From Saccharibacter floricola DSM 15669 (lineage in GTDB: Bacteria > Pseudomonadota > Alphaproteobacteria > Acetobacterales > Acetobacteraceae), in assembly GCF_000378165.1 (NCBI RefSeq), contig NZ_KB899334.1, positions 124,001 to 188,000 of the forward strand: DNA of 64,000 nucleotides, given 5' to 3'. Shown piece after piece: positions 1-64,000 of the stretch. The notes under the pieces are model-generated. The model was not told where the DNA came from and did no database searches. It saw nothing but the letters and a program-made list of their open reading frames with translations. A program made the position numbers and the translations under genes. Every line of letters begins with the position of its first letter. Position 1 is the first letter of the stretch.

Positions 1-2
1 AA

Positions 3-485
3 TATCGTAATATTATCACGCGTCTTCGCCAAGCGCGGCCCGACATCGCTTTGTCCTCAGACTTTATCGTTGGGCACCCTGGTGAAACGGATGAGGACTT
101 TGAAGCCACGATGCAACTGGTGAAAGATGTGACCTTCGCCTGTACTTATAGCTTTAAATACTCGGCTCGTCCGGGCACGCCTGCCGCTGGGCAACCTTTT
201 CAGGTTCCAGAGGATGTGAAAGACCGCCGTCTCGCACGCTTACAGGCACTTCTCCGTGAGCAACAAGATGCGTTTAATGCTTCCCTTCTTGGCACTGTTC
301 AAGATATCCTCGTCAGCAGTACGGGCCGAAAGCCAGGGCAAGTTATGGGACGTTCCCCTTATCTTCAGCCTGTGCATTTTGAAGGAGACCCATCACTGAT
401 TGGTCGCGTTGTTAAGGTTCGTATCACAACACAACGCACAAACTCCCTCGGGGGTGTTTTGTGTGAGGAGGCATTGGCCGTTTGA
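3..485 (+). CDS. miaB: MiaB, tRNA-2-methylthio-N6-dimethylallyladenosine synthase (C-terminal part)
   Basis: Partial gene whose reading frame is open from the left edge (first full codon at 3), so about 160 C-terminal codons are visible. MiaB is a radical-SAM iron-sulfur enzyme that adds the methylthio group to i6A37 of tRNAs reading UNN codons. The end of the radical-SAM domain is seen (SSDFIVGHPGETDEDF, then a YSFKYSARPGTPA stretch), followed by a C-terminal TRAM RNA-binding domain ending TQRTNSLGGVLCEEAL. The [4Fe-4S] cysteines lie outside the window. A TTG at 51 could be taken as a start, but the conserved frame continues upstream, so it is internal. The stop (483-485) overlaps the TTG start of phoH, and miaB-phoH-ybeY-corC is a common alphaproteobacterial order. 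Confidence 0.93.
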   Translation, partial: YRNIITRLRQARPDIALSSDFIVGHPGETDEDFEATMQLVKDVTFACTYSFKYSARPGTPAAGQPFQVPEDVKDRRLARLQALLREQQDAFNASLLGTVQDILVSSTGRKPGQVMGRSPYLQPVHFEGDPSLIGRVVKVRITTQRTNSLGGVLCEEALAV

Positions 486-1573
486 CTTCGTCTGCCAAAA
501 CTTCATCCTTTTCTCCCTCCAGCGGAGAACATCGTACAACCACGTTGCGATTTAATGACAACCACCTGCTTCAAAAGCTCGTTGGAGATCATAACCGCTA
601 CCTTACGAAACTTGAGCACGGGCTTGATGTTCGCTTAACATGTCGAGGTAATAGAATTGCGGTTTCTGGGTCTCCAGAGACCGTTGAGCAGGCCCAAGCA
701 GCCCTGATCGCTCTTTACCGTCAGGTTGAGCAAGGGCATAGTCTTGACGCAGAACATATTGAGGGAATTATTCGCCTCAGCTCTCTTCCTTCCTCTCGTC
801 AAGCAGCCCCTATGCCTCATTCCTCCCCAGCTCGTGAGCATCCACCTGCAGCCCGCCTAAAAGACCTTCCAACCATCCAAACGAAGCGCGGTGTACTCTC
901 TCCTCGCTCCCACGGGCAGACAGCCTATATGGAAGCGCTAGCCCAGCAAGAAATGGTCTTCGGAATTGGGCCAGCAGGCACGGGAAAAACCTACCTCGCC
1001 GTGGCGCAGGCCGTCGCCATGTTTCAAGCAGGCCAGGTCGATCGTATCATTCTCTCACGTCCCGCCGTTGAAGCCGGTGAACGTCTCGGGTTTCTACCTG
1101 GTGATATGCGTGAGAAAATTGATCCTTATCTACGGCCTCTCTATGACGCCCTACATGACATGATGCCAGGGGACCAAGTGACGCGGCGTATGAGCAGTGG
1201 TGAAATTGAAGTCGCTCCTCTCGCCTTCATGCGTGGCCGTACACTAGGCCATGCTTATGTCATCTTGGATGAAGCACAGAACACGACCCCTGCTCAGATG
1301 AAAATGTTCCTCACGCGGATGGGACCCAATACCCATATGGCCATCACAGGCGATATGAGCCAAATTGACCTTCCCGCAGGCGTTACATCTGGCTTAAAGG
1401 ATGCTGTTGCAACACTTGAAGGGGTGCAAGGCATTTCAATCTGCCATCTCACCGCGCTTGATGTGGTACGTCATCCACTTGTCTCTCGTATCGTTGAAGC
1501 TTACGATCATTCCTCTTCCGACACCTCATCCCGGGAAGCTCATGACACCGCGAAACCCTATCGCACGCGCTGA
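482..1573 (+). CDS. phoH: PhoH family ATPase
   Basis: 363-residue PhoH-like P-loop ATPase, a cytoplasmic protein linked to RNA metabolism whose exact reaction is unsettled. Residues ~20-85 resemble the KH-like N-terminal region of this subfamily. The Walker A motif GPAGTGKT is at ~163-170 and the Walker B VILDEAQN near 259. The TTG start at 482 shares bases with the miaB stop (TTGA), which implies translational coupling. No later start keeps the N-terminal domain. The downstream ybeY start lies inside the last codons of phoH, in another frame. The neighbours ybeY (rRNA maturation) and corC fit the usual cluster. Confidence 0.92.
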   Translation: MTSSAKTSSFSPSSGEHRTTTLRFNDNHLLQKLVGDHNRYLTKLEHGLDVRLTCRGNRIAVSGSPETVEQAQAALIALYRQVEQGHSLDAEHIEGIIRLSSLPSSRQAAPMPHSSPAREHPPAARLKDLPTIQTKRGVLSPRSHGQTAYMEALAQQEMVFGIGPAGTGKTYLAVAQAVAMFQAGQVDRIILSRPAVEAGERLGFLPGDMREKIDPYLRPLYDALHDMMPGDQVTRRMSSGEIEVAPLAFMRGRTLGHAYVILDEAQNTTPAQMKMFLTRMGPNTHMAITGDMSQIDLPAGVTSGLKDAVATLEGVQGISICHLTALDVVRHPLVSRIVEAYDHSSSDTSSREAHDTAKPYRTR

Positions 1574-2033
1574 TCTTATTGTAGAATCGATGCGTTGGTA
1601 TGGCGCTATTAGCGACCTTGATCGCCTTGTGCAGCGAACATGCCAGATGGTGCGCCGTTTTGGTGGGATAAATGCTAACCAACAAACAGCACCGTCGCTG
1701 CTTTTCTCTGACGATCAGCATGTAAAGAAACTCAACTTCCAATTCCGTGGGAAGAACAAGCCAACGAATGTTTTAACATTCGAACCCCTTAGCCCACAGC
1801 ATGGCGGCGATATTGTCCTTGCTTACGAGACAATGAAGCGTGAAGCCGACAAAGCTCAACGCCCATTGCGAGCGCATGTGACACATCTGCTTGTTCATGG
1901 CCTCCTGCATCTCGCTGGGCATGACCATCTCCATCCAGGTGAAGCACGCCGTATGGAAACGTTAGAAACTTATATTATGCGTCGTATGGGGTTCCCTGAC
2001 CCTTGGAAAACCGGAGCAAAGCCACACGCATGA
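1542..2033 (+). CDS. ybeY: YbeY, endoribonuclease / rRNA maturation factor
   Basis: Single-domain zinc metalloprotein of 163 residues, the usual size for YbeY, which acts in 16S rRNA 3'-end maturation and ribosome quality control. The signature HGLLHLAGHDH (around residues 118-128) supplies the three zinc-ligand histidines. The frame is open further upstream to 1401, but those residues lie inside phoH and do not resemble YbeY, so I place the start at ATG 1542, which follows GGAAG and gives the family length. It overlaps phoH by 32 bases, and its TGA overlaps the corC ATG (ATGA at 2030-2033), so the cluster is translationally coupled. Confidence 0.93.
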   Translation: MTPRNPIARADLIVESMRWYGAISDLDRLVQRTCQMVRRFGGINANQQTAPSLLFSDDQHVKKLNFQFRGKNKPTNVLTFEPLSPQHGGDIVLAYETMKREADKAQRPLRAHVTHLLVHGLLHLAGHDHLHPGEARRMETLETYIMRRMGFPDPWKTGAKPHA

Positions 2034-2956
2034 CGTCCGATCATTCCTCAAGTTCTCTTTCAAGCTTTTTCAACTTTTTCCATCGAAAAAGTCGGGACTA
2101 TAGCCTTCGTCATGCGATTGAAGAAATCGTCAGCGAAGCCTCCCACCGCGCGGCCACATCGCAAGAAACACCTGAGCTTGACCGCCAAGAGCGCGCCCTC
2201 ATCATGAATGTTCTGCATTTGCGTAACATTACAGCCGATGACGTCATGGTACCTCGGGCAGATATCGTCGCCATGCCCGACCATATCTCTTTTGAAGATG
2301 CACTCGCCCTTGTTCGGCAGGAACATCACTCCCGTATGCCGGTCTATCATGACCAGCTTGATGATATTGTGGGAATGATCCACGTCAAAGACCTCATCAC
2401 TCACCTTGATGAGAAAGCCCCTTTTAATATTCAATCGCTCTTACGCCAGCCCTTATTAATTGCACCCACAATCCCTGTGCTGGATCTTCAATTACAAATG
2501 CGGCAACGCCGTACTCATATGGCTCTCGTCATTGACGAATATGGCAGTATCGACGGACTTGTCACGATTGAAGACCTCATTGAGAAAATTGTGGGTGACA
2601 TCTCCGACGAACATGATGACCCCGTAGAAACACCGTGGATTGAACGGCCTGATGGGTCTATCGACCTTGACGCACGGCTTTCCGTTAAAGAGCTAGAGCA
2701 ACGCTTCGGAGAGGTTCTTACGTCCGAAGAGCGTGAAGCTGAAATTGAAACAGTCGGTGGGCTTGTCTTCCATCTTGCCGAACATGTCCCTGCTCGTGAT
2801 GAAGTGCTCACCCACCCAAGCGGCATAGAATTCCGTGTGCTAGAAGCTGATGCGCGCCATATCCTCACCCTCAGGATGCATTTACCTCCTGACTGGAGCA
2901 AAAGGCACGATCCTCCCAACTTAGAAGAAGACACATCACCAGCCCTTGACGCTTAA
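2030..2956 (+). CDS. corC: CorC/HlyC-type CBS-domain protein
   Basis: 308-residue soluble protein of the CorC/HlyC family, implicated in magnesium/cobalt efflux or gene-cluster-linked envelope and ribosome functions. Two CBS domains occupy roughly residues 60-185 (ADDVMVPRADIVAMP in the first, LVIDEYGSIDGLVTIEDL in the second), followed by the C-terminal CorC_HlyC domain (VGGLVFHLAEHVP). No transmembrane DUF21 segment is present, as in the short CorC type. An earlier TTG at 2003 exists, but ATG 2030 overlaps the ybeY stop as ATGA and is the natural coupled start. Whether it acts in ion efflux here cannot be told from sequence. Confidence 0.9.
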   Translation: MTSDHSSSSLSSFFNFFHRKSRDYSLRHAIEEIVSEASHRAATSQETPELDRQERALIMNVLHLRNITADDVMVPRADIVAMPDHISFEDALALVRQEHHSRMPVYHDQLDDIVGMIHVKDLITHLDEKAPFNIQSLLRQPLLIAPTIPVLDLQLQMRQRRTHMALVIDEYGSIDGLVTIEDLIEKIVGDISDEHDDPVETPWIERPDGSIDLDARLSVKELEQRFGEVLTSEEREAEIETVGGLVFHLAEHVPARDEVLTHPSGIEFRVLEADARHILTLRMHLPPDWSKRHDPPNLEEDTSPALDA

Positions 2957-2960
2957 ACGG

Positions 2961-2979
2961 CTCTATGTCGTTGATAGAG
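2961..2979 (+). terminator. Weak hairpin after corC
   Basis: CTCTAT (2961-2966) pairs with ATAGAG (2974-2979) across a 7-base loop, extendable by two G-U pairs, and TTATTC follows. It lies directly behind the corC stop and may end or attenuate the miaB-corC transcript before the dsbA-like gene. The T-tract is poor, so this is tentative. Confidence 0.3.
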
Positions 2980-3014
2980 TTATTCTCCGCTTTCTTCATT
3001 AAGGAATTTTAGTC

Positions 3015-3629
3015 GTGACCCAGCGTCTTCTCTCTCGCCGTGCCATGTTAGGTGCGCTTCCTGCTTTTGCTGCAAGCACGCAATTTGCACGTGCAGCGGA
3101 AACGCCAGATACACGCTTCACCCCTCGTATTATTGGCAATCCTCATGCCCCTGTCCTCGTACAGGAATGGTTTTCCCTCACCTGCACACATTGCGCGCAT
3201 TTCGCGACAGACGTCTTCCCCGAAGTGCGGAAGAAATTCATTGATACAGGAAAAATTCGCTACCAGTTTCACGACTTCCCACTTGATCAAATTGGCCTGA
3301 TTGCCGCCGCGGTTGCTCGCTCGTTGCCAGAAGAGCGTTATGAACCTTTCATCATGTCTCTGTTCTCACGTTTACAGCAATGGGCGTTCAGCTCTAACGA
3401 TCCGATTGAGCATTTACGTCAGGAAGCCGCTCTTGCTGGTATGGCCCCTAGCCGCTTTGACGCTATCCGTAACGATCAAACCCTTGCTAAAGCGCTGTAT
3501 GAGCAATCGCAAAATGATGGCCGTATCTATTCCATCCAAGGCACGCCGTATTTCCGTTTCAATGACAAACCTTTCGCCCAAGACCCCGAAACTATTGAAA
3601 AATTTGCTGAATTAGTGCGTAACGCCTAA
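3015..3629 (+). CDS. DsbA-family thiol:disulfide oxidoreductase, exported
   Basis: 204-residue periplasmic thioredoxin-fold protein. The N-terminus has a twin-arginine-like n-region (SRRAMLGAL), a hydrophobic core and a likely cleavage after ARA near residue 27. The redox pair is C57-T-H-C60 in SLTCTHCAHF, and the cis-proline loop is QGTPYF near residue 175. The helical insertion expected of DsbA lies between them. It probably oxidises or isomerises periplasmic disulfides; no membrane partner (DsbB) is nearby. The GTG start at 3015 has AAGGAA about 9 bases upstream. CTHC instead of the enterobacterial CPHC should alter the redox potential; it is a variant of the family motif, not evidence of loss. 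Confidence 0.88.
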   Translation: MTQRLLSRRAMLGALPAFAASTQFARAAETPDTRFTPRIIGNPHAPVLVQEWFSLTCTHCAHFATDVFPEVRKKFIDTGKIRYQFHDFPLDQIGLIAAAVARSLPEERYEPFIMSLFSRLQQWAFSSNDPIEHLRQEAALAGMAPSRFDAIRNDQTLAKALYEQSQNDGRIYSIQGTPYFRFNDKPFAQDPETIEKFAELVRNA

Positions 3630-3665
3630 AAGCGTTTCTTTACCATCTAACACACACGGTTTTTC

Positions 3666-6600
3666 ATGACGCAGCACAGGGCAACCATTACCCGTTTGGA
3701 CATTGCCGGGTTCAAAAGCTTTGCTGATGATGTCCACCTGGACATCCTGCCTGGGCTTACGGGCATTGTCGGCCCCAATGGATGTGGCAAGTCTAATATT
3801 GTCGAAGCCCTGCGCTGGACGATGGGAGAAAGTTCAGCTCGCGCTCTCCGTGGTGGTGAAAGTGATGACCTTATCTTTGCTGGAACGGGCGCTCGTCCAT
3901 CACGTAATGTTGCTAAGGTCACGCTTTCACTTGATCATGCCCAAGGCCTCGCTCCCGCTCCTTTTGAGGAAAGTGATGAACTCAATATCTCACGCCAAGC
4001 TGAACGTGGGCGCGGGAGCACCTACCGCATTAATGGCCAAACTATGCGGGCACGCGATGTTCAAACGATTTTCGCAGATCTTTCCTCTGGGGCGCGTAGC
4101 TCGTCCATTATCAGCCAAAACCGTGTCAGTCAGCTGATCGCCGCTAAACCGGAAGAACGCCGTGCACTCCTTGAAGAAGCCGCTGGAATCACAGGGTTAT
4201 ATGCGCGACGTCGTGACGCTGAATTGAAACTACGCCAATCAGAAAGCAATTTAGAACGCGCTGAAGATAGGCGGCAACAGCTCACCGAGCAGCTGGATGT
4301 TCTTGAAGATCAATCAACGCACGCACGGCATTATCGCTCTCTTTCTGAGAAAATTCGTGAATCAGAGCTTCTTTTACTCACCGCACAACATGCTCGTGCT
4401 CAAAAATCGATACAACAGCACCAGAAAAACCTTTCTCAAATTCAAGACAAACTTCATAAAACAGAAGCACAGGTTCGCGATGCGGAAAAATATTCTGCTG
4501 AGCAAAAAGAAAAAGAAGAAAGCTATCAACACCATATTGAAACACTTCGCCCCGCTATTGAAGAGCTTCGTGTTAGCATTCAGGTCGCCCAAAAAAGCCT
4601 AGAACATTCGCAGAAAACCGAACAAGAAACGGCTGAACGGCTTGCACAAATTGGAAATGACCTACAACGCCAGAAGAACACGCGCGACCAACTCACCGCA
4701 CGCAAAGATGCCCTTGTATCCGAGATCAATACTCTGAAGGAAAAAGAAGCTCTCTTTCCTGAAAAGCAGGAGACACTCCGTGAAGAACTTGAACGCCTCT
4801 CTCATGAGCAAGCGGACAAGCAACGTTCTTACGATGAGCTCACTGCTCAGTACAATAAAGAATATCTCCAACACGAAACGCTAAAAAGCCAGCTGAAGGA
4901 TCGCAACCAACAGCTTAAAAAGGAACGTACTGCGCTCCAAGAGCTTGAGAACGAACACGAAAAAATTCACCAAAAACAGGCTGACTTTCCGTCGCTGCAT
5001 CATGCTTCTCAGCAAGCAAAGGAAGCCCGCGACCAAGCACAGCATGCCCAGCGAAAACTGCAAGAGGCACAGTCCAGTCACCAAGAATGTGTGGTGGAGG
5101 CGAAGCTTGCTGCTCAAGCTCTTAAACAAGCCGGAGAGCAAGAAAAACAGCTTAAAACACGCCTCCATGGTGTAAAGAGCCATCTGGAAAAACTCGAGGA
5201 ACGCCGCCAGTCGGACGCAACGCAACGCCAAATATTGACAGATTCTCTGCTTTCAGATGAGCAGAAGCACCTTATGGAACACACCATACGCGACGCTAAA
5301 AAAACGACCAAAGAAGCGGAAGAACGCGAGAAAACACTCTTCCAGAAAAAAGAACAGGTTGAGCAAGAGTGGCTGACTAAACGCGCTGGGCATGAAGAAT
5401 GGCAGCGCAAGCACACCGCCTTAACCGAAGAGATTGAACGCCTCACCCACGCTCTACCTCAACAAGAAAAACGTTATCAACATGCTCTTGATGCCATTGA
5501 AAAAATGAATCAAGAACCTCTCTCCGCTCACGATGTTGAACAAGCTGAGAGCAACTTCTCTTCTTTAGAGAAAGAGCTTTCCTCCCACAATAAAACACTC
5601 TCCAAAGCCCAAAATGAGCTCACGCAAGCACAACGTCATGCGGAGAAAATACGCCAAGAAGTTATGCGGCGGGAAGCGGAACTAGCGCAACTCCAAGGCG
5701 AATGCGAAGGTCTCCGTCAAAGCCTTGGAGCCAATGAAACCCAAACACCAGACCCTGTTATTGACCATATCCAAGTTCCTGAAGAGCTTACGCGTGCCCT
5801 CGCCTGCGCTTTGACAGAGGGACTGGAAGCCTCACTGTCTCCCCTCCCACTTCCACCTTCAAGCAATCACGAAACATTGCGCTATTGGCGGGATCTACCG
5901 ATTTTATCGGCAGATGGCGTTGCTTCTTTACACCCCTTGAGCGCGTATATGACCGCTCCAAAAGTGCTCTCACGTGCTCTTTCTTCAGTCTTCTTGGTAG
6001 ATGACCCGAAGCAGGGCGAAACACTCCAATCCCAGTTAGCTCCAGGGCAAAGCCTTGTCTCACGTGAGGGGCATGTATGGCGCTGGGATGGATTTGTTCG
6101 TAGTCATAAAGCTCCATCTGCCGAAACGATACGATTAGAGCAACAGCAGCGCCTTCGCAGTCTTGAAAAAGAAATTAAAACCATAAAAACAGCCCTGACC
6201 GAAGCACAGGAAAAATTTACTACCAGCCAAAAAACGCTTGTATCATGCCGCACGCACGTCGCTACGCTCACGCGACAGCATCAGCAGCTTAAAGAGAGCC
6301 ATGGTAAAGCCCATCTTCAGGCGCAGGAACTGTCACGCCGGTTCTCTTTCCATCAAGAACGGCTTACGCTAGCCCACGAACAGCTAGAGGAGCAGAAGAA
6401 CGCCCTTCAAAGCCTTAAAGAGCAGCGACAACATCAAGAAAACGCTCTCACGCATTTTCCCAAACAACCACATGATGCGCTTCGCCTCGCGGAAGAAGCC
6501 ACACACTCTATACAAGAACAGGCACGGCAAGCTCGCGATGCTTATCAAAAACGTCAGGAAGAACTTCATAAAGCTGAACGCTCTTACGAGCAGGCCCTTT

Positions 6601-8204
6601 TGACGCATAAAACGACGCAAGAGCGTCTCACGGAATTAAAGCTCTCTGACCAGAGGCTCTCTCAAGAAATACGCTCCCAACAGGGAGAGCATAATGAGCT
6701 TCTTGAGGAGCAGAAACGTCTTGATGCCAGCACCTTCCATACCCGTGTCGAACAAGGTGACAGCTCACTTTCTGAGGCTGCGGCACAGCTTCAACAGGCC
6801 GAACAGGCTTACAAAGAAGCTCAACAACATGCTGACCAACTGACACAGCACTACACACAATTAGAACGTGAGCTCACAGCCCTAAACACCCAATCTGACA
6901 CTATTGGGCAGCGTATTGAGACGCAGAAAAAAACACTCTCCCATTCAGAAGAACAAACTACACGGCTAGAACAAGAGGCAATGTCCCTTCCAGTTCTAGA
7001 AAACACACAACGTGCGGTGACTGAAGCGCAGCAAGCCCTTGAAACGGTACGCACGCACGTACAAAAAATGCACCAGCAGCATGCGCAGCTAAAACAAGAG
7101 GAACAGAGCTGTCATGCGCACTATGAAGCTCTTCAGCAGCAACATAAAATGCTTGAAGAAACATTAGACCATCTTCATGAAGAAGAAACCGCGCTCTTGC
7201 AGCGGCAAAAAGAACTTCTTCCCTCCCCAGAAAATAGTGAGAACAGCCAAACTGCCCTAGAGAAAAATATAACGCTCTCTTCCGAAAAACTCACGAAACT
7301 AGAAGAAAAGATGGAACAGAACCGCAATGCTCTAGAAGCATTGCGTAAAGACAAAGACCAACATTCTGCCCATCGACAACATGATCATCAACAGCGCGCC
7401 CAATATGCTGCAGAAGTTATCCGTATCAAAGAGCGTCTGGAACAAGCCTATTCCGCATATGATACGCTCCGCCACAATGCGCCTCTTCCAGAAAAATCCC
7501 CCACATTAACGGATGTCACTGCACAGGCCGAGCAACAGTTCCGGCGGAATGTAAGGCGCTTTACGCAGGAACGCGAAGCGCTCGGCCCTGTTAATCTATG
7601 TGCTGAAGAAGAATTTCAGAAAGCTCGTAACGAATCAGATCATTTGCTCAAAGAACATACCGAGCTTACCACGGCTATTGCGCGTCTTCGCGGTGGGATT
7701 GGAGCTATTAATCGACAAGGGCGCTCAAAACTCACAACGATCTTCACAGAGATCAACCAGCATTTTCAGTCTCTTTTTGAGCGTATGTTTGGAGGTGGGA
7801 AGGCGCATCTCGCCATGGTCGGAAGTGACGACCCATTAGATGCTGGGCTCGAGATTTTTGCGCAACCACCAGGAAAAAAGTTATCAACCCTTTCCCTGCT
7901 TTCTGGCGGCGAACAAGCATTGACAGCTCTCTCTCTGATTTTTGCCGCGTTCCACTGTACACCAGCGCCGATTTGTGTGCTGGACGAGGTAGATGCTCCT
8001 TTAGATGATGCTAATATTGAGCGCTTCTGCCACCTTCTAACCGATATGACGAAACAGACAAAAACACGCTTTTTGGTGGTTACCCATCATCAGCTCACCA
8101 TGGCGCATATGGATCGTCTTTTTGGCGTTACAATGCAAGAAAGAGGTGTCAGCCGTCTGCTCTCTGTTAACTTAGATGAAAGTATCAAGATGGCTAACGG
8201 TTGA
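3666..8204 (+). CDS. smc: SMC, chromosome segregation/condensation ATPase
   Basis: 1512-residue Structural Maintenance of Chromosomes protein, the core of the bacterial condensin with ScpA and ScpB (not in this window). Walker A is GPNGCGKSN near residue 35. Long coiled coils rich in Q, E, K and A run from ~170 to ~690 and ~830 to ~1340. The hinge-like globular region lies at ~690-810. The ABC signature LLSGGEQALTALSL is near 1410 and Walker B ICVLDEVDAPLDDAN near 1437. The coil arms are clearly longer than in the ~1150-1200-residue SMCs of most bacteria, with no frameshift or repeat collapse visible. The ATG at 3666 starts a protein that reaches Walker A at the expected distance. Long open frames on the opposite strand are by-products of the coiled-coil codon bias. 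Confidence 0.97.
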   Translation: MTQHRATITRLDIAGFKSFADDVHLDILPGLTGIVGPNGCGKSNIVEALRWTMGESSARALRGGESDDLIFAGTGARPSRNVAKVTLSLDHAQGLAPAPFEESDELNISRQAERGRGSTYRINGQTMRARDVQTIFADLSSGARSSSIISQNRVSQLIAAKPEERRALLEEAAGITGLYARRRDAELKLRQSESNLERAEDRRQQLTEQLDVLEDQSTHARHYRSLSEKIRESELLLLTAQHARAQKSIQQHQKNLSQIQDKLHKTEAQVRDAEKYSAEQKEKEESYQHHIETLRPAIEELRVSIQVAQKSLEHSQKTEQETAERLAQIGNDLQRQKNTRDQLTARKDALVSEINTLKEKEALFPEKQETLREELERLSHEQADKQRSYDELTAQYNKEYLQHETLKSQLKDRNQQLKKERTALQELENEHEKIHQKQADFPSLHHASQQAKEARDQAQHAQRKLQEAQSSHQECVVEAKLAAQALKQAGEQEKQLKTRLHGVKSHLEKLEERRQSDATQRQILTDSLLSDEQKHLMEHTIRDAKKTTKEAEEREKTLFQKKEQVEQEWLTKRAGHEEWQRKHTALTEEIERLTHALPQQEKRYQHALDAIEKMNQEPLSAHDVEQAESNFSSLEKELSSHNKTLSKAQNELTQAQRHAEKIRQEVMRREAELAQLQGECEGLRQSLGANETQTPDPVIDHIQVPEELTRALACALTEGLEASLSPLPLPPSSNHETLRYWRDLPILSADGVASLHPLSAYMTAPKVLSRALSSVFLVDDPKQGETLQSQLAPGQSLVSREGHVWRWDGFVRSHKAPSAETIRLEQQQRLRSLEKEIKTIKTALTEAQEKFTTSQKTLVSCRTHVATLTRQHQQLKESHGKAHLQAQELSRRFSFHQERLTLAHEQLEEQKNALQSLKEQRQHQENALTHFPKQPHDALRLAEEATHSIQEQARQARDAYQKRQEELHKAERSYEQALLTHKTTQERLTELKLSDQRLSQEIRSQQGEHNELLEEQKRLDASTFHTRVEQGDSSLSEAAAQLQQAEQAYKEAQQHADQLTQHYTQLERELTALNTQSDTIGQRIETQKKTLSHSEEQTTRLEQEAMSLPVLENTQRAVTEAQQALETVRTHVQKMHQQHAQLKQEEQSCHAHYEALQQQHKMLEETLDHLHEEETALLQRQKELLPSPENSENSQTALEKNITLSSEKLTKLEEKMEQNRNALEALRKDKDQHSAHRQHDHQQRAQYAAEVIRIKERLEQAYSAYDTLRHNAPLPEKSPTLTDVTAQAEQQFRRNVRRFTQEREALGPVNLCAEEEFQKARNESDHLLKEHTELTTAIARLRGGIGAINRQGRSKLTTIFTEINQHFQSLFERMFGGGKAHLAMVGSDDPLDAGLEIFAQPPGKKLSTLSLLSGGEQALTALSLIFAAFHCTPAPICVLDEVDAPLDDANIERFCHLLTDMTKQTKTRFLVVTHHQLTMAHMDRLFGVTMQERGVSRLLSVNLDESIKMANG

Positions 8205-9012
8205 CGATTACGCCCTGACATCAGACAATCAGCACCTCCTGTTAACAAACCGGATAACCAAGACAGCCGGAGCCGTGAAAGATCGACCTATTTTTGCCGA
8301 ACCTACACTTTGCGAATCGGTATTGACCCGCATTCGCCAGCATGGGCTGCGCGTTGTGGGAGACGTGCATGGTGATCTCAACGCCTTTCGGCACGCCATC
8401 GCAACCCAACGTTATGTCTTACAATTGGGCGATCTTGTGGATCACGGCCCCGATAGCGCTGGCGTGCTTGAAGTCATGCTGGATCTTATTGAGACTCAAC
8501 GAGGGATGTTCGTCCTTGGAAACCATGACCGCAAACTCGGCCGTGCTTTAGAGGGACGACGACTGAGACGCGATCCACCGCTTGAGGAAACACTTAGGCA
8601 AATTAGCCTTTCTGCTCAGGATGATCTCGCTCAACGTGCACATGAAGCTATTCGTCATGCACCGGCTTGGCAGCGATTAAATAATATTATTTTTGTCCAT
8701 GGCGGCTTTCACACAACCATGCTGTCATCGCCACCTCCTCCAACGGGACTGGACGATATGTCTCCTCCGCTTTCCCGTGCGCTATTCGGTGAAACAACGA
8801 GCCGTATGCAGCCTGATGGGTACCCTGAGCGCCGCCTAAGCTGGATTAACCGCATCCCTGCAGGTATCACCGTTTATGTCGGTCATGACCGCCGCTCTTA
8901 TGACGGAAGGCCATGGCACCGTACTGGACGTTTGGGTGGAAAAGCGGTCTTTATGGATCTTGGCGCCGGAAAAGGCGGCCATTTAGCATGGATTGACCTC
9001 AATGACTTCTGA
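8176..9012 (+). CDS. PPP-type metallophosphatase (symmetrical Ap4A-hydrolase-like)
   Basis: Cytoplasmic calcineurin-like phosphoesterase of the PPP type. The metal-binding motifs are in order: GDVHG (62-66), GDLVDHG (85-91), GNHD (115-118), then VHGGF and the late YVGHD. The enzyme may cleave diadenosine tetraphosphate or a phosphoprotein; the substrate cannot be told. The start is uncertain. ATG 8176 gives 278 residues but overlaps smc by 29 bases and has no clear ribosome site. GTG 8275 (245 residues) lies just past the smc stop and nearer the conserved core, though its GGAG is only two bases away. It overlaps the chorismate mutase start by 11 bases, suggesting one transcript smc-phosphatase-aroQ. 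Confidence 0.85.
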   Translation: MKVSRWLTVDDYALTSDNQHLLLTNRITKTAGAVKDRPIFAEPTLCESVLTRIRQHGLRVVGDVHGDLNAFRHAIATQRYVLQLGDLVDHGPDSAGVLEVMLDLIETQRGMFVLGNHDRKLGRALEGRRLRRDPPLEETLRQISLSAQDDLAQRAHEAIRHAPAWQRLNNIIFVHGGFHTTMLSSPPPPTGLDDMSPPLSRALFGETTSRMQPDGYPERRLSWINRIPAGITVYVGHDRRSYDGRPWHRTGRLGGKAVFMDLGAGKGGHLAWIDLNDF

Positions 9013-9307
9013 GACAGCTGACTTCGCTCTTCAGCAGCTCCGCAACACGATTGATAATATCGACACAGCTCTTATTTGCTTGCTTGCAGAGCGCTTTAAA
9101 ACAACACAGACGGTCGGAGAGTTAAAAGCGCATTACCAAATTCCTGCGTCTGATCCCGAACGTGAAGCTCAACAAGTTGCTCGTCTTCGTCAGCTTGCTG
9201 AAAATGCCCAGCTTGATCCTGATTTTGCAGAACGTTTCTTTTCCTTTGTCGTGTCAGAAGTCATCGCTCATCATAAACGTATCGCTAGCTCTTTAGAGAA
9301 TGATTGA
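9002..9307 (+). CDS. Chorismate mutase, AroQ type
   Basis: 101-residue all-helical chorismate mutase, converting chorismate to prephenate on the way to phenylalanine and tyrosine. Features of the family are visible: an N-terminal LRNTIDNIDTALICLLAERF helix carrying the catalytic Arg, a KAHYQIPASDPERE loop with Lys and the D-x-x-R-E motif, and a C-terminal helix ending VVSEVIAHHKRI. It is a stand-alone enzyme with no fused prephenate dehydratase or dehydrogenase. I chose ATG 9002, inside the end of the phosphatase gene (11-base overlap); a TTG at 8993 would add three residues. Chorismate synthase (aroC) and shikimate dehydrogenase (aroE) are elsewhere in the window. Confidence 0.9.
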   Translation: MTSETADFALQQLRNTIDNIDTALICLLAERFKTTQTVGELKAHYQIPASDPEREAQQVARLRQLAENAQLDPDFAERFFSFVVSEVIAHHKRIASSLEND

Positions 9308-9371
9308 TCTGCTCATATTTTTGTGATCACTCCTTCACGTAAACGTGTTGGATCATAGGTTTTTTTACTTT

Positions 9372-9399
9372 TTGACGCTCCCCTAATTGAAAAGATAAT
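9372..9399 (+). promoter_or_regulatory. Sigma70-type promoter of sldBA
   Basis: TTGACG (9372-9377) and GATAAT (9394-9399) match the -35 and -10 consensus at five of six positions each, with a 16-base spacer. They sit in the only gap before sldB. The predicted start of transcription, near 9406, leaves a leader of about 16 bases before GTG 9422. Confidence 0.65.
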
Positions 9400-9421
9400 A
9401 TTTTCAGTTGTGAGGTCGTCA

Positions 9422-9805
9422 GTGATTTCTTCTTCTCCCTCCCATCGTTCTCGGTGGAAGGCCGCTCCTATTCTCATAGGAATACTTGCGGCGGTTATTT
9501 TGGTCTTTGGCCTTTATTTTGTCATATTAGGTGCAGAGCTCGCGTGGCTCGGTGGTTCTTGGTATTACGTGCTGTGCGGCATCCTCCTTACAGCTTCAGG
9601 TCTGCTCATGCTCCGTCAACAAGCACTTGGCGGTTGGCTTTACCTGCTTGCATGGTTTTTAACGATCCCTTGGACAATTTACGAAGTTGGATTCGATTTC
9701 TGGGGATGGCTCCCTCGCCTCTTAGGCCCCACTCTAATTGCCATCGCTGTCGCGTTCAGCCTTCTCACACTATCCCGTATCCAGAAAGAAGCACGCCATG
9801 CGTAA
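9422..9805 (+). CDS. sldB: SldB, membrane subunit of PQQ-dependent polyol dehydrogenase
   Basis: 127-residue integral membrane protein with about five hydrophobic helices, homologous to the N-terminal membrane domain of the PQQ glucose dehydrogenase. Key stretches are GGSWYYVLCGILL, GGWLYLLAWFLTIPW and TIYEVGFDFWGWLPR. In Gluconobacter the 126-residue SldB holds the catalytic SldA on the periplasmic face and passes electrons to ubiquinone. GTG 9422 is preferred because TGAGG lies six bases upstream and the length then matches SldB; GTG 9410 would add four residues and nearly abut the transcription start. It overlaps the sldA start by eight bases. The two-gene arrangement is the natural SldBA form, not a broken glucose dehydrogenase. 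Confidence 0.85.
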   Translation: MISSSPSHRSRWKAAPILIGILAAVILVFGLYFVILGAELAWLGGSWYYVLCGILLTASGLLMLRQQALGGWLYLLAWFLTIPWTIYEVGFDFWGWLPRLLGPTLIAIAVAFSLLTLSRIQKEARHA

Positions 9806-11990
9806 GAACTTTTTTCTTGCAACACTTCTTGCAAGCAGCGCATCCATCTCCCTTTCAGCTTTTGCACAAATCCCACCATCTTCTGAGCCTCCCGGCCTAG
9901 AGCAGCAAGACTCTTCTCATGACCAGCCTTACCATTCCCTGTATCCTCCACCGTTACCAACAACCCCCCAACCGTTAAGCGTCAACCCCGCTCATCTTCC
10001 CGATATCAGTGAAATACCTGCTGACCAACTACCAACAATGGCCCCACAACAAGGAGCACACCCCCAAGAAAACGACTGGCCTGTTTACGGGCATGACGAC
10101 CACCAAAGCCGGTTTTCACCTCTTAAACAAATTACACCTGAGAATGTCGCACAGCTGAAACGTACCTTCATCTATCATACGGGAAGTTTAGTGCCGAAGG
10201 GGAAAGCCAATAAATGGGCTCCCGAAACCACTCCAATTAAGGTTGGTTCCTCACTTTATTTATGCTCCGCTACCAATGATATGATGCGCGTTGACGCCAC
10301 CAATGGACAGGAAAAATGGCATTTTCATTCAGGCGAGAAATATGAAAGCATTCCGTACACAGCTGCCTGCAAAGGGGTAACCTATTTTACCTCCTCCCTC
10401 GTTCCTGAAGGCCAGCCCTGCCATAATCGTATTATGGAAGCGACACTTGATGAACGTTTGATTCAGGTTGATGCAGATACAGGGGCTCTCTGCCCAATGT
10501 TTGGCCATGACGGGCAAGTTAACCTCATGCAAGGCATCGGATGGTCTGTGCCCGGTTTTGTCGCCATGACGACACCACCTCCGGTGATCAATGGTGTTGC
10601 TGTCGTCAATCATGAGGTTCTTGATGGACAGCGGCGTTGGGCTCCTTCTGGTGTCATCCGCGGCTATGACGCCGAAAGCGGTAAATTCGTTTGGGCGTGG
10701 GATGTCAATAATCCTGACGATCACCACCAACCTGCACAAGACAAATTCTATAGCCGCGGCACACCCAACTCATGGGCCGCTATGACAGGCGATAATGAAC
10801 TTGGGCTCGTTTACGTTCCTACGGGGAATTCAGCCGTTGATTATTACAGCGCCTTACGCACTGATGCTGAAAATAAAGTCTCATCCTCCGTCGTTGCTCT
10901 TGATGTCAAAACGGGCTCCCCACGCTGGGTTTTTCAGACGGTTCACAAAGATGTATGGGACTATGACATTGGCTCCCAAGCAACGCTATTTGACGCTCAT
11001 GCACCAGATGGAAGCATCATTCCCGCTCTTATCATGCCAACAAAACGCGGTCAGACATTCATCTTAGACAGACGCACCGGTAAGCCTCTCCCCAACTTCC
11101 CTGTCGTTGAAAAAGCAGCTCCCTCGCCTGGTTTTGTGCCCGGTGATACGCGCGCGCCAACACAACCATGGTCTGTTGCTGTACCACGGCTTGGCTTCCC
11201 CAAACTCAGAGAAGCTGACATGTGGGGCATGTCGCCTCTGGATCAACTTTTCTGCCGTATTAAATTCCGTCGTGCCGCCTATACAGGTGAATTTACGCCT
11301 CCTCGTCTCGATAAACCATGGATCGAATATCCCGGTTATAATGGAGGAAGCGACTGGGGCAGTATGGCCTATGACCCTCAAACAGGCATTCTTCTTGCCA
11401 ATTGGAATAATCTCCCCATGTATGATGCGCTCGTCACACGCAGACAAGCAGATCATCTTGGCTTAGTATCTATCGACTCTCCGAGCTACAAACCCGGAGG
11501 TGGCGGTGCTGAAGGAAACGGAGCTCAAGCCGATACGCCCTACGGCATCATTGTTGCGCCATTCTGGAACCAATTTACTAAAATGATGTGCAACCAACCT
11601 CCTTACGGTATGATCACAGCAATTAATCTCAAAACACATTCTGTGCTATGGCAGCGGCCATTAGGAACAGCACGCGCTAATGGCCCTTGGGGCTTGCCAA
11701 CTGGCATGCCGTTTACCATTGGTACACCCAATAATGGTGGCCCAATCATTACCGCCGGTGGTGTCGCCTTTGTAGCCGCAACAACGGATAATCTTCTCCA
11801 TGCTATAGATATGAAATCCGGCAAAGAACTATGGCATGATGTTCTGCCCGGAGGCGGTCAAACGACCCCAATGACCTATGCTGTTAATGGACGCCAATAT
11901 GTTGCCGTCATGGCAGGAGGGCACCATTTCATGGGAACACCTATCTCTGATTCTCTTGTTGTTTATGCGCTCCCTGAAACCACTCATTAA
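9798..11990 (+). CDS. sldA: SldA, PQQ-dependent polyol (glycerol/sorbitol) dehydrogenase catalytic subunit
   Basis: 730-residue periplasmic quinoprotein with an eight-bladed propeller fold. A signal peptide occupies residues 1-26 (MRKNFFLATLLASS... SAFA). The propeller begins at WPVYGHDDHQSRFSPL; typical stretches are APETTPIKVG, YTAACKGVTYF, GQRRWAPSGVIRGYD, SRGTPNSWA, VHKDVWDYDIGSQ and a C-terminal GGHHFMGTPISDSLVVYALP. It oxidises polyols such as glycerol, sorbitol, gluconate or arabitol at the cell surface, with electrons going to ubiquinone through SldB. ATG 9798 lies within the end of sldB and directly precedes the signal peptide; the frame extends upstream to 9738 but only inside sldB. 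The family shares similarity with glucose dehydrogenase, but the separate small subunit favours SldA. Actual substrate preference is inference. Confidence 0.85.
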   Translation: MRKNFFLATLLASSASISLSAFAQIPPSSEPPGLEQQDSSHDQPYHSLYPPPLPTTPQPLSVNPAHLPDISEIPADQLPTMAPQQGAHPQENDWPVYGHDDHQSRFSPLKQITPENVAQLKRTFIYHTGSLVPKGKANKWAPETTPIKVGSSLYLCSATNDMMRVDATNGQEKWHFHSGEKYESIPYTAACKGVTYFTSSLVPEGQPCHNRIMEATLDERLIQVDADTGALCPMFGHDGQVNLMQGIGWSVPGFVAMTTPPPVINGVAVVNHEVLDGQRRWAPSGVIRGYDAESGKFVWAWDVNNPDDHHQPAQDKFYSRGTPNSWAAMTGDNELGLVYVPTGNSAVDYYSALRTDAENKVSSSVVALDVKTGSPRWVFQTVHKDVWDYDIGSQATLFDAHAPDGSIIPALIMPTKRGQTFILDRRTGKPLPNFPVVEKAAPSPGFVPGDTRAPTQPWSVAVPRLGFPKLREADMWGMSPLDQLFCRIKFRRAAYTGEFTPPRLDKPWIEYPGYNGGSDWGSMAYDPQTGILLANWNNLPMYDALVTRRQADHLGLVSIDSPSYKPGGGGAEGNGAQADTPYGIIVAPFWNQFTKMMCNQPPYGMITAINLKTHSVLWQRPLGTARANGPWGLPTGMPFTIGTPNNGGPIITAGGVAFVAATTDNLLHAIDMKSGKELWHDVLPGGGQTTPMTYAVNGRQYVAVMAGGHHFMGTPISDSLVVYALPETTH

Positions 11991-12018
11991 ATAAATTTAT
12001 TTTCCTAGTGTATCATTG

Positions 12019-12054
12019 CGGTGGAGAGGAGCTTTTCCTTTTCACCGTTTTTTT
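12019..12054 (+). terminator. Intrinsic terminator of sldBA
   Basis: A 12-bp stem (12019-12030 with 12036-12047, two G-U pairs) closes a five-base loop GCTTT and is followed by seven T (12048-12054). It lies 29 bases beyond the sldA stop and is a textbook Rho-independent terminator. Confidence 0.85.
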
Positions 12055-12154
12055 ATTTTGATTTAAAAATGAAAACATTCCATAACCTGTATTGTTCTCA
12101 ATAAAAAATAGGGCTAGCCTTTTCCCTGTAATAGACCACGGGGATACCCAAAAG

Positions 12155-13435
12155 ATGACGCATCAAAGTCCCGAACTCTCTCTTTCTGTATCTCTACCGA
12201 TCGTTCAATCGACTATCGGGCCTTCTGGATTTGATCAGCGACATCTCACATCTCAATATTCAACACTCGCTTTTGATCCAGGATTTTCTTCTACAGCGTC
12301 ATGCTGCAGCGGAATCACGTACATTGATGGGGAAAAGGGTGTTCTGCTCCACCGCGGGTATCCGATTGAAGAACTTGCATTAAAAGCAGATTTCACAGAA
12401 CTAACCTATCTTCTCCTTTTAGGACATCTCCCAACACGGCCTGAATATGTGTCTTTCTGCCATGAAATGGCTGAGCTTCGTATTCTCAATGAGCAAATCC
12501 GTAATTTCTTCAATGGGTTCCGTCGTGATACGCACCCAATGGCCATTTTATGTGGAACAGTAGCAGCGCTTTCGACATTTTATACAGACGAGCTTGATAC
12601 GAACAATCAAGATCACCGTGAATTCGCGGCCCGTCAGTTGATCGCAAAAGTGCCAACGATTGCCGCTTGGGCCTATAAATATACGGTTGGTGAACCCTTT
12701 ATATATCCAGAAGAAGAGCTCTCTTTTTCGGAAAATATCCTACATATGCTCTTTGCACGTCCTGGGCGCCGCTATAGTGTTAACCCCGTTCTCGCGCGAG
12801 CAATCGATCGCATCCTCATGCTCCATGCCGACCATGAGCAGAATGCATCAACTACTGCTGTGCGTTTAGTTGGCTCCACGGGCGCCAACCCATTCGCCTG
12901 TGTTTCCGCTGGGATTGCCGCCCTATGGGGGCCAGCCCATGGTGGCGCTAATGAGGCCGCCCTTGATATGTTCCACCAGATTGGATCCAAAGAAAATATC
13001 CCAGCCTTCCTCGCTAAGGTGAAAGACAAAACATCAGGCATTCGCCTTATGGGGTTTGGACACCGTATTTACCGCAACGTGGATCCTCGCTCTAAGTTGC
13101 TCCGGACAAGCTTTCATGAGGTAATTGAAACTCTGGGTTTAGAACGTGACCCTCTGCTTGATCTCGCCATAGAACTAGAGCGTATCGCTACGGAAGATGA
13201 GTATTTTATCAAAAGAAAGCTTTATCCGAATGTCGACTTCTATTCTGGCCTCATCTTAAAGGCCTTGGGCATCCCGACATCTATGTTCACGGCCCTATTT
13301 GCTATCGCTCGAACGACCGGTTGGGTGAGTCAATGGCTTGAGATGACAAAAAACCCCAACGGCCGAATCATGCGCCCGCGCCAAATCTACACGGGCGAAG
13401 CACCACGCTCCGTCCCTTCTATGGACGAACGGTAA
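12155..13435 (+). CDS. gltA: Citrate synthase
   Basis: 426-residue hexameric-type citrate synthase, condensing oxaloacetate with acetyl-CoA in the TCA cycle. The active-site residues are seen in context: His in [11 protein letters not shown] (~262), His in [13 protein letters not shown] (~304) and Asp in NVDFYSG (~360). The N-terminal β-rich segment ([22 protein letters not shown]) is typical of the Gram-negative form. In acetic acid bacteria this enzyme (aarA in Acetobacter) also supports acetate tolerance; whether it does so here is inference. ATG 12155 was chosen because the conserved protein begins there; the frame extends upstream to 12092 without family similarity. It converges on a small minus-strand gene at 13466. 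Confidence 0.96.
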
Positions 13436-13453
13436 AACAATATTCTACGTCGT

Positions 13454-13479
13454 GCTGTAACTGCTTTAACAGTTGCAGC
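13454..13479. terminator. Inverted repeat between convergent gltA and a small gene
   Basis: GCTGTAACTG (13454-13463) pairs with CAGTTGCAGC (13470-13479), 10 bp with one wobble and a six-base loop. It covers the stop of the minus-strand gene and follows gltA by 18 bases. No long T-tract on either side, so it may be a bidirectional hairpin terminator or an mRNA-end stabiliser. Confidence 0.45.
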
Positions 13480-13702
13480 CCCGGGTCGCACCACGATCAC
13501 GACGCACAATGTGGTGGTCAATCCACTCAGACACGAGAAGCCGTGCTTCTGGAATGGACGATTCAGGGTGATGGATACGATAGAGTGTCGTACAGGCTGA
13601 GAAGATCTGCATCTCGCTTTGCCCCATACCATGAAGCTCCTGATACGCCGTAACAACAGCACGTTCGCATTTGCGACCGATATGGCTAATTTCGAGTTCC
13701 AT
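13466..13702 (-). CDS. Small conserved-looking protein of unknown function
   Basis: 78-residue protein I do not recognise. It is mostly helical in appearance, with HIGRKCERAVVTAYQELHGMGQ at the start and a positively charged, cysteine-containing tail (RRDRGATRGCNC). It has no signal peptide or membrane segment. Reasons to believe it is real: an ATG preceded by AAGG at good spacing, balanced amino-acid composition, and a position filling the only space between gltA and pyrE. It is convergent with gltA and divergent from pyrE. It could be a small regulator or adaptor; no function is proposed. Confidence 0.6.
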   Translation of the reverse strand: MELEISHIGRKCERAVVTAYQELHGMGQSEMQIFSACTTLYRIHHPESSIPEARLLVSEWIDHHIVRRDRGATRGCNC

Positions 13703-13760
13703 CTCTGAGCCTTACTCTCTCAGGTTAACTGGGTATCTCACAAAAGCTGTGAGCTAGGGC

Positions 13761-13793
13761 GTTCCACCATATAGAAAAACTTATAACTGGAAC
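13761..13793. promoter_or_regulatory. Inverted repeat upstream of pyrE
   Basis: GTTCCA (13761-13766) and TGGAAC (13788-13793) form a 6-bp inverted repeat with a 21-base AT-rich centre containing TATAGA and TATAAC, which resemble -10 elements. It lies in the ~200-bp divergent gap between the small gene and pyrE and could be an operator over a promoter. This is a weak, sequence-only suggestion. Confidence 0.25.
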
Positions 13794-13899
13794 AAGGTTT
13801 TCTTTAACAGAAAGAGACGATGAAACCATCTTTTCTCTACCCCTCTTGCTTTGTAACCGTTAGATGTCTCAAAAGGAACCTCTTTATTTGGAGAAGATA

Positions 13900-14640
13900 A
13901 TGACCGCACCTGGCACCTCCTCTCATAGCGGCCGCCACACACAGTGGGACCGCGATGCCGCCTTAACAACAGCTCGCATTCTTCTGGAAATTAAAGCTAT
14001 TAATTTCCGCCCAGATGAGCCCTACACGCTCACTTCTGGATGGAAGTCGCCCGTCTATATTGATTGTCGGAAAATTATCTTCTTCCCCCGCGCACGCGCC
14101 AAGCTGATGGAGCTTGCTGTCGAAAAAATTGGGCGCCATATCGGCTATGAAAGCATTGATGCCGTGGTCGGTGGGGAAACGGCTGGTATTCCCTTCGCAG
14201 CATGGATTGCTGACCGTCTCATGACCCCTATGGCTTATGTGCGGAAAAAACCTAAAGGGTTTGGACGGAACGCACAGATTGAAGGGGATGTGCCAGAAAA
14301 TATGCGCACCCTCCTTGTGGAAGATCTCACAACAGATGGTGCGTCTAAAATCCGTTTTGCCAATGCTCTCCGCCAGGCCGGTGCCATTGTAGATCATACC
14401 TTCGTCGTCTTCTATTATGGGGTGTTCCCGGGGGCGCAAAAAACTCTCTCGGATATGGGAATTTCCCTACACTCCCTTTGCACATGGTGGGACGTCTTAG
14501 AGGCATGCGCCAATGGTCAGTATTTCTCAGACCAAGACAGCGCTGAAGTACGCCGCTTTTTGGAAGACCCATGCGGCTGGTCACGCGCCCATGGTGGGGT
14601 CGGTAGCGCTGAAGAAGCTCTCGCTTTTAAAAAGAGCTGA
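13900..14640 (+). CDS. pyrE: Orotate phosphoribosyltransferase
   Basis: 246-residue type I phosphoribosyltransferase that joins orotate to PRPP to give OMP in UMP synthesis. Seen: the substrate hood segment YTLTSGWKSPVYIDCRK, VVGGETAGIPFAAW, the lysine-rich RKKPKGFGRNAQIEG flexible loop, and the PRPP motif LLVEDLTTDGASK near residue 137. ATG 13900 is chosen because GGAGAA lies at 13890-13895 with good spacing; an in-frame ATG at 13864 has no ribosome site. The C-terminus is about 30 residues longer than in E. coli PyrE. It is followed after 27 bases by murI on the same strand. Confidence 0.95.
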   Translation: MTAPGTSSHSGRHTQWDRDAALTTARILLEIKAINFRPDEPYTLTSGWKSPVYIDCRKIIFFPRARAKLMELAVEKIGRHIGYESIDAVVGGETAGIPFAAWIADRLMTPMAYVRKKPKGFGRNAQIEGDVPENMRTLLVEDLTTDGASKIRFANALRQAGAIVDHTFVVFYYGVFPGAQKTLSDMGISLHSLCTWWDVLEACANGQYFSDQDSAEVRRFLEDPCGWSRAHGGVGSAEEALAFKKS

Positions 14641-14667
14641 TTCGTCCCTCTAATCACGAAGGCCCCC

Positions 14668-15513
14668 ATGCTCAACCAAAACCCACATATTCTCGTCTTT
14701 GATTCTGGCATTGGGGGCATGGGGGTCGTTCAAGCGTTGCGCAGCCTCGCTCCCTCTGTGCACGTAGACTATCTAGCTGATACAGCGCTGTTCCCCTATG
14801 GAGAGCAGCCTGATGCTCCTCTGACAGAACGCATTGTCATGCTCCTCAAAGAGGTGTGCCAGAAGCTTTCTCCTGATTTACTCATCATCGCCTGCAATAC
14901 AGCAAGCACGCTTGCTTTGCCGGCTGTTAGAGCGGCACTTAACCTTCCTGTTGTCGGCTGTGTTCCACCCATTCGTTGGGCTGGCCGGGTCTCTGTCAGT
15001 CGCACAATCGGCCTTCTCGTCACCAAGGCCACAGCCCGCAGACCTTATCTGCATGATCTCCATCATCGCTTTGCTGCTGATTGCCGCCTTATCGTTCACG
15101 GGTCTGCTCATCTTGCTCAACTGGCAGAGCAGGCATTTCGAGGCGAAACGCCTTCCTCAGAAGACGTTGCCTTTGAGCTGACGCAACTTTTCTCTCAAGA
15201 AGGCGGGGAAAAGATCGATACAATCGGGCTAGGATGCACGCATTATACCTTTCTCATGCCCATCTTCCGTCGCCTTAATGCAGCGGCCTCCATCATGTGG
15301 CTAGACCCGGCACCTGCCGTCGCTCAACATGCACTCTCTCTTCTTTCGGAGAATTTTGAGCTCATAAGCCAGCCGCCCCAACACACGGCTCCCCAGCGTT
15401 GCTTTGTCACCGCCTTCCCAGAGGGGAATGACAGCTTAACGCAACATATTAAATGGTTAGGTTTTGCTGACTGTGTGCTTTTCCCTTTCTCAGAAAAAGC
15501 ACGAGCCTTTTAG
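14668..15513 (+). CDS. murI: Glutamate racemase
   Basis: 281-residue cofactor-independent racemase making D-glutamate for peptidoglycan. The opening VFDSGIGGMGVVQAL is the family signature, and the two catalytic cysteines are C76 (IIACNTAS) and C190 (GLGCTHYTFL). The ATG at 14668 follows GAAGG-like sequence and fits the conserved start. Its stop codon overlaps, tail to tail, the stop of the polyprenyl synthase gene on the other strand (TTAG, 15510-15513). It probably shares a transcript with pyrE. Confidence 0.95.
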   Translation: MLNQNPHILVFDSGIGGMGVVQALRSLAPSVHVDYLADTALFPYGEQPDAPLTERIVMLLKEVCQKLSPDLLIIACNTASTLALPAVRAALNLPVVGCVPPIRWAGRVSVSRTIGLLVTKATARRPYLHDLHHRFAADCRLIVHGSAHLAQLAEQAFRGETPSSEDVAFELTQLFSQEGGEKIDTIGLGCTHYTFLMPIFRRLNAAASIMWLDPAPAVAQHALSLLSENFELISQPPQHTAPQRCFVTAFPEGNDSLTQHIKWLGFADCVLFPFSEKARAF

Positions 15514-16568
15514 TTAACGCGGTTCACTGTGTAGAGAACAGTCTTCACCAAAAGTGCTTTTAGTTCACTGTCTGGAAAAACTTCCAATGCTTCAGCTGCC
15601 TTGTGCGCATAACGCTCTGCTCGCTTCAACGTCGTCTTAATCGCATCTGTCCGAGCGATAATGTCTAAAGCCCGCGGCAAGTCAGCATCAGTCTGCTCGT
15701 TGTCTTCTATGACGCGTTTCCAAAAAACACGCTCTTCCTCAGTTCCCGCATCATAGGCGGCTAAAACGGGCAGGGTAATTTTACCCTCGCGCAGATCATC
15801 ACCGATCGTTTTACCAAGCACTTGCTGATCGGCTGCATAGTCTAACGCATCATCAACAAGCTGGAAGGCCATACCGAGATTGGTTCCGTAAGCTTCCAGA
15901 GCTAATTCTTCCTTCTCGGACTGTTCAGCGACCACAGCGCCGACGCGACAGGCAGCGGCAAACAGAGCTGCTGTCTTCCCGTGAATAACCTCCAAATACC
16001 GTTCAATAGGGGTTGAGAGATCATTCTGGGTCGACATCTGTAACACTTCACCCTCAGCGATCGTTGCCGATGCCTCAGACAAAATAGCCATGACTTTAAG
16101 TGAACCATCTGCCGTCATAAGCTGGAACGAACGTGCAAAAAGGAAGTCCCCAACCAGCACGGAAGATTTATTCCCAAACAACGCATTAGCCGACGCCATG
16201 CCACGCCTTAGCGTGCTCTCATCCACGACGTCATCATGGAGCAGTGTCGCCGTATGGATAAATTCAACACAGGCTGCCAAACCGACATGGCGCTGTTGCT
16301 CTGCACTTGGTTGATAACCGCACAAGCGAGCCGAGGCGAGCGTCAATAATGGGCGCAGGCGTTTCCCCCCTGCTGCAACAAGATGCGCTCCTAATTGCGG
16401 GATAAGTGGAACCGAGCTTTGCATTCTATCAATGATAGCCTGATTACACGCTCGCATATCATCAGCCAGATAGGCTGACAAAACCTTCAAAGCATCCTCT
16501 TCCCTTACATTTTCACGACTGACGGTAGAATGACGCGTAGCAAGGGGATCTGACGAGGAAGAAACCAA
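15510..16568 (-). CDS. All-trans polyprenyl diphosphate synthase (octa/decaprenyl)
   Basis: 352-residue long-chain trans-prenyl diphosphate synthase, which makes the ubiquinone side chain from FPP and IPP. The first aspartate-rich motif DDVVDES is near residue 112 and the second, DDALDY, near 239; GGKRLRPLL binds IPP. The product length (C50 in most acetic acid bacteria) cannot be read from the sequence, so IspB and DdsA are both possible names. The start is a TTG at 16568 with GGAG about ten bases upstream; no in-frame ATG keeps the conserved N-terminus. The product would be used by UbiA (32.1 kb). A 202-bp gap with a strong hairpin separates it from nrdB upstream. Confidence 0.92.
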   Translation of the reverse strand: MVSSSSDPLATRHSTVSRENVREEDALKVLSAYLADDMRACNQAIIDRMQSSVPLIPQLGAHLVAAGGKRLRPLLTLASARLCGYQPSAEQQRHVGLAACVEFIHTATLLHDDVVDESTLRRGMASANALFGNKSSVLVGDFLFARSFQLMTADGSLKVMAILSEASATIAEGEVLQMSTQNDLSTPIERYLEVIHGKTAALFAAACRVGAVVAEQSEKEELALEAYGTNLGMAFQLVDDALDYAADQQVLGKTIGDDLREGKITLPVLAAYDAGTEEERVFWKRVIEDNEQTDADLPRALDIIARTDAIKTTLKRAERYAHKAAEALEVFPDSELKALLVKTVLYTVNRVN

Positions 16569-16624
16569 GGCTCACAACTCCACTCCCTAACCCCTACGAT
16601 AAGGGTATCAGGGCACATACAAGG

Positions 16625-16665
16625 AGCCGTCCCATGTCTTTGAAGGAGCAAAGACACCAGACGGC
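16625..16665. promoter_or_regulatory. Long interrupted hairpin in the nrdB to polyprenyl-synthase gap
   Basis: An outer stem GCCGTC (16625-16630) / GACGGC (16660-16665) and an inner perfect 8-bp stem TGTCTTTG (16635-16642) / CAAAGACA (16649-16656) are separated by a symmetric three-base internal loop. The apical loop is AAGGAG on the plus strand and CTCCTT on the minus strand. No clear T-tract follows in the direction of nrdB transcription. It may be a terminator, a leader element of the prenyl synthase mRNA, or part of a small RNA with an anti-Shine-Dalgarno loop. Confidence 0.45.
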
Positions 16666-16770
16666 CGTTTTAACAAAGACTTACGCCTACCATATGAGCA
16701 GACGAACAGACGGGGTCAAGATCATAGCTCTTATTCCCCGCTCTATTCGTGCGATTTTACCACCAAAACG

Positions 16771-17796
16771 TTAGTTGAAAACATCACTTTCAAACGCTTC
16801 TTCCCAGCTTCCTTGTGTTGATGCACGTGAATATTCTGTTGCACGATTTTCAAAGAAATTCGTATGCTCAACAGCATTCAGCATATCATCAACCCATGGA
16901 AGCGGATTCTTATCAATACCATAGATTGGATCCAACCCGAGCTGTGTCAGACGTCGGTCTGCAATAAAGCGGATATAACGCTCAACTAATGTGGGATCCA
17001 ACCCTTCTACCGGCCCCATTTCAAAAGCCAACTCAATGAAAGCATCTTCATGCTTGACGGTCTGGCGACAAATTTCAACAAGCTCATCACGGAAATCCTG
17101 CGTCCAGAGTTCAGGATTCTCGCGAATAAAGGTTCTGAAGAGCCGTATCATGGACAGGCAATGCAATGTTTCATCTCGCACAGACCATGAGACAATCTGC
17201 CCCATTCCCTTGAGCTTATTAAAGCGTGGGAAGTTCAGCAGAATGGCGAAAGATGCAAAGAGCTGCAGCCCTTCCATGAAAGCCCCAAAGGCCGCCATGG
17301 TCTTCGCAATGTCGCGCTTACTGTTAATGTTGAAGGATTGCATGAAATCATACTTATCCTTCATTTCCTTATATTTTAGGAAAGCAGAATACTCAGTTTC
17401 TGGAATACCAATTGTATCCAAGAGATGTGAATAAGCTGCGATATGAATGGTTTCAATGTTGGAAAAACATGAAAGCATCATCAATACTTCAGTCGGTTTA
17501 AACACCTGACTGTAATATTTCATATACGCAGAGTTCACTTCCACATCAGCTTGAGTGAAGAAGCGGAAAATCTGCGTTACCAGATTACGTTCTACATCAC
17601 TCAGCGTACGATGCCAGTCCTTAACGTCCTCAGCCATAGGGACTTCTTCGGGAAGCCAATGCAAACGCTGCTGCGTCAACCATGCATCATAAGCCCAAGG
17701 GTAACGAAATGGCTTATAAACGGGGTTTTCAACAAGCAAATTCGCTTCGACTTCTGATTCTGGTGCAGACGGAAGAGGTGCTTGATCTACCATCAT
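16771..17796 (-). CDS. nrdB: Ribonucleotide reductase class Ia, beta (R2) subunit
   Basis: 341-residue ferritin-like radical-generating subunit of aerobic ribonucleotide reductase. Diiron ligands are D84, E115, H118 and E175, E209, H212, and the radical tyrosine is Y122 in IETIHIAAYSHL; the first set has the same numbering as E. coli R2. The C-terminal tail ESDVFN should dock to NrdA. ATG 17796 (or the adjacent ATG 17793) is preceded by AAGGAA. nrdB follows nrdA by 51 bases and is presumably co-transcribed, so it would share its NrdR control. There is no ATP-cone on this subunit. Confidence 0.96.
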   Translation of the reverse strand: MMVDQAPLPSAPESEVEANLLVENPVYKPFRYPWAYDAWLTQQRLHWLPEEVPMAEDVKDWHRTLSDVERNLVTQIFRFFTQADVEVNSAYMKYYSQVFKPTEVLMMLSCFSNIETIHIAAYSHLLDTIGIPETEYSAFLKYKEMKDKYDFMQSFNINSKRDIAKTMAAFGAFMEGLQLFASFAILLNFPRFNKLKGMGQIVSWSVRDETLHCLSMIRLFRTFIRENPELWTQDFRDELVEICRQTVKHEDAFIELAFEMGPVEGLDPTLVERYIRFIADRRLTQLGLDPIYGIDKNPLPWVDDMLNAVEHTNFFENRATEYSRASTQGSWEEAFESDVFN

Positions 17797-17847
17797 TTAG
17801 TTCCTTCGCATTCCTATAACTAACACTTATCGCTTACCAAGACCGCC

Positions 17848-19761
17848 TTACTGGCAAGACAAGCATTCTTCATAACTACCCGCCCCTGTTTCATTATGGC
17901 GCGGTGTTGTCTGTGGCAGATGATCGTCATCACCTTCCATGATGTCTTTCTTCGAGGCCATATTAGAAACCGTATCTGCCCGCTGAATGGACAAAGAACG
18001 GCAGTAATAAAGAGATTTTACGCCCTTTTTCCACGCCTCGTAATGGATACGAACAAGGTCACGCTTATGCACATCTGCCGGCAAAAACAGATTGACAGAC
18101 TGTGCCTGACAGATAAATGGCGCGCGATCTGCTGCATGCTCAATCACCCAGCGCTGATCCAGCTCAAAGGCTGTTTTAAAGACGTCTTTTTCATCCTGAG
18201 ACAAGAAGTCCAGATGCTGAACAGACCCCTTCGTTAACGTGATAGAAGACCACACTTCCTCATTATCACGGCCATGTTTTTTCAGCAGCTGTGCCAAATG
18301 ACGATTGCGCACAGTAAAGGAACCCGAGAGCGTTTTTTGCAGAAAAACATTCGCACTAATGGGATCAATCCCAGGGCTCGCATTACCAGCAATGATGGAA
18401 ATAGACGCTGTCGGAGCTACGGCCATCTTATGAGAGAAGCGTTCCATAATGCCATATTCTTCAGCATCTGGGCATGCTCCACGCGTCTGTGCAAGATCCT
18501 TAGACGCTTGATTGGCCTGTTCAGAAATATGTTTGAATATTTTCTTATTCCAGACCTTTGCCATCACACTGCCAAACGGCACCATCTTGCTTTGCAAGAA
18601 GGAGTGGAAGCCCATCGCACCCAGCCCAACAGAGCGCTCACGCATCGCAGCATAACGAGCATGATCCATATGGTTTGGCGCGTTATCAATAAAGTCCTGC
18701 AAGACATTATCAAGGAAGAGCATCACATCAGCAATGAACTGTGGTTCATCTTTCCACTCATCCCAATATTCGAGATTGAGGGAGGATAAGCAGCATACTG
18801 CTGTCCGGTTTTTACCGTGATGATCAATCCCTGTTGGCAGAGTAATTTCAGCACACAGATTGGAGGTTTTAACCTCAAGCCCTGCCAAACGATGCTGTTC
18901 CGGCCGCGCACGATTCACCGTATCTGAATAGATGATATACGGCTCGCCCTGCTCCATCCGCGCTGTTAGAAGACGGATCCACAAGGCTCGGGCTGAGACC
19001 TTGCGAATCACGCTATGGTCTTTAGGAGAAATCAGAGGCCATTCTTCATCCTGCGCAACAGCACGCATGAAGTCATCAGTCACCAATACGCCATGATGAA
19101 GATTCATCGCCTTACGGTTCGGATCCCCACCTGTGGGACGACGCATCTCAATAAATTCTTCAATTTCAGGATGCCAAATTGGCAGATACACCGCTGCTGA
19201 GCCACGGCGCAAACTCCCTTGGCTGATGGCCAATGTCAGACTATCCATCACCCGAATAAAAGGAATCACACCCGACGTACGCCCATTACGCCCGATGCTC
19301 TCACCGATAGAGCGCAGGTTGCCCCAATAAGAGCCAATCCCGCCACCTTTAGCGGCAAGCCACACATTCTCGTTCCAGAGCTCAACGATGCCTTCGAGGC
19401 TATCTTCTGATTCGTTGAGAAAGCAGGAAATGGGCAAACCACGATTCGTCCCACCATTGGAAAGAATCGGCGTGGCCGGCATAAACCAATGACGCGACAT
19501 ATAGTCGTAAATCCGCTGGGTATGCTCAGCATCTGCTCCGTAACGAGACGCCACACGGGCGAAAAGCCCCTGATAGGTTTCCCCCTCAAGCAGATAGCGG
19601 TCATCCAACGTCGCCCGCCCGAAAGCCGTCAGACGCTCATCGCGCGACGGATCAATCTTTACAGGGTGACGTCCAGGAAGCTGCACGACACTCTCAAACA
19701 GCTCTGGTTCAACAGTTGCGGACGTCGGTTGAGACGTTGTCCGGGTATCGTGAAAACTCAT
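17848..19761 (-). CDS. nrdA: Ribonucleotide reductase class Ia-type, alpha (R1) subunit without ATP-cone
   Basis: 637-residue catalytic subunit reducing ribonucleoside diphosphates. Catalytic Asn-Cys-Glu is in SNLCAEI (~299-305), the redox partner cysteines in PISCFL and AVCCLSS, the radical-transfer tyrosines in SLYYCRS, and the C-terminal thiol pair C633-L-S-C636 is near the end. It is about 120 residues shorter than E. coli NrdA because the N-terminal ATP-cone that senses ATP/dATP for overall activity is missing; the protein enters the R1 fold almost at once. It may therefore lack dATP shut-off. ATG 19761 has AGGGG upstream. A ~250-bp leader with candidate NrdR boxes precedes it. Confidence 0.95.
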   Translation of the reverse strand: MSFHDTRTTSQPTSATVEPELFESVVQLPGRHPVKIDPSRDERLTAFGRATLDDRYLLEGETYQGLFARVASRYGADAEHTQRIYDYMSRHWFMPATPILSNGGTNRGLPISCFLNESEDSLEGIVELWNENVWLAAKGGGIGSYWGNLRSIGESIGRNGRTSGVIPFIRVMDSLTLAISQGSLRRGSAAVYLPIWHPEIEEFIEMRRPTGGDPNRKAMNLHHGVLVTDDFMRAVAQDEEWPLISPKDHSVIRKVSARALWIRLLTARMEQGEPYIIYSDTVNRARPEQHRLAGLEVKTSNLCAEITLPTGIDHHGKNRTAVCCLSSLNLEYWDEWKDEPQFIADVMLFLDNVLQDFIDNAPNHMDHARYAAMRERSVGLGAMGFHSFLQSKMVPFGSVMAKVWNKKIFKHISEQANQASKDLAQTRGACPDAEEYGIMERFSHKMAVAPTASISIIAGNASPGIDPISANVFLQKTLSGSFTVRNRHLAQLLKKHGRDNEEVWSSITLTKGSVQHLDFLSQDEKDVFKTAFELDQRWVIEHAADRAPFICQAQSVNLFLPADVHKRDLVRIHYEAWKKGVKSLYYCRSLSIQRADTVSNMASKKDIMEGDDDHLPQTTPRHNETGAGSYEECLSCQ

Positions 19762-19835
19762 GGTAACAAACCCCTGTCAGGCTCTTTTAATTGTCGGTAA
19801 GTGACCCCTTCATTCCCATGAGTTGAGGGGACTTC

Positions 19836-19856
19836 GCAAGCAAACTCTTCGCTTGC
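19836..19856 (-). promoter_or_regulatory. Hairpin in the nrdA leader
   Basis: GCAAGC (19836-19841) pairs with GCTTGC (19851-19856) across nine bases; a third GCAAGC copy lies at 19865-19870. It sits between the candidate NrdR boxes and the nrdA start and could fold in the leader RNA. Function is unknown. Confidence 0.3.
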
Positions 19857-19881
19857 AAATTTGAGCAAGCTATGCCTTGGG

Positions 19882-19897
19882 AAACCACATATATGGC
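19882..19897 (-). promoter_or_regulatory. Candidate NrdR box 1 (weak)
   Basis: AT-rich near-palindrome containing CCACATATATGG, about 10 of 16 matches to the NrdR consensus acaCwAtATaTwGtgt. It is weak alone, but its centre lies 32 bp from the stronger box at 19914, the three-turn spacing usual for NrdR pairs. Confidence 0.4.
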
Positions 19898-19913
19898 TAA
19901 TTAATTTAATATT

Positions 19914-19929
19914 GCACTATATCTTGTGT
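19914..19929 (-). promoter_or_regulatory. Candidate NrdR box 2 (strong)
   Basis: GCACTATATCTTGTGT matches 14 of 16 positions of the NrdR consensus acaCwAtATaTwGtgt. NrdR is the zinc-finger/ATP-cone repressor of ribonucleotide reductase genes. The site is about 160 bases upstream of nrdA and paired with a weaker site at 19882. Confidence 0.65.
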
Positions 19930-19937
19930 GTTATCTA

Positions 19938-19958
19938 CTCCCCGTCTCAAAAGGGGAG
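19938..19958. repeat. Inverted repeat between aroC and nrdA
   Basis: CTCCCC (19938-19943) and GGGGAG (19953-19958) form a 6-bp GC-rich stem with a nine-base loop. It lies 50 bases past the aroC stop on the minus strand, next to a second GAGGGC/GCCCTC repeat at 19992-20011. Either may end aroC transcription before the nrd promoter; neither has a T-tract. Confidence 0.35.
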
Positions 19959-20009
19959 CACCTTAAAAAGCTCGTTTTTCCAACTGGTTGGGAGGGCAGA
20001 TGGCCGCCC

Positions 20010-21104
20010 TCACCACCCACATTGTGCATGATGACGCAGAAGATGATCCACAACTGTACACGCAACCATAGCCTCTGCGACCGGTACTGCTCGCACACCG
20101 ATACAAGGGTCATGACGCCCTTTAGTTTGAACTTCCACAGGAGCTCCCGTCCGATCAACACTCGGAACAGGGATTAGAATCGAACTTGTCGGCTTCATAG
20201 CCATCCGCGCAACCAAAGGCTGACTCGTCGAAATGCCTCCAAGAATCCCGCCGGCATGATTGCTCGCAAAAGTTGGTACTTTTGCATCACCCTCAGCAGG
20301 ATACATCGGGTCGGCATTGTCCTCGCCTCGTAATTGAGCGGCGTGGAAGCCTTCCCCTATCTCAACACCTTTGGCCCCATTAATGCCCATTAAGGCACTG
20401 GCCAGCTCAGCATCCAGCTTCCCATAAACGGGTTCCCCTAAACCCGCCGGCACGCCTTCTGCCACAACCTCAAGCGTTGCCCCGATGGAAGAGCCAGACT
20501 TACGAACACGGTCGAGCTCTGCACTCCATTGTGGAAGAATTTCTGCATCTGGACACCAAAATGGGTTGCGTTCAATCTCACCCCAGTCCCAACGCTCACG
20601 CTCAATGCTTAACGACCCGATAGACGTCAACGCACCACGTATCGTAAGATGTTTTCCAACAAGCTCACGCAGAACGACGCGCGCCACCGCACCGGCAGCC
20701 ACGCGCATAGCCGTTTCACGTGCTGAAGACCGTCCGCCGCCACGATAATCCCGAATGCCATATTTCAGGTCATACGCGATATCAGCGTGACCAGGGCGAT
20801 AACGCTGCGCAATCTCACCATAATCACGCGACCGTTGATCGGTATTCTCGATCAACAAAGAAATAGGCGTTCCGGTTGTCTGTCCTTCAAACACACCGGA
20901 CAGAATCTTTACGCGGTCTGCTTCTCGCCGTTGTGTCGTAAAGCGCGACTGCCCCGGCCGACGTCGGTCGAGCCAAGGCTGAATATCTTCCTCCGATAGC
21001 TTCAGGCGAGGAGGACAGCCATCAATGACACAACCAATGGCCGGACCATGACTCTCGCCCCAAGTGGTCACACGAAACAAACGCCCAAAGCTATTATCAG
21101 ACAC
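20010..21104 (-). CDS. aroC: Chorismate synthase
   Basis: 364-residue FMN-dependent lyase that converts EPSP to chorismate, the last step of the shikimate pathway. The start [20 protein letters not shown] is the first family signature; [16 protein letters not shown] and the [19 protein letters not shown] block are the others. The length is normal. It follows fabI by three bases, so the two form an operon. The product feeds the chorismate mutase at 9.0 kb, and aroE at 44 kb is earlier in the same pathway. Confidence 0.97.
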
Positions 21105-21107
21105 GTT

Positions 21108-21959
21108 TTATTCTCCAGATGGTGCCGCAATGTCAGGAGCGTGAGGGTTTTTCATCCCAACGGTGTTGTACCCACAATCGACATGATGGATTTCACCCGT
21201 CACACCGCTTGAAAGGTCTGAAAGGAAATACATGCCAGACCCGCCAACATCTTTTAACGATACATTGCGCTCCATCGGTGCATTCAGCTGGTTCCACCGT
21301 AGAATATAGCGGAAAGCACCAATGCCATTAGCCGCAAGTGTCATAATAGGCCCAGCAGAAATTCCGTTTACGCGGATATCATCACGCCCCAGATCAGCAG
21401 CCATATAACGTACGGAAGCTTCCAGCGCAGCTTTGGCAACACCCATCACATTATAATGCGGCATCACACGCTCTGCTCCGAGATACGTCATCGTTAGCAA
21501 TGACCCACCTGGATTCATCATCGCCGCCGCACGCCGTGCTACCGCCGTGAACGAGAAACAAGAAATATCCATCGCCTTTAAGAAGGCATCACGCGGCGTA
21601 TCGACATAACGACCACGCAGATACTGCTTATCAGCCCACCCAATCGCGTGAAGGACAAAGTCAATCTTCCCCCACTCTTTCTCAATAGCGTCAAATGTCT
21701 CATTGATCGCTTCATCATCGCTGACATCACAAGGAAAAACCAGCGAGGACCCTACACTCTCAGCAAGAGGGCGTACCCGTTTACCCAGTGCATCACCTTG
21801 ATAGGTGAAAGCCAGTTCAGCTCCCTGAGCGGCACAAGCACTCGCAATTGCCCAAGCTATCGAGCTTTTATTGGCAACACCCATGATCACACCGCGTTTC
21901 CCAGCCATTATGGTGCCTTTTGCTGGCTCCTTACTTGTATTGTCTTTCATTTCAGACAT
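21108..21959 (-). CDS. fabI: Enoyl-ACP reductase (NADH)
   Basis: 283-residue short-chain dehydrogenase-like reductase of fatty-acid elongation. The Rossmann entry GVANKSSIAWAIA, the LHAIGWADK strand and the catalytic pair Y169-(6)-K176 (YNVMGVAK) identify FabI, the triclosan/isoniazid-type target. The N-terminal ~18 residues are non-conserved; ATG 21959 has GAGG upstream, but ATG 21908 (MAGKRGVIMG) would give the classic start. A palindrome TCATATATGA lies about 20 bases upstream. fabI-aroC are co-oriented, and pdxH is divergent. Confidence 0.95.
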   Translation of the reverse strand: MSEMKDNTSKEPAKGTIMAGKRGVIMGVANKSSIAWAIASACAAQGAELAFTYQGDALGKRVRPLAESVGSSLVFPCDVSDDEAINETFDAIEKEWGKIDFVLHAIGWADKQYLRGRYVDTPRDAFLKAMDISCFSFTAVARRAAAMMNPGGSLLTMTYLGAERVMPHYNVMGVAKAALEASVRYMAADLGRDDIRVNGISAGPIMTLAANGIGAFRYILRWNQLNAPMERNVSLKDVGGSGMYFLSDLSSGVTGEIHHVDCGYNTVGMKNPHAPDIAAPSGE

Positions 21960-22127
21960 GTTCTACCATCCTCATGGTCATATATGATCATTTGCTGGAA
22001 CAGGTGGTTGCACAAGCGTCGCCCCTGGACAAGAGTCGCTCTCTCTCGCAGGTGAGTTTTTTCGCTCTCTTTCGAGTTAGGGCACATTTATAGTGTCTTA
22101 TTCGCATCACTCAAAAGGAGTTGAAAG

Positions 22128-22769
22128 ATGACGGACTCTCCTTCTCACCATATTCCTAACCAGTCTCTTATTGATCTAAATGCTCATCCTTACCAGCTTT
22201 TTGCAGACTGGTTAGCAGAAGCTGAAATTCACGAACCCAACGATCCCAACGCCATGTCGGTTGCTACGGCAACGCCTGATGGGCGGCCTTCTGTTCGCAT
22301 TTTGCTTCTCAAAGGTGTCGATGAACGTGGATTTGTTTTTTATACAAACAGCGAGAGTCGCAAGGGAGAGGAACTGCGTGATAACCCACATGCCGCTCTA
22401 CTCTTCCACTGGAAATCACTGCGTCGGCAAATCCGCATCGAAGGGCCTGTTCAACCAGTCAGCGCTGACGAGACTGACCGTTATTTTGCAAGCCGGTCGC
22501 GCGTGTCGCGTCTTGGCGCTCTAGCTTCTGACCAATCACGCCCCCTCGCTGACCGCTCCATTTTTGAAGAGCGTCTCACTAAAGTTTCCGAAACTTATGG
22601 CGAAGATAGCCCTATTCCGCGTCCTCCGCATTGGCTCGGATATCGCGTCGTGCCAGAACGGTTCGAATTTTGGCAGGAACGTGCTTTCCGCCTTCATGAT
22701 CGCGCAACCTGGACACGCCGCGCAACATCCACCGACCCTCAATGGGACGTCACACGCCTCTATCCTTAA
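22128..22769 (+). CDS. pdxH: Pyridoxamine 5'-phosphate oxidase
   Basis: 213-residue FMN enzyme that oxidises PNP/PMP to PLP. The FMN-binding core reads ATPDGRPSVRILLLKGVDERGF, followed by SRKGEELRDNPHAALLFHW and QIRIEGPVQPVSADETDRYF. The C-terminal signature is FEFWQERAFRLHDR, and the final WDVTRLYP is conserved. ATG 22128 has AAAGGAG upstream. It stands alone with its own terminator, divergent from fabI. Confidence 0.96.
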   Translation: MTDSPSHHIPNQSLIDLNAHPYQLFADWLAEAEIHEPNDPNAMSVATATPDGRPSVRILLLKGVDERGFVFYTNSESRKGEELRDNPHAALLFHWKSLRRQIRIEGPVQPVSADETDRYFASRSRVSRLGALASDQSRPLADRSIFEERLTKVSETYGEDSPIPRPPHWLGYRVVPERFEFWQERAFRLHDRATWTRRATSTDPQWDVTRLYP

Positions 22770-22780
22770 TTGTAATGCAC

Positions 22781-22820
22781 AGGTAGCGGCTTCATACGAC
22801 ATGCCGCTACCTCTTATTTT
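22781..22820 (+). terminator. Intrinsic terminator of pdxH
   Basis: A perfect 10-bp GC-rich stem (22781-22790 with 22803-22812) and 12-base loop are followed by CTTATTTT. It begins 12 bases after the pdxH stop. Confidence 0.8.
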
Positions 22821-22897
22821 ACGCCATCTACCCAAATCTTTTTTTAAGCTTTAGAACACATCCCAAGAATACGTTTGACAGCGTTGAGCTTTGCATA

Positions 22898-24166
22898 GTG
22901 GCCTTTTTTTCTTTCTCTTCCACCCTCCCTCTCTTATGGCAAGGGTTTGGTGCTTTTATGGCACCTGTCCTAAGGCTCTATCTTACGCGTACCCTCCGTA
23001 AAAAAGGGGACGATGCCAGCCGCATTCCCGAAAGATATGGTATCCCCTCTCACATTCCGCGTGAATTTTACGCCAGTCGCCATGTCCTTTGGATTCATGC
23101 TGCAAGTGTCGGAGAAACACGCGCAAGCTTTCCTCTCATTGACGCACTCCTCTCTCAAAAAAGCGATTTATCTATTCTTTTTACAACAACGACGGCCACC
23201 GGTGCGCGTATCTGTGCACATCACCCAGCCTTTGGCGCGCGCCTCCAGCATCAATTTATTCCCTATGATACCCCTCTATGGGTGACGAAGTTTCTTAATT
23301 TCTGGTCGCCTTCTGGCGCGGTTTTTATTGAAAGCGAGCTTTGGCCAGGAATCATTGCAGCATGTAAGCGCCATGCCATTCCAACTATGGTAGCTAATGC
23401 ACGCCTTTCAGACCGTAGCTTTCAACGCTGGCACCGCATTCCTTCTCTCTTCCAAGCGCTCTTTTGCAGCCTATCCTGGGTTTCCCCGCGAAGTTGTGAA
23501 GATAGGAAACGCTTTGAACAGCTTGGCTTTTCACGCTTCATGAAAGAGGGAGATATAAAGGAAGACTCTCCTGCTTTATCCTTTTGTCCAATCGAAGAAC
23601 AGCGGCTAAGGCACCTCATTGGATCACGCCGCGTTTTTGTCGCGGCCTCCACCCATGAGGGCGAAGAAGAAATAATTGCTCAAGCCGTTCAACAGGCCAC
23701 CATCCACCGCCCTGACATGCTCGCGATTATTGTGCCACGCCACCCAGAACGTGGCCCTTTGCTAGCGCAGAAACTCGCGGCCCCCTGCCGCTCTGCCGGG
23801 CAAGATCCGTCGCCTCTCTGCTCTTTATGGATCGCCGATACACTTGATGAACTTGGATTGTTTTTTCAGCTCGCCACCCACGCCTTTGTGGGCCATTCCT
23901 TGTGCGCTCCGGGAGGGGGGCATAACCCCTTAGAACCGTTACGCCAACACTGCCTTACTGCTACCGGCCCATATATGGGAAATTGGCGGGAAACCTGCCA
24001 AAAACTCGCTCCTTTTCTCACGATTGTTCACGATTCTACAGCCCTTGCCCAATGGCTTGCATCAGAAAGTCTCTTCCATTCCCCCCCTCAAAATAATAAG
24101 AACTTCTCGCGGGAGCTTGCCGCCCGTATTATAGACACAATTTTCACACACCCTGCTTCATTATGA
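22898..24166 (+). CDS. waaA: 3-deoxy-D-manno-octulosonic acid (Kdo) transferase
   Basis: 422-residue inner-membrane-associated GT-B glycosyltransferase that adds Kdo to lipid IVA. An N-terminal hydrophobic anchor (residues 1-28) is followed by RIPERYG and the signature WIHAASVGETRASFPLI. Further family blocks are FTTTTATGARI, FIESELWPG, ANARLSDRSF and the late GGHNPLEPLRQ. GTG 22898 is the only start keeping the anchor. It overlaps lpxK by ATGA (24163-24166), so waaA-lpxK-lpxL form a lipid A operon. Mono- versus bifunctionality cannot be told. Confidence 0.94.
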   Translation: MAFFSFSSTLPLLWQGFGAFMAPVLRLYLTRTLRKKGDDASRIPERYGIPSHIPREFYASRHVLWIHAASVGETRASFPLIDALLSQKSDLSILFTTTTATGARICAHHPAFGARLQHQFIPYDTPLWVTKFLNFWSPSGAVFIESELWPGIIAACKRHAIPTMVANARLSDRSFQRWHRIPSLFQALFCSLSWVSPRSCEDRKRFEQLGFSRFMKEGDIKEDSPALSFCPIEEQRLRHLIGSRRVFVAASTHEGEEEIIAQAVQQATIHRPDMLAIIVPRHPERGPLLAQKLAAPCRSAGQDPSPLCSLWIADTLDELGLFFQLATHAFVGHSLCAPGGGHNPLEPLRQHCLTATGPYMGNWRETCQKLAPFLTIVHDSTALAQWLASESLFHSPPQNNKNFSRELAARIIDTIFTHPASL

Positions 24167-25143
24167 AAATGCGTCCGCCCTCTTTTTGGCATCAGCCACC
24201 AAGTCTCGCGACAACATTACTGACGCCGCTTGCCGGAGCTGTACGTCTTCAAGGACAGAGGCGGTTGAAAAAACCCGCCTCACATGTAGCTGTACCCGTC
24301 TTATGCTGCGGGAATATTACAGTTGGCGGAACAGGAAAAACCCCTCTTACCCTTCATTTAGCGCGTCACCTACAAGCGAACGGTTATAACCCGCATATTC
24401 TTACAAAAGGGTATGGCGGGCGTTCAAAACAGCAGCGTCTTATCCTCCCCTCTGATGACCCTATCGATTGCGGAGATGAGACAATTCTCCTTGCCCGCCA
24501 AGCCCCTACATGGCGAGGGAAAAATAGAGTGGACAGCGCGCAAAGTGCTATTGCTCATGGAGCCGATTGTCTCATTCTAGATGATGGCCTCCAAGACCCA
24601 TCACTCTATAAAGATGTGTCTATTCTCGTTATTGACGGCCCAGCAGGCTTGGGAAATGGCCTTATTCTCCCCGCTGGCCCTCTGCGCGAAACACTCGACA
24701 GTGCTCTTTCACGTATTCAGGCAGCTGTCATGATCGGCAAAGACCGCCATCATCTCTCTAAACACTTTCCTTCTCATATACCGCTCTTCAAGGCTGAGTT
24801 TTCACCCGGCCCAGAAATCCGAGATCTGGTAGGCAAGCAGTGCATTGCCTTCAGTGGGATTGGCCGACCCGAAAAATTTTTCACGATGCTCAAAGAAATG
24901 GGCGTGACAGTTATCCGCACGCTCTCTTTTCCTGATCATCATCTCTACACGCAGCGTGACCTTCACCGTCTGTCACAACTCGCCTCTCTCCCCGGCGTTA
25001 CCCTTGTAACGACGGAAAAGGACGCCGTTAAGCTTCCTCAAGAATTCATTAAAAATATTAAAATCATTACCGTTGATCTTCTATGGCATGATGATACATC
25101 AGCGTCCTGCATTATAGATCAACTCTTTCCAAAGACCTTATGA
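24163..25143 (+). CDS. lpxK: Tetraacyldisaccharide 4'-kinase
   Basis: 326-residue membrane-associated P-loop kinase that phosphorylates the 4' position of the lipid A precursor. The Walker A is GNITVGGTGKTP (50-61); Walker B-like residues are in LILDDGLQDPSL, and ILTKGYGGRSK is the family block after the P-loop. The start ATG overlaps the waaA stop. One base separates it from the next gene. Confidence 0.95.
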   Translation: MKMRPPSFWHQPPSLATTLLTPLAGAVRLQGQRRLKKPASHVAVPVLCCGNITVGGTGKTPLTLHLARHLQANGYNPHILTKGYGGRSKQQRLILPSDDPIDCGDETILLARQAPTWRGKNRVDSAQSAIAHGADCLILDDGLQDPSLYKDVSILVIDGPAGLGNGLILPAGPLRETLDSALSRIQAAVMIGKDRHHLSKHFPSHIPLFKAEFSPGPEIRDLVGKQCIAFSGIGRPEKFFTMLKEMGVTVIRTLSFPDHHLYTQRDLHRLSQLASLPGVTLVTTEKDAVKLPQEFIKNIKIITVDLLWHDDTSASCIIDQLFPKTL

Positions 25144-25144
25144 C

Positions 25145-26056
25145 ATGAAGAAATTCTCTCAGAAGATAGAATATTATGCATTACTCCTATGCATAAATTT
25201 ACTAAAACTCTTCAAACCAGAACACGCCTCTACAATAATGGGCACCCTATTGCGTATAATTGGCCCAATAGCACCATTATCTTCTATTGGAAGAGCTAAT
25301 CTCAACCTAGCGTTCCCCCATCTGTCAAAACAGCAAAAAAAAGTGATTCTAAAGGAGTGTTGGGAAAACCTTGGTCGCACATTTGCAGAGCTCCCTCACA
25401 TCCCAACATTACCTTATAACTCGTCATCAGGTGCGGGATGGTCTGTCGAAGGAGCCTGCTGGCTGGAAGAAGCCAAACTCAGCAAGCGACCCATCATCTT
25501 TTTTTCGGGCCATCTAGGGAATTGGGAGATTATGCCAACTGCTGTTGCGCATTTTGGGCTTCCATTTGCCTCTTTCTACCGGGCCCCCAACAATCCTTAT
25601 GTTGACCGCCTTCTCTCTCAACTCCGCAAAAAAAATATTGGCCGTTCAGATATTCCCTCATTTCCCAAAGGAGCAAAAGGCGCGCGCGCTTCTATGCGCT
25701 ATCTTTCCCAAGGGAATCATTTAGGTATTTTAGGCGATCAGAAAATGAATGATGGAATATGCGCCGACTTTTTTAGCCGTCCGACCATGACCGCACCAGC
25801 TGCAGCCGCCCTAGCCCTTAAATTTAATGCACTGATTGTCACCGGCTATGTCCGCCGAGAAGGCCCCGCCCGTCTGGTTTTGGAAGTATCTCCTCCGTTT
25901 GACCCTCACTCATATGCTCTTCCTTCCCAAAAACGGCATGATACCATTCAAAAAGTTACGCAAATTCTTAATGATCGTTTGCAAGAATGGATTACCAACC
26001 GCCCGGGCGAATGGCTTTGGTTGCATCGTCGGTGGGACAAAAAGCTTTACCATTAA
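25145..26056 (+). CDS. Lipid A acyltransferase, LpxL/HtrB type
   Basis: 303-residue lysophospholipid acyltransferase-fold protein with an N-terminal hydrophobic helix. The catalytic H123-x4-E128 dyad is in SGHLGNWE, with FYRAPNNPYVDRLL and GDQKMNDG as further family blocks. It should add a secondary acyl chain to Kdo2-lipid IVA, consistent with waaA and lpxK directly upstream. The position acylated (LpxL versus LpxM) is undecided, so no symbol is given. The ATG is one base after the lpxK stop. Codon use looks more AT-rich than in neighbours at its 5' end. A 13-bp hairpin follows the stop. Confidence 0.92.
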   Translation: MKKFSQKIEYYALLLCINLLKLFKPEHASTIMGTLLRIIGPIAPLSSIGRANLNLAFPHLSKQQKKVILKECWENLGRTFAELPHIPTLPYNSSSGAGWSVEGACWLEEAKLSKRPIIFFSGHLGNWEIMPTAVAHFGLPFASFYRAPNNPYVDRLLSQLRKKNIGRSDIPSFPKGAKGARASMRYLSQGNHLGILGDQKMNDGICADFFSRPTMTAPAAAALALKFNALIVTGYVRREGPARLVLEVSPPFDPHSYALPSQKRHDTIQKVTQILNDRLQEWITNRPGEWLWLHRRWDKKLYH

Positions 26057-26058
26057 AA

Positions 26059-26093
26059 CAAATCTGCCATGCACAAAGAACATGGTAGATTTG
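26059..26093 (+). terminator. Hairpin after the lipid A operon
   Basis: CAAATCTGCCATG (26059-26071) pairs with CATGGTAGATTTG (26081-26093), 13 bp with one wobble and a nine-base loop. It starts three bases past the acyltransferase stop. It lacks a trailing T-tract but is the obvious end structure of waaA-lpxK-lpxL. Confidence 0.55.
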
Positions 26094-26144
26094 CAACACC
26101 TAGAATTCTTCGTCGCGAATATCTCTTTTTACAATTGAGAAAGC

Positions 26145-26227
26145 CTCCATCCTCCTCCAAGCTCATAATAGATGTCAGCCATAAACGGAGTGAATAGCTC
26201 ACTCTCTGTTCGGAAGAGGATATCCTG
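26145..26227 (+). promoter_or_regulatory. Structured leader with anti-Shine-Dalgarno sequence
   Basis: A pyrimidine run CTCCATCCTCCTCC (26145-26158) includes ATCCTC (26149-26154), complementary to GAGGAT (26216-26221), the ribosome site of the next gene. Between them GAGTGA (26188-26193) and TCACTC (26199-26204) form a small hairpin. The layout could hide the ribosome site in a switchable fold. This is inferred only from pairing. Confidence 0.35.
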
Positions 26228-26608
26228 ATGGCACAGAAGGCTTTTCTTAACACGCGCTCTCTAACCACGTCGCATCAGACGAGTATCTGTGAAGTAATTC
26301 CTCTTCGGCAGCGTATTCTCCCACGCCATAAAGACTATCTCATGCGTTGGCTTGAAGCTGGTGAAGCTATGGGGTTGCTGGATGCCGCTGTTGATACTCT
26401 TTCATCCTCTCCCATACCCTATGAAGTAGCCGAGCAGGTACTTATCTGGGTTCGAGAAAACGCAGAACCAGCCTATATTGTTCGTCCTGAAGGGCGAGGC
26501 TGGGTACTGATTGACCATCTGCGTGACCGTGAAATTGGACGCTACGTCAATTTTACGACAGCACTTCGCACCATTCGACCTGTACTGCCACTTAACGAAC
26601 AAGCGTAA
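26228..26608 (+). CDS. Protein of unknown function, 126 residues
   Basis: I do not recognise this protein. It is soluble, without signal peptide or membrane helix. A basic N-terminal third (VIPLRQRILPRHKDYLMRWLEAGEAMGLLDAA) looks helical; the second half (PAYIVRPEGRGWVLIDHLRDREIGRYVNFTTALRTIRPVL) looks like an α/β fold. The ATG at 26228 has an AGAGGAT ribosome site that is part of the palindrome AGGATATCCT. It is a single-gene unit with a structured leader and two hairpins behind it. A role near envelope or regulation cannot be inferred from its neighbours. Confidence 0.7.
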   Translation: MAQKAFLNTRSLTTSHQTSICEVIPLRQRILPRHKDYLMRWLEAGEAMGLLDAAVDTLSSSPIPYEVAEQVLIWVRENAEPAYIVRPEGRGWVLIDHLRDREIGRYVNFTTALRTIRPVLPLNEQA

Positions 26609-26625
26609 AACGATTTAGCGTTTTA
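26606..26625 (+). terminator. Hairpin overlapping the stop codon
   Basis: TAAAACG (26606-26612, including the stop) pairs with CGTTTTA (26619-26625) across a six-base loop. It precedes the stronger terminator at 26633 and may act with it. Confidence 0.45.
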
Positions 26626-26632
26626 TACTGAG

Positions 26633-26666
26633 AAGAAAAACGACCCCTAGAGGCCGTTTTTCTTTT
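26633..26666. terminator. Intrinsic terminator, probably bidirectional
   Basis: AAGAAAAACG (26633-26642) pairs with CGTTTTTCTT (26655-26664), with two further C-G pairs above one mismatch and a CCTAGA loop. Because the stem itself begins with an A-run and ends with a T-run, it can serve both the unknown gene (plus) and the LpoA-like gene (minus). Confidence 0.75.
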
Positions 26667-26682
26667 GTCCCCTATGCTCCTC

Positions 26683-28140
26683 TTAAGGGGTAAAGGATGT
26701 TTTTGTCAGCCCATCGGTCACCTTGGGAGCCACCCTTCCTTGCACCGGAGCGGGCAAAGCCTGCACGGGCGCATTTACTTGGAAATGTCGCGACGGAGGG
26801 ATGACAAGCTGTCCTCCACCTCCTGGAAGAATCTGATAAATCCCAAGATCACGCAGCACACGCCCATCAGCTTTTAACCGGAACACACCATTCACGCCCA
26901 TAAAGCCATCTGGACGCGTCAAACTCGCTGTATCCAACGCATTCTGACGGGTTAATGCTGCAGCTAATGCAACCGAATCATAGGCAAAGTCCGTCACAGG
27001 TGACGGCGCATGTTGATACACCGCTTGATAACGCTGCACATAACCACTTCTCTGTTTCGGATCGAATGCTACGTACCAAGCTCCTCGTAATTCTCCTAGC
27101 TTCCCGTCAAATGAACGCCAGAGCATAGGCCCTAAAATACGCACGGCTGATAGCGAATCGATTTGGTCATTTTTAAGAGACGTAATCACACGTGCCAAAT
27201 TCAGGCCCGTATCTCCCAACAATAAAGCATCAAAAGGAGGCGGTGCAATCACTCCCCCTCCGTTCGCCGGCGCCACTCCTCCAGGAGTCGTCGGTGACAC
27301 AGTTCCATCATTCGTCGAATCGGGAACGGGATTGATTGCTGAGGGCTGGTTATCATCTGCACTATTAGAAGAAGTATATGTTTGCTGAGGCGCTCTGCGC
27401 GCTGAAATGGCCGATAGATCTGCCATTTTTGTTGCAATATCCTCAGGCTGATCAGTATGGAAAACAATCTTAGGAGGTTCCAAATTGGCCTCCTGACAGG
27501 CTGCGGCAAGCCCCTCTCCCATCGCATGCCCCAATGCTGTATCGGGAAGGAAGGCAGCAAAATGTTTGCGTCCATCAGCAATCGACGCATCTACAAGGCG
27601 ATGCACCTGTTGCTCTGGTGTTAGACCCATCGTCCATACACCCGGACGGGCTTGCTGCACGTCACTCGTAAACGCCAATTCAGGCACATGAGCAGGCTGG
27701 ACAATGTCTGCAACCTGGGCCGTTTCTCCTGCCGTAAGAGGCCCTGTCACGATACGATCTTTTGCGGCCAACGCGGCTTGGGCGGCTTTAATGGCTCCAC
27801 CGGGCTGAGCGCTATCAAAAATATCAAGCCCAGGCTTTTGTCCTTCAGGCAGCGCCAGACGCGCCGCTTCCCGCATGCGTAATCCAATCGCGGCCCTTGG
27901 CCCCGTTAATGGAAGGATCAGGCCAATCCGTTGCTCACCTGTGGAAGTCTGGTTTTGGTTATTCATCGAGATAGGAGACTGAGAAAATGGCTTCTCATGC
28001 TCACCTGAACACGCATTTAATGTCATCAAAACACCGGCCATCAGGGCCAGTTTCCAATTCTGCCCCTTGCCGTGTGATCGTCTATCACGGCAATAAGGAG
28101 CAGAGCGGCTCACCGAGGATACCGATGTCTGAAAAACCAT
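26683..28140 (-). CDS. LpoA-like penicillin-binding protein activator lipoprotein
   Basis: 485-residue predicted outer-membrane lipoprotein with a periplasmic-binding-protein (type 1) fold, of the family that contains E. coli LpoA, activator of PBP1A. Lipobox MTLNAC puts the acylated cysteine at C44 after an unusually long, basic n-region (RDRRSHGKGQNWK). RIGLILPLTGPRAAIGLRM opens the binding domain. A proline/serine/glycine-rich insert (~255-300) interrupts the fold. E. coli LpoA has a TPR domain first, which is absent here, so the function is by analogy. Start ATG 28140 lies inside the divergent rsmI gene; a later start would shorten the n-region. Confidence 0.82.
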   Translation of the reverse strand: MVFQTSVSSVSRSAPYCRDRRSHGKGQNWKLALMAGVLMTLNACSGEHEKPFSQSPISMNNQNQTSTGEQRIGLILPLTGPRAAIGLRMREAARLALPEGQKPGLDIFDSAQPGGAIKAAQAALAAKDRIVTGPLTAGETAQVADIVQPAHVPELAFTSDVQQARPGVWTMGLTPEQQVHRLVDASIADGRKHFAAFLPDTALGHAMGEGLAAACQEANLEPPKIVFHTDQPEDIATKMADLSAISARRAPQQTYTSSNSADDNQPSAINPVPDSTNDGTVSPTTPGGVAPANGGGVIAPPPFDALLLGDTGLNLARVITSLKNDQIDSLSAVRILGPMLWRSFDGKLGELRGAWYVAFDPKQRSGYVQRYQAVYQHAPSPVTDFAYDSVALAAALTRQNALDTASLTRPDGFMGVNGVFRLKADGRVLRDLGIYQILPGGGGQLVIPPSRHFQVNAPVQALPAPVQGRVAPKVTDGLTKTSFTP

Positions 28141-29006
28141 ATAATACTCCTAGAAATGAACACTCTTCTTGCGGACAACTTATGTTAGTCGCAACGCCTA
28201 TTGGCAATCTTGCTGATATATCGGCGCGCGCTTTAGATAGTTTACGAGAAGCTGATGCAATTTTGTGTGAAGATACACGCGTTACAACGAAACTTATCCG
28301 CCATTATGGTATTACCAATACACTGATTCCGGTTCATGACCATAATGAGCAAGACAGAATCCCTTCTCTTATAGCGCGTTTACATAATGGAGAACGGCTC
28401 GCTTTTGTCTCAGATGCAGGCACACCCATTGTCTCAGACCCCGGCTATCGCCTTGTGCGAGCAGCCCTGCAAGCTGGCCTAGCCGTTACGTCCCTTCCGG
28501 GTGCCAATGCGGCCATCACAGCACTGACACTTTCTGGCCTACCTCCGATTCCCTTTATGTTCCTTGGGTTTCCCGCACGAGGGGAAGCACGCAAGCATCA
28601 TTTTGCGTCCCTCCGTGCACAGGAGCAAGCTGGACTGGCCGCAACACTGGTTTGGTACGAATCGCCTCATCGCTTATGCGACACACTCGACACCTTAAAA
28701 GATGTTTTCGGTGAAAAACGCGAGGCGGCCGTTGGGCGTGAACTCTCTAAACGCTTTGAAGAAATGGTTCGTGGATCTCTTGCTGAGGTCGCTGCCCACT
28801 TCCGCCAAAACGCTCCTCGCGGAGAGATTACGCTCTTACTTGGCCCCCCACCCGCTGATGACACGGGCGCGCAAGACCTCGATCAGGCGCTCACAGAAGC
28901 TTTGCGTACTCATTCCGTCAAAGACGCAGCAACCCTTGTCGCAGGAATGGTCAACCTTCCTAAGCGCACAGTCTATAGCCGCGCCCTCGAACTTTCACGT
29001 AAGTAA
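28125..29006 (+). CDS. rsmI: 16S rRNA (cytidine1402-2'-O)-methyltransferase
   Basis: 293-residue SAM-dependent methyltransferase of the tetrapyrrole-methylase fold, modifying C1402 in the ribosomal P site. The start of the domain LVATPIGNLADISARAL, then ILCEDTRVTTKLI, FVSDAGTPIVSDPGYRL and SLPGANAAITALTLSGL are the diagnostic blocks. ATG 28125 is supported by GAGGAT just upstream and overlaps the divergent LpoA-like start by 16 bases. ATG 28182 would drop the non-conserved first 19 residues. The frame upstream to 27987 is not part of the protein. It ends four bases from the convergent lolA gene. Confidence 0.95.
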   Translation: MSEKPYNTPRNEHSSCGQLMLVATPIGNLADISARALDSLREADAILCEDTRVTTKLIRHYGITNTLIPVHDHNEQDRIPSLIARLHNGERLAFVSDAGTPIVSDPGYRLVRAALQAGLAVTSLPGANAAITALTLSGLPPIPFMFLGFPARGEARKHHFASLRAQEQAGLAATLVWYESPHRLCDTLDTLKDVFGEKREAAVGRELSKRFEEMVRGSLAEVAAHFRQNAPRGEITLLLGPPPADDTGAQDLDQALTEALRTHSVKDAATLVAGMVNLPKRTVYSRALELSRK

Positions 29007-29010
29007 GAGG

Positions 29011-29631
29011 TTATTCATCGTCCTTAGGCAGAGCAAACTCCTTGGCATCAACCGGGACACCCGTCTGCACCTCTGAGAGATGGATGCGCGTCTGTCGCCC
29101 TTGTGCATCCACAACGTTCCAGCCCTGTAGCGCAAGAGGATGAGCTGTAAAGAATAAGGTTAGCTCTCCTTCGCTGGGGCTTTCCGTTCTCACCACATGC
29201 AGCTCAATCTGCCCTTTTTGTTGATGATATCCTGTGATTGTCACATCACCCGAAAAATGCGGATGAGGACGCAGTAACAACCCTAGCGGAGTACGATCCA
29301 AAGGCATGGTCGTCACTTGGTCAATGCTAGTATCTTGGAAGACCATCCGTCCTTCATTAGCAACAACGGATAAAGGACTCGGGGCGTCATAGGTAAAGCG
29401 CATCCGTCCCGGGCGCGCCACAAGCACAGTCCCGTGGCTTGTCTGCCCATCGGCAGAACTCACCTGCTCAAAGCGCGCTTGAAAACTCTCTGTCTGAGAG
29501 AGCGTGTCTTCAATATGATGAACGATCGTTTGCTGCGGGGCCGTCAAAGCGACTTCAGCGTGAGCTTGTGGCACCATAAGAGCACCACTTGAAAAGCTCA
29601 ATGCAGACGCTAAGAACACACGTTTCATCAT
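29011..29631 (-). CDS. lolA: LolA, periplasmic lipoprotein carrier
   Basis: 206-residue periplasmic chaperone that moves lipoproteins from LolCDE to the outer membrane. Signal peptide 1-25 (MMKRVFLASALSFSS... AHA). The open β-barrel of the LolA family is seen in SFQARFEQVSSADGQTSHGTV, RPGRMRFTYDAP and FQDTSIDQVTTMPLDRTPLGLLL. It could also be named an outer-membrane carrier-like protein. Two adjacent ATGs (29631, 29628) follow an AGGGA site that sits in the loop of a small hairpin (29635-29654). gshA is 72 bases upstream on the same strand. Confidence 0.9.
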   Translation of the reverse strand: MMKRVFLASALSFSSGALMVPQAHAEVALTAPQQTIVHHIEDTLSQTESFQARFEQVSSADGQTSHGTVLVARPGRMRFTYDAPSPLSVVANEGRMVFQDTSIDQVTTMPLDRTPLGLLLRPHPHFSGDVTITGYHQQKGQIELHVVRTESPSEGELTLFFTAHPLALQGWNVVDAQGRQTRIHLSEVQTGVPVDAKEFALPKDDE

Positions 29632-29634
29632 ATG

Positions 29635-29654
29635 ATCATTTCCCTACAAATGAT
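29635..29654 (-). promoter_or_regulatory. Hairpin presenting the lolA ribosome site
   Basis: On the minus strand ATCATTT and AAATGAT form a 7-bp AT-rich stem whose six-base loop GTAGGG holds the Shine-Dalgarno core of lolA, a few bases before the start. Stem stability is low, so an effect would be temperature- or context-dependent at most. Confidence 0.25.
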
Positions 29655-29703
29655 AAGCACTTAAAGAAGAGCCAACCGCATTGCCGGCTTTCTTCTCATC
29701 CTA

Positions 29704-31086
29704 TTAGATCTGCGCCTCTTTAAAGATAGGCCGAACATCACCCTGCCACGCCGTTTGATAACGATTCAGCCAATGCTCCGCTTGCGTTGGCGCCCCGTCT
29801 GCTATGGCATGAAGTGGTGCTAAGAGCGACTGCTCATCCAACTGACGCGCGACCAAACCCTGCTCAGCCAAAGCCAAAACACGCCGTGCCAAGGCCCGCA
29901 ACCCGCCAGAAGGGAATGGTGCATCCATCGCTAATCGCGCGGCATCAGTCCGTAAGTTATGATACACATCCCAAGGCTGTTCACGCACCAAGGCCTCAGC
30001 AGCCTCTAATGTCGCAGAATCATACAACAAACCGACCCAAAACGCGGACTGTGCCACCATCATATCGGGTCGTCCCGCATCAGCTCCACGCATCTCCAAA
30101 AACTGCTTTAATCTCACATCTGGAAAAGCCGTCGTTAGATGGTCTTCAAAATCCCCAACCGTTGGCGTCAGTCCTGCGAGAGGGGCCTGCGGCTCTCCTG
30201 CAAGCCAACGACGGAACGAACAACCCGCCACGTCGATATTCCGCCCATCACGTTGAACAAAATACATCGGCACATCGAGCAACCAATCAACATAGCGCTC
30301 AAATCCGAACCCTTCCTCAAAGAAGAGAGGCGGCTGGCCACTACGCTGATTGTCTGTATCCAACCATGTCCGACCACGATTAGAGAGCCACCCCGTCGGC
30401 TTCCCTTCAATGAACGGTGAATTCGCCATAAGAGCAGTAATAAGAGGCTGCAACGCTAAAGAGACACGCATCTTACGTGCCATGTCGGCTTCATTGCTAA
30501 AATCCAGATTAACTTGAACGGTGCATGTGCGTTGCATCATGTCTAAGCCACGTTGCCCCACTTTCGGCATATACCGACGCATAATCGCATAACGGCTTTT
30601 AGGCATCCATGGCAGCTCAGCACGTGACCATAAAGGCTGAAAACCCAACGGGGCAAAACCTAAACCAAGCTGCTCCATCGGTTCTCTCAACGCAGTGAAA
30701 TGATCCATCATTTCACACTGGGTATCATGCACTGTTTTTAAAGGCGCACCAGAGAGTTCAAATTGACCTGCAGGCTCCAGCGAAACCGACGCGCCCTTAT
30801 GCGCCTCTACGCCCTTCAAACCAATAAGAGCATCGCCATCATAAATAGGCTGCCAAGGCCCTGCCGCTAAGTTTTCCAGCAGAGCCTGAATACCTTTGGG
30901 GGTATAGGGAGGAGCCGAAAAAGCAGGACGTCCCTCACCAGCATCGTCAGGCTGCACAAAACCAAACTTTTCATGCTCCGTTCCGATGCGCCAATCCTGC
31001 TTGGGTTTACAGCCTTGCGCCAGGACTTCAACAAGTTGAGCGCGATGATCAATCGGTGTCGTGTCGTTCTGGCCAGGATTGGACAT
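29704..31086 (-). CDS. gshA: Glutamate-cysteine ligase, plant/alphaproteobacterial type
   Basis: 460-residue ATP-dependent ligase for the first step of glutathione synthesis. It belongs to the class shared by plants and alphaproteobacteria, not the E. coli class. Seen: RIGTEHEKFGFV, the substrate region SLEPAGQFELSGAPL, LGFQPLW, MPKSRYAIMRRYM and MMQRTCTVQVNLDFSNEAD (with a conserved Cys). ATG 31086 is taken as the conserved start. It lies 174 bases downstream of rsmE, a pairing common in alphaproteobacteria; the second enzyme, gshB, is not in the window. Confidence 0.95.
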   Translation of the reverse strand: MSNPGQNDTTPIDHRAQLVEVLAQGCKPKQDWRIGTEHEKFGFVQPDDAGEGRPAFSAPPYTPKGIQALLENLAAGPWQPIYDGDALIGLKGVEAHKGASVSLEPAGQFELSGAPLKTVHDTQCEMMDHFTALREPMEQLGLGFAPLGFQPLWSRAELPWMPKSRYAIMRRYMPKVGQRGLDMMQRTCTVQVNLDFSNEADMARKMRVSLALQPLITALMANSPFIEGKPTGWLSNRGRTWLDTDNQRSGQPPLFFEEGFGFERYVDWLLDVPMYFVQRDGRNIDVAGCSFRRWLAGEPQAPLAGLTPTVGDFEDHLTTAFPDVRLKQFLEMRGADAGRPDMMVAQSAFWVGLLYDSATLEAAEALVREQPWDVYHNLRTDAARLAMDAPFPSGGLRALARRVLALAEQGLVARQLDEQSLLAPLHAIADGAPTQAEHWLNRYQTAWQGDVRPIFKEAQI

Positions 31087-31260
31087 TCTTTATGCAACCT
31101 TAAATAGCGTAACGTGGTGAGCTGAGATTCACATGACAGCTCTTTGTTCGACCGAGGCCAAACTATCTCATACGGCCTTATCAGCTTCGTTTGTGTAATC
31201 CTATACCCCTATCGCTCATTTAACGCTGATAGAAGCCAGAATAAACCAAACAACACTTAT

Positions 31261-31995
31261 TTAGTGTGCCGCCCCCCGACGTCTGACGTCAAGCTGAGAA
31301 AGTCCTGCACAAACAGCTGTTTCGGCACGTAACACGAGAGCACCAAGGGAAAAACATCGTACCGCTTCGTGCGTTGTAAGGCGACGTATCTCTTCCTCAG
31401 AAAAGCCTCCCTCTGGGCCAATGAGTAAGGCTTCACTATCGCTAGAGGCGAGCCCTTCCCCCTCTCGTTCCAGCGCAACGGAGAGTGGACGTCTCGCCGG
31501 CCAACGTGCGAGAAGAGCCGCTAACGGCTCCATCGGCACAATATCGGGCACGTCTAAACGCTCACATTGTTCGGCAGCTTCCTGCGCGATGAGGGATAAT
31601 CGCTCATAATTAAGACGGTGCGTGTTAGTTCTAGCCGTCACAATAGGACGAAAACGCGTTACACCAAGCTCCGTTCCCATCCGAATGACAAGCTCTGTCG
31701 CATCACGCTTAAGTGGGGAAAACAGCAGCTCAACCCCATCCGTTTCTTGCTGTAGCCGTTCCTGCGTCAAAAGGCGCACTACTCCGCTATGACGTTTTAG
31801 CTCCTTGATCTGAGCAGACCATTCCCCATCCCGGCCATTAAAGAGCCTTACCAGATGGTCAGGCTGAAGACGCATCACTTTACCCAGATAGTGCGCTTGC
31901 CCACCGGTGAGAGAAACATCATGGCCTTCCTGCCAAGCGGGGCCATCTGCAACACAATAAAGACGAGGATCCATACGAGTCATACGTTGAGGCAT
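31261..31995 (-). CDS. rsmE: 16S rRNA (uracil1498-N3)-methyltransferase
   Basis: 244-residue SPOUT methyltransferase, dimeric, modifying U1498 of 16S rRNA. The N-terminal PUA-like domain includes AHYLGKVMRLQPDHLVRLFNG; the knotted SAM site is LLIGPEGGFSEEE (~189-201), followed by SLGALVLRAETAVCAGL. Possible starts are at 31995, 31983 and 31974; the first is used. It is divergent from ubiA across 91 bases. Downstream gap 31087-31260 to gshA shows no gene or convincing element. Confidence 0.95.
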   Translation of the reverse strand: MPQRMTRMDPRLYCVADGPAWQEGHDVSLTGGQAHYLGKVMRLQPDHLVRLFNGRDGEWSAQIKELKRHSGVVRLLTQERLQQETDGVELLFSPLKRDATELVIRMGTELGVTRFRPIVTARTNTHRLNYERLSLIAQEAAEQCERLDVPDIVPMEPLAALLARWPARRPLSVALEREGEGLASSDSEALLIGPEGGFSEEEIRRLTTHEAVRCFSLGALVLRAETAVCAGLSQLDVRRRGAAH

Positions 31996-32086
31996 ACCGC
32001 CTTCCCCGCTGTGAGGCCAGCCTCTTCTGGTAAGAACGTTACCTCTTTGCGTTGACGCGCCGCTTATTCTGACAGATGACGTAAGA

Positions 32087-33004
32087 ATGCCTGATCATTC
32101 TTCCCATACTGATATACGTCGTGACGGCTTGATCGCACATCTTGCTGAACCATGGCAGTCTTACGCTCTTCTCGCCCGGCTTGATCGTCCCGTTGGGAGC
32201 TGGTTACTTTTTCTCCCCGGTGTGTTCGGCATTTTTCTGCCAGCAGAAGGGGCCTCTCTTAAAATACGTTTCTTCTACACGGCACTCTTTGCCATAGGCT
32301 CCGTTGCCATGCGCTCTGCAGGTTGCGTCGTGAATGACATCTGGGATCGTGATATTGACCGCCATGTATCACGCACAGCTGGTCGCCCCCTTGCGAGCGG
32401 AGCTTTGACCCTCCGTCAGGCCTTGTCCCTTCTCACATGCCTTTTACTCATTGGGCTTGCGGTTTTACTCGCTCTACCACCAATATGTTGGGCCTTAGCA
32501 CCGATTGCCCTGCTCCTCGTTGCCCTCTATCCCGCTGCTAAACGCGTCACCTGGTGGCCTCAACTGGTTATGGGCTTTACGTTCGGATTCGGAGCGCCAA
32601 TGGGCTATGTCGCCAGCCACGGTACGTTTGATTCTCGCGGCTGGGCCCTCTACATGGGCGTCGTGATGTGGCAGCTTGGCTTTGACACAATTTATGGCTT
32701 CCAAGATATGGAGGACGATGCACGAATCGGTGTTAAATCGACCTCACAACGTATGTTGACTATGGCTAAACCATTTATATGTGGTTGCTATATCCTCACA
32801 CTCATTCTCTTTGGCTGGAGCGCCTCCGCTGCATCTCTCAGCCCTTATTTCTGGATTGGCTTTGCCCCTGCTGCTCTCTGGCTGCTCTATCAAGGCATCA
32901 CGCTAGAGCCACACGATGCACCAGCCTGCCTAAAAGACTTCCGACAAAATATCCCCATCGGCATTCTTTTAGCGATCGGCTTTATCATGGGGCGTCTCAT
33001 ATAA
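32087..33004 (+). CDS. ubiA: 4-hydroxybenzoate polyprenyltransferase
   Basis: 305-residue integral membrane prenyltransferase with about eight or nine helices. It attaches the polyprenyl chain to 4-hydroxybenzoate in ubiquinone synthesis. The first aspartate motif is NDIWDRDID (84-92) with SRTAGRPLASG after it; the second is DTIYGFQDMEDDARIG. The prenyl donor would come from the synthase at 15.5 kb, and the quinone is the electron acceptor of SldBA. ATG 32087 follows a modest ribosome site. The 3' end of the gene encodes one arm of a 12-bp hairpin. Confidence 0.95.
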   Translation: MPDHSSHTDIRRDGLIAHLAEPWQSYALLARLDRPVGSWLLFLPGVFGIFLPAEGASLKIRFFYTALFAIGSVAMRSAGCVVNDIWDRDIDRHVSRTAGRPLASGALTLRQALSLLTCLLLIGLAVLLALPPICWALAPIALLLVALYPAAKRVTWWPQLVMGFTFGFGAPMGYVASHGTFDSRGWALYMGVVMWQLGFDTIYGFQDMEDDARIGVKSTSQRMLTMAKPFICGCYILTLILFGWSASAASLSPYFWIGFAPAALWLLYQGITLEPHDAPACLKDFRQNIPIGILLAIGFIMGRLI

Positions 33005-33018
33005 AAACGCCCCATGAT
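32984..33018. terminator. Perfect 12-bp inverted repeat at the ubiA 3' end
   Basis: ATCATGGGGCGT (32984-32995, coding for the last ubiA residues) is repeated inverted at 33007-33018 across an 11-base loop containing the stop. It lies between convergent ubiA and the MFS gene and is probably a shared transcript-end hairpin, though no T-tract follows on either strand. Confidence 0.55.
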
Positions 33019-33024
33019 CATTCC

Positions 33025-34428
33025 TTACGAAACCTTACTGACCTTAAACCAAGCGCGAGCAGCACTCAGCAGTGCGCCACTTGCTGCGACACAAGCCGCC
33101 GCGCCTAGGCAGATAAAGGCAGGATGAGGAAAAATCGTAAACAGACCCGCTACTAATAATGCACCCGTTGTTTGACCCGATAAACGTGAGACTGACAGCA
33201 TACCGCTCGCCCCCCCTTCACGTCCTGGAGGCGCTGTCACCATAATCGCGCGATTATTAGGCGGTTGAAACAGACCGAACCCCAAACCAGCCACTAGGGT
33301 GCGCCAAGCAATAGCGCTATTGCTCGCCTCTGGGGATAAAGTCCACAACAGAACAAACCCTATCGCCGTTACAAGCAACCCTAAAGACGACAGCATTGAG
33401 GCCGGGAAGCGGTCTGCCACACGTCCAACAATAAAGGACATAGACGCAACACCAATCGCCCAAGGAGCAATCAGCAAACCAACGGTCGCTGGGTTACGGT
33501 GGAAGGCTTCAGTAAGGGTAAAGGGCATCGCAACGATATAAAGGTTGGACGCTACAAAACCAGAAAATCCCACAAGGCAGGCAATGAGAAATGGCCCTCT
33601 TTTAAGAAGATCCAACGGCACAATCGGTTCGACATGATCTCTTTGCCAACGAAGCAATAAAGCCCAGCACACGATACTGCCGACTGTTAAGCCAATACCT
33701 GGCACAAAATCGCCATGCATCAAGCTATCTAAGCCAATTCCAGTCAGCGCAAAAGAAGCAACCGTCAGCAACGACCCTGGAATATCAACCTTCAACGCAC
33801 TCCGTGGCGTTTTGGGCAAAGCCATACTGGAAAGAATGAACGCTAACCCGCCTAGAGGTAAATTCACCCAGAAAATCCACGGCCATGACGAAACTGACAG
33901 AATGAAAGAACCAATCGTAGGGCCAAGCGCAACCCCTAAGCCAACGAAAAGACCATTAATCGCAATACCGCGCCCAAGGAGCTTATGTGGATAGATAAAG
34001 CGCACCAAGGCAATATTGACGCTCATAACGCAAGAACCACCAATACCCTGCAACGCACGTGCGAGCGTGATCTCCAGCATCGTATGAGACAGAGCGCAGG
34101 CAGCAGAAGCGACCAGGAACAATAAGATCCCTATCTGGCTCATACGCCCAAAACCAATACGCGCCCCCAAAGCAGCCAAGGGGAGCAGGCAGGATAAATT
34201 GGCGAGCTGATACGCGTTAACGACCCAAATCGCTTGAGAAGGGTCAGAATGGAGGTCTGTCGCAATACTCGGCAAGGCAACATTGGCAACAGAATAATCA
34301 AGAATGGATAAAAGCAGAGCCAGTAAGACAGCCGTCATCGCCTTAATACGCTGCGCTCCATAAAGCCCAGCATGGCGTTCCGGGTCGTATTCTCCTTCCA
34401 GACTAGGGTCTGCCTTACTGGCTACCAT
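33025..34428 (-). CDS. MFS transporter, DHA2 (drug:H+ antiporter, 14-helix) family
   Basis: 467-residue inner-membrane transporter. DHA2 features are the opening SILDYSVANVALPSIATDL, the WVVNAYQLA segment and motif C, GLGVALGPTIGSF. It probably exports drugs or other small compounds by proton antiport; substrate unknown. It starts six bases after the sugar porter gene ends, so the two transporters are co-transcribed, but their families are unrelated. The cytosolic N-terminus is charged. Confidence 0.9.
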   Translation of the reverse strand: MVASKADPSLEGEYDPERHAGLYGAQRIKAMTAVLLALLLSILDYSVANVALPSIATDLHSDPSQAIWVVNAYQLANLSCLLPLAALGARIGFGRMSQIGILLFLVASAACALSHTMLEITLARALQGIGGSCVMSVNIALVRFIYPHKLLGRGIAINGLFVGLGVALGPTIGSFILSVSSWPWIFWVNLPLGGLAFILSSMALPKTPRSALKVDIPGSLLTVASFALTGIGLDSLMHGDFVPGIGLTVGSIVCWALLLRWQRDHVEPIVPLDLLKRGPFLIACLVGFSGFVASNLYIVAMPFTLTEAFHRNPATVGLLIAPWAIGVASMSFIVGRVADRFPASMLSSLGLLVTAIGFVLLWTLSPEASNSAIAWRTLVAGLGFGLFQPPNNRAIMVTAPPGREGGASGMLSVSRLSGQTTGALLVAGLFTIFPHPAFICLGAAACVAASGALLSAARAWFKVSKVS

Positions 34429-34434
34429 GACAGA

Positions 34435-35850
34435 TTATTCTCCTAATTGACGCAGGGGCTTGCCTGCAAAAAGATTAGTCTCGATTTTTTCCAATGATGC
34501 GCCACGCGTTTCAGGCACAAACCCCAACGTGATCAAAAGAAAGACACCATTAAATGCGGCAAAGAGGACAAACGTCCAAGAGGCTCCGGCCGCGACCATT
34601 AAAAGCGGGAAAAGACTGGAAATAACCCAGTTCGCAGCCCAGTTCGTCACTGTTGAACAACCAATCCCGAAATCACGTCCGCGTGTTGGTTGCACCTCCG
34701 AGCACAAAGCCCAGACGAGCGGTCCTTCCCCAATGGCAAAGCCTGCAACAAAGAGCAAAATAAGACCGCAGAGCACGATAGCCGTCATGGTATCCTGATG
34801 GCCTAAGGCCAGAATCCCAGCGACCCCTAAAAGCGATACCGCCACAACAATGCAGCTTGTCAGCAGCAACGGACGCCGCCCCCAACGGTCAGCGAACATA
34901 ATCGCCACCGCTGTAAAGGCCATATTCGTCAAACCAACGAGCGTTGTCGCCCAGACCGACGCATTCGTGCCAAAATGAGCAGCTTGGAAAACCCGCGGCG
35001 CATAGTAAAGAAGCGCATTAATACCGCTTAATTGCTGCATAACCTGCAAGATAACGCCTAGGAATACAGAGCGTTTGAAGTTTCTATTGCTCCGAAAAAG
35101 GCCAAAACCAGAATCACTGTTTTTTGCTAGACGGCCTTGAATATCCTGTAATTCTGCTTCTGCAACTTCTTCATCAGACCGCAACACATGCAGCACTTTG
35201 CGTGCGCGATCATGCTCGCCCCGCATCATGAGCCAGCGCGGGCTATGGGGAAGAATGAGCACAACCAAAATAAATAAAATGGCTGGAACGGCCATAACAC
35301 CGAGCATCCAACGCCAATGCCCACCTGCTGAGAGAAGACTATCGGAGATAAAAGCGAGGAAAATCCCTAAAGCGACCATCAGCTGATAGAGAGAAATCAT
35401 CGCTCCACGAGCCGATTCAACGGTAATCTCAGAAATATACAACGGAGCAGCGAAAGCAGCGACCCCGACGGCAAGTCCCAAAAAAATACGCCCGATCACA
35501 AGCATGCTCACCCCAGGAGCAAGGGCGCATAATAACGTCCCAGCTAGGAAGAGGACACCTGCCCCAAACATGGCGCCTGTCCGCCCGAATGTCACCGAGA
35601 TACGCCCAGCAAACGCAGAGCCGAAGGCCGCTCCGGCCATCATGGAAGAGACAATCCAGCCCTGCATCGCAGTGCTCGCGTGGAAGTCAACCGCAATGAA
35701 AGGCAAAGCCCCCGCGACAACCCCTGTATCAAGACCAAACATCAGTCCTGATAGAGCCGCCAAAATTCCCAAAACAGTGGCACGCGCTGTACTTCTTTGT
35801 GCTGCTGCCTCTCCCTCATGACGGGGAGTTGTTGGCGTTACCCCTACCAT
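34435..35850 (-). CDS. MFS sugar porter (GalP/XylE-like)
   Basis: 471-residue, 12-helix sugar:H+ symporter family member. Diagnostic stretches are GLDTGVVAGALPFI, GRIFLGLAVGVAAFAAPLYISEI, SPRWLMMRGEHDRARKVL after helix 6, QQLSGINALLYYAPRVFQ in helix 7 and FVPETRGASLEKIE at the end. The QQLSGIN and PETRG motifs argue for hexose or pentose uptake. In an acetic acid bacterium this would supply sugar that escapes periplasmic oxidation (inference). ATG 35850 is downstream of der on the same strand with a 125-base gap that has only a weak CGGC/GCCG repeat. Confidence 0.92.
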   Translation of the reverse strand: MVGVTPTTPRHEGEAAAQRSTARATVLGILAALSGLMFGLDTGVVAGALPFIAVDFHASTAMQGWIVSSMMAGAAFGSAFAGRISVTFGRTGAMFGAGVLFLAGTLLCALAPGVSMLVIGRIFLGLAVGVAAFAAPLYISEITVESARGAMISLYQLMVALGIFLAFISDSLLSAGGHWRWMLGVMAVPAILFILVVLILPHSPRWLMMRGEHDRARKVLHVLRSDEEVAEAELQDIQGRLAKNSDSGFGLFRSNRNFKRSVFLGVILQVMQQLSGINALLYYAPRVFQAAHFGTNASVWATTLVGLTNMAFTAVAIMFADRWGRRPLLLTSCIVVAVSLLGVAGILALGHQDTMTAIVLCGLILLFVAGFAIGEGPLVWALCSEVQPTRGRDFGIGCSTVTNWAANWVISSLFPLLMVAAGASWTFVLFAAFNGVFLLITLGFVPETRGASLEKIETNLFAGKPLRQLGE

Positions 35851-35975
35851 ACTCTCTCTCTTTCCTTAGCAAGCTCTCCCCCGTATCATTTTATACAGAG
35901 CTTGCTATCACGGCATTTAGGGCCGGAAGACATCTCCCGACCCGTATCTACCTTCTTCATCCATACTTCCTGCAG

Positions 35976-37343
35976 CTACTTGCCATCCTGCTGCACAAAA
36001 GGATTGCGGCTTCCGCGTAGCTGCAAACGAATCGGCGTTCCCGGTAAATGGAAGGTTTCACGCAGTCCATTGACCAAATAGCGCTTATAACTATCGGGCA
36101 CCTGCTCAGCACGCGTTCCAAAAACAACAAAGGTTGGAGGACGTGACTTCACCTGAGTAATGTAACGTAGCTTTAAACGCCGCCCATCAACTAAGGGCGG
36201 TTGGTGCTTCTCAAGCGCATCTTCAAACCAGCGATTGAGGTCACTCGTCCCAACACGAGCATTCCATACCTCACTCGCACGGCGCACAGTTGGTAAGAGA
36301 CGACGTACCCCTTCGCCCGTCAGCGCAGAGAATGTCACAACCGGAATTCCGCGCATCTGCGCTAATGAAATCTCGATACGGTCAGAAATAGCCCGGCGTG
36401 TTGCCTGACGGTCTGTCACCATATCCCACTTATTTAAAGCGAGAACACACGCCCGGCCTTCACGCTCAATCAAACGCGCAATCTGCAAATCTTGCTCGTC
36501 AATGCCGCGGTCTGCATCAAGTACGAGGACAACCACTTCTGCCATCTTCATCGCTTCAATGGAGGCAGACACTGAAACACTTTCAAGGCCCGCTTTTACG
36601 CGTGCCCGTTTACGCATACCGGCCGTATCCACGACCTCAATTGGGCCATTCTCATCTTCAAGCCACGCACTAACAGCATCGCGCGTCAAACCCGCCTCAG
36701 GGCCTGTGATCATGCGTTCTTCGCCCAGTAAGGCATTCAGTAGCGTTGACTTACCAGCATTAGGACGGCCGATAATTGCCATCCGTAAAGGTTTAACAGC
36801 CTCTTCTTCCTCTACAGTATCATGCTTGGGAAGATGTTCAGCAATCACCGACATAAGGTCAGCCATGCCTTCCCCATGCTCTGCGGAGACAGCAAGAGGC
36901 GTTCCCAACCCTAACGAATAGGCATCATACGCCCCTTGCACACCTGCACGCCCCTCAGCCTTGTTGGCGACCAACAGGACAGGACGATTTTGACGGCGCA
37001 GCCAGTTCGCAAAATGCGCATCAGCCGGCGCGATACCAGAACGCGCATCCACGCAGAACAAGACGAGATCCGCCTGTGCGATACCTTGCTCTGACGATGC
37101 TCGCATCCGCCCAAAGAGCGTTTCTGGCGCAGCTTCTTCCAGCCCAGCCGTATCAATTAAACGAACACGATGACCGCGTAACAAGGCTTCACCTTCTTTA
37201 CGATCACGCGTAACGCCGGGTTCATCGGACACAATCGCCCGACGACGCCCAATCAACCGATTAAATAACGTCGATTTCCCGACATTGGGCCGCCCAACGA
37301 CAGCCACGACAGGCAGTTGTCCTGCCTTGTTTTTATCAACCAT
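35976..37343 (-). CDS. der: Der (EngA), double GTPase for 50S ribosome assembly
   Basis: 455-residue GTPase with two tandem G domains and a C-terminal KH-like domain, the hallmark of Der. First domain: GRPNVGKSTLFN, DTAGLEE, NKAE. Second: GRPNAGKSTLLN, DTAGMRKR, NKWD. The KH-like part ends near LPGTPIRLQLRGSRNPF. ATG 37343 is chosen since it gives the normal N-terminus (VDKNKAGQLPVVAVVG) and overlaps bamB by eight bases; a start at 37361 would add six residues. bamB and yfgM precede it, the conserved yfgM-bamB-der order. Confidence 0.96.
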   Translation of the reverse strand: MVDKNKAGQLPVVAVVGRPNVGKSTLFNRLIGRRRAIVSDEPGVTRDRKEGEALLRGHRVRLIDTAGLEEAAPETLFGRMRASSEQGIAQADLVLFCVDARSGIAPADAHFANWLRRQNRPVLLVANKAEGRAGVQGAYDAYSLGLGTPLAVSAEHGEGMADLMSVIAEHLPKHDTVEEEEAVKPLRMAIIGRPNAGKSTLLNALLGEERMITGPEAGLTRDAVSAWLEDENGPIEVVDTAGMRKRARVKAGLESVSVSASIEAMKMAEVVVLVLDADRGIDEQDLQIARLIEREGRACVLALNKWDMVTDRQATRRAISDRIEISLAQMRGIPVVTFSALTGEGVRRLLPTVRRASEVWNARVGTSDLNRWFEDALEKHQPPLVDGRRLKLRYITQVKSRPPTFVVFGTRAEQVPDSYKRYLVNGLRETFHLPGTPIRLQLRGSRNPFVQQDGK

Positions 37344-38751
37344 ATGCGCGCAGCACACCATCTTGCGTCAGTGCCAGTACTTTCCCATCGCATACAATAG
37401 GTTGCACCTGACAGGAGGCCGGAATGGAAGAAGAACCTTCCACCTTCCCCGTTATTGCATCAACCACCACCATGCCGTCTTCCGGCAAGGAGGAGAAACA
37501 AACGATCTTATTTTCAACAAGCAATGGCCCAACCCATTGCACACTCCCTTTCTGGGCTTGTTCATTTTCAAAACGCCGAAGCTGCGTCACCCAACGCACT
37601 TGCCCCGTCAAACGATCCAGACAAGCAATTTGCTGGTCTAACGACACAACGTAGAGCCAGTCTCCACACACGCAAAGCGGGTTTTGGCTGCTGACTTCAC
37701 GCTCCCATAGGCGACGGCCAGAGCGCATATCAATCGCCACCATCACCTGGGACATAGAAACCGCATAGGCCGTGCCCCCAACAATCACAGGAGCCCCGCG
37801 CACACAGGCGAAATCGAGCATAGCCCCCAAACCATTACCACCACCTAAGCTATCGCTCCATACGACTTCACCCGACGTGGCACGCAGTGCGACAAGATCG
37901 CCACTACCAAATCCTGCCAACACGATGCCATTCACAATCGCAGGTGTCGCCTGCCCAAGAATACCAGTGCTGACCTCAGTGGCTTGGTACGACCATGCTT
38001 GACGCCCTGTTGCGGTCTCTAAAGCATAGAGACGCTCATCAATCGTGCTGAAGACCATCAAGCCGTTAACGATAGCAGGGGCTGAACGACCTGGAGTGAT
38101 GAGATCGACACTCCATTTTTGGCGTCCCGTCGCTGCATCAACAGCCAACGCTTGAGAGACACCATCCACAATATAAAGCGTGTTGCCGTCTAGGGCTAAA
38201 CCGCCACCAATATTCGTCGAACGCGTATGGCGAGCCGGTTGCAAATGCCATTGCAAGGAGAGCTGAGGCCAGCTCCATGCTCGTACATGGCCTTGCGCAT
38301 CAATGGTAAACATGCGCTGGTTGCCAATAACCGGCGGAGATTGCAACGCACCATGCTCATTAGGAATAATCGCGACTAAAGCAAGAAGACTCATTGGGTC
38401 TACCTGCGCCCCGATTGAATGCGTCCATGCCTTTTGAACGCCCGTCCACCGCGCATTAACCGCTTCATGCGAGGGAGTACGGCCATCTTGAGACCATTGT
38501 GTGACGTTCTCAACAGCAGGAAGCGTAATGGATGCAGTGTTCTTCTGGCTCACACTCAACCCTGCCCCAGTGGACAGAACATCAGAACGCCGGCCGGGTA
38601 AAGCTGGCTTGCGAGGGTCATCCTCAAACATGCCACAACCGCCAAAAGACGCGAGTGCCCCGCTGGCGCACGCCGCCTTTAGGAGAGCACGACGTGGCAC
38701 TCTCCTCACCTTTTCCTGCTCTTTATGTGAAGAACAAAAGCGACGAATCAT
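37336..38751 (-). CDS. bamB: BamB-like PQQ-repeat lipoprotein
   Basis: 471-residue β-propeller of the BamB family, part of the outer-membrane β-barrel assembly machine. Propeller repeats such as VDAATGRQKWSVDL, LETATGRQAWSYQ, LRATSGEVVWSD, IDMRSGRRLWER and LDRLTGQVRWVTQ are the tryptophan-docking type, which do not bind PQQ here. The N-terminus has a twin-arginine-like RRVPRRALLKAACAS and a lipobox-like FGGC (acylation site ~39). It overlaps yfgM by ATGA and der by eight bases. It is longer than E. coli BamB (~390) because of an extended N-terminal segment. Confidence 0.9.
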   Translation of the reverse strand: MIRRFCSSHKEQEKVRRVPRRALLKAACASGALASFGGCGMFEDDPRKPALPGRRSDVLSTGAGLSVSQKNTASITLPAVENVTQWSQDGRTPSHEAVNARWTGVQKAWTHSIGAQVDPMSLLALVAIIPNEHGALQSPPVIGNQRMFTIDAQGHVRAWSWPQLSLQWHLQPARHTRSTNIGGGLALDGNTLYIVDGVSQALAVDAATGRQKWSVDLITPGRSAPAIVNGLMVFSTIDERLYALETATGRQAWSYQATEVSTGILGQATPAIVNGIVLAGFGSGDLVALRATSGEVVWSDSLGGGNGLGAMLDFACVRGAPVIVGGTAYAVSMSQVMVAIDMRSGRRLWEREVSSQNPLCVCGDWLYVVSLDQQIACLDRLTGQVRWVTQLRRFENEQAQKGSVQWVGPLLVENKIVCFSSLPEDGMVVVDAITGKVEGSSSIPASCQVQPIVCDGKVLALTQDGVLRAYG

Positions 38752-39416
38752 CCAGCATCTCCCAATGTCTGCAACAACAAACCAGCCCGATCGCGTAAAG
38801 ATTCACTGCTATCTGGTGACATCTTTACTTCCACCAACAAACGACGCGCTTCATTTTTCTGAGCTTTTGTCGCATCAGCGCGCATATCCAAAACAGCCAA
38901 CCCTTCTCGAGCGAGCGAAGCCCAGCTTCCCCCTTCTTGCACGAGATTTTGATAACCTTGTCTTAACATCTCAGGAGAAGCCGTATCCATCTGCGCATTC
39001 AAGCTAAGATAACGTGCCATCTTCCTTAATGCAGGTTCGGCCTTTGTGTCATCTGAGACCTGCTTCCAAAGTGATAAAGCTTCAGACGTGTCGTGACTTT
39101 TTTGCTTGAGATCAGCCAAGGCCATAGCAGCATAGCCTCGCACACCTTGAGGAGCATGGGCAGCGAGGTCAGCCAATGTCCCAACGGCCTTAGGCTCCCC
39201 ATCCGGACTATTGCGCATTTGCATTGCGTCCATATAGGCAACAGAAGCCTTGTTTTGCGCGAGATGCAGCGTGTGTTGTTGCCACTCCCAAACACCAACG
39301 CCTACACCACAGGCGAGGATCACTCCAAGAGCCACGATTCCCACACGGCCTGCAATGGTTCGGATACGTTCAGCTTGCAGATCATCGTTGATCTCTTGGA
39401 TAAATTCGTCTGCCAC
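38748..39416 (-). CDS. YfgM-like TPR membrane protein
   Basis: 222-residue, single-pass inner-membrane protein. After a soluble 24-residue N-terminus comes a transmembrane helix (~22-42, VGIVALGVILACGVGVGVW) and a periplasmic TPR-like helical domain (ASVAYMDAMQM, YAAMALADLKQ, YLSLNAQMDT). YfgM is a SecYEG-associated chaperone in E. coli; the function here is by homology and by gene order with bamB and der. The gene starts a three-gene operon and is divergent from a glycosyltransferase. Confidence 0.85.
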   Translation of the reverse strand: MADEFIQEINDDLQAERIRTIAGRVGIVALGVILACGVGVGVWEWQQHTLHLAQNKASVAYMDAMQMRNSPDGEPKAVGTLADLAAHAPQGVRGYAAMALADLKQKSHDTSEALSLWKQVSDDTKAEPALRKMARYLSLNAQMDTASPEMLRQGYQNLVQEGGSWASLAREGLAVLDMRADATKAQKNEARRLLVEVKMSPDSSESLRDRAGLLLQTLGDAG

Positions 39417-39526
39417 GGTATTTCCCTGCTGGATCAGTCAGTTAACTGTAAGCAACCATACAGTGCCGCACCGCTGGCAGCAAACAGGCTAAACATGAAA
39501 GAGTTATAAAAAGGACGGAATAAATC

Positions 39527-40453
39527 ATGCCAGTCGTTAAAGTCCTCATGATGCAGAAAGATGAAGGCCCTCGTCTTGCGCGATGGCTGACACATTACGG
39601 GCAAATTTTCGGCATGAAGAATCTTATTCTTTTTGACAATGGATCCCAAGATCCCTTTACGCTTGCCCTTCTGAAAGAAGCGGAACGCCATGGATGTCAT
39701 GTGCGCTATGATCTCACTTCAACTGGAGATTTCCGGGAAAAAGGGCAGCATTTCACCAATGTTATTGCCTCTCTCGACCACGATGTGCATTACGATTTCG
39801 CGCTGCCTGTCGATTGTGATGAACTACTCTGTGCTTTTACTGAAGACGGTCTCTCCCTTCAGAAAGAAGCCATCTATGAAGAACTTGAACGTCTGAAACC
39901 CTGCCGTGGCCCTCTGACCATCAACCTATCTCTCTTCAACGTTCCACAGCAAGAAGGATGGTACGCTCCGCGTCGTCTCTTCCCCAAAGGCTTTGTACCA
40001 GCTCGCTGTGGGGCCCGAATCGACAATGGTCATCATTTCCCGACATCACAAGAAGAGCCCAACTCTACCCTAACACGTTTTACCTACCTCCATAATCATC
40101 ACCGCCCCTATCAAGAGATGATCGACCGCGCCAAGGCAAAGCTTGCTTTGGAGGTCAATGACATTTCTGACCTCGAAGAGTTACGCGAGCATGAAAGCAA
40201 AGGTCTTCCCGGTGGGCATCTCGTCCGAACAGTTTTGCAGAACCGCAGACAATATAACGCCACATATAACAATGAAGTGCAGCTCTATTTCCGCGGGAAC
40301 GGCATTTTACTCCGCCGCCCTCGCGAAAAAGAAGTGCGTATTTGGGATGCTCAACGCTATCTAGAACGTCATCCTGACACGGCGAGTTACGTTCCAGGGC
40401 CCCTCAGCCATTACCTGACATACGGGGCCCCAGAAGGACGCGAACTTCCCTAA
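39527..40453 (+). CDS. Glycosyltransferase family 2-like protein with C-terminal HYxxxGxxEGR motif
   Basis: 308-residue soluble protein. The first 140 residues fit a GT-A/GT2-type nucleotide-diphospho-sugar transferase: VKVLMMQKDEGPRLARWLTHY, LILFDNGSQDPFT and the metal-binding-like PVDCDELLC (D-x-D). The last ~45 residues carry a separate motif, DAQRYLERHPDTASY...LSHYLTYGAPEGREL, known from glycan-related and RTX-type proteins of alphaproteobacteria. The gene has a good AAGGA site before ATG 39527 and is divergent from yfgM. Acceptor and sugar are unknown; a surface polysaccharide is plausible. Confidence 0.8.
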   Translation: MPVVKVLMMQKDEGPRLARWLTHYGQIFGMKNLILFDNGSQDPFTLALLKEAERHGCHVRYDLTSTGDFREKGQHFTNVIASLDHDVHYDFALPVDCDELLCAFTEDGLSLQKEAIYEELERLKPCRGPLTINLSLFNVPQQEGWYAPRRLFPKGFVPARCGARIDNGHHFPTSQEEPNSTLTRFTYLHNHHRPYQEMIDRAKAKLALEVNDISDLEELREHESKGLPGGHLVRTVLQNRRQYNATYNNEVQLYFRGNGILLRRPREKEVRIWDAQRYLERHPDTASYVPGPLSHYLTYGAPEGRELP

Positions 40454-40460
40454 CCCTTCA

Positions 40461-41786
40461 TCAAGGCTGGAATGTTACCGTCTGTCCGACCTTTTCTTCA
40501 CATATTTCATCATCTTTCATGACGATATGACCACGAACGATCGTCGCGACAGGCCAACCTGTTACGGTGGTGCCATTGAAAGGCGTCCATCCAGCAGGTG
40601 ACGCAATCCAATCATTGGTGATTTCCCGCTGCTTCTTCATATCCACCAGCGTGAAGTCAGCATCAAACCCAACAGCTAACCGACCTTTATTCGGCACGCC
40701 ATAAACGCGTGCTGGCCCAGCGGCCATCACATCAGCAAGACGAGAAAGGCTCAACCGTCCTGCGTTCACGTGGTCAAGCATAACCGGAACGATCGTTTGC
40801 ACGCCTGTCAGACCAGAGGGGCATTCCAACCAAGGCTTCTGTTTTTCACCTAGAGGGTGTGGTGCATGATCTGAAGACACGACGTCCACGCGACCATCCC
40901 GAAGAGCCGCCCAGCTTTCCAGATAATGACGCTCATCATTGCGGATAGGCGGGTTCATGACCGACAGCCCCCCCAAACGCTCATAGGATTCTGGCCCCTG
41001 TTGCGTCAGATGGTTCGCCAACAACTCAACCGTTGCAATATCACGATGCTCTTTCAGGTAGAGCAGTTCCTCTTGGGTCGAGACATGCAGGATATGAACG
41101 GGGCGATTAACTTTATGGCCGAGCGCAACAATACGTTTCGTGCCACGGAATGCGCATTCTTCATCACGCCACTCCGCATGCATCCGATGAGGCTGCCCCA
41201 CATGAAAATGAGGGCGACGCTCCTGAAGGCGATATTCATCTTCTGAATGAAAGGCGACACGACGATGACCTGAGCGCAGCACCGCTTCAATCCCCTCATC
41301 GTCCTCAATCATCAGGTTCCCTGTTGAAGAACCCGCAAAGACTTTGACCGCACAAACGCCGGGTTCAGCTTCCATTTTAGCAAGCAATGGCGTGTTCTCA
41401 CGCGTCGCACCGATATACATCGCCACATCAATATGAGCGTTTTTCTCAATGTGCTGGCGCTTCCAGTCCAGCATGTCGATGCTGGTTACTGCAGGGTTGG
41501 TATTGGGCATATCAAAGACAGAGGTTATCCCGCCCAAAGCCGCGGCTTTCGTCCCTGTTTCAATCGTTTCTACTTCTGGACGACCAGGGTCACGCAGATG
41601 CACATGAGCATCAATCAAACCAGGCAGAACATGCAGCCCTGTTGCATCAATCTCCTGCTCTGCTTCATCTGACGCTGTCACCGAAAAAGACGCTATGCGC
41701 TTGTCTTTCACACCGATATCAGCCTGCGCCTCTCCCCATGGGAACACGCAGGTTCCATTACGGATAATCACATCATAGCGCATCAT
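40461..41786 (-). CDS. pyrC: Dihydroorotase, class I
   Basis: 441-residue zinc amidohydrolase that closes carbamoyl-aspartate to dihydroorotate. Metal ligands are in DAHVHLRDPG, the carboxylated lysine in AVKVFAGSSTG, and the late aspartate in SSDHAPH. The MMRYDVII start at 41786 has an AGGGAGA site; a start at 41810 would lack it. It overlaps the GT9 gene by 14 bases. Together with pyrE (13.9 kb) it serves UMP synthesis. It terminates eight bases from the convergent glycosyltransferase gene. Confidence 0.93.
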   Translation of the reverse strand: MMRYDVIIRNGTCVFPWGEAQADIGVKDKRIASFSVTASDEAEQEIDATGLHVLPGLIDAHVHLRDPGRPEVETIETGTKAAALGGITSVFDMPNTNPAVTSIDMLDWKRQHIEKNAHIDVAMYIGATRENTPLLAKMEAEPGVCAVKVFAGSSTGNLMIEDDEGIEAVLRSGHRRVAFHSEDEYRLQERRPHFHVGQPHRMHAEWRDEECAFRGTKRIVALGHKVNRPVHILHVSTQEELLYLKEHRDIATVELLANHLTQQGPESYERLGGLSVMNPPIRNDERHYLESWAALRDGRVDVVSSDHAPHPLGEKQKPWLECPSGLTGVQTIVPVMLDHVNAGRLSLSRLADVMAAGPARVYGVPNKGRLAVGFDADFTLVDMKKQREITNDWIASPAGWTPFNGTTVTGWPVATIVRGHIVMKDDEICEEKVGQTVTFQP

Positions 41787-42705
41787 TTCTCTCCCTCTGC
41801 GAGGCACCATCTTCTGTTAACTGAAAAAGACGAAAGGCGGCCTCTTTCACATCATCGACCTTTAATTGCTCCATCTTCCCCTCACCTTCAATGCCTGGCG
41901 CGCAAACTGTCATCGTATAAGGGCCTACCGGTGCATATTGCGACACACAGCTCGGCCCAAAAAGCCCCAGAGTTGGCACAGAAGAGGCTGCGGCTAAATG
42001 CATTAAGCCAGAATCATTTCCCACAAAAAGCCGGCATTGCCCCAGCAGACACGCAACATCTTCAATAGGGTAACGCCCCCCTAGATCATAGGCGTAGGGC
42101 AGAGCCTCCACCACAGGACGTGCCTGTTCATATTCCGCCTCACCTGGCCCATAGAAAATCACAGGGTGCAGACCCAATGTCTCCAACGCTCGCGCTAAGG
42201 CAACAAAAGAAGCTGCTGACCAAGCCTTAACCGGGCTCCCCGCCGTTGGTGCCAACGCAACCCATTGGTGTTGCTTAGGTAATATAGAGCGCCGTTTTGC
42301 TACTCTCTCTTGGCTGAGCCAAAGACGCGGCTTTGGGATGTCGACCCATCCCAAAGCATGTGCATGCTGCGTAATTTTATGACCGGGCCGGCGTCCTCCT
42401 TTTACGAGCACACGATGGCGCGCCCAGAGACCAAAACCAACAAGCGAAGACCGCAGATCCACCACCATAAACCAGCGCTGGGTAACGCATTTCCTCCATA
42501 ACGACAGCCAATGTCGGTTATAGCTGCGCTTGTTGAGCGCAATGACAGCCTCACAACGGGGAACATTCTGGAACAATCCTGTCACCGTTGGGCCGCATGC
42601 AATCGTAAAACGTGCCTGCGGATAACGCTCCACAAGCGCAGATAACACGGCCATTGACAAAACAGCATCACCAAGCCTGTGAGCCGTAATGAAAAGGATC
42701 TTCAT
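41773..42705 (-). CDS. GT9 (heptosyltransferase-type) glycosyltransferase
   Basis: 310-residue ADP-heptose:LPS-heptosyltransferase family protein with two Rossmann-like domains. N-terminal MKILFITAHRLGDAVLSM and C-terminal FVGNDSGLMHLAAASSVPTLGLFGPS are the family marks, with ALAPTAGSPVKAW in the donor-binding half. It may add heptose to the LPS core, but acetic acid bacteria often lack classical heptose cores, so the sugar is uncertain. ATG 42705 overlaps the dnaQ stop (ATGA); ATG 42720 would add five residues. Confidence 0.88.
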   Translation of the reverse strand: MKILFITAHRLGDAVLSMAVLSALVERYPQARFTIACGPTVTGLFQNVPRCEAVIALNKRSYNRHWLSLWRKCVTQRWFMVVDLRSSLVGFGLWARHRVLVKGGRRPGHKITQHAHALGWVDIPKPRLWLSQERVAKRRSILPKQHQWVALAPTAGSPVKAWSAASFVALARALETLGLHPVIFYGPGEAEYEQARPVVEALPYAYDLGGRYPIEDVACLLGQCRLFVGNDSGLMHLAAASSVPTLGLFGPSCVSQYAPVGPYTMTVCAPGIEGEGKMEQLKVDDVKEAAFRLFQLTEDGASQRERNDAL

Positions 42706-43400
42706 CCTTCCCGCAGCCATAATGGGTCGTTCAGCTCGGCAATAAAAGCCTTATGACGCTCCAACTCCTCATACTCAGGAGGTGCCATCGGTCGCGGAGT
42801 GCGGCCTGTCACCACACGGCGTTTAGGGCGGCCCGTCTCTGCATCATTCGCACGCTCAGGCCCTGCAAGCCCAAGCCCGCGCTGCCGCCCACCAATCAAC
42901 TCCACATACACGTCAGAGAGAAGACGACAATCAAGCAACGCGTTGTGAGTGCCACGCTCAGAGAGATCAATGCCAAAGCGTCGACACAGCGCATCCAAGC
43001 TCGCAGGCATTCCGGGATATTTCTTGCGCGCCATAATGACTGTATCAATCGCACGGCTGTCATAATCCAACTCAGCCCGGCCGCAATTTTTGAGCTCCGC
43101 ATTGATAAATTTAAAGTCAAACGGCGCATTATGCGCAATCATCCGACTGTCACCGACAAATGCTAGAAAATCATCGGCAATTTGCGCAAAAATTGGCTTA
43201 CCTTTGAGATCATCTAACGTGAAACCATGCACACGCGTAGCTTCAGCAGGAATATCCCGCTCTGGATTGATCAAAACATGGTAATAATTCTCTGTGCGTA
43301 GATCATTCACCAACTCCAGCGCCGCAATCTCGATCACTCGATCTCCCTGCACTGGGTCCAGACCTGTTGTTTCTGTATCAAAAAGGATCGTGCGGGACAT
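42702..43400 (-). CDS. dnaQ: DNA polymerase III epsilon subunit (3'-5' proofreading exonuclease)
   Basis: 232-residue proofreading subunit with DEDDh exonuclease motifs: ExoI D8/E10 in FDTETTGLD, ExoII in AHNAPFDFKF, and ExoIII with the general-base His in THNALLDCR. A basic C-terminal tail (GRPKRRVVTGRTPRPMAPPEYEE) should bind the polymerase α subunit. ATG 43400 is preceded by GAGGAAA; the frame extends to 43436 without conservation. It sits between coaE and a GT9 gene. Confidence 0.95.
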   Translation of the reverse strand: MSRTILFDTETTGLDPVQGDRVIEIAALELVNDLRTENYYHVLINPERDIPAEATRVHGFTLDDLKGKPIFAQIADDFLAFVGDSRMIAHNAPFDFKFINAELKNCGRAELDYDSRAIDTVIMARKKYPGMPASLDALCRRFGIDLSERGTHNALLDCRLLSDVYVELIGGRQRGLGLAGPERANDAETGRPKRRVVTGRTPRPMAPPEYEELERHKAFIAELNDPLWLREG

Positions 43401-43407
43401 GGTTTCC

Positions 43408-44025
43408 TCACATTGATGAGAGCTCGCCTGTTTCAAGGCGATGGATCAGCGCATGAATCTGCCGCGCTAGATGCCCGCGCGACAACCCTGTTTGTAGCAC
43501 AATATCAGCACGTTTCTTCCGTTCATGGTCAGACATTTGCCGTGCAATCAGCAGCCGCGCTTCAGCCTCGCTCATCCGCCCCCCTTCACGAGAACGCTTG
43601 CGAATACGCGCGAGCCTAACAGAGAGCGGTGCGTGAACCAGAACGACAAGGTCACATTCTTTATCGGCCCCCGTTTCCCACAATAATGGAATATCCAACA
43701 CACAGAAACGCACGTTTTGCTGGCGACAAATGTGCAAAAAAGTCTGGCGCTCCTGCCTGACAAGAGGGTGCATAATCCCTTCAAGGACAGGGAGCACGTT
43801 CTCATCTCGCGCGACTAACTCACGCAGTTTCCCACGATGAAGGACACCATCATGCACAATATCAGGGAAAGCCTGTGCAAGAGCCGCAATAGCGCGGCCA
43901 TGCGGCCTTTGCAGCGCCTTAACACAGGCATCTGCATCAAAAACTGGGACGCCAGCACGCTGAAAAAGATCAGAAGCTGTGCTCTTTCCCGCCGCCATCC
44001 CGCCTGTCAGGCCCAAAACCAGCAT
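43408..44025 (-). CDS. coaE: Dephospho-CoA kinase
   Basis: 205-residue P-loop kinase catalysing the last step of CoA synthesis. Walker A is TGGMAAGKST (7-16); the family motifs FDADACVKALQ and LDIPLLWETGAD are clear. dnaQ follows after seven bases and aroE precedes by four, making coaE part of the seven-gene minus-strand run from tlpA to pyrC. aroE-coaE-dnaQ is a known alphaproteobacterial order. Confidence 0.96.
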   Translation of the reverse strand: MLVLGLTGGMAAGKSTASDLFQRAGVPVFDADACVKALQRPHGRAIAALAQAFPDIVHDGVLHRGKLRELVARDENVLPVLEGIMHPLVRQERQTFLHICRQQNVRFCVLDIPLLWETGADKECDLVVLVHAPLSVRLARIRKRSREGGRMSEAEARLLIARQMSDHERKKRADIVLQTGLSRGHLARQIHALIHRLETGELSSM

Positions 44026-44029
44026 AGAT

Positions 44030-44875
44030 TTACTCTATTATTTCTAGGTTTAAATCATGCGCAAGCAAATCGAAGACCGTTTTATCCACGTCAGGTAGCA
44101 CACCAAACCAACGCTCAAACCCAGCACGCGCTTGATAGATAAGCATGCCCAGACCATCGACAGTTTGCCATCCACGCTTTTGAGCCGCTTTAAGTAAAGG
44201 CGTTTGACGGGGTGTATAGACAATATCAGCAACACGAAGCCCCTCATGGCCATCGGCAAGAGCCGCATTCCAATCGAAGTCTGGCTGCCCGTTCATCCCC
44301 AGTGATGTTGCATTAACGAGTATTGAAGCCCCTGCGAGCTGTTCAGGCCACTCTTCCCACGCAATGACCTCGCCAGCGCCTAACGCATTCACAAGGGCAC
44401 GTGCTCGCTCAAGAGAACGGTTTGTAATAAGAACATCACAGCCATGATCCAGCAAAGACGCCGCAACCGCACGCGCCGCACCTCCCGCTCCAAGGATCAA
44501 GACTTTTCCCATGACACTCACACCATGAGCGGCAAGATTATCGCAAAAGCCAACGCCATCTGTGCAGTCCCCAACAATCTCTCCTTGGTCGAAGGATAAG
44601 GTATTCACCGCACCAGCTCGTCGCGCCACAGTTGTGAGACGATCACACACATGGAAGACCGCCTCTTTATGAGGAATCGTCACATTTGCCCCACGAAAGC
44701 CCGCCGCAACAAGCCCATGAACGGCTGTTTTAAGCTGTTTGGGCGGCACTGGAAGTGGTACATAGGCGCCATTAACCTGATAGGTGCGGCACCAATAATT
44801 ATGCAGCAGCGGAGAGCGTGAATGACTCACCGGCCAGCCAATCACACCGGCCAGACGTGTTTCCCCATTAATCAT
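44030..44875 (-). CDS. aroE: Shikimate dehydrogenase
   Basis: 281-residue NADPH-dependent enzyme that reduces 3-dehydroshikimate. The substrate site SHSRSPLLHNYW and VTIPHKEAVF (catalytic Lys) are present, then the nucleotide-binding GAGGAARAVAASLL and NRSLERA. The start overlaps the upstream N-formylglutamate amidohydrolase-like gene by ATGA. It supplies the pathway finished by aroC at 20 kb. Confidence 0.95.
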   Translation of the reverse strand: MINGETRLAGVIGWPVSHSRSPLLHNYWCRTYQVNGAYVPLPVPPKQLKTAVHGLVAAGFRGANVTIPHKEAVFHVCDRLTTVARRAGAVNTLSFDQGEIVGDCTDGVGFCDNLAAHGVSVMGKVLILGAGGAARAVAASLLDHGCDVLITNRSLERARALVNALGAGEVIAWEEWPEQLAGASILVNATSLGMNGQPDFDWNAALADGHEGLRVADIVYTPRQTPLLKAAQKRGWQTVDGLGMLIYQARAGFERWFGVLPDVDKTVFDLLAHDLNLEIIE

Positions 44876-45657
44876 GTGCTTTGTCCTTTTCGTCTATCCC
44901 AAAAACGCGGCAACAAGCGGGCAAGACGCTCAATCCACTGCTCTTGTCCTTCTTTATGAGCGATCTGGTCTTGTCGAATTTCAATTTCCAGCGCCGGCAA
45001 TTGCCGCGTCGCGCCATGATGAGGCACCGTATATTCGTTTAAAGGATTAAGCACGTAAGGCTGATTGTCCCCTACGCATAGCCCACCTTCCTCTTCTAAG
45101 AGCTGGCGCATGATCTGAGCACTTTTGGGGTCATGATCGTGTAATAGTCCGACATGCCATGGCCGCTGCTCGGCCTCTGGCCCTTTCATATGCGGTGTAA
45201 AACTATGCAAAGAGACAAAAACTGTTTCTTCTTCCCCTTGCTGGTCTAACAAACGATCAATCTGGTCATGATAAGCGTGCAAGATAGCCTCTTCTCGCGC
45301 TTCTCTCTCATGAGCCGATAAAGAGTTATTAGCGGGAATCAGAGTTTCATCACTGATAGCAGGGATAGAGGTGGCATGCCCAGCAGCGCGGTTACAGTCG
45401 ATAACCAAACGTGAATACACCTGTTCGATCAGCGCACATCCCAGACGATCCCGCAGTCCGTATCCAACCTCACGAATACCAATGTCATAAGCAATATGGC
45501 GCTCCCACTGCTCATCCGACAATCCCATATCCCCTAGTCGTTGGGGAACCTGACGCCCTGCATGATCACTGACGAGTAAAAACGGCGAGCGTTGGCGTGC
45601 TGGCCACACATGATAAGGGGCCGGGTCATGAGTGCTTAAGAAAGAAGGCTCTGTCAT
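44872..45657 (-). CDS. N-formylglutamate amidohydrolase family protein
   Basis: 261-residue zinc hydrolase-like protein of the FGase family (acting on N-formylglutamate in some histidine-degrading bacteria). Conserved residues include LLVSDHAGRQVP, SRLVIDCNR and the HSFTPHM metal site. No histidine-utilisation genes are near, and its place in a housekeeping operon suggests another amidase or peptide role, so no symbol is given. It overlaps tlpA (ATGA) upstream and aroE downstream. Confidence 0.85.
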   Translation of the reverse strand: MTEPSFLSTHDPAPYHVWPARQRSPFLLVSDHAGRQVPQRLGDMGLSDEQWERHIAYDIGIREVGYGLRDRLGCALIEQVYSRLVIDCNRAAGHATSIPAISDETLIPANNSLSAHEREAREEAILHAYHDQIDRLLDQQGEEETVFVSLHSFTPHMKGPEAEQRPWHVGLLHDHDPKSAQIMRQLLEEEGGLCVGDNQPYVLNPLNEYTVPHHGATRQLPALEIEIRQDQIAHKEGQEQWIERLARLLPRFWDRRKGQST

Positions 45658-46232
45658 TTCGCCTCACGTAAAAGCTGTTGAAGACTCTGCTGAGAATCGG
45701 GGGCATCCCACGCAATCCCACCATCTGAAACCGCACGAATGCGTCCTTGGCTATCAACAAGAACTGTCATGGGCAGCCCTGTATCCTTCAGGTGGGAAAG
45801 TGCCGATTGAATGGCCGATTGCTCCCCCACCCAAATGGGAAGGCCTTGCAGAGAAAGACGTTGTGTAAAAGCAGCAACCCGCTCCGGTGCCCCACTCTCT
45901 ACAGCAACCGGCACAATCGGGAGGTCTGGATGCGCTTGTATAAAATGAGACAGTTTCGGTAGCTCTAAACGGCATGGGCCGCACCATGTTGCCCATAAAT
46001 GCAATATATACGGCTTCCCGCTTGGCGTTAAGCGCTGAGTATGGTCGGGGCCCTGCAACTTTAACGTAAAAGGAGCAGAAAGAGGCGCCTGTACTGTCAA
46101 TTCCTGAAGTTTCTGCATCTCTTCAGCCGTTGCGCAATTGTGTAACACGGCCCCGGTCGCTAGGATTGCGGCACTAATAGTACGGACCCACCGTCTTTTT
46201 TTCTTCCAGAATGTCAACATAACGGCCATCAT
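45654..46232 (-). CDS. TlpA/ResA-like thioredoxin-fold protein, membrane-anchored
   Basis: 192-residue thiol:disulfide oxidoreductase. Positively charged KKKRRW precedes a hydrophobic segment (~17-33) that anchors or exports it. The active site is C84-G-P-C87 in [14 protein letters not shown], with the [10 protein letters not shown] cis-proline loop later. It probably keeps periplasmic cysteines reduced, for example for cytochrome c assembly. Start ATG 46232 (or 46229) has GGGAG upstream; starts at 46292 and 46220 are less likely. The chosen start codon shares bases with the divergent argH start. It heads the seven-gene operon. Confidence 0.85.
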
Positions 46233-47667
46233 GACACAGCTTACTCCCGGAAATACAGAACAACACACGTCATCATCTTCTGACGCAGCCAACCCACAAT
46301 GGGGTGGGCGCTTCGCAAGCGGCCCCGCTGCGATTATGGAAGAGATTAATGCCTCTGTTGGATTTGACCATATTTTATGGCGTCAAGATATCCGTGGATC
46401 ACTTGCACACGCCGCTATGCTCCGCAAGGTTGGCCTCCTAACGGAGGAAGAAGAAAACGACATCCGCCGTGGCCTTGCTGATATTGCACGGGATATTGAA
46501 GAAGGGCGCTTTGATTTTTCTCCAGCTCTTGAAGATATTCATATGAATATCGAATCACGCCTGTCTGAGCGAATTGGAGAAGCAGGAAAACGTCTGCATA
46601 CAGCGCGCTCCCGCAACGACCAGATTGCAACGGATTTCCGCCTATGGGTACGGGATTCGATTGATGGCGTTTTAAAGCAAACAGAAGCGCTCATGGCCGG
46701 TCTCGCAACTCAGGCATTGCGTTATCACGACGTGCCTATGCCAGGCTTTACCCATCTTCAAGTCGCTCAGCCTGTCACCTTTGGCCATCATCTGCTGGCT
46801 TATGTCGAAATGCTCAGTCGCGATGCATCACGGTTAAGCGATGCTCGCGCACGCCTCAATGAATGCCCTCTTGGGTCTGCCGCCCTTGCTGGTACATCAT
46901 TCCCCATTGATCGTTCCATGACCGCTCAAGAGCTTGGCTTTGACCGCCCCACAGCAAATTCTCTTGATGCTGTGTCTGACCGTGACTTTGCTCTGGAATA
47001 CCTCTCTGTTCTATCGATGGAGGCCATGCATCTCTCCCGTCTTTCAGAAGAGATTGTGCAATGGGCTTCTGCAGCCTTTAACTTTGTCCATCTCTCCGAC
47101 GCTTTTACAACGGGCTCCTCCATCATGCCGCAAAAGCGTAACCCCGATGCCGCTGAGTTGGTGCGTGCTAAAGTGGGCCGTATCACCGGAGACCTCGTAG
47201 GGCTGCTCACCGTTATGAAGGGCCTCCCCCTCGCTTACGCGAAGGACACACAAGAGGACAAAGAGCCTGTCTTTGACGCAACAACAGCCATTACGCTTTC
47301 TCTCGCTGCTATGGACGGGATGATCCGCGATCTGAAACCTAACAAAGAACGGATGCGCGAATTGGCCGGAGCAGGTTTCTCCACGGCGACCGACCTTGCT
47401 GATTGGCTCGTGCGTGAGCTACGCCTTCCTTTCCGAACAGCTCACCACGTGACCGGGCGGCTCGTCAGCATGGCTGAACAAAAGACGTGCGATCTTGCTG
47501 ATCTCTCACTTGAAGAAATGACATCCGTTGAGCCCAACATTAACGCATCTGTTTATGATGTACTCACCGTTGACGCCTCTCTCGCCTCTCGTACAAGCAT
47601 AGGCGGCACAGCCCCTGCTAATGTCAAGAAACAGGCGGAAGCTTGGCTAGAACGTCTTTCCAAATAA
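46231..47667 (+). CDS. argH: Argininosuccinate lyase
   Basis: 478-residue lyase of the fumarase/aspartase superfamily, releasing arginine and fumarate. Signature [18 protein letters not shown] holds the catalytic serine loop; [17 protein letters not shown] and [17 protein letters not shown] are the other conserved blocks. ATG 46231 is used since the frame to 46138 has no homologous content, but its ribosome site is poor. tlpA diverges from overlapping bases; lptM follows after 11 bases. Confidence 0.96.
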
Positions 47668-47678
47668 GGAACGCTCTC

Positions 47679-47843
47679 ATGATGTCTTTTGCAATCTTCA
47701 ATCAACGCAGAATAAAGGCACTGGCTGTGCTAGCGCTCTGCATAACATGCCTCGGCCTAAGTGCATGTGGACGCAAAGGGGCCCCGACACCACCAGGCCC
47801 TGAGAACAAGGTCATCTACCCACACACTTATCCAGCTGATTGA
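47679..47843 (+). CDS. LptM-like small lipoprotein
   Basis: 54-residue lipoprotein. After a basic start and a hydrophobic core comes the lipobox LSAC, then GRKGAPTPPGP, typical of the LptM/YifL group that helps LptD mature. ATG 47679 or 47682 follows AAGGA at 47666-47670. argH-lptM(-lysA) is a conserved order; here lysA does not follow. Its stop codon lies in a terminator hairpin. Confidence 0.85.
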   Translation: MMSFAIFNQRRIKALAVLALCITCLGLSACGRKGAPTPPGPENKVIYPHTYPAD

Positions 47844-47858
47844 TCAGCTGGGTATTTT
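47832..47858 (+). terminator. Intrinsic terminator of argH-lptM
   Basis: Perfect 8-bp stem CCAGCTGA (47832-47839) / TCAGCTGG (47844-47851) with a four-base loop and trailing GTATTTT. It overlaps the lptM stop codon. Confidence 0.7.
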
Positions 47859-47892
47859 GAAGAGGTGCAAATGTCAATCACACCTCTTCAAA
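47856..47892. repeat. 12-bp inverted repeat between convergent genes
   Basis: TTTGAAGAGGTG (47856-47867) pairs with CACCTCTTCAAA (47881-47892) after a 13-base loop. It follows the lptM terminator and precedes the unknown minus-strand gene's end. It could end transcription of that gene, although the T-tract is short. Confidence 0.5.
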
Positions 47893-47910
47893 CAATATCT
47901 CATCTAGTCG

Positions 47911-48417
47911 TTAGTCAGCAGAAATATCTGCTATTTCCACATTCTTCAAACAGGAGACTGGTGTTCCCTCAAGCTGTTTCGTCAACACGAGAAACACACC
48001 ACCATTATTACCAAAAGAGAAAGAAACGGGGTTACCTGCTAAATACGATATGTACAGCCCTCGGGACGGACTAGGAGCTTCAAAGGGGTTTTCATCTTCT
48101 TCCAATTGCTGAAGACTTTCTTCCTCTGAAATTCCTCCTCTTCCACCTTCTTTCACATCAATAGAGACTTCTCCACCCACGAATACCGAAGCCAGCTCGG
48201 CTTGCTCGGACGGCGTAATGGTGTAAGCCTTCTTATGGCTGCCATAAAAAAGTTCAGCTTGAAAGCAGCCTCGCCGGTAAATAGTAACCGCAGCTGCCCC
48301 ATCAACAAAAACCATCGGTGCTTTTACAGGCACAGCTGATAGGACACCCGGCCCCTCAGGCGAGATAAGCCAATCTTTAAACTCTTCTAGTGTTTCAAAA
48401 GACGGTTCGCTCATCAT
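47911..48417 (-). CDS. Protein of unknown function, 168 residues
   Basis: I do not recognise this protein. It is cytoplasmic by appearance (no signal or membrane helix) and acidic. A short helical start (ETLEEFKDWLISPEG) leads into β-rich segments (APMVFVDGAAAVTIYRRGCFQAELFY), then an acidic, low-complexity linker (SEEESLQQLEEDENPF) and a final β-rich part. The ATG pair follows a very strong GGGGGAGA site. It begins 12 bases after the MBL hydrolase and is likely the last gene of the mltB-to-MBL transcript. It stands where lysA would be expected after argH-lptM, in the opposite orientation. Confidence 0.7.
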   Translation of the reverse strand: MMSEPSFETLEEFKDWLISPEGPGVLSAVPVKAPMVFVDGAAAVTIYRRGCFQAELFYGSHKKAYTITPSEQAELASVFVGGEVSIDVKEGGRGGISEEESLQQLEEDENPFEAPSPSRGLYISYLAGNPVSFSFGNNGGVFLVLTKQLEGTPVSCLKNVEIADISAD

Positions 48418-48429
48418 ATATCTCCCCCA

Positions 48430-49218
48430 TTAGTCAATGATCATTCCATCCCATGCCGGTTCCACGCCATTAGGAAGCGTTTCCCGTAAGGTAGGGTAAT
48501 CCATATCAGGCCCCATATGTGTCAAAATTGTATGCTTTGGTTGGATGATATCACGCCACTCCAGCACACGCTCAAGCCACGCATGGGATGGGTGAGGTTT
48601 TTCCTGAAGGCAGCCGACAATCCATACATCCAGTCCTTTGAGCACATCCAATCCAGGCTCGGGGAAACTCTCAACATCCGTACAATAAGCCACCTTTCCA
48701 AAGCGGACGCCAAGACTAGCCATAAAGCCATGATTTTGCGCAATCCCAAGGCCATTTAAAGACCCCACAGAAAAAGGAGATCCGGGCTCAATAGCTTGCA
48801 CCTCAAAAGCGGCGCGGTAAAAAGATCCGCCCTTCCATGGCTGGAACACATAATCAAAGCGCGCTCTGAGTTCTGCTAATGTTTCCTCAGTGGCAAGTAG
48901 TGGAAGAGGCCGGCCAATCACACGATTCACGGCCCTCAGCTCATCAAGCCCAGCGATATGGTCGCTATGTGCATGAGTATAAAGTACAGCATCCACATGA
49001 CTAAGATCAGCCGCTAACATTTGATGGCGGAAATCCGGCCCGCTATCAACGAGGAGCCGGAACCCCTCATGCTCAATCACAATTGATGAACGCGTTCGCC
49101 GATTACGCGGATGCATGGGGTCGCATTGTCCCCAAATACCCGCAGGCCCCTCGCCTTCATTCCCTCCGATCATGGGAATTCCCGCAGAACCACCACAGCC
49201 GAGGATTGTGATTTTCAT
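48430..49218 (-). CDS. MBL-fold hydrolase, PhnP-like
   Basis: 262-residue metallo-β-lactamase-fold protein of the cyclic-phosphodiesterase/PhnP type. Metal motif THAHSDHIAGLDEL, start MKITILGCGGSAGIPMIGG and the VDSGPDFRHQML region are diagnostic. In this cluster it follows tatD by an ATGA overlap, a pairing (metG-tatD-MBL) often seen in alphaproteobacteria. The natural substrate is unknown; there are no phosphonate genes nearby. Confidence 0.9.
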   Translation of the reverse strand: MKITILGCGGSAGIPMIGGNEGEGPAGIWGQCDPMHPRNRRTRSSIVIEHEGFRLLVDSGPDFRHQMLAADLSHVDAVLYTHAHSDHIAGLDELRAVNRVIGRPLPLLATEETLAELRARFDYVFQPWKGGSFYRAAFEVQAIEPGSPFSVGSLNGLGIAQNHGFMASLGVRFGKVAYCTDVESFPEPGLDVLKGLDVWIVGCLQEKPHPSHAWLERVLEWRDIIQPKHTILTHMGPDMDYPTLRETLPNGVEPAWDGMIID

Positions 49219-50000
49219 GAAGATGCCTTTGCAAAGAGCCGATACGCATTTTCCGTTGTCTGAGCAATAACCTCATCCAACGTCACTTCGCGTTCTTGCG
49301 CTAGGCGCGTCGCTGTATGGAGGACGTATCCTGGCATATTAGGTTTTCCACGCTTGGGAACAGGCGCCAAGAACGGGCTGTCCGTTTCAACCAACATCCG
49401 CTCCTTAGGCACCATTTTCGCTACAGCGCGAATTTCATCGCATTTAGGAAAGGTCAGCAGACCAGAAAAACTGATATACCCGCCTAATTCTAGCGCGGTT
49501 TCAGCCAAAGCTTTCCCTGATGCGAAGCAATGAAGCAGAAATGGAAACGCCCCTTTAGCATGTTCATCACGCAGGATCGCAGCAACATCATTATCAGCCT
49601 GACGTGCATGGATCACAAGTGGTAAACCTGTAGCGCGCGCCGCTTCAATATGCCGCCTGAAGGTCGCTTGCTGCGCGGGGCGCACTTCCTCAGTTCCGTG
49701 GAAATAATCCAGCCCTGCTTCACCAACCGCCACAATACCCGGTGCAGACAAGGCCTCAACCATTTCATCCAACTCAGGAAGACGCTCTTCATGCGCATAA
49801 TCAGGATGTGTACCGATAGCCCCCCAAATACGCAGTTCAGGCGTATCACGCTGAACGAGGTCATTTTGCTCATGACGACGAGACCAGCGCGTGCCAATGG
49901 TTACCATCCCCTCTATCCCGTTCTCACGGGCAAACAATAAAGCATCCTCAAGTGCGTCGAGCTTATCAAGGTGACAGTGGGTATCAATCAAACCACTCAT
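49215..50000 (-). CDS. TatD-family metal-dependent hydrolase
   Basis: 261-residue TIM-barrel hydrolase, related to TatD DNase/3'-5' exonuclease and YcfH. The first metal motif is DTHCHLD (6-12); AVGEAGLDYF, VIHARQADND, LLHCFASGKA and ETDSPFLAP supply the other ligands. It lies between metG and the MBL hydrolase, with three bases to metG. YcfH-type annotation is likely; exact nucleic-acid substrate unknown. Confidence 0.93.
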   Translation of the reverse strand: MSGLIDTHCHLDKLDALEDALLFARENGIEGMVTIGTRWSRRHEQNDLVQRDTPELRIWGAIGTHPDYAHEERLPELDEMVEALSAPGIVAVGEAGLDYFHGTEEVRPAQQATFRRHIEAARATGLPLVIHARQADNDVAAILRDEHAKGAFPFLLHCFASGKALAETALELGGYISFSGLLTFPKCDEIRAVAKMVPKERMLVETDSPFLAPVPKRGKPNMPGYVLHTATRLAQEREVTLDEVIAQTTENAYRLFAKASS

Positions 50001-50003
50001 ATT

Positions 50004-51536
50004 TTACCCTTCCTCAACAAAGCGCGGAAATAAACCTTGTGGTTTCGGCAATTGACGACCACCCGGTGTTGGTGTTTTCAGCGCGTCAATCGTACGCTCA
50101 TCAGCCTGTACACCAAGTTGATCGAGCATCTTATCCATCGTGTCCGGCATATAAGGCTGAAGAAGCGTTGCCACCGTGCGGATAACATCCACCAAAACAC
50201 GCAAAACATCAGCCATACGCGCTTTATCGGTCTTTTTCAGAACCCATGGTGCTTGCCGGTCGATATAAGCATTCGCAGCACGAATAAGTTTCCAAATGTC
50301 TTCTAACGCATCGCTAATCGCTAAACGTTCAATGTAATCTGAAACAATGCTCGGCAGCAATTCCGCTTGTGCCAAGATAGCTTGATCTTCCTGCGTTAAA
50401 GCCCCACGCTCTGGTAAAATACCGTCAAAATTGCGTGCCACTTGGCTTAAGGTGCGTTGCGCTAAATTGCCAAGATCATTCGCCAGTTCGACATTCATGC
50501 GCGTGATCATAGAGCGACGGCTAAAGTTGGAATCGCCTCCAAAAGGCACTTCACGCATCAAGAAGAAACGCAACTGATCCAGTCCAAACTCATCGGAGAG
50601 CGCTTTAGGATCCAACACATTTCCCAAAGATTTGCTCATCTTCTCGCCTTCAACCGTCCACCAGCCATGGGCAAACACACGCTTTGGCAGCGGCAAATTG
50701 GCGGCCATCAAGAAAGCAGGCCAGTAAATGCAATGGAAACGAATAATCTCTTTACCCACAACATGCACATCAGCTGGCCAATACGCCCATTTCTCACTGT
50801 TTAAATCAGGATAACCAGCTGCTGTCAGATAGTTTGCCAAAGCATCAAACCAGACATACATGACATGGTCAGGGTCGCCCGGTACCTCAATCCCCCAACG
50901 GAAGCTTGTGCGACTGATCGACAAGTCACGAAGCCCTTGCTTCACAAAGCTCTCAATTTCACGCTTTGGGCCAGCAGGACCGATAAAGTCAGGATTCTCT
51001 TCGTAAAACTTTAGCAAACGATCCTGAAAGTCTGTCAAACGGAAGAAGTAAGAAGGCTCCCGCACACGTTCCACGGGCGCTCCTGAAGGGGCTGTCCGGC
51101 TTCCATCAGGATGAACGGTTATTTCATCTTCCCCAATAAAAGCTTCATCACGTGTCGAGTACCATCCCTCATACGCATCAAGGTAAATATGGCCGTTTTC
51201 AGCAACCTTTTCCCACAAAGCCCGTGCGGACTTTTTATGACGTTTTTCGGTCGTGCGCACAAAATCATCAGCGGTAATGTTCATCTCACGCTGCATTTGA
51301 CGGAATTGCGCAGAAACACGATCGGCAAATTCTTGCGGTGGCACCCCTTGGGCAAGAGCGCTCTGCTCTACTTTCTGTCCGTGCTCGTCCGTCCCGCTTA
51401 CAAATAGAACATCATTTCCCATCAGGCGATGGAAACGCGCGATCACATCGCACGCGATGGATGTGTAGGCATGACCGATATGCGGTGCGCCATTCACATA
51501 GAAAATGGGAGTTGTGATGGTGAAGCGCCGGGTCAT
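50004..51536 (-). CDS. metG: Methionyl-tRNA synthetase
   Basis: 510-residue class I synthetase. HIGH motif HIGH (19-22) and KMSKS in EKMSKSLGN (~299); the SGTDEHGQKVEQSA connective region is of the type lacking the zinc knuckle cysteines, and the C-terminal dimerisation domain is absent. The anticodon-binding helical domain ends the protein (LLQPYMPDTMDKML). ATG 51536 has AGGAT at proper distance, so the ATG at 51551 is less likely. The window also carries a tRNA-Met(CAT). Confidence 0.95.
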   Translation of the reverse strand: MTRRFTITTPIFYVNGAPHIGHAYTSIACDVIARFHRLMGNDVLFVSGTDEHGQKVEQSALAQGVPPQEFADRVSAQFRQMQREMNITADDFVRTTEKRHKKSARALWEKVAENGHIYLDAYEGWYSTRDEAFIGEDEITVHPDGSRTAPSGAPVERVREPSYFFRLTDFQDRLLKFYEENPDFIGPAGPKREIESFVKQGLRDLSISRTSFRWGIEVPGDPDHVMYVWFDALANYLTAAGYPDLNSEKWAYWPADVHVVGKEIIRFHCIYWPAFLMAANLPLPKRVFAHGWWTVEGEKMSKSLGNVLDPKALSDEFGLDQLRFFLMREVPFGGDSNFSRRSMITRMNVELANDLGNLAQRTLSQVARNFDGILPERGALTQEDQAILAQAELLPSIVSDYIERLAISDALEDIWKLIRAANAYIDRQAPWVLKKTDKARMADVLRVLVDVIRTVATLLQPYMPDTMDKMLDQLGVQADERTIDALKTPTPGGRQLPKPQGLFPRFVEEG

Positions 51537-51563
51537 GTCATTATCCTGCATTTAATCTTACAT

Positions 51564-52511
51564 TTATAAAGGACGAGAGGCCTCCAGGCTGGAAACCATG
51601 TCAAAGGCCTGCCTCATCGCCTGCCCTTTGTCTAGACTAAAGGATTCTGTTTGAGAACGCAGGGTCTCAAGAGCACTTTTTTTCTCAGCAAAGCGCGCAG
51701 CCCCAGCAAGATCGCCATGTTGTGCGGCGTGTCTTGCGCGTTGTGCGATACCTTCACCTAACAAATCACACAACAAAGCGAAACCGTCTGCCTCACGAGC
51801 AAGCTGGCCAATCTCTTGCCATAAAGCGCTTTCCATTGGCTGACCTTCCAAGGCCTGCTGCGCCAAGGCAGCAATACGCCCATCTTTATCGCGTGCCAAA
51901 AAGAGTGCCCGCCCTGGTGAACCATGCGCGCGTTTAATCACATCCATCGAGACATGAGGCAGTACAGCGCGCATAGCGTCATCTGACAATGGAGAAAGCG
52001 CAAGGCGGCGGCACCGGCTACGCAATGTCGGCAACAAGGCCCCAGGGGCCGTCGTTGTCAGCAGCAGCACGGTTTGGGCGGGTGGTTCTTCTAAAATTTT
52101 CAAAAGCGCATTGGCGGCAAAACGATTAAGAAACTCTACTCCATCAACAATCACAACACGCCAGCCGCCCTCTGTTGCGGTGTGATGGAGGAAGTTTTGG
52201 ATAGGCTGCACATCGGACACAGTGATTTCCCCACGTAGCCGCCCTTTACGTGGGTCTATCTGACGTGAAATTTCCAACAAATCACCGTGCGTTCCCGCCC
52301 GGACACGCCGCCCCGTTGGGCTCATAGGGTCATCCCCCTTGAGGAGATGGCGTGCCAGCCGGAAAGCGAGCGTCGCTTTCCCGATTCCCGCAGGGCCAGA
52401 AATAAGCCAAGCGTGATGAAGACGTTCCGTTTGAAACGCATTCAGAAAACACTGCTCAGCCTCATGATGACCAAAAAGCTCTTCTGTGTGCCGAGGAGAC
52501 GGCATCGTCAT
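51564..52511 (-). CDS. holB: DNA polymerase III delta' subunit
   Basis: 315-residue clamp-loader subunit of the AAA+ type. P-loop-like GPAGIGKATL, Walker B region VVIVDGVEFLNRFAANALLKILEEPP and the SRCRRL sensor segment are visible. The threonine after GK is shifted, so ATP binding is doubtful, as is common for δ'. It overlaps tmk by ATGA (52508-52511); dacA-tmk-holB-metG-tatD is a typical alphaproteobacterial run. Confidence 0.93.
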   Translation of the reverse strand: MTMPSPRHTEELFGHHEAEQCFLNAFQTERLHHAWLISGPAGIGKATLAFRLARHLLKGDDPMSPTGRRVRAGTHGDLLEISRQIDPRKGRLRGEITVSDVQPIQNFLHHTATEGGWRVVIVDGVEFLNRFAANALLKILEEPPAQTVLLLTTTAPGALLPTLRSRCRRLALSPLSDDAMRAVLPHVSMDVIKRAHGSPGRALFLARDKDGRIAALAQQALEGQPMESALWQEIGQLAREADGFALLCDLLGEGIAQRARHAAQHGDLAGAARFAEKKSALETLRSQTESFSLDKGQAMRQAFDMVSSLEASRPL

Positions 52512-53164
52512 AAAAGGCCACGCGCGCTTAAACGCTCTTTCACGAGCTCATAAAGAGCATGATGCACCTCTTCCTCAGAACGTGCAGCATCAACGCGAAT
52601 CATTCGGTCTGTTTGCTGCTGATAGGCTTGAGAAAACCCCTCACGCACGCGCTGGTGGAATGCTTCGGCCTGTCCTTCATAACGATCTGTTGGGCCTTGG
52701 CGTTGGGCCACCCTGTGTTGTGCAACCTCCAAAGGCACATCAAGCCAGAACGTCAGATCTGGCTCATGTCCGACAAGCTGACGAAGTGAGCGAATGAAAG
52801 AGAGCTTATCCGCCTCTCCGCAGCCAATGCCATATCCTTGATAAGCCCATGTCGAGTCGTGGAAACGATCACACACTACCACATGACCAGCCGCCAACGC
52901 GGGAAGAATTTGATGATCCAGATGGTCACAGCGCGCCGCCATATGCGTCATAACCTCGGCCTTCCAAGACAAGGCTTCTTCACCAAAAAGGAGCTGCCGC
53001 CGCAATGCTTCAGCCCCGGGTGTACCGCCTGGCTCTCGCGTCTGGCAGACAGACAATCCATCTGCCTTCAATGCCTCAGAAAGATGACGAAGTTGGGTGG
53101 ATTTCCCAGCCCCTTCGCCCCCTTCTAGAGAAATAAAGAAACCGTTTTTAGTGTGAAGAACCAT
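52508..53164 (-). CDS. tmk: Thymidylate kinase
   Basis: 218-residue P-loop kinase making dTDP from dTMP. Walker A EGGEGAGKSTQ (14-24), the DRF of VVCDRFHDSTWAYQGYG and the lid RQGPTDRYE. ATG 53164 gives the normal N-terminus and overlaps dacA by 17 bases; the frame reaches 53194 only within dacA. With nrdAB, pyrE and pyrC it contributes to nucleotide supply. Confidence 0.95.
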   Translation of the reverse strand: MVLHTKNGFFISLEGGEGAGKSTQLRHLSEALKADGLSVCQTREPGGTPGAEALRRQLLFGEEALSWKAEVMTHMAARCDHLDHQILPALAAGHVVVCDRFHDSTWAYQGYGIGCGEADKLSFIRSLRQLVGHEPDLTFWLDVPLEVAQHRVAQRQGPTDRYEGQAEAFHQRVREGFSQAYQQQTDRMIRVDAARSEEEVHHALYELVKERLSARGLL

Positions 53165-54446
53165 AACCCAACCGAGATAGTGCACGCCCAACAAGCCCTA
53201 AAGCTTCTACCGATTGTCCCACAAGAAGGGGCTGTGTCTGTGTGAAATGCCCTGGAACAGTCATCGTCACACGCCCCCATTCCCGCCCAGCTCTTACAGG
53301 CGCTTGTATAGGCGATGGATAATCAACACTAATCTGCACATGCTGGCGCCATCCAACTGGGATCGTCATACTCACATCCGAGGGGGCGATCAGAGGAACA
53401 GTGCGCTCTTGCCCCATCCAGACAGGTGCGCGTGCCTCCAGAACCTGACCTTTCTTAACAAAAGTCACCGTTTCAAAAGTCTCAAAAGCCCACGACATGA
53501 GGCGCTCGCCTTCATGTGCCCGCTCATTGGACGATGGCGTGCCATTCAAAACCACAATCACCCGAGTACCATTGCGCAATGAACTCGCACATAACCCGAA
53601 CCCACCTGCGTCCGTGTGACCTGTTTTTAGTCCATCTGCGAGCCCCTTATCCACCAACACATTCCGATTACCTTGGCGGATATGGTTAAAGGTAAATTCT
53701 TTTTCCCCAAAAAATGGATAATATTGCGGGAAATCACGGATAAGATGCTGAGCAACGCGCCCAACATCACGTGCCGTCATGTAGTGATTATCGTCTGGCC
53801 AGCCTGTCACATTCATAAAATGCGACCCTGTTAAACCCAGACGCCCAGCTTCCTGGTTCATCATCTCAACAAAGCGCGCTTCTGAGCCAGCAATCCCTTC
53901 TGCCAGAACGATACAGGCATCATTCCCAGACTGAATGAGCATTCCCTGAATCAGCTCACGCACGGACACATTTTCACCATGGGGGACAAACATTTTTGAC
54001 CCCTGCATACGCCACGCTTTGTCACTCACGGGGAAATGCTGATCAAGCTGAATACGACCAGAGGCTAAAAAGGCAAAAACAACATAAGCCGTCATCATCT
54101 TCGTCAGCGATGATGGCGGCATTCTCTGGTCTGCGTCTTTTTCGAGCAACACGGTACCGGTCGTGCTGTTGAGAACGTACGCCCAGCGTGCAGAGGTCAT
54201 AAAGGGACCTGCGGGCGTCGTCGCAACACCTTCTGCGGGCGCTTCGGCACTCTCTGCATGCGCAGACTTTGAGCCTTTTTGAGGATGCGCTTTCGCACGA
54301 GCCGCAGCCGAGGCCTCCCCTAATGACCACCCTGAAAGGACTGACACGGCCGAGATGCCAGCTATTCCACTCATAAGAGAACGTCTTGTCTGCACGCTTA
54401 TCCCCGCATCTATCTTGACCGAACGCACTATAACAGCCGTTCCCAT
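53148..54446 (-). CDS. D-alanyl-D-alanine carboxypeptidase (PBP5/6-like)
   Basis: 432-residue exported serine peptidase trimming the terminal D-Ala of peptidoglycan stem peptides. Active-site S113-L-T-K116, SGN 173-175 and KTG 274-276. A C-terminal PBP5-type β domain is seen (VWMGQERTVPLI onward). The N-terminus has a twin-arginine-like TRRSLMSGIAG about residues 20-30 preceding a short hydrophobic stretch, so export by Tat is possible; the first 18 residues may not be translated. It precedes tmk on the transcript. Confidence 0.92.
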   Translation of the reverse strand: MGTAVIVRSVKIDAGISVQTRRSLMSGIAGISAVSVLSGWSLGEASAAARAKAHPQKGSKSAHAESAEAPAEGVATTPAGPFMTSARWAYVLNSTTGTVLLEKDADQRMPPSSLTKMMTAYVVFAFLASGRIQLDQHFPVSDKAWRMQGSKMFVPHGENVSVRELIQGMLIQSGNDACIVLAEGIAGSEARFVEMMNQEAGRLGLTGSHFMNVTGWPDDNHYMTARDVGRVAQHLIRDFPQYYPFFGEKEFTFNHIRQGNRNVLVDKGLADGLKTGHTDAGGFGLCASSLRNGTRVIVVLNGTPSSNERAHEGERLMSWAFETFETVTFVKKGQVLEARAPVWMGQERTVPLIAPSDVSMTIPVGWRQHVQISVDYPSPIQAPVRAGREWGRVTMTVPGHFTQTQPLLVGQSVEALGLVGRALSRLGYGSSH

Positions 54447-54503
54447 CGTGATGTTGTTCTTTCTTTTACTAACGCCCCGTCCCCCTACGGTCTAGATCGT
54501 TCC

Positions 54504-55514
54504 TTAGACCGTACAGCGATCCCCAAGCAGGCCAACCGCCAAGGCATAATAATCGGACGGATTATAGGCACGCAGCACCCGAAAATTACGATACACTAAA
54601 AAGGCTTGCCCACCGGATCCATCAGGCTGCACAAGTTTAGCCAAACGCTGTGATGGCTCAAGAGCACGACCATTGAGCTCACGCACACCCGCACTGGCCC
54701 AGTCCGCTACCGTACGCTGGGGAGCATGCCGTGACGTTGACGCGCCTTTGCTCCCATCATTCAAGGTTTCACCTAGAGGAACTGTGACTTCTTCGCCCCA
54801 AGGCTCTCCAAACACCCACCCACTTTTAGCAAGATAATTCGCTGCTGAGGCGAAAATATCCGCTTGCGTATTCCAAATATCTTTACGTCCATCACCATTA
54901 CCATCGGCAGCAAAGCGTAGATACGCGCTCGGCATAAACTGAACCTGCCCCATCGCCCCCGCATAGCTCCCCAGCATACGCGCTGGGGCAATTTGCCCTT
55001 GACCTAAAATAATCAACGCTTTGATAAGTTCTTGACGGAAAAATGCCGCTCGCCGTCCATCAAAGCCCAGCGTCGCGAGGGCATCAATCACGTTGAAGCT
55101 CCCTTGGCTCGCACCAAAACCCGATTCCAGCCCCCATATTCCCATCACAGCCGCTGAATTACACCCAAATCGCTGGCAAATACTGTCCATATTTTGGCGC
55201 ATATCTTGGTATAAACGCTGCCCTTGCTGGCACCGCTCATCGCGCACAACACGCGCTCTATATTGGCTCCAGCTCAACGTAAATTCTGGCTGATGTCGGT
55301 CTCTTTTCAGGACTTTTTGATTAGGCTGCCTTGTACACGCAAAAGCCTCATCTAATATTTGGCTTGCCACGCCCTGCTCTAAAGCATCACGACGAACGGA
55401 TGCACAAAAAGCCTGATAACTCTTAGCCTTATGGGCTGTCATAGAACGTGCCCAGCCGCTCTGCGATGCCGCCACACTGCCCACCAAAGCGCCCAGAAAA
55501 TATCGCCGCTCCAT
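54504..55514 (-). CDS. Lytic murein transglycosylase (MltB family)
   Basis: 336-residue periplasmic enzyme that cleaves the MurNAc-GlcNAc bond. Signal: MERRYFLGALVGSVAASQSGWA, also with a double arginine. The catalytic Glu is E130 in GIWGLESGFG, and GAMGQVQFMPSAYLRFAADGNGDGRKDIW is the family block. A C-terminal segment resembles a remnant peptidoglycan-binding region. No lipobox, so it differs from E. coli MltB. It is divergent from the VTT protein and 57 bases ahead of the dacA-like gene. Confidence 0.92.
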   Translation of the reverse strand: MERRYFLGALVGSVAASQSGWARSMTAHKAKSYQAFCASVRRDALEQGVASQILDEAFACTRQPNQKVLKRDRHQPEFTLSWSQYRARVVRDERCQQGQRLYQDMRQNMDSICQRFGCNSAAVMGIWGLESGFGASQGSFNVIDALATLGFDGRRAAFFRQELIKALIILGQGQIAPARMLGSYAGAMGQVQFMPSAYLRFAADGNGDGRKDIWNTQADIFASAANYLAKSGWVFGEPWGEEVTVPLGETLNDGSKGASTSRHAPQRTVADWASAGVRELNGRALEPSQRLAKLVQPDGSGGQAFLVYRNFRVLRAYNPSDYYALAVGLLGDRCTV

Positions 55515-55590
55515 TAAAAGCCCTCCAACTACGCTTATCTCGTTACATGTTCAGAAAATCAAAATAGGGTTCTTTTCAACATTTCGGTAA

Positions 55591-56226
55591 TTGTCGAACC
55601 TTCCCCAACATGGCACAATCTCCGGCCATGTTCACAATATTGTCTCTCTCATGATCCGTCTTGGCCCTATTCTGGCATCTCAACCTCTTTGGTTAAAGGC
55701 ACTCAGCATCATTGTTGGTACCTTCATTTTAGAAGATGTCGCAACGGTTCTCTCAGCCATTGCAACGCAAGCTCATCAAATCAACCTTTTTGCAGCACTT
55801 TGTGCGCTTTATGTTGGTGTTGTCCTCGGTGACCTTGGGCTTTACCTGCTCGGGCTCGGTGGGGCTCATTGGCCATTTCTAAAACGCTTTTTAACCCTCC
55901 CTAGTGAGAAACAAGCCCAGCGCTGGTTTTCGCGCAATATCATCAAAGTCGTTGCTATTTCTCGTTTTGTCCCTGGGGCACGCCTTCCTTTGTACACAGC
56001 CTGTGGCTTCTTTAAGGCGCCTTTCCTTTCTTTTGCTTTAACCGCCATTGTAGCAACGCTCGTCTGGACCAGCTTGCTGTTTGCGCTGTCGCTGCGTATT
56101 GGAGGGTGGCTTCTTGCCCATCAGGGCGGATGGCGTTGGGCCGGTATTATCGGCTTTGTTTTATGTATCGTTCTCATGGGCCGTTTTATTGCCCATATAC
56201 AACGTGTGAGTTCAGTAGATTCATGA
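55591..56226 (+). CDS. VTT-domain (DedA-like) membrane protein
   Basis: Integral membrane protein of up to 211 residues with about five hydrophobic segments. The VTT/DedA core is seen in FILEDVATVLSAIA, GVVLGDLGLYLLGLGG and the signature ISRFVPGARLPLYTACGFF. Such proteins flip polyprenyl phosphate or phospholipid headgroups in several bacteria; here the substrate is unknown. The TTG start at 55591 gives 211 residues; ATG 55651 gives 191 and retains the whole core. Its stop overlaps the start of an ATP-grasp gene (ATGA 56223-56226), so the two products are made together. Confidence 0.85.
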   Translation: MSNLPQHGTISGHVHNIVSLMIRLGPILASQPLWLKALSIIVGTFILEDVATVLSAIATQAHQINLFAALCALYVGVVLGDLGLYLLGLGGAHWPFLKRFLTLPSEKQAQRWFSRNIIKVVAISRFVPGARLPLYTACGFFKAPFLSFALTAIVATLVWTSLLFALSLRIGGWLLAHQGGWRWAGIIGFVLCIVLMGRFIAHIQRVSSVDS

Positions 56227-57287
56227 CCGATAAGACCAAAGAACAGAACCCTCTCTCCCTGTTCGAATTCTGGCCAGGATCGGTCTTCTACACGCCTATT
56301 GTCCTGTACTGGATCATCATGGGCCTGCGCTATCGTGATCTCAGCGTCGCTACAGCCGCAAACCCTCGTATTGAAACGGGCGGCCTGTGTGGGGAAAGTA
56401 AAAGCTCTATCTTGGATATGGCCGGCCCTATCGCACGGGAAGCCATCGCTCCTTATCGCGTTTTTTATAACGGCCCTACAGCGTTACAAGAAGTGCTTGA
56501 TGCCATGGATGATATGGGCACCACATTTCCTGTCGTTGTTAAGCCCGATATTGGCTGCAATGGTACGGGAGTGCGTCTTATCGCAGACCGCGCCATGCTC
56601 GAACATGTGCTGCCACTCTTCCCAACAGGTGTGGCTCTGTTGGTTCAGGAGCTTATTACAGCCCCGATTGAGGCTGGCATTTTCTACATTCGCCACCCGC
56701 ATGAGGAAAAGGGCCGCATCACGTCCCTTACGTATAAAGAGGCCCCTCTCCTGATAGGCGATGGTACGTCAACGCTTCATGAACTTGTGATGCAAGACCC
56801 ACGCATGAGCCAAGTACCTCAGCTTTATCTTCCACGCCTTGAAGGGCAAGAGCGGTCGGTTCTCACAAAAGGAGAAAAATTCCCGCTCGTTTTCGCAGGG
56901 AACCATTGCAAAGGTTCTATCTTCCGCGATGGACGCAATGACATTACAGAGGCCCTTACGAAGCGCATTAACGCGATCATGACCGATATTCCGGATTTTC
57001 ACTTCGGCCGCATTGACGTCAAAGCCACCTCTGTTGAGGCATTACGTCGCGGAGAAGGATTTTCCATTATTGAAATTAACGGGGTTGGATCTGAGGCGAT
57101 TCATATATGGGATCGTCGCACCACTTTATGGGAAGCGTATAGAACGCAATTCTACCATTATCGTCAGACCTTTCTCATTGGAGCCGCCAAGAAGAAAGAG
57201 GGTTGGAAAAGCTCTGGGGCTTTCTCCATGCTGTTTTCATGGCTCAAGCAACGGCGCCTTCTCTCTTCCTATCCAACGAATGATTGA
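56223..57287 (+). CDS. ATP-grasp family ligase of unknown substrate
   Basis: 354-residue soluble or membrane-associated protein. A hydrophobic segment near 20-32 (VFYTPIVLYWIIMGL) precedes the ATP-grasp fold: FPVVVKPDIGCNGTGVRLI (ATP-binding lysine and glycine loop), VQELI, then TSLTYKEAPLLIGDGTSTL and the metal-binding end FSIIEINGVGSEA. It resembles D-Ala-D-Ala ligase-like and carboxylate-amine ligases, but the acceptor is not predictable. ATG 56223 overlaps the VTT gene by four bases; the frame continues upstream to 56106 inside that gene. It converges on mlaD. Confidence 0.85.
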   Translation: MTDKTKEQNPLSLFEFWPGSVFYTPIVLYWIIMGLRYRDLSVATAANPRIETGGLCGESKSSILDMAGPIAREAIAPYRVFYNGPTALQEVLDAMDDMGTTFPVVVKPDIGCNGTGVRLIADRAMLEHVLPLFPTGVALLVQELITAPIEAGIFYIRHPHEEKGRITSLTYKEAPLLIGDGTSTLHELVMQDPRMSQVPQLYLPRLEGQERSVLTKGEKFPLVFAGNHCKGSIFRDGRNDITEALTKRINAIMTDIPDFHFGRIDVKATSVEALRRGEGFSIIEINGVGSEAIHIWDRRTTLWEAYRTQFYHYRQTFLIGAAKKKEGWKSSGAFSMLFSWLKQRRLLSSYPTND

Positions 57288-57297
57288 TCCTTAGAAA

Positions 57298-57324
57298 TCG
57301 AAGGAGAGCTTCCCTCTCCTTCGA
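57298..57324. terminator. Bidirectional hairpin terminator
   Basis: Perfect 11-bp stem TCGAAGGAGAG (57298-57308) / CTCTCCTTCGA (57314-57324) with a five-base loop, between the convergent ATP-grasp and mlaD genes. On the minus strand TTTCT follows the stem. Confidence 0.65.
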
Positions 57325-57327
57325 CCC

Positions 57328-57786
57328 TTACAGCTTGCCGGCGTTGAAAATATAATTGCTAATTTGCTGTTCAAGCGACAGCAACGGCCGGGCATCTATG
57401 ATCGTGCTACCCTCTGCCAAAAAAGACGCACTCTTCCCCGGTAGAATTTTCAAAACATTGTCACCCGACATCGTTGGGGCCCCGATGGTCACCGCTGTAT
57501 CTGAAGGCAGGCGGATGGATTTTTCAACATCAAAGCGCACATCCGCAATCGCAAGCTCTGAGTTCAGCGTAATCGCTTCAACATGCCCAACGCTCACTCC
57601 GCCCAGCTCAACCCCCGCCCCTTTAGCCAAGCCGTTAGCTGAGGGAAAAGACGCATGATACGTTGCTAAGTCACCAACTGGCCCTTGCGATAGGCGTGCT
57701 CCATACAGCAAAAAACCGCCAGCTAAGCACAGCACTGCAGCACTTGCTAAGAAAGCTCCCCCACGTCCCTTGATCATGCTACGCAT
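57328..57786 (-). CDS. mlaD: MlaD, MCE-domain lipid transport protein
   Basis: 152-residue single-pass inner-membrane protein. TM helix ~10-32 (GAFLASAAVLCLAGGFLLYG) and one MCE domain: ATYHASFPSANGLAKGAGVELGGVSVGHVEAITL, with the pore loop region PGKSASFLAEG. It forms the hexameric ring of the MlaFEDB phospholipid transporter. ATG 57786 has GAGGG upstream and fits MlaD; the frame up to 57867 adds unrelated residues. mlaFEBC are not adjacent. Confidence 0.88.
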   Translation of the reverse strand: MRSMIKGRGGAFLASAAVLCLAGGFLLYGARLSQGPVGDLATYHASFPSANGLAKGAGVELGGVSVGHVEAITLNSELAIADVRFDVEKSIRLPSDTAVTIGAPTMSGDNVLKILPGKSASFLAEGSTIIDARPLLSLEQQISNYIFNAGKL

Positions 57787-57931
57787 TCTCTTGGCCCTCA
57801 CATTAACACTCAATATCTCACACGATGCTTCGTTCCGTGAAGAGTAACCATCATCTGACACGGTCAAGCTTTTGACACCCTACCATGTCCCGTCAATAAT
57901 AGCATGAGCAAAGATGGAGTATGCGACCCCT

Positions 57932-58774
57932 ATGACTTTATTACAGGCTCTTATTCTCGCCATTACCCAAGGGATTACCGAACCCTTCCCTGTCAGTAGC
58001 CTTGGGCATGCTGTTCTTTTACCGAGCCTGCTTCATTGGTCACTTGACCAACATAGCCCATTTTTTCTCCCATTCCTGACAATGCTCCATGTCGGCACGC
58101 TTGTTGCGCTCGCACACGTCTTTTGGAGTGACTGGGTCGGGATTATACGCGGGATTGGCGGCCTTGATGGCACCCGTGGACGCACACAAGCGCTCCATCT
58201 CTGTATTCGGCTCGTCGTTGCAACCATTCCTGCCGTTATCATTGGTGGATTGTTCGAGCATCATCTTCGCGCTATTTTTGCAACGCCTCTCGCTGTAGCG
58301 AGTTTTCTAACGCTGAATGGTGTGCTGCTCCTCGCAACAGAATGGCGTTTGAAGCGCACATCCTCTCCCACCCTTCGTGATATTGCTCAACTTAGCTTGA
58401 AAGATGCCTTTATCATTGGTTGCTGGCAATGTTTGGCTCTTCTCCCTGGCCTCTCTCGCTCAGGGGCCACGATTAATGGGGGACTAACACGCGGTCTCAG
58501 TGCCCTCGCTGCAACGCGTTTTTCACTCCTCCTCGCACAGCCCATTATTCTCGCAGCAACGGCAAAAGAAACGTGGCAGATGCGTCATCTTTCACTCAGC
58601 ACTTCAATCATTGAACAGTCCCTTATCGGTGCTGTCATAGCAGGTCTCACAGCACTTATTTGCTCTCGCCTATTGCTCCGCTTTTTTAACGAAGAAGACA
58701 ATAAGGCTCTCACGCCTTTCGGCATCTATTGCATCATCGCAGGTATCGGATCTGGGCTTTGGTTGGCGCTTTAA
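57932..58774 (+). CDS. uppP: Undecaprenyl-diphosphatase
   Basis: 280-residue integral membrane phosphatase recycling undecaprenyl pyrophosphate for wall and LPS synthesis (bacitracin resistance, BacA). Motif 1 QGITEPFPVSSLGHAV holds the conserved Glu, motif 2 is LLPGLSRSGATI with the catalytic Arg/Ser. PFPVSSLGH replaces the usual FLPISSSGH. ATG 57932 matches the family start; ATG 57914 would add six residues and its ribosome site is weak too. It is flanked by mlaD (divergent) and an amino-acid permease. Confidence 0.93.
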   Translation: MTLLQALILAITQGITEPFPVSSLGHAVLLPSLLHWSLDQHSPFFLPFLTMLHVGTLVALAHVFWSDWVGIIRGIGGLDGTRGRTQALHLCIRLVVATIPAVIIGGLFEHHLRAIFATPLAVASFLTLNGVLLLATEWRLKRTSSPTLRDIAQLSLKDAFIIGCWQCLALLPGLSRSGATINGGLTRGLSALAATRFSLLLAQPIILAATAKETWQMRHLSLSTSIIEQSLIGAVIAGLTALICSRLLLRFFNEEDNKALTPFGIYCIIAGIGSGLWLAL

Positions 58775-58871
58775 CAACACCCCGCCTTGCTCTTTACACC
58801 TGTCTTCTTCCTCGGCATGAGTGTCTTATATCTTTCGATTTCGAATTATTTTATCGTAAAGCGATGCCCCA

Positions 58872-60404
58872 ATGACTGCTCCCCATAGCTCCTCTCGCTC
58901 TTCATCATCACGCCGCAAAACAATGGAGCAAATAGAAGGGACGACTGCCTCACAAGGGCTTAAACGCAACCTCACTGCCATTCAATTACTGGTCATGGGG
59001 GTCGGCACCACAGTTGGAGCAGGCGTTTATGTCATGACAGGCACAGCCGCTGCCGAATATGCTGGGCCCGCCGTTCTCCTTTCATTTCTCATTGCCGCTG
59101 CAGCCTGTCTATTTACAGCCTTTTGTTATGGAGAGCTGGCCTCCTCCTTTCCTGTCTCTGGATCGGCCTATTCCTACGCATATCTTTCCATGGGTGAAAA
59201 AGCAGCTTGGGCTGTCGGATGGCTTATTTTACTAGAATATAGCGTCGCAGGGACGGCGGTTGCGTCTGGTCTATCAGGATATCTCGTCTCCTTATTGGAA
59301 ACCTGTCACATCCATCTCTCCCCTATCGTCACGCAATCCACCCTTCAACCTCGTCCCGGCTCTCATGGCAGTGCTCTTACAGTCCATCATGGGCTCAATC
59401 TTGTCGGCTTCATAGTAGTTATGATTATGGGGACGCTTCTCGCTCGTGGAAATGAAGGGTCATCGCGTTTTAATAGCCTACTCGTCGCGCTCAAGGTCGG
59501 TGTATTAGGTCTTTTCTTCATCATAGGCCTAAGCGCTATCCACCCTGCTTATTGGCACCCTTTCATTCCCCCTTCCCAGGGGAATTTTCACTTCGGCATT
59601 GCTGGGGTTTTTCGCGCTGCGTCGATTATCTTCTTCGCCTATGGTGGTTTTGAAATCGTCTCAACAGCTTCAGCAGAAGCACGCAATCCCACACGAGACG
59701 TTCCGATTGGCATTATTGGCAGTCTCATTATCTGCACACTCATTTACTGTGCCATCGCTGCTGTGTTGCTCGGGATTGTCCCTTATCACGATCTTGATGT
59801 TGCTGACCCGCTTGCTGTTGCCACCAAAGTCATGGGCAAACCTTGGCTCGCTCTCTTCGTGAACACAGGAGCAACCATCGGCCTTTGCTCTGTTTTGCTC
59901 GGACTGCTCTATGCTGCATCACGCGTTCTGCTTACCATTGGGAATGATGGGCTTATTCCGCGTCTATTTTGCCATATCCATCCACGCCTCAAAACGCCAT
60001 GGCGCGGCACAATGGTACTCAGCCTCATCATGGGAAGCATGACCGCAACCCTCCCCATCGCCCTGATTGGGGATCTACTCTGTATCGGCACGACACTTGC
60101 TTTTGCGATGGTCTGTTTTACCGTGATCTGGCAACGTAATTACGCACCTAATACCCCACGTCCCTTCCGTGTTCCCTTAGGTGGAATCCGCATCAAAGGT
60201 TTTTGGCTTGGCACCGTCCCATCCTTAGGAATCTTCTGCTGCTTTGTGATGATTGCCCCTTTGTTTTTAAACATGGCTCATGCCATTTTAACCGGAAACC
60301 CCATCCCTCTTCTGATCTTACTGATCTACCTCGCTTTAGGGGCCGGAACCTACATTCTTTACGGAAGAAAGCATTCTCTCATGGCCTCACAACACCGTTC
60401 TTAA
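58872..60404 (+). CDS. APC-family amino-acid permease (copy 1)
   Basis: 510-residue 12-helix permease of the cationic amino-acid/polyamine-type APC branch. Helix 1 motif GVGTTVGAGVYVMTGTAAAEYAGPAV and the helix 6 segment FFAYGGFEIVSTASAEARNPTRD are diagnostic. It is a close paralogue of the next gene, matching through most of its length, so they arose by tandem duplication. Substrate not predictable. The cytosolic N-terminus is serine-rich (SSSRSSSSRRKTMEQI). It starts 97 bases after uppP. Confidence 0.9.
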   Translation: MTAPHSSSRSSSSRRKTMEQIEGTTASQGLKRNLTAIQLLVMGVGTTVGAGVYVMTGTAAAEYAGPAVLLSFLIAAAACLFTAFCYGELASSFPVSGSAYSYAYLSMGEKAAWAVGWLILLEYSVAGTAVASGLSGYLVSLLETCHIHLSPIVTQSTLQPRPGSHGSALTVHHGLNLVGFIVVMIMGTLLARGNEGSSRFNSLLVALKVGVLGLFFIIGLSAIHPAYWHPFIPPSQGNFHFGIAGVFRAASIIFFAYGGFEIVSTASAEARNPTRDVPIGIIGSLIICTLIYCAIAAVLLGIVPYHDLDVADPLAVATKVMGKPWLALFVNTGATIGLCSVLLGLLYAASRVLLTIGNDGLIPRLFCHIHPRLKTPWRGTMVLSLIMGSMTATLPIALIGDLLCIGTTLAFAMVCFTVIWQRNYAPNTPRPFRVPLGGIRIKGFWLGTVPSLGIFCCFVMIAPLFLNMAHAILTGNPIPLLILLIYLALGAGTYILYGRKHSLMASQHRS

Positions 60405-60548
60405 AAACGTGATAGATAGAATCTTTCGCGCATAGAATCGCCTGCTCAATACTCTCTAGGCCATTTACAGAACGACAAGACTGCGCCATGAGACAAGGCT
60501 TTCTACGCCTTTATGGCTCACCGCTTTATGAGACAGCACCTAAAATCC

Positions 60549-62072
60549 ATGACCAGCCCTGCCCCTTCCCAGAACAGTCGCCGGAAAACTCTGGAACATA
60601 TTGCGGCGGAAAACAACAACCACCCCCTCAAGCGCAGCCTTACCGCCACGCAACTTCTCTTTATGGGTGTAGGCACGACCGTTGGGGCCGGTGTTTACGT
60701 CATGACGGGGACAGCGGCAGCCAATTATGCTGGCCCCTCTATTCTACTATCGTTTTTAATTGCAGCAGCCGCCTGCCTCTTTACCGCTCTATGTTATGGC
60801 GAGCTTGCCTCCTCTTTCCCTGTTTCTGGCTCGGCCTATTCCTACGCCTATATCTCCATGGGGGAAAAAGCCGCTTGGACAGTTGGCTGGCTTCTGTTGT
60901 TGGAATACGGCATTTCTTGCACAGGGGTCGCCTCAGGTTTATCGGGGTATCTCACATCACTCCTTGATACATTCAACCTCCATATCCCTGCTTTTCTTAC
61001 CCACTCAACACTCCAGCCGCTCCCCGGTGGGGACGATACCGTTCTTACCTATCATTGGCAGATAGACCTTGTTGGTCTCCTTGCAGTATGCGCCGTTACA
61101 GCCCTTCTTGTGCGAGGCGTGGAAGAATCAGCTCGCTTTAATACGGTCGTCGTCGGTTTGAAAGTGGGAGTATTGTTGCTATTTCTCATCATGGGCGTCA
61201 GCTTTGTTAATCCTGCTAACTGGCACCCTTTTATTCCTCCGTCTGAAGGAAACTTTCATTACGGCATCACCGGCATTTTCCGTGCGGCTTCTATTATGTT
61301 TTTTGCTTATGCTGGGTTTGAGGCCGTCTCTACTGCCTCTGCCGAGGCACGCAATCCAACACGAGATATTCCCATCGGGATTATCGGCAGCCTTGTTATA
61401 TGCACCATTATTTATGTTGCCGTTGCTGCTGTCCTTCTGGGTATTGTCCCCTATCGTAGCCTCAACGTGGCAGACCCTTTGGCTATAGCCACAAAAACCA
61501 TGCACAAGCCGTGGCTAGCCCTTCTTGTCAATTCAGGTGCTACGATTGGCCTTTGCTCCGTTCTTCTTGGCCTCATGTATGGGCAAACGCGCGTTCTTCT
61601 GACAGTGGGACGAGACCGCCTTATCCCTGAAATATTCAGCCGTATTCATCCCAAATTCCGCACGCCTTGGCTAGGTACACTCATCATTGGGGCTCTCGTC
61701 GGCTTCATGACGGCAACCATGCCGATTGATATTATCAGCGATCTTGTCTCTATCGGCACCGCTCTAGCTTTTGCAATTGTCTGCTTCACCGTTATCTGGC
61801 AGCGCAATCAAGCACCAGATGCAACACGCCCCTTTAAAGTCCCTCTCGGCGGTTTCACGATTAAAGGCATATGGGTTGGTATTGTGCCAACATTGGGCAT
61901 CGTTTTCTGTATCCTGATGGCTCTACCACTCACCATCAATATGTTTCACGCTGTTATAATGGGGAACCCAATCCCCCTTATTCTGATCGTCACATATGTT
62001 GCGCTTGGTGTGCTTACCTACCAATGTTACGGCAAAAAAAATTCGGTTATGGCCCAAAATAAAGAGCCATAA
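60549..62072 (+). CDS. APC-family amino-acid permease (copy 2)
   Basis: 507-residue paralogue of the previous gene with the same helix 1 and helix 6 motifs (GVGTTVGAGVYVMTGTAAANYAGPSI, FFAYAGFEAVSTASAEARN). The cytosolic tails, the loop after helix 3 (GYLTSLLDTFNLH) and helix 5-6 segment differ most, so the substrates may have diverged. ATG 60549 was chosen since it aligns with the start of copy 1 (MTSPAP versus MTAPHS); the frame opens at 60513. There is a 144-base gap with no gene. Confidence 0.9.
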   Translation: MTSPAPSQNSRRKTLEHIAAENNNHPLKRSLTATQLLFMGVGTTVGAGVYVMTGTAAANYAGPSILLSFLIAAAACLFTALCYGELASSFPVSGSAYSYAYISMGEKAAWTVGWLLLLEYGISCTGVASGLSGYLTSLLDTFNLHIPAFLTHSTLQPLPGGDDTVLTYHWQIDLVGLLAVCAVTALLVRGVEESARFNTVVVGLKVGVLLLFLIMGVSFVNPANWHPFIPPSEGNFHYGITGIFRAASIMFFAYAGFEAVSTASAEARNPTRDIPIGIIGSLVICTIIYVAVAAVLLGIVPYRSLNVADPLAIATKTMHKPWLALLVNSGATIGLCSVLLGLMYGQTRVLLTVGRDRLIPEIFSRIHPKFRTPWLGTLIIGALVGFMTATMPIDIISDLVSIGTALAFAIVCFTVIWQRNQAPDATRPFKVPLGGFTIKGIWVGIVPTLGIVFCILMALPLTINMFHAVIMGNPIPLILIVTYVALGVLTYQCYGKKNSVMAQNKEP

Positions 62073-62098
62073 CCAATAACTCGTCAACACACCGTTTT

Positions 62099-63322
62099 TT
62101 AGAAAGAGGAAGCTCCGCCGCTACGATCAGGAGGCCCCGTGTAGCTTCCCGGTGGTGGACGCTTGATGGGTGGAGACAGAATATCATCATCCGTTTCTTG
62201 TGCAGGGGCTGGAACCATTCTCTCCCCTGCTTTCACGAGAGACATGCGCGTCCGTGGTAGAGCTTGCGGAAATTCTTCGCGAATACGTGCGATCGCTTTT
62301 TCACGAATATCACAGCGCAAGTCCCAGCTCTGCATCGCATTACGGGCACTCGCTGTGATCCGGATTTTCATCGCGCTATGGTCAAAATCCGACACTTGAA
62401 CATCGAAGATTTTCCCGTCCCATAGAGGACAAGCACGGACAATTTCTCGCAGCGCTTCTCGTATTTCCTCCATAGGTGCATCAAAATCGAGCCACATCAC
62501 GACGAGCCCTGTAATGGCCTCAGAATTATGTGTCCAATTTTCAAAACGATTTTCCAAAAAATACGAGATAGGAACAATATAGCGTCGCCAATCCCACACA
62601 CGAAGCACCACATAGGTTGCTGTAATTTCCTCAACCCAACACCAATCATCGTTAATAATAACGAGGTCTTCCATACGGATCGGTTGAGTAATAGCAATCT
62701 GCACACCAGCAATAAGGTTCGTCAGCAGTCCACGGGCAGACAAACCCACAACCAGCGACGCCGCACCAGCAGATGCAAAAAGCGACACCCCATATTGTTT
62801 CACAGACGGGAAGAGCATCAAAGCTGATGCGACAGTAATAATCCCGATTAAAATCTCACCAAGCCGTCTCAGAACCTTAATCTGCGTTTGGTGAGCACGC
62901 ACCATAATGTCATCAGCATAATCACGCTTTGCTAAACGAGCGAGATACGCTTCTGTCATCAAACGCAAGCTGATGATCACCGATGTTCCGACAACCAAAA
63001 TCAACGCAAAAAGAAAACCAAGCTGAAGCGTTTGCTCTGTCTCAAAAGACAAACCCGTTGCTGCAGGTAGGGCCGCTAACAGTGCAAGCAACGTGACGAT
63101 AATCCGTGATGGACGACGCAGCGCATGCACAACATTCCGAAGCATCGCAACACTGCGTGTCCCGGGTATTTTCAAGAGTAGGCTGATCGTTCCCTGCCCA
63201 AAATAATAGGCCGCCAGCCCTACAATAACCAGCATCACCACAGAGACAACCGATCCCGGAAGCCACGATAACGCATTGCTAAACGCAAACAAGATTCCGG
63301 TAAAATGCTGCGACAACGACAA
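62099..63322 (-). CDS. MscS-family mechanosensitive channel
   Basis: 407-residue membrane protein. At least four hydrophobic segments lead into the pore helix region LFASAGAASLVVGLSARGLLTNLIAGVQIAITQPI and the β domain (DLVIINDDWCWVEEITATYVVLRVWDWRRYIVPI) of the MscS fold, then an α/β C-terminal domain and a proline-rich tail (PPIKRPPPGSYTGPPDR). It would release solutes under osmotic down-shock, useful in high-sugar niches (inference). Start ATG 63322; the tRNA gene lies upstream on the other strand. Confidence 0.92.
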   Translation of the reverse strand: MSLSQHFTGILFAFSNALSWLPGSVVSVVMLVIVGLAAYYFGQGTISLLLKIPGTRSVAMLRNVVHALRRPSRIIVTLLALLAALPAATGLSFETEQTLQLGFLFALILVVGTSVIISLRLMTEAYLARLAKRDYADDIMVRAHQTQIKVLRRLGEILIGIITVASALMLFPSVKQYGVSLFASAGAASLVVGLSARGLLTNLIAGVQIAITQPIRMEDLVIINDDWCWVEEITATYVVLRVWDWRRYIVPISYFLENRFENWTHNSEAITGLVVMWLDFDAPMEEIREALREIVRACPLWDGKIFDVQVSDFDHSAMKIRITASARNAMQSWDLRCDIREKAIARIREEFPQALPRTRMSLVKAGERMVPAPAQETDDDILSPPIKRPPPGSYTGPPDRSGGASSF

Positions 63323-63416
63323 AGTTCTCCAGTTGGCGGGATTTTTAGGGGTGCAGAGTGACAGGGTCTCTAGGAAAAATAAACCAAAAATAGAAATATT
63401 CTTCTTACTTCCTTGG

Positions 63417-63445
63417 TTGACACCCCCTTAAAGATATCATAAAAA
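63417..63445 (+). promoter_or_regulatory. Promoter of tRNA-Met
   Basis: A perfect -35 TTGACA (63417-63422) and a -10 TAAAAA (63440-63445, four of six) are 17 bases apart. They lie 43 bases before the tRNA, in the right direction. Confidence 0.55.
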
Positions 63446-63488
63446 CCCACTCAACGACGGACTTCAACAAGTTCGGCATTTTAAAGAT

Positions 63489-63563
63489 GGCGGCGTAGCT
63501 CAGTGGTAGAGCAGGGGAATCATAATCCCTTGGTCGGCGGTTCAAATCCGTCCGCCGCTACCA
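63489..63563 (+). tRNA. tRNA-Met (CAT), elongator type
   Basis: 75-nt cloverleaf with encoded CCA (63561-63563). Acceptor stem GGCGGCG/CGCCGCT (first pair G-U), D arm GCTC/GAGC with AGTGGTA loop, anticodon stem GGGGA/TCCCT, loop ATCATAA with anticodon CAT at 521-523 of 63 kb (63521-63523), variable TGGTC, T arm GGCGG/CCGTC with TTCAAAT. It lacks the C1-A72 mismatch and the GGG/CCC anticodon-stem triple of initiators, so elongator Met (a lysidine-type Ile tRNA is not excluded). Confidence 0.93.
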
Positions 63564-63693
63564 TCTTTATATTCCCCTAAAAATAGATATTTTGCAGATT
63601 AGTCCTACCTTATCGTAGGAATGGCTGTACTTCTGTCTCTACCACAAAAGAAGAGAGAAGCTACACTTCCCCCTTCCTTCAAAACCAATCACA

Positions 63694-64000
63694 TTACTCA
63701 GCTGATGGTTCTTCAATATTTTTAGGGCGGCGCCCACGCGGTGGACGTGGCGTTTCTTGCACTGGTGGCTGCGCCTCTCTGTCAGCTGCCCCATGCTCTT
63801 CCACATCCCCAGATCCCGGCTCTTCACGACGCTCACGACGCTCTTGCCGGCCTTGCTCGTATGCACGCTGGCGCTCTGCACGTTCTTGCTGTGCGGTCTG
63901 GGCTGCTTGATTCATCGCATTTAGAATACGAAAATAATGTTCAGCATGCTGAAAGTAAGCTTCCGCCTGCACACGGTCACCTGTACCTGTCGCATCCCGC
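63694..64000 (-). CDS. DUF4167 protein (C-terminal part)
   Basis: Partial gene running off the right edge, so its start is not visible; about 102 C-terminal codons are seen. The conserved DUF4167 end reads GDRVQAEAYFQHAEHYFRIL, followed by an arginine- and glutamate-rich, disordered tail (AERQRAYEQGRQERRERREE) and RGRRPKNIEEPSAE. These proteins occur widely in alphaproteobacteria, and several look like RNA-associated proteins; function is not established. A GTG at 63972 is internal. Between the tRNA and this gene there are 130 bases with no further feature. Confidence 0.88.
   Translation of the reverse strand, partial: RDATGTGDRVQAEAYFQHAEHYFRILNAMNQAAQTAQQERAERQRAYEQGRQERRERREEPGSGDVEEHGAADREAQPPVQETPRPPRGRRPKNIEEPSAE

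Follow-up and report, generated by a model that had tools for sequence, protein, structure and literature searches.

The window analyzed here, a 64,000 nt stretch of the genome of Saccharibacter floricola DSM 15669 (contig NZ_KB899334.1), carries two overlapping CDS that specify a VTT/DedA-type membrane protein and an ATP-grasp enzyme (Table 1). The VTT frame ends with a TGA codon at 56224-56226, and the ATP-grasp frame runs from the ATG at 56223 to a stop codon at 57285-57287. The ATGA overlap reported in the first-pass annotation can be read directly in the sequence, an identical 4-base overlap joins the corresponding genes in relatives L046, L047, L048 and L052, and the arrangement suggests that the two genes are translationally coupled. 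The earlier placement of the VTT start at TTG 55591, 60 bases upstream of ATG 55651, would give a protein of 211 aa, but three relatives (L005, L008 and L009) have a GTG at the codon matching ATG 55651, and the VTT frame of L008 and L009 offers no start codon before this GTG. The start codons of these relatives favor ATG 55651, which is probably the true start.

Table 1. Features of the VTT/ATP-grasp pair in the window, and TANGO2-like genes beside the pair in relatives.
Feature	Coordinates	Strand	Remarks
VTT/DedA-type membrane protein	55651..56226	+	Likely start ATG 55651, 191 aa; Pfam VTT_dom
ATGA overlap of VTT stop and ATP-grasp start	56223..56226	+	Read in the sequence
ATP-grasp amide ligase, candidate aminolipid ligase, 354 aa	56223..57287	+	Fold model, conserved residues
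Codons of short hydrophobic helix, ATP-grasp residues 21-35	56283..56327	+	Mean Kyte-Doolittle value 1.87 over 15 residues
TANGO2-like genes beside VTT/ATP-grasp	L046:10295-11044; L119:5435-6148		Present in 21 further loci

The genes on either side (54504-55514 and 57328-57867) lie on the opposite strand to the pair, so the view that the unit includes no other gene holds for the window, but it does not hold for many relatives (see below). By eye, the wider surroundings include genes resembling those for murein transglycosylase, carboxypeptidase, MCE and UppP proteins. Downstream of the pair are two similar genes in tandem (58872-60404 and 60513-62072) that look by eye like amino-acid permease genes, and relatives of this tandem recur at the corresponding position in many loci of Acetobacteraceae.

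The smaller protein belongs to the DedA/VTT family, with a match to VTT_dom (PF09335) of 45 bits, above the cut-off of 33.9. Hallmarks of this family are an acidic pair and a motif of the R-x-x-x-G-x-R type. Numbered from TTG 55591, residues E48-D49, D81, R125 and R131 are invariant in 14/14 aligned rows, and the stretch R125-F-x-P-G-x-R131, also invariant in all 14, fits the motif. Described DedA/VTT proteins such as UptA resemble the window protein in having a VTT domain, above the cut-off here, but the UptA equivalog of NCBIfam is matched at only 33.7 bits (cut-off 250), and the window protein also differs in being coupled to a ligase, to which its counterparts are fused in other lineages. 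We know of no described DedA protein that is coupled or fused to a ligase. As its structural model (pLDDT 71) retrieved no PDB match at E ≤ 0.001, the claim to a VTT fold is limited to the Pfam assignment.

The AF2 model of the larger protein (pLDDT 87, pTM 0.85) has an ATP-grasp fold, with Z ≥ 5 for 850/999 aligned chains. Cyanophycin synthetase (7wae_A) is the best match to this predicted structure (Z 15.7, rmsd 5.0, 280 residues, 16% identity), followed by GshF, carbamoyl phosphate synthetase, LysX/ArgX, RimK and DcsG, in a ranking that re-ordered Foldseek's own matches and so does not exclude families absent from them. By analogy with other members of the superfamily, a Lys, an Asp, a Glu and an Asn bind ATP and Mg, and the corresponding residues are conserved in nearly all aligned homologues (K107, 69/69; D265, 69/69; E284, 68/69; N286, 67/69), so that the ligase looks intact. 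None of the curated Pfam or NCBIfam cut-offs was reached. The best NCBIfam match, TIGR00768 (rimK_fam), scored 30.3 bits against 143.4, the RimK domain PF08443 15.6 against 21, and cyanophycin synthetase (TIGR02068) 20.3 against 850. The enzyme thus reaches the curated cut-off of no family with a soluble substrate; membership in such a family had been named in the first-pass annotation as fatal to its proposal. Its likeness to RimK, LysX/ArgX and the ATP-grasp module of cyanophycin synthetase lies in the fold and the conserved Lys/Asp/Glu/Asn set; it differs in scoring far below the cut-offs and in being partnered with a membrane protein.

Several more specific assignments were considered and rejected. 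Cyanophycin-type polymer synthesis has a near fold, but the family score is far below the cut-off. Some plasmid records label homologues as D-alanine--D-alanine ligase, but the window protein matched no Ddl model in Pfam or NCBIfam at E ≤ 1; Ddl structures do occur among the fold matches, below the best ones, as the superfamily predicts, and one of them reaches E 0.9 by sequence. A role in anti-phage defence was discarded, as neither protein matched a PADLOC family at E ≤ 0.01.

An N-terminal hydrophobic segment had also been noted for the ligase. It is present, but restricted to residues 21-35, where the model has a helix (residues 19-36) covering the stretch; 15 residues are short for a membrane span, so the helix is perhaps membrane-contacting.

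A scan of contigs retrieved 18 relatives. Pseudomonadota, mostly Acetobacteraceae, account for 17 of them, and the remaining one (L019) is from Verrucomicrobiota. In all 17 Pseudomonadota relatives the VTT gene lies directly upstream of the ATP-grasp gene. L019 is truncated at the edge of its contig and has, in frame with the ATP-grasp domain, a hydrophobic stretch resembling the end of a VTT protein, which scores 0 bits with the VTT profile and was counted as lacking VTT. Profile searches found the ATP-grasp gene in 62/150 genomes of the window's family, in 15/398 Pseudomonadota genomes and in 29/288 Verrucomicrobiota genomes, some of the latter with fragments or weak matches only. One of the 15 was a weak match (G231, 42.6 bits, itself PF13444-positive) and was excluded, leaving 14 true carriers. 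Plasmid copies (28 records) occur in Paracoccus, Komagataeibacter, Azospirillum, Salinivibrio, Vibrio, Photobacterium and Variovorax.

Among 98 distinct ATP-grasp homologues scoring at least 100 bits, 86 are either fused to VTT or immediately preceded by a VTT gene, a count drawn from the loci of the best matches (at most 30 per search) in which weak copies are under-sampled. The pairing spans Acetobacteraceae, other Pseudomonadota and Verrucomicrobiota, far beyond close strains, confinement to which would by the first-pass annotation have refuted the proposal, and with this many paired genes in distant lineages chance adjacency can be set aside. The 12 homologues lacking an upstream VTT gene are L135-L141 (seven Acetobacteraceae copies), L019, L051 (genome G385), L127 (genome G489), L039 and L036. 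Five of the seven Acetobacteraceae copies are in genomes that carry another copy, and those of G702 and G686 are not. Copies similar to the VTT-less subfamily L135-L138 occur on Komagataeibacter plasmids (L165:2672-9014); the one on pKOB1 adjoins two genes, for a SAM methyltransferase and for an iron-containing redox enzyme, and a gene encoding a lysophospholipid acyltransferase is located some 4-5 kb from it. In Paracoccus denitrificans (L036), alpha/beta hydrolase, VTT and ATP-grasp genes are separate neighbors, the VTT gene lying about 1 kb off on the opposite strand, beyond the hydrolase gene. In Variovorax (L039), a frame that by eye resembles the lysophospholipid transporter LplT lies downstream of the VTT-less ATP-grasp gene (9001-10035).

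Gene layouts were drawn for the loci in which the anchor gene was kept (69/77, one of the 69 being the weak L057); L014, L036, L039, L044, L140, L141, L145 and L150 are absent from the layouts and included in the 98-gene counts. VTT and ATP-grasp share one frame in Azospirillum sp. B510 (590 aa) and L056 (574 aa), and in 19/20 of the mapped Verrucomicrobiota loci (L115-L134). An alpha/beta hydrolase precedes the other two parts in 11 of the 20, giving triple fusions (L119-L121, L123-L126, L130, L131, L133 and L134); domains were assigned by Pfam on L119, L133, L118 and L035. The fusions, together with the translational overlap, argue that the VTT and ATP-grasp parts act as one unit.

Outside the window's family the pair is often part of a longer operon. 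Twelve of the mapped loci form one Pseudomonadota group, consisting of L037 (Vibrio), L038 (Salinivibrio), L046-L049 and L051-L056, the last two sets from outside the window's class. The usual gene order is VTT, ATP-grasp, DinB-like, TANGO2-like, YHS, in some loci DoxX-like, and last a gene for a protein of some 585 aa, the intergenic gaps being a few bases (-4, 19, 2, 0, 10 and 12 in L046). The last protein of the L046 operon has PlsC-type and OlsB-type domains and aligns with the OlsF model along almost its entire length (435 bits). All of the 12 loci except L038 encode an OlsF-like protein within or next to the operon. In L051 the gene order is altered and VTT is missing, and in L056 the OlsF-like gene is upstream of the VTT-ATP-grasp fusion. 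These labels indicate likeness, as the NCBI equivalog cut-offs were missed by the OlsF-like proteins (435, 404 and 399 bits against 620) and by an OlsB-like protein (154.5 against 350).

A comparable linkage is seen in Verrucomicrobiota, where at least 6/25 genomes have an OlsB/OlsF-type gene within 4 kb of the pair; in the other 19, no PF13444 match lies within 10 kb among the matches listed, and some of the genes are near contig ends. These 25 come from the 29 genomes with matches, after leaving out G450 (weak) and G472, G519 and G621 (fragments). G413 has two PF13444 matches, of which the one listed is on a different contig than the pair. In the mapped Acetobacteraceae loci no OlsB or OlsF gene is linked to the pair.

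TANGO2-like genes occur in 23/69 mapped loci, 11 in the Vibrio-containing group and 12 in Verrucomicrobiota; the two proteins tested exceeded the Pfam cut-off (29.6 and 39.8 bits against 22.6). YHS-like genes are found in 13/69. The DinB-like label is weak (21 bits against 24.8 for one protein, no family for another), and DoxX-like was assigned by eye, the single protein tested matching nothing in Pfam. The idea of a closed two-gene system finds no support: elsewhere the unit takes in TANGO2-like, DinB-like and YHS genes as well as OlsF- or OlsB/PlsC-like ones, and many Verrucomicrobiota add an alpha/beta hydrolase by fusion.

In a tree of the ATP-grasp homologues, from which the near-copies L005, L007 and L153 were left out, the main Acetobacteraceae clade contains 27 rows, including close kin such as Acidocella (support 100/99). 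It adjoins a group of 19 rows (83/61) made up of the 12 Vibrio-group loci, four Acetobacteraceae copies without VTT, two further loci from Alphaproteobacteria, and L115. With midpoint rooting, 20 Verrucomicrobiota rows lie across a strong branch from both. Since OlsB/OlsF linkage is found on both sides of this branch, it is most simply regarded as ancestral, and the window copy would then have kept the reaction and lost the linkage.

Co-occurrence at the level of whole genomes was examined with PF13444, the GNAT domain of OlsB and OlsF. All 14 true carriers among the Pseudomonadota have it, against 238/398 genomes overall. For Verrucomicrobiota the figures are 24/29 genomes with any match against 164/288 overall, and 21/22 of those matching at 248 bits or more, the exception being G658; the matched genomes lacking the domain are G472, G547, G573, G621 and G658. 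Rough hypergeometric tails, which ignore shared ancestry, are 0.0006 (14/14), 0.00004 (21/22) and 0.002 (24/29). Within the window's family the comparison is uninformative because all six sampled members are positive, although three of them lack the pair. In the window genome the only PF13444 match (E ≤ 0.001) is on contig C3 and the pair is on C2, so OlsF/OlsBA genes are not linked to the pair there. The OlsB-like gene on C3 (L163:3542-4477) lies between genes that by eye are Fur-like and Lnt-like, and no OlsA-like gene directly adjoins it. PF13444 also matches proteins in Bacteroides, and the glycine N-acyltransferase GlsB is a sister model. As the domain is not specific for ornithine and the equivalog cut-offs were missed, the headgroup may be glycine or another amino acid, and 'ornithine' is used below as an assumption resting on the OlsF and OlsB models.

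ATP-grasp enzymes form an acyl phosphate from a carboxylate and pass it to an amine, producing an amide. Ornithine lipids have a free carboxylate, and enzymes known to modify them include hydroxylases and an N-methyltransferase. The best reading of the pair, which we hold with about even confidence, is an unnamed, widespread ligase-flippase module for aminolipid tailoring. The ATP-grasp protein would be a membrane-associated amide ligase acting at the inner leaflet, where it would activate a carboxylate with ATP and join it to an amine, one of the two partners being an ornithine-type aminolipid; the lipid's free carboxylate would be the simplest substrate group. The VTT partner, made by coupled translation, would carry the tailored lipid across the inner membrane. 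Support comes from the overlap, the predicted fold, the intact residues, the pairing and fusion of the genes, and the operon linkage in two phyla. For the window copy we infer retention of this function, as well as the group activated, the amine added and the flipping. The original suggestion of lipid modification followed by flipping gains a context in OlsF/OlsB-type operons, and its substrate and flipping steps stay inferential. OlsF- or OlsB/PlsC-like genes are in or beside the pair's operon in one Pseudomonadota group and in some Verrucomicrobiota, but OlsF and OlsBA build the lipid, whereas an ATP-dependent ligase with a membrane protein is outside both described pathways. Like the known modification enzymes, the pair would act on the finished ornithine lipid. 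Taurine transfer is also given as an ornithine-lipid modification in excerpts of PMC12493201 and PMC11001654 that name no enzyme for it.

Cerilipin carries its taurine in amide linkage on the ornithine carboxyl. A narrower and tentative proposal, which we consider doubtful, is that the ATP-grasp protein is the missing cerilipin ligase, attaching taurine to the ornithine-lipid carboxyl, and that the VTT protein flips the product. This ornithine-taurine lipid comes from an acetic acid bacterium, Gluconobacter cerinus (excerpts of PMC4484230, PMC6669457 and PMC4929514), and ornithine-taurine is among the headgroups given in excerpts of PMC12493201 and PMC10191378, the latter likewise naming no enzyme. 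Among the matches listed in a search of open-licence literature, no source, as far as its text was available, gave an enzyme for ornithine lipid and taurine, and none linked ornithine lipid, aminolipid, OlsF or OlsB with ATP-grasp, TANGO2 or DedA; a narrow search of the same literature found no source for Gluconobacter oxydans with ornithine lipid. In the sample of the window's family, 14 genomes encode a PQQ-ADH sharing at least 82% identity with 8gy2_A, which we take to be the alcohol dehydrogenase of Gluconobacter oxydans, and all 14 carry the ATP-grasp gene, against 62/150 overall; this fits, and does not show, the presence of the pair in Gluconobacter.

It is also conceivable, if unlikely, that the Acetobacteraceae pair tailors a different lipid, such as a hopanoid, lipid A or an undecaprenyl-linked intermediate, and that the aminolipid link applies elsewhere only. 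The envelope-type genes recognized by eye around the window pair would fit such a role, as would the unlinked OlsB and the weak similarity of the VTT protein to UptA, an undecaprenyl-phosphate transporter, but the immediate neighbors are on the opposite strand, a gene order common to the family may be plain ancestry, and the Acetobacteraceae clade adjoins the OlsF-operon group in the tree. A substrate that is not a lipid seems rather improbable. The fold matches (cyanophycin synthetase, GshF, LysX/ArgX, RimK and DcsG) and the weak sequence similarity to the rimK_fam and cyanophycin synthetase models would be expected of an enzyme making a soluble peptide or polymer, with the VTT protein exporting it or serving general membrane stress; against this, the curated cut-offs were all missed by a wide margin, and the VTT fusions and OlsF-like operons point to a membrane substrate.

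The frequency of TANGO2-like and YHS-like genes raises a further reading, that of a heme/redox homeostasis operon with a TANGO2-like, YHS and DoxX-like core, in which OlsF and the pair are membrane-stress passengers. Bacterial TANGO2 homologues are reported as heme-trafficking proteins in excerpts of PMC10470608. We judge this improbable, since the neighbors in L019 and L056 include an OlsB/PlsC- or OlsF-like gene and no TANGO2-like gene, no Acetobacteraceae locus belongs to the TANGO2 cluster, and an ATP-grasp ligase has no obvious role in heme traffic. Least credible, and very improbable, is that the ligase forms the lipid's own fatty acid-amino acid amide in parallel to OlsB, with no tailoring: amide formation from carboxylates is established ATP-grasp chemistry, but all 14 true Pseudomonadota carriers already have a PF13444 protein, and the operons place the ligase near OlsF-like genes that are expected to do this step already. 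A precedent for such an activity is the planctomycete OlsH, which is unrelated to OlsB and performs the step (excerpts of PMC12493201).

Excerpts of PMC11001654 and PMC12186959 estimate that roughly half of the sequenced bacterial species could make ornithine lipids, and those of PMC12186959 describe a putative four-gene operon in Vibrio cholerae (VCA0649-VCA0646) that ends in an OlsF. As an aminolipid-tailoring module, a conserved ligase-flippase pair in aminolipid operons would be a direct candidate for the genes of headgroup tailoring, and would offer a testable cargo for a DedA/VTT protein. The occurrence of TANGO2-like genes next to the pair, often along with OlsF-like genes, may also indicate an unexpected genetic link between TANGO2 and aminolipid synthesis. 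If the tentative cerilipin assignment were true, it would account for a lipid known since 1976, assign a specific aminolipid as cargo to a DedA protein, and predict cerilipin or kindred lipids in Vibrionaceae and Verrucomicrobiota.
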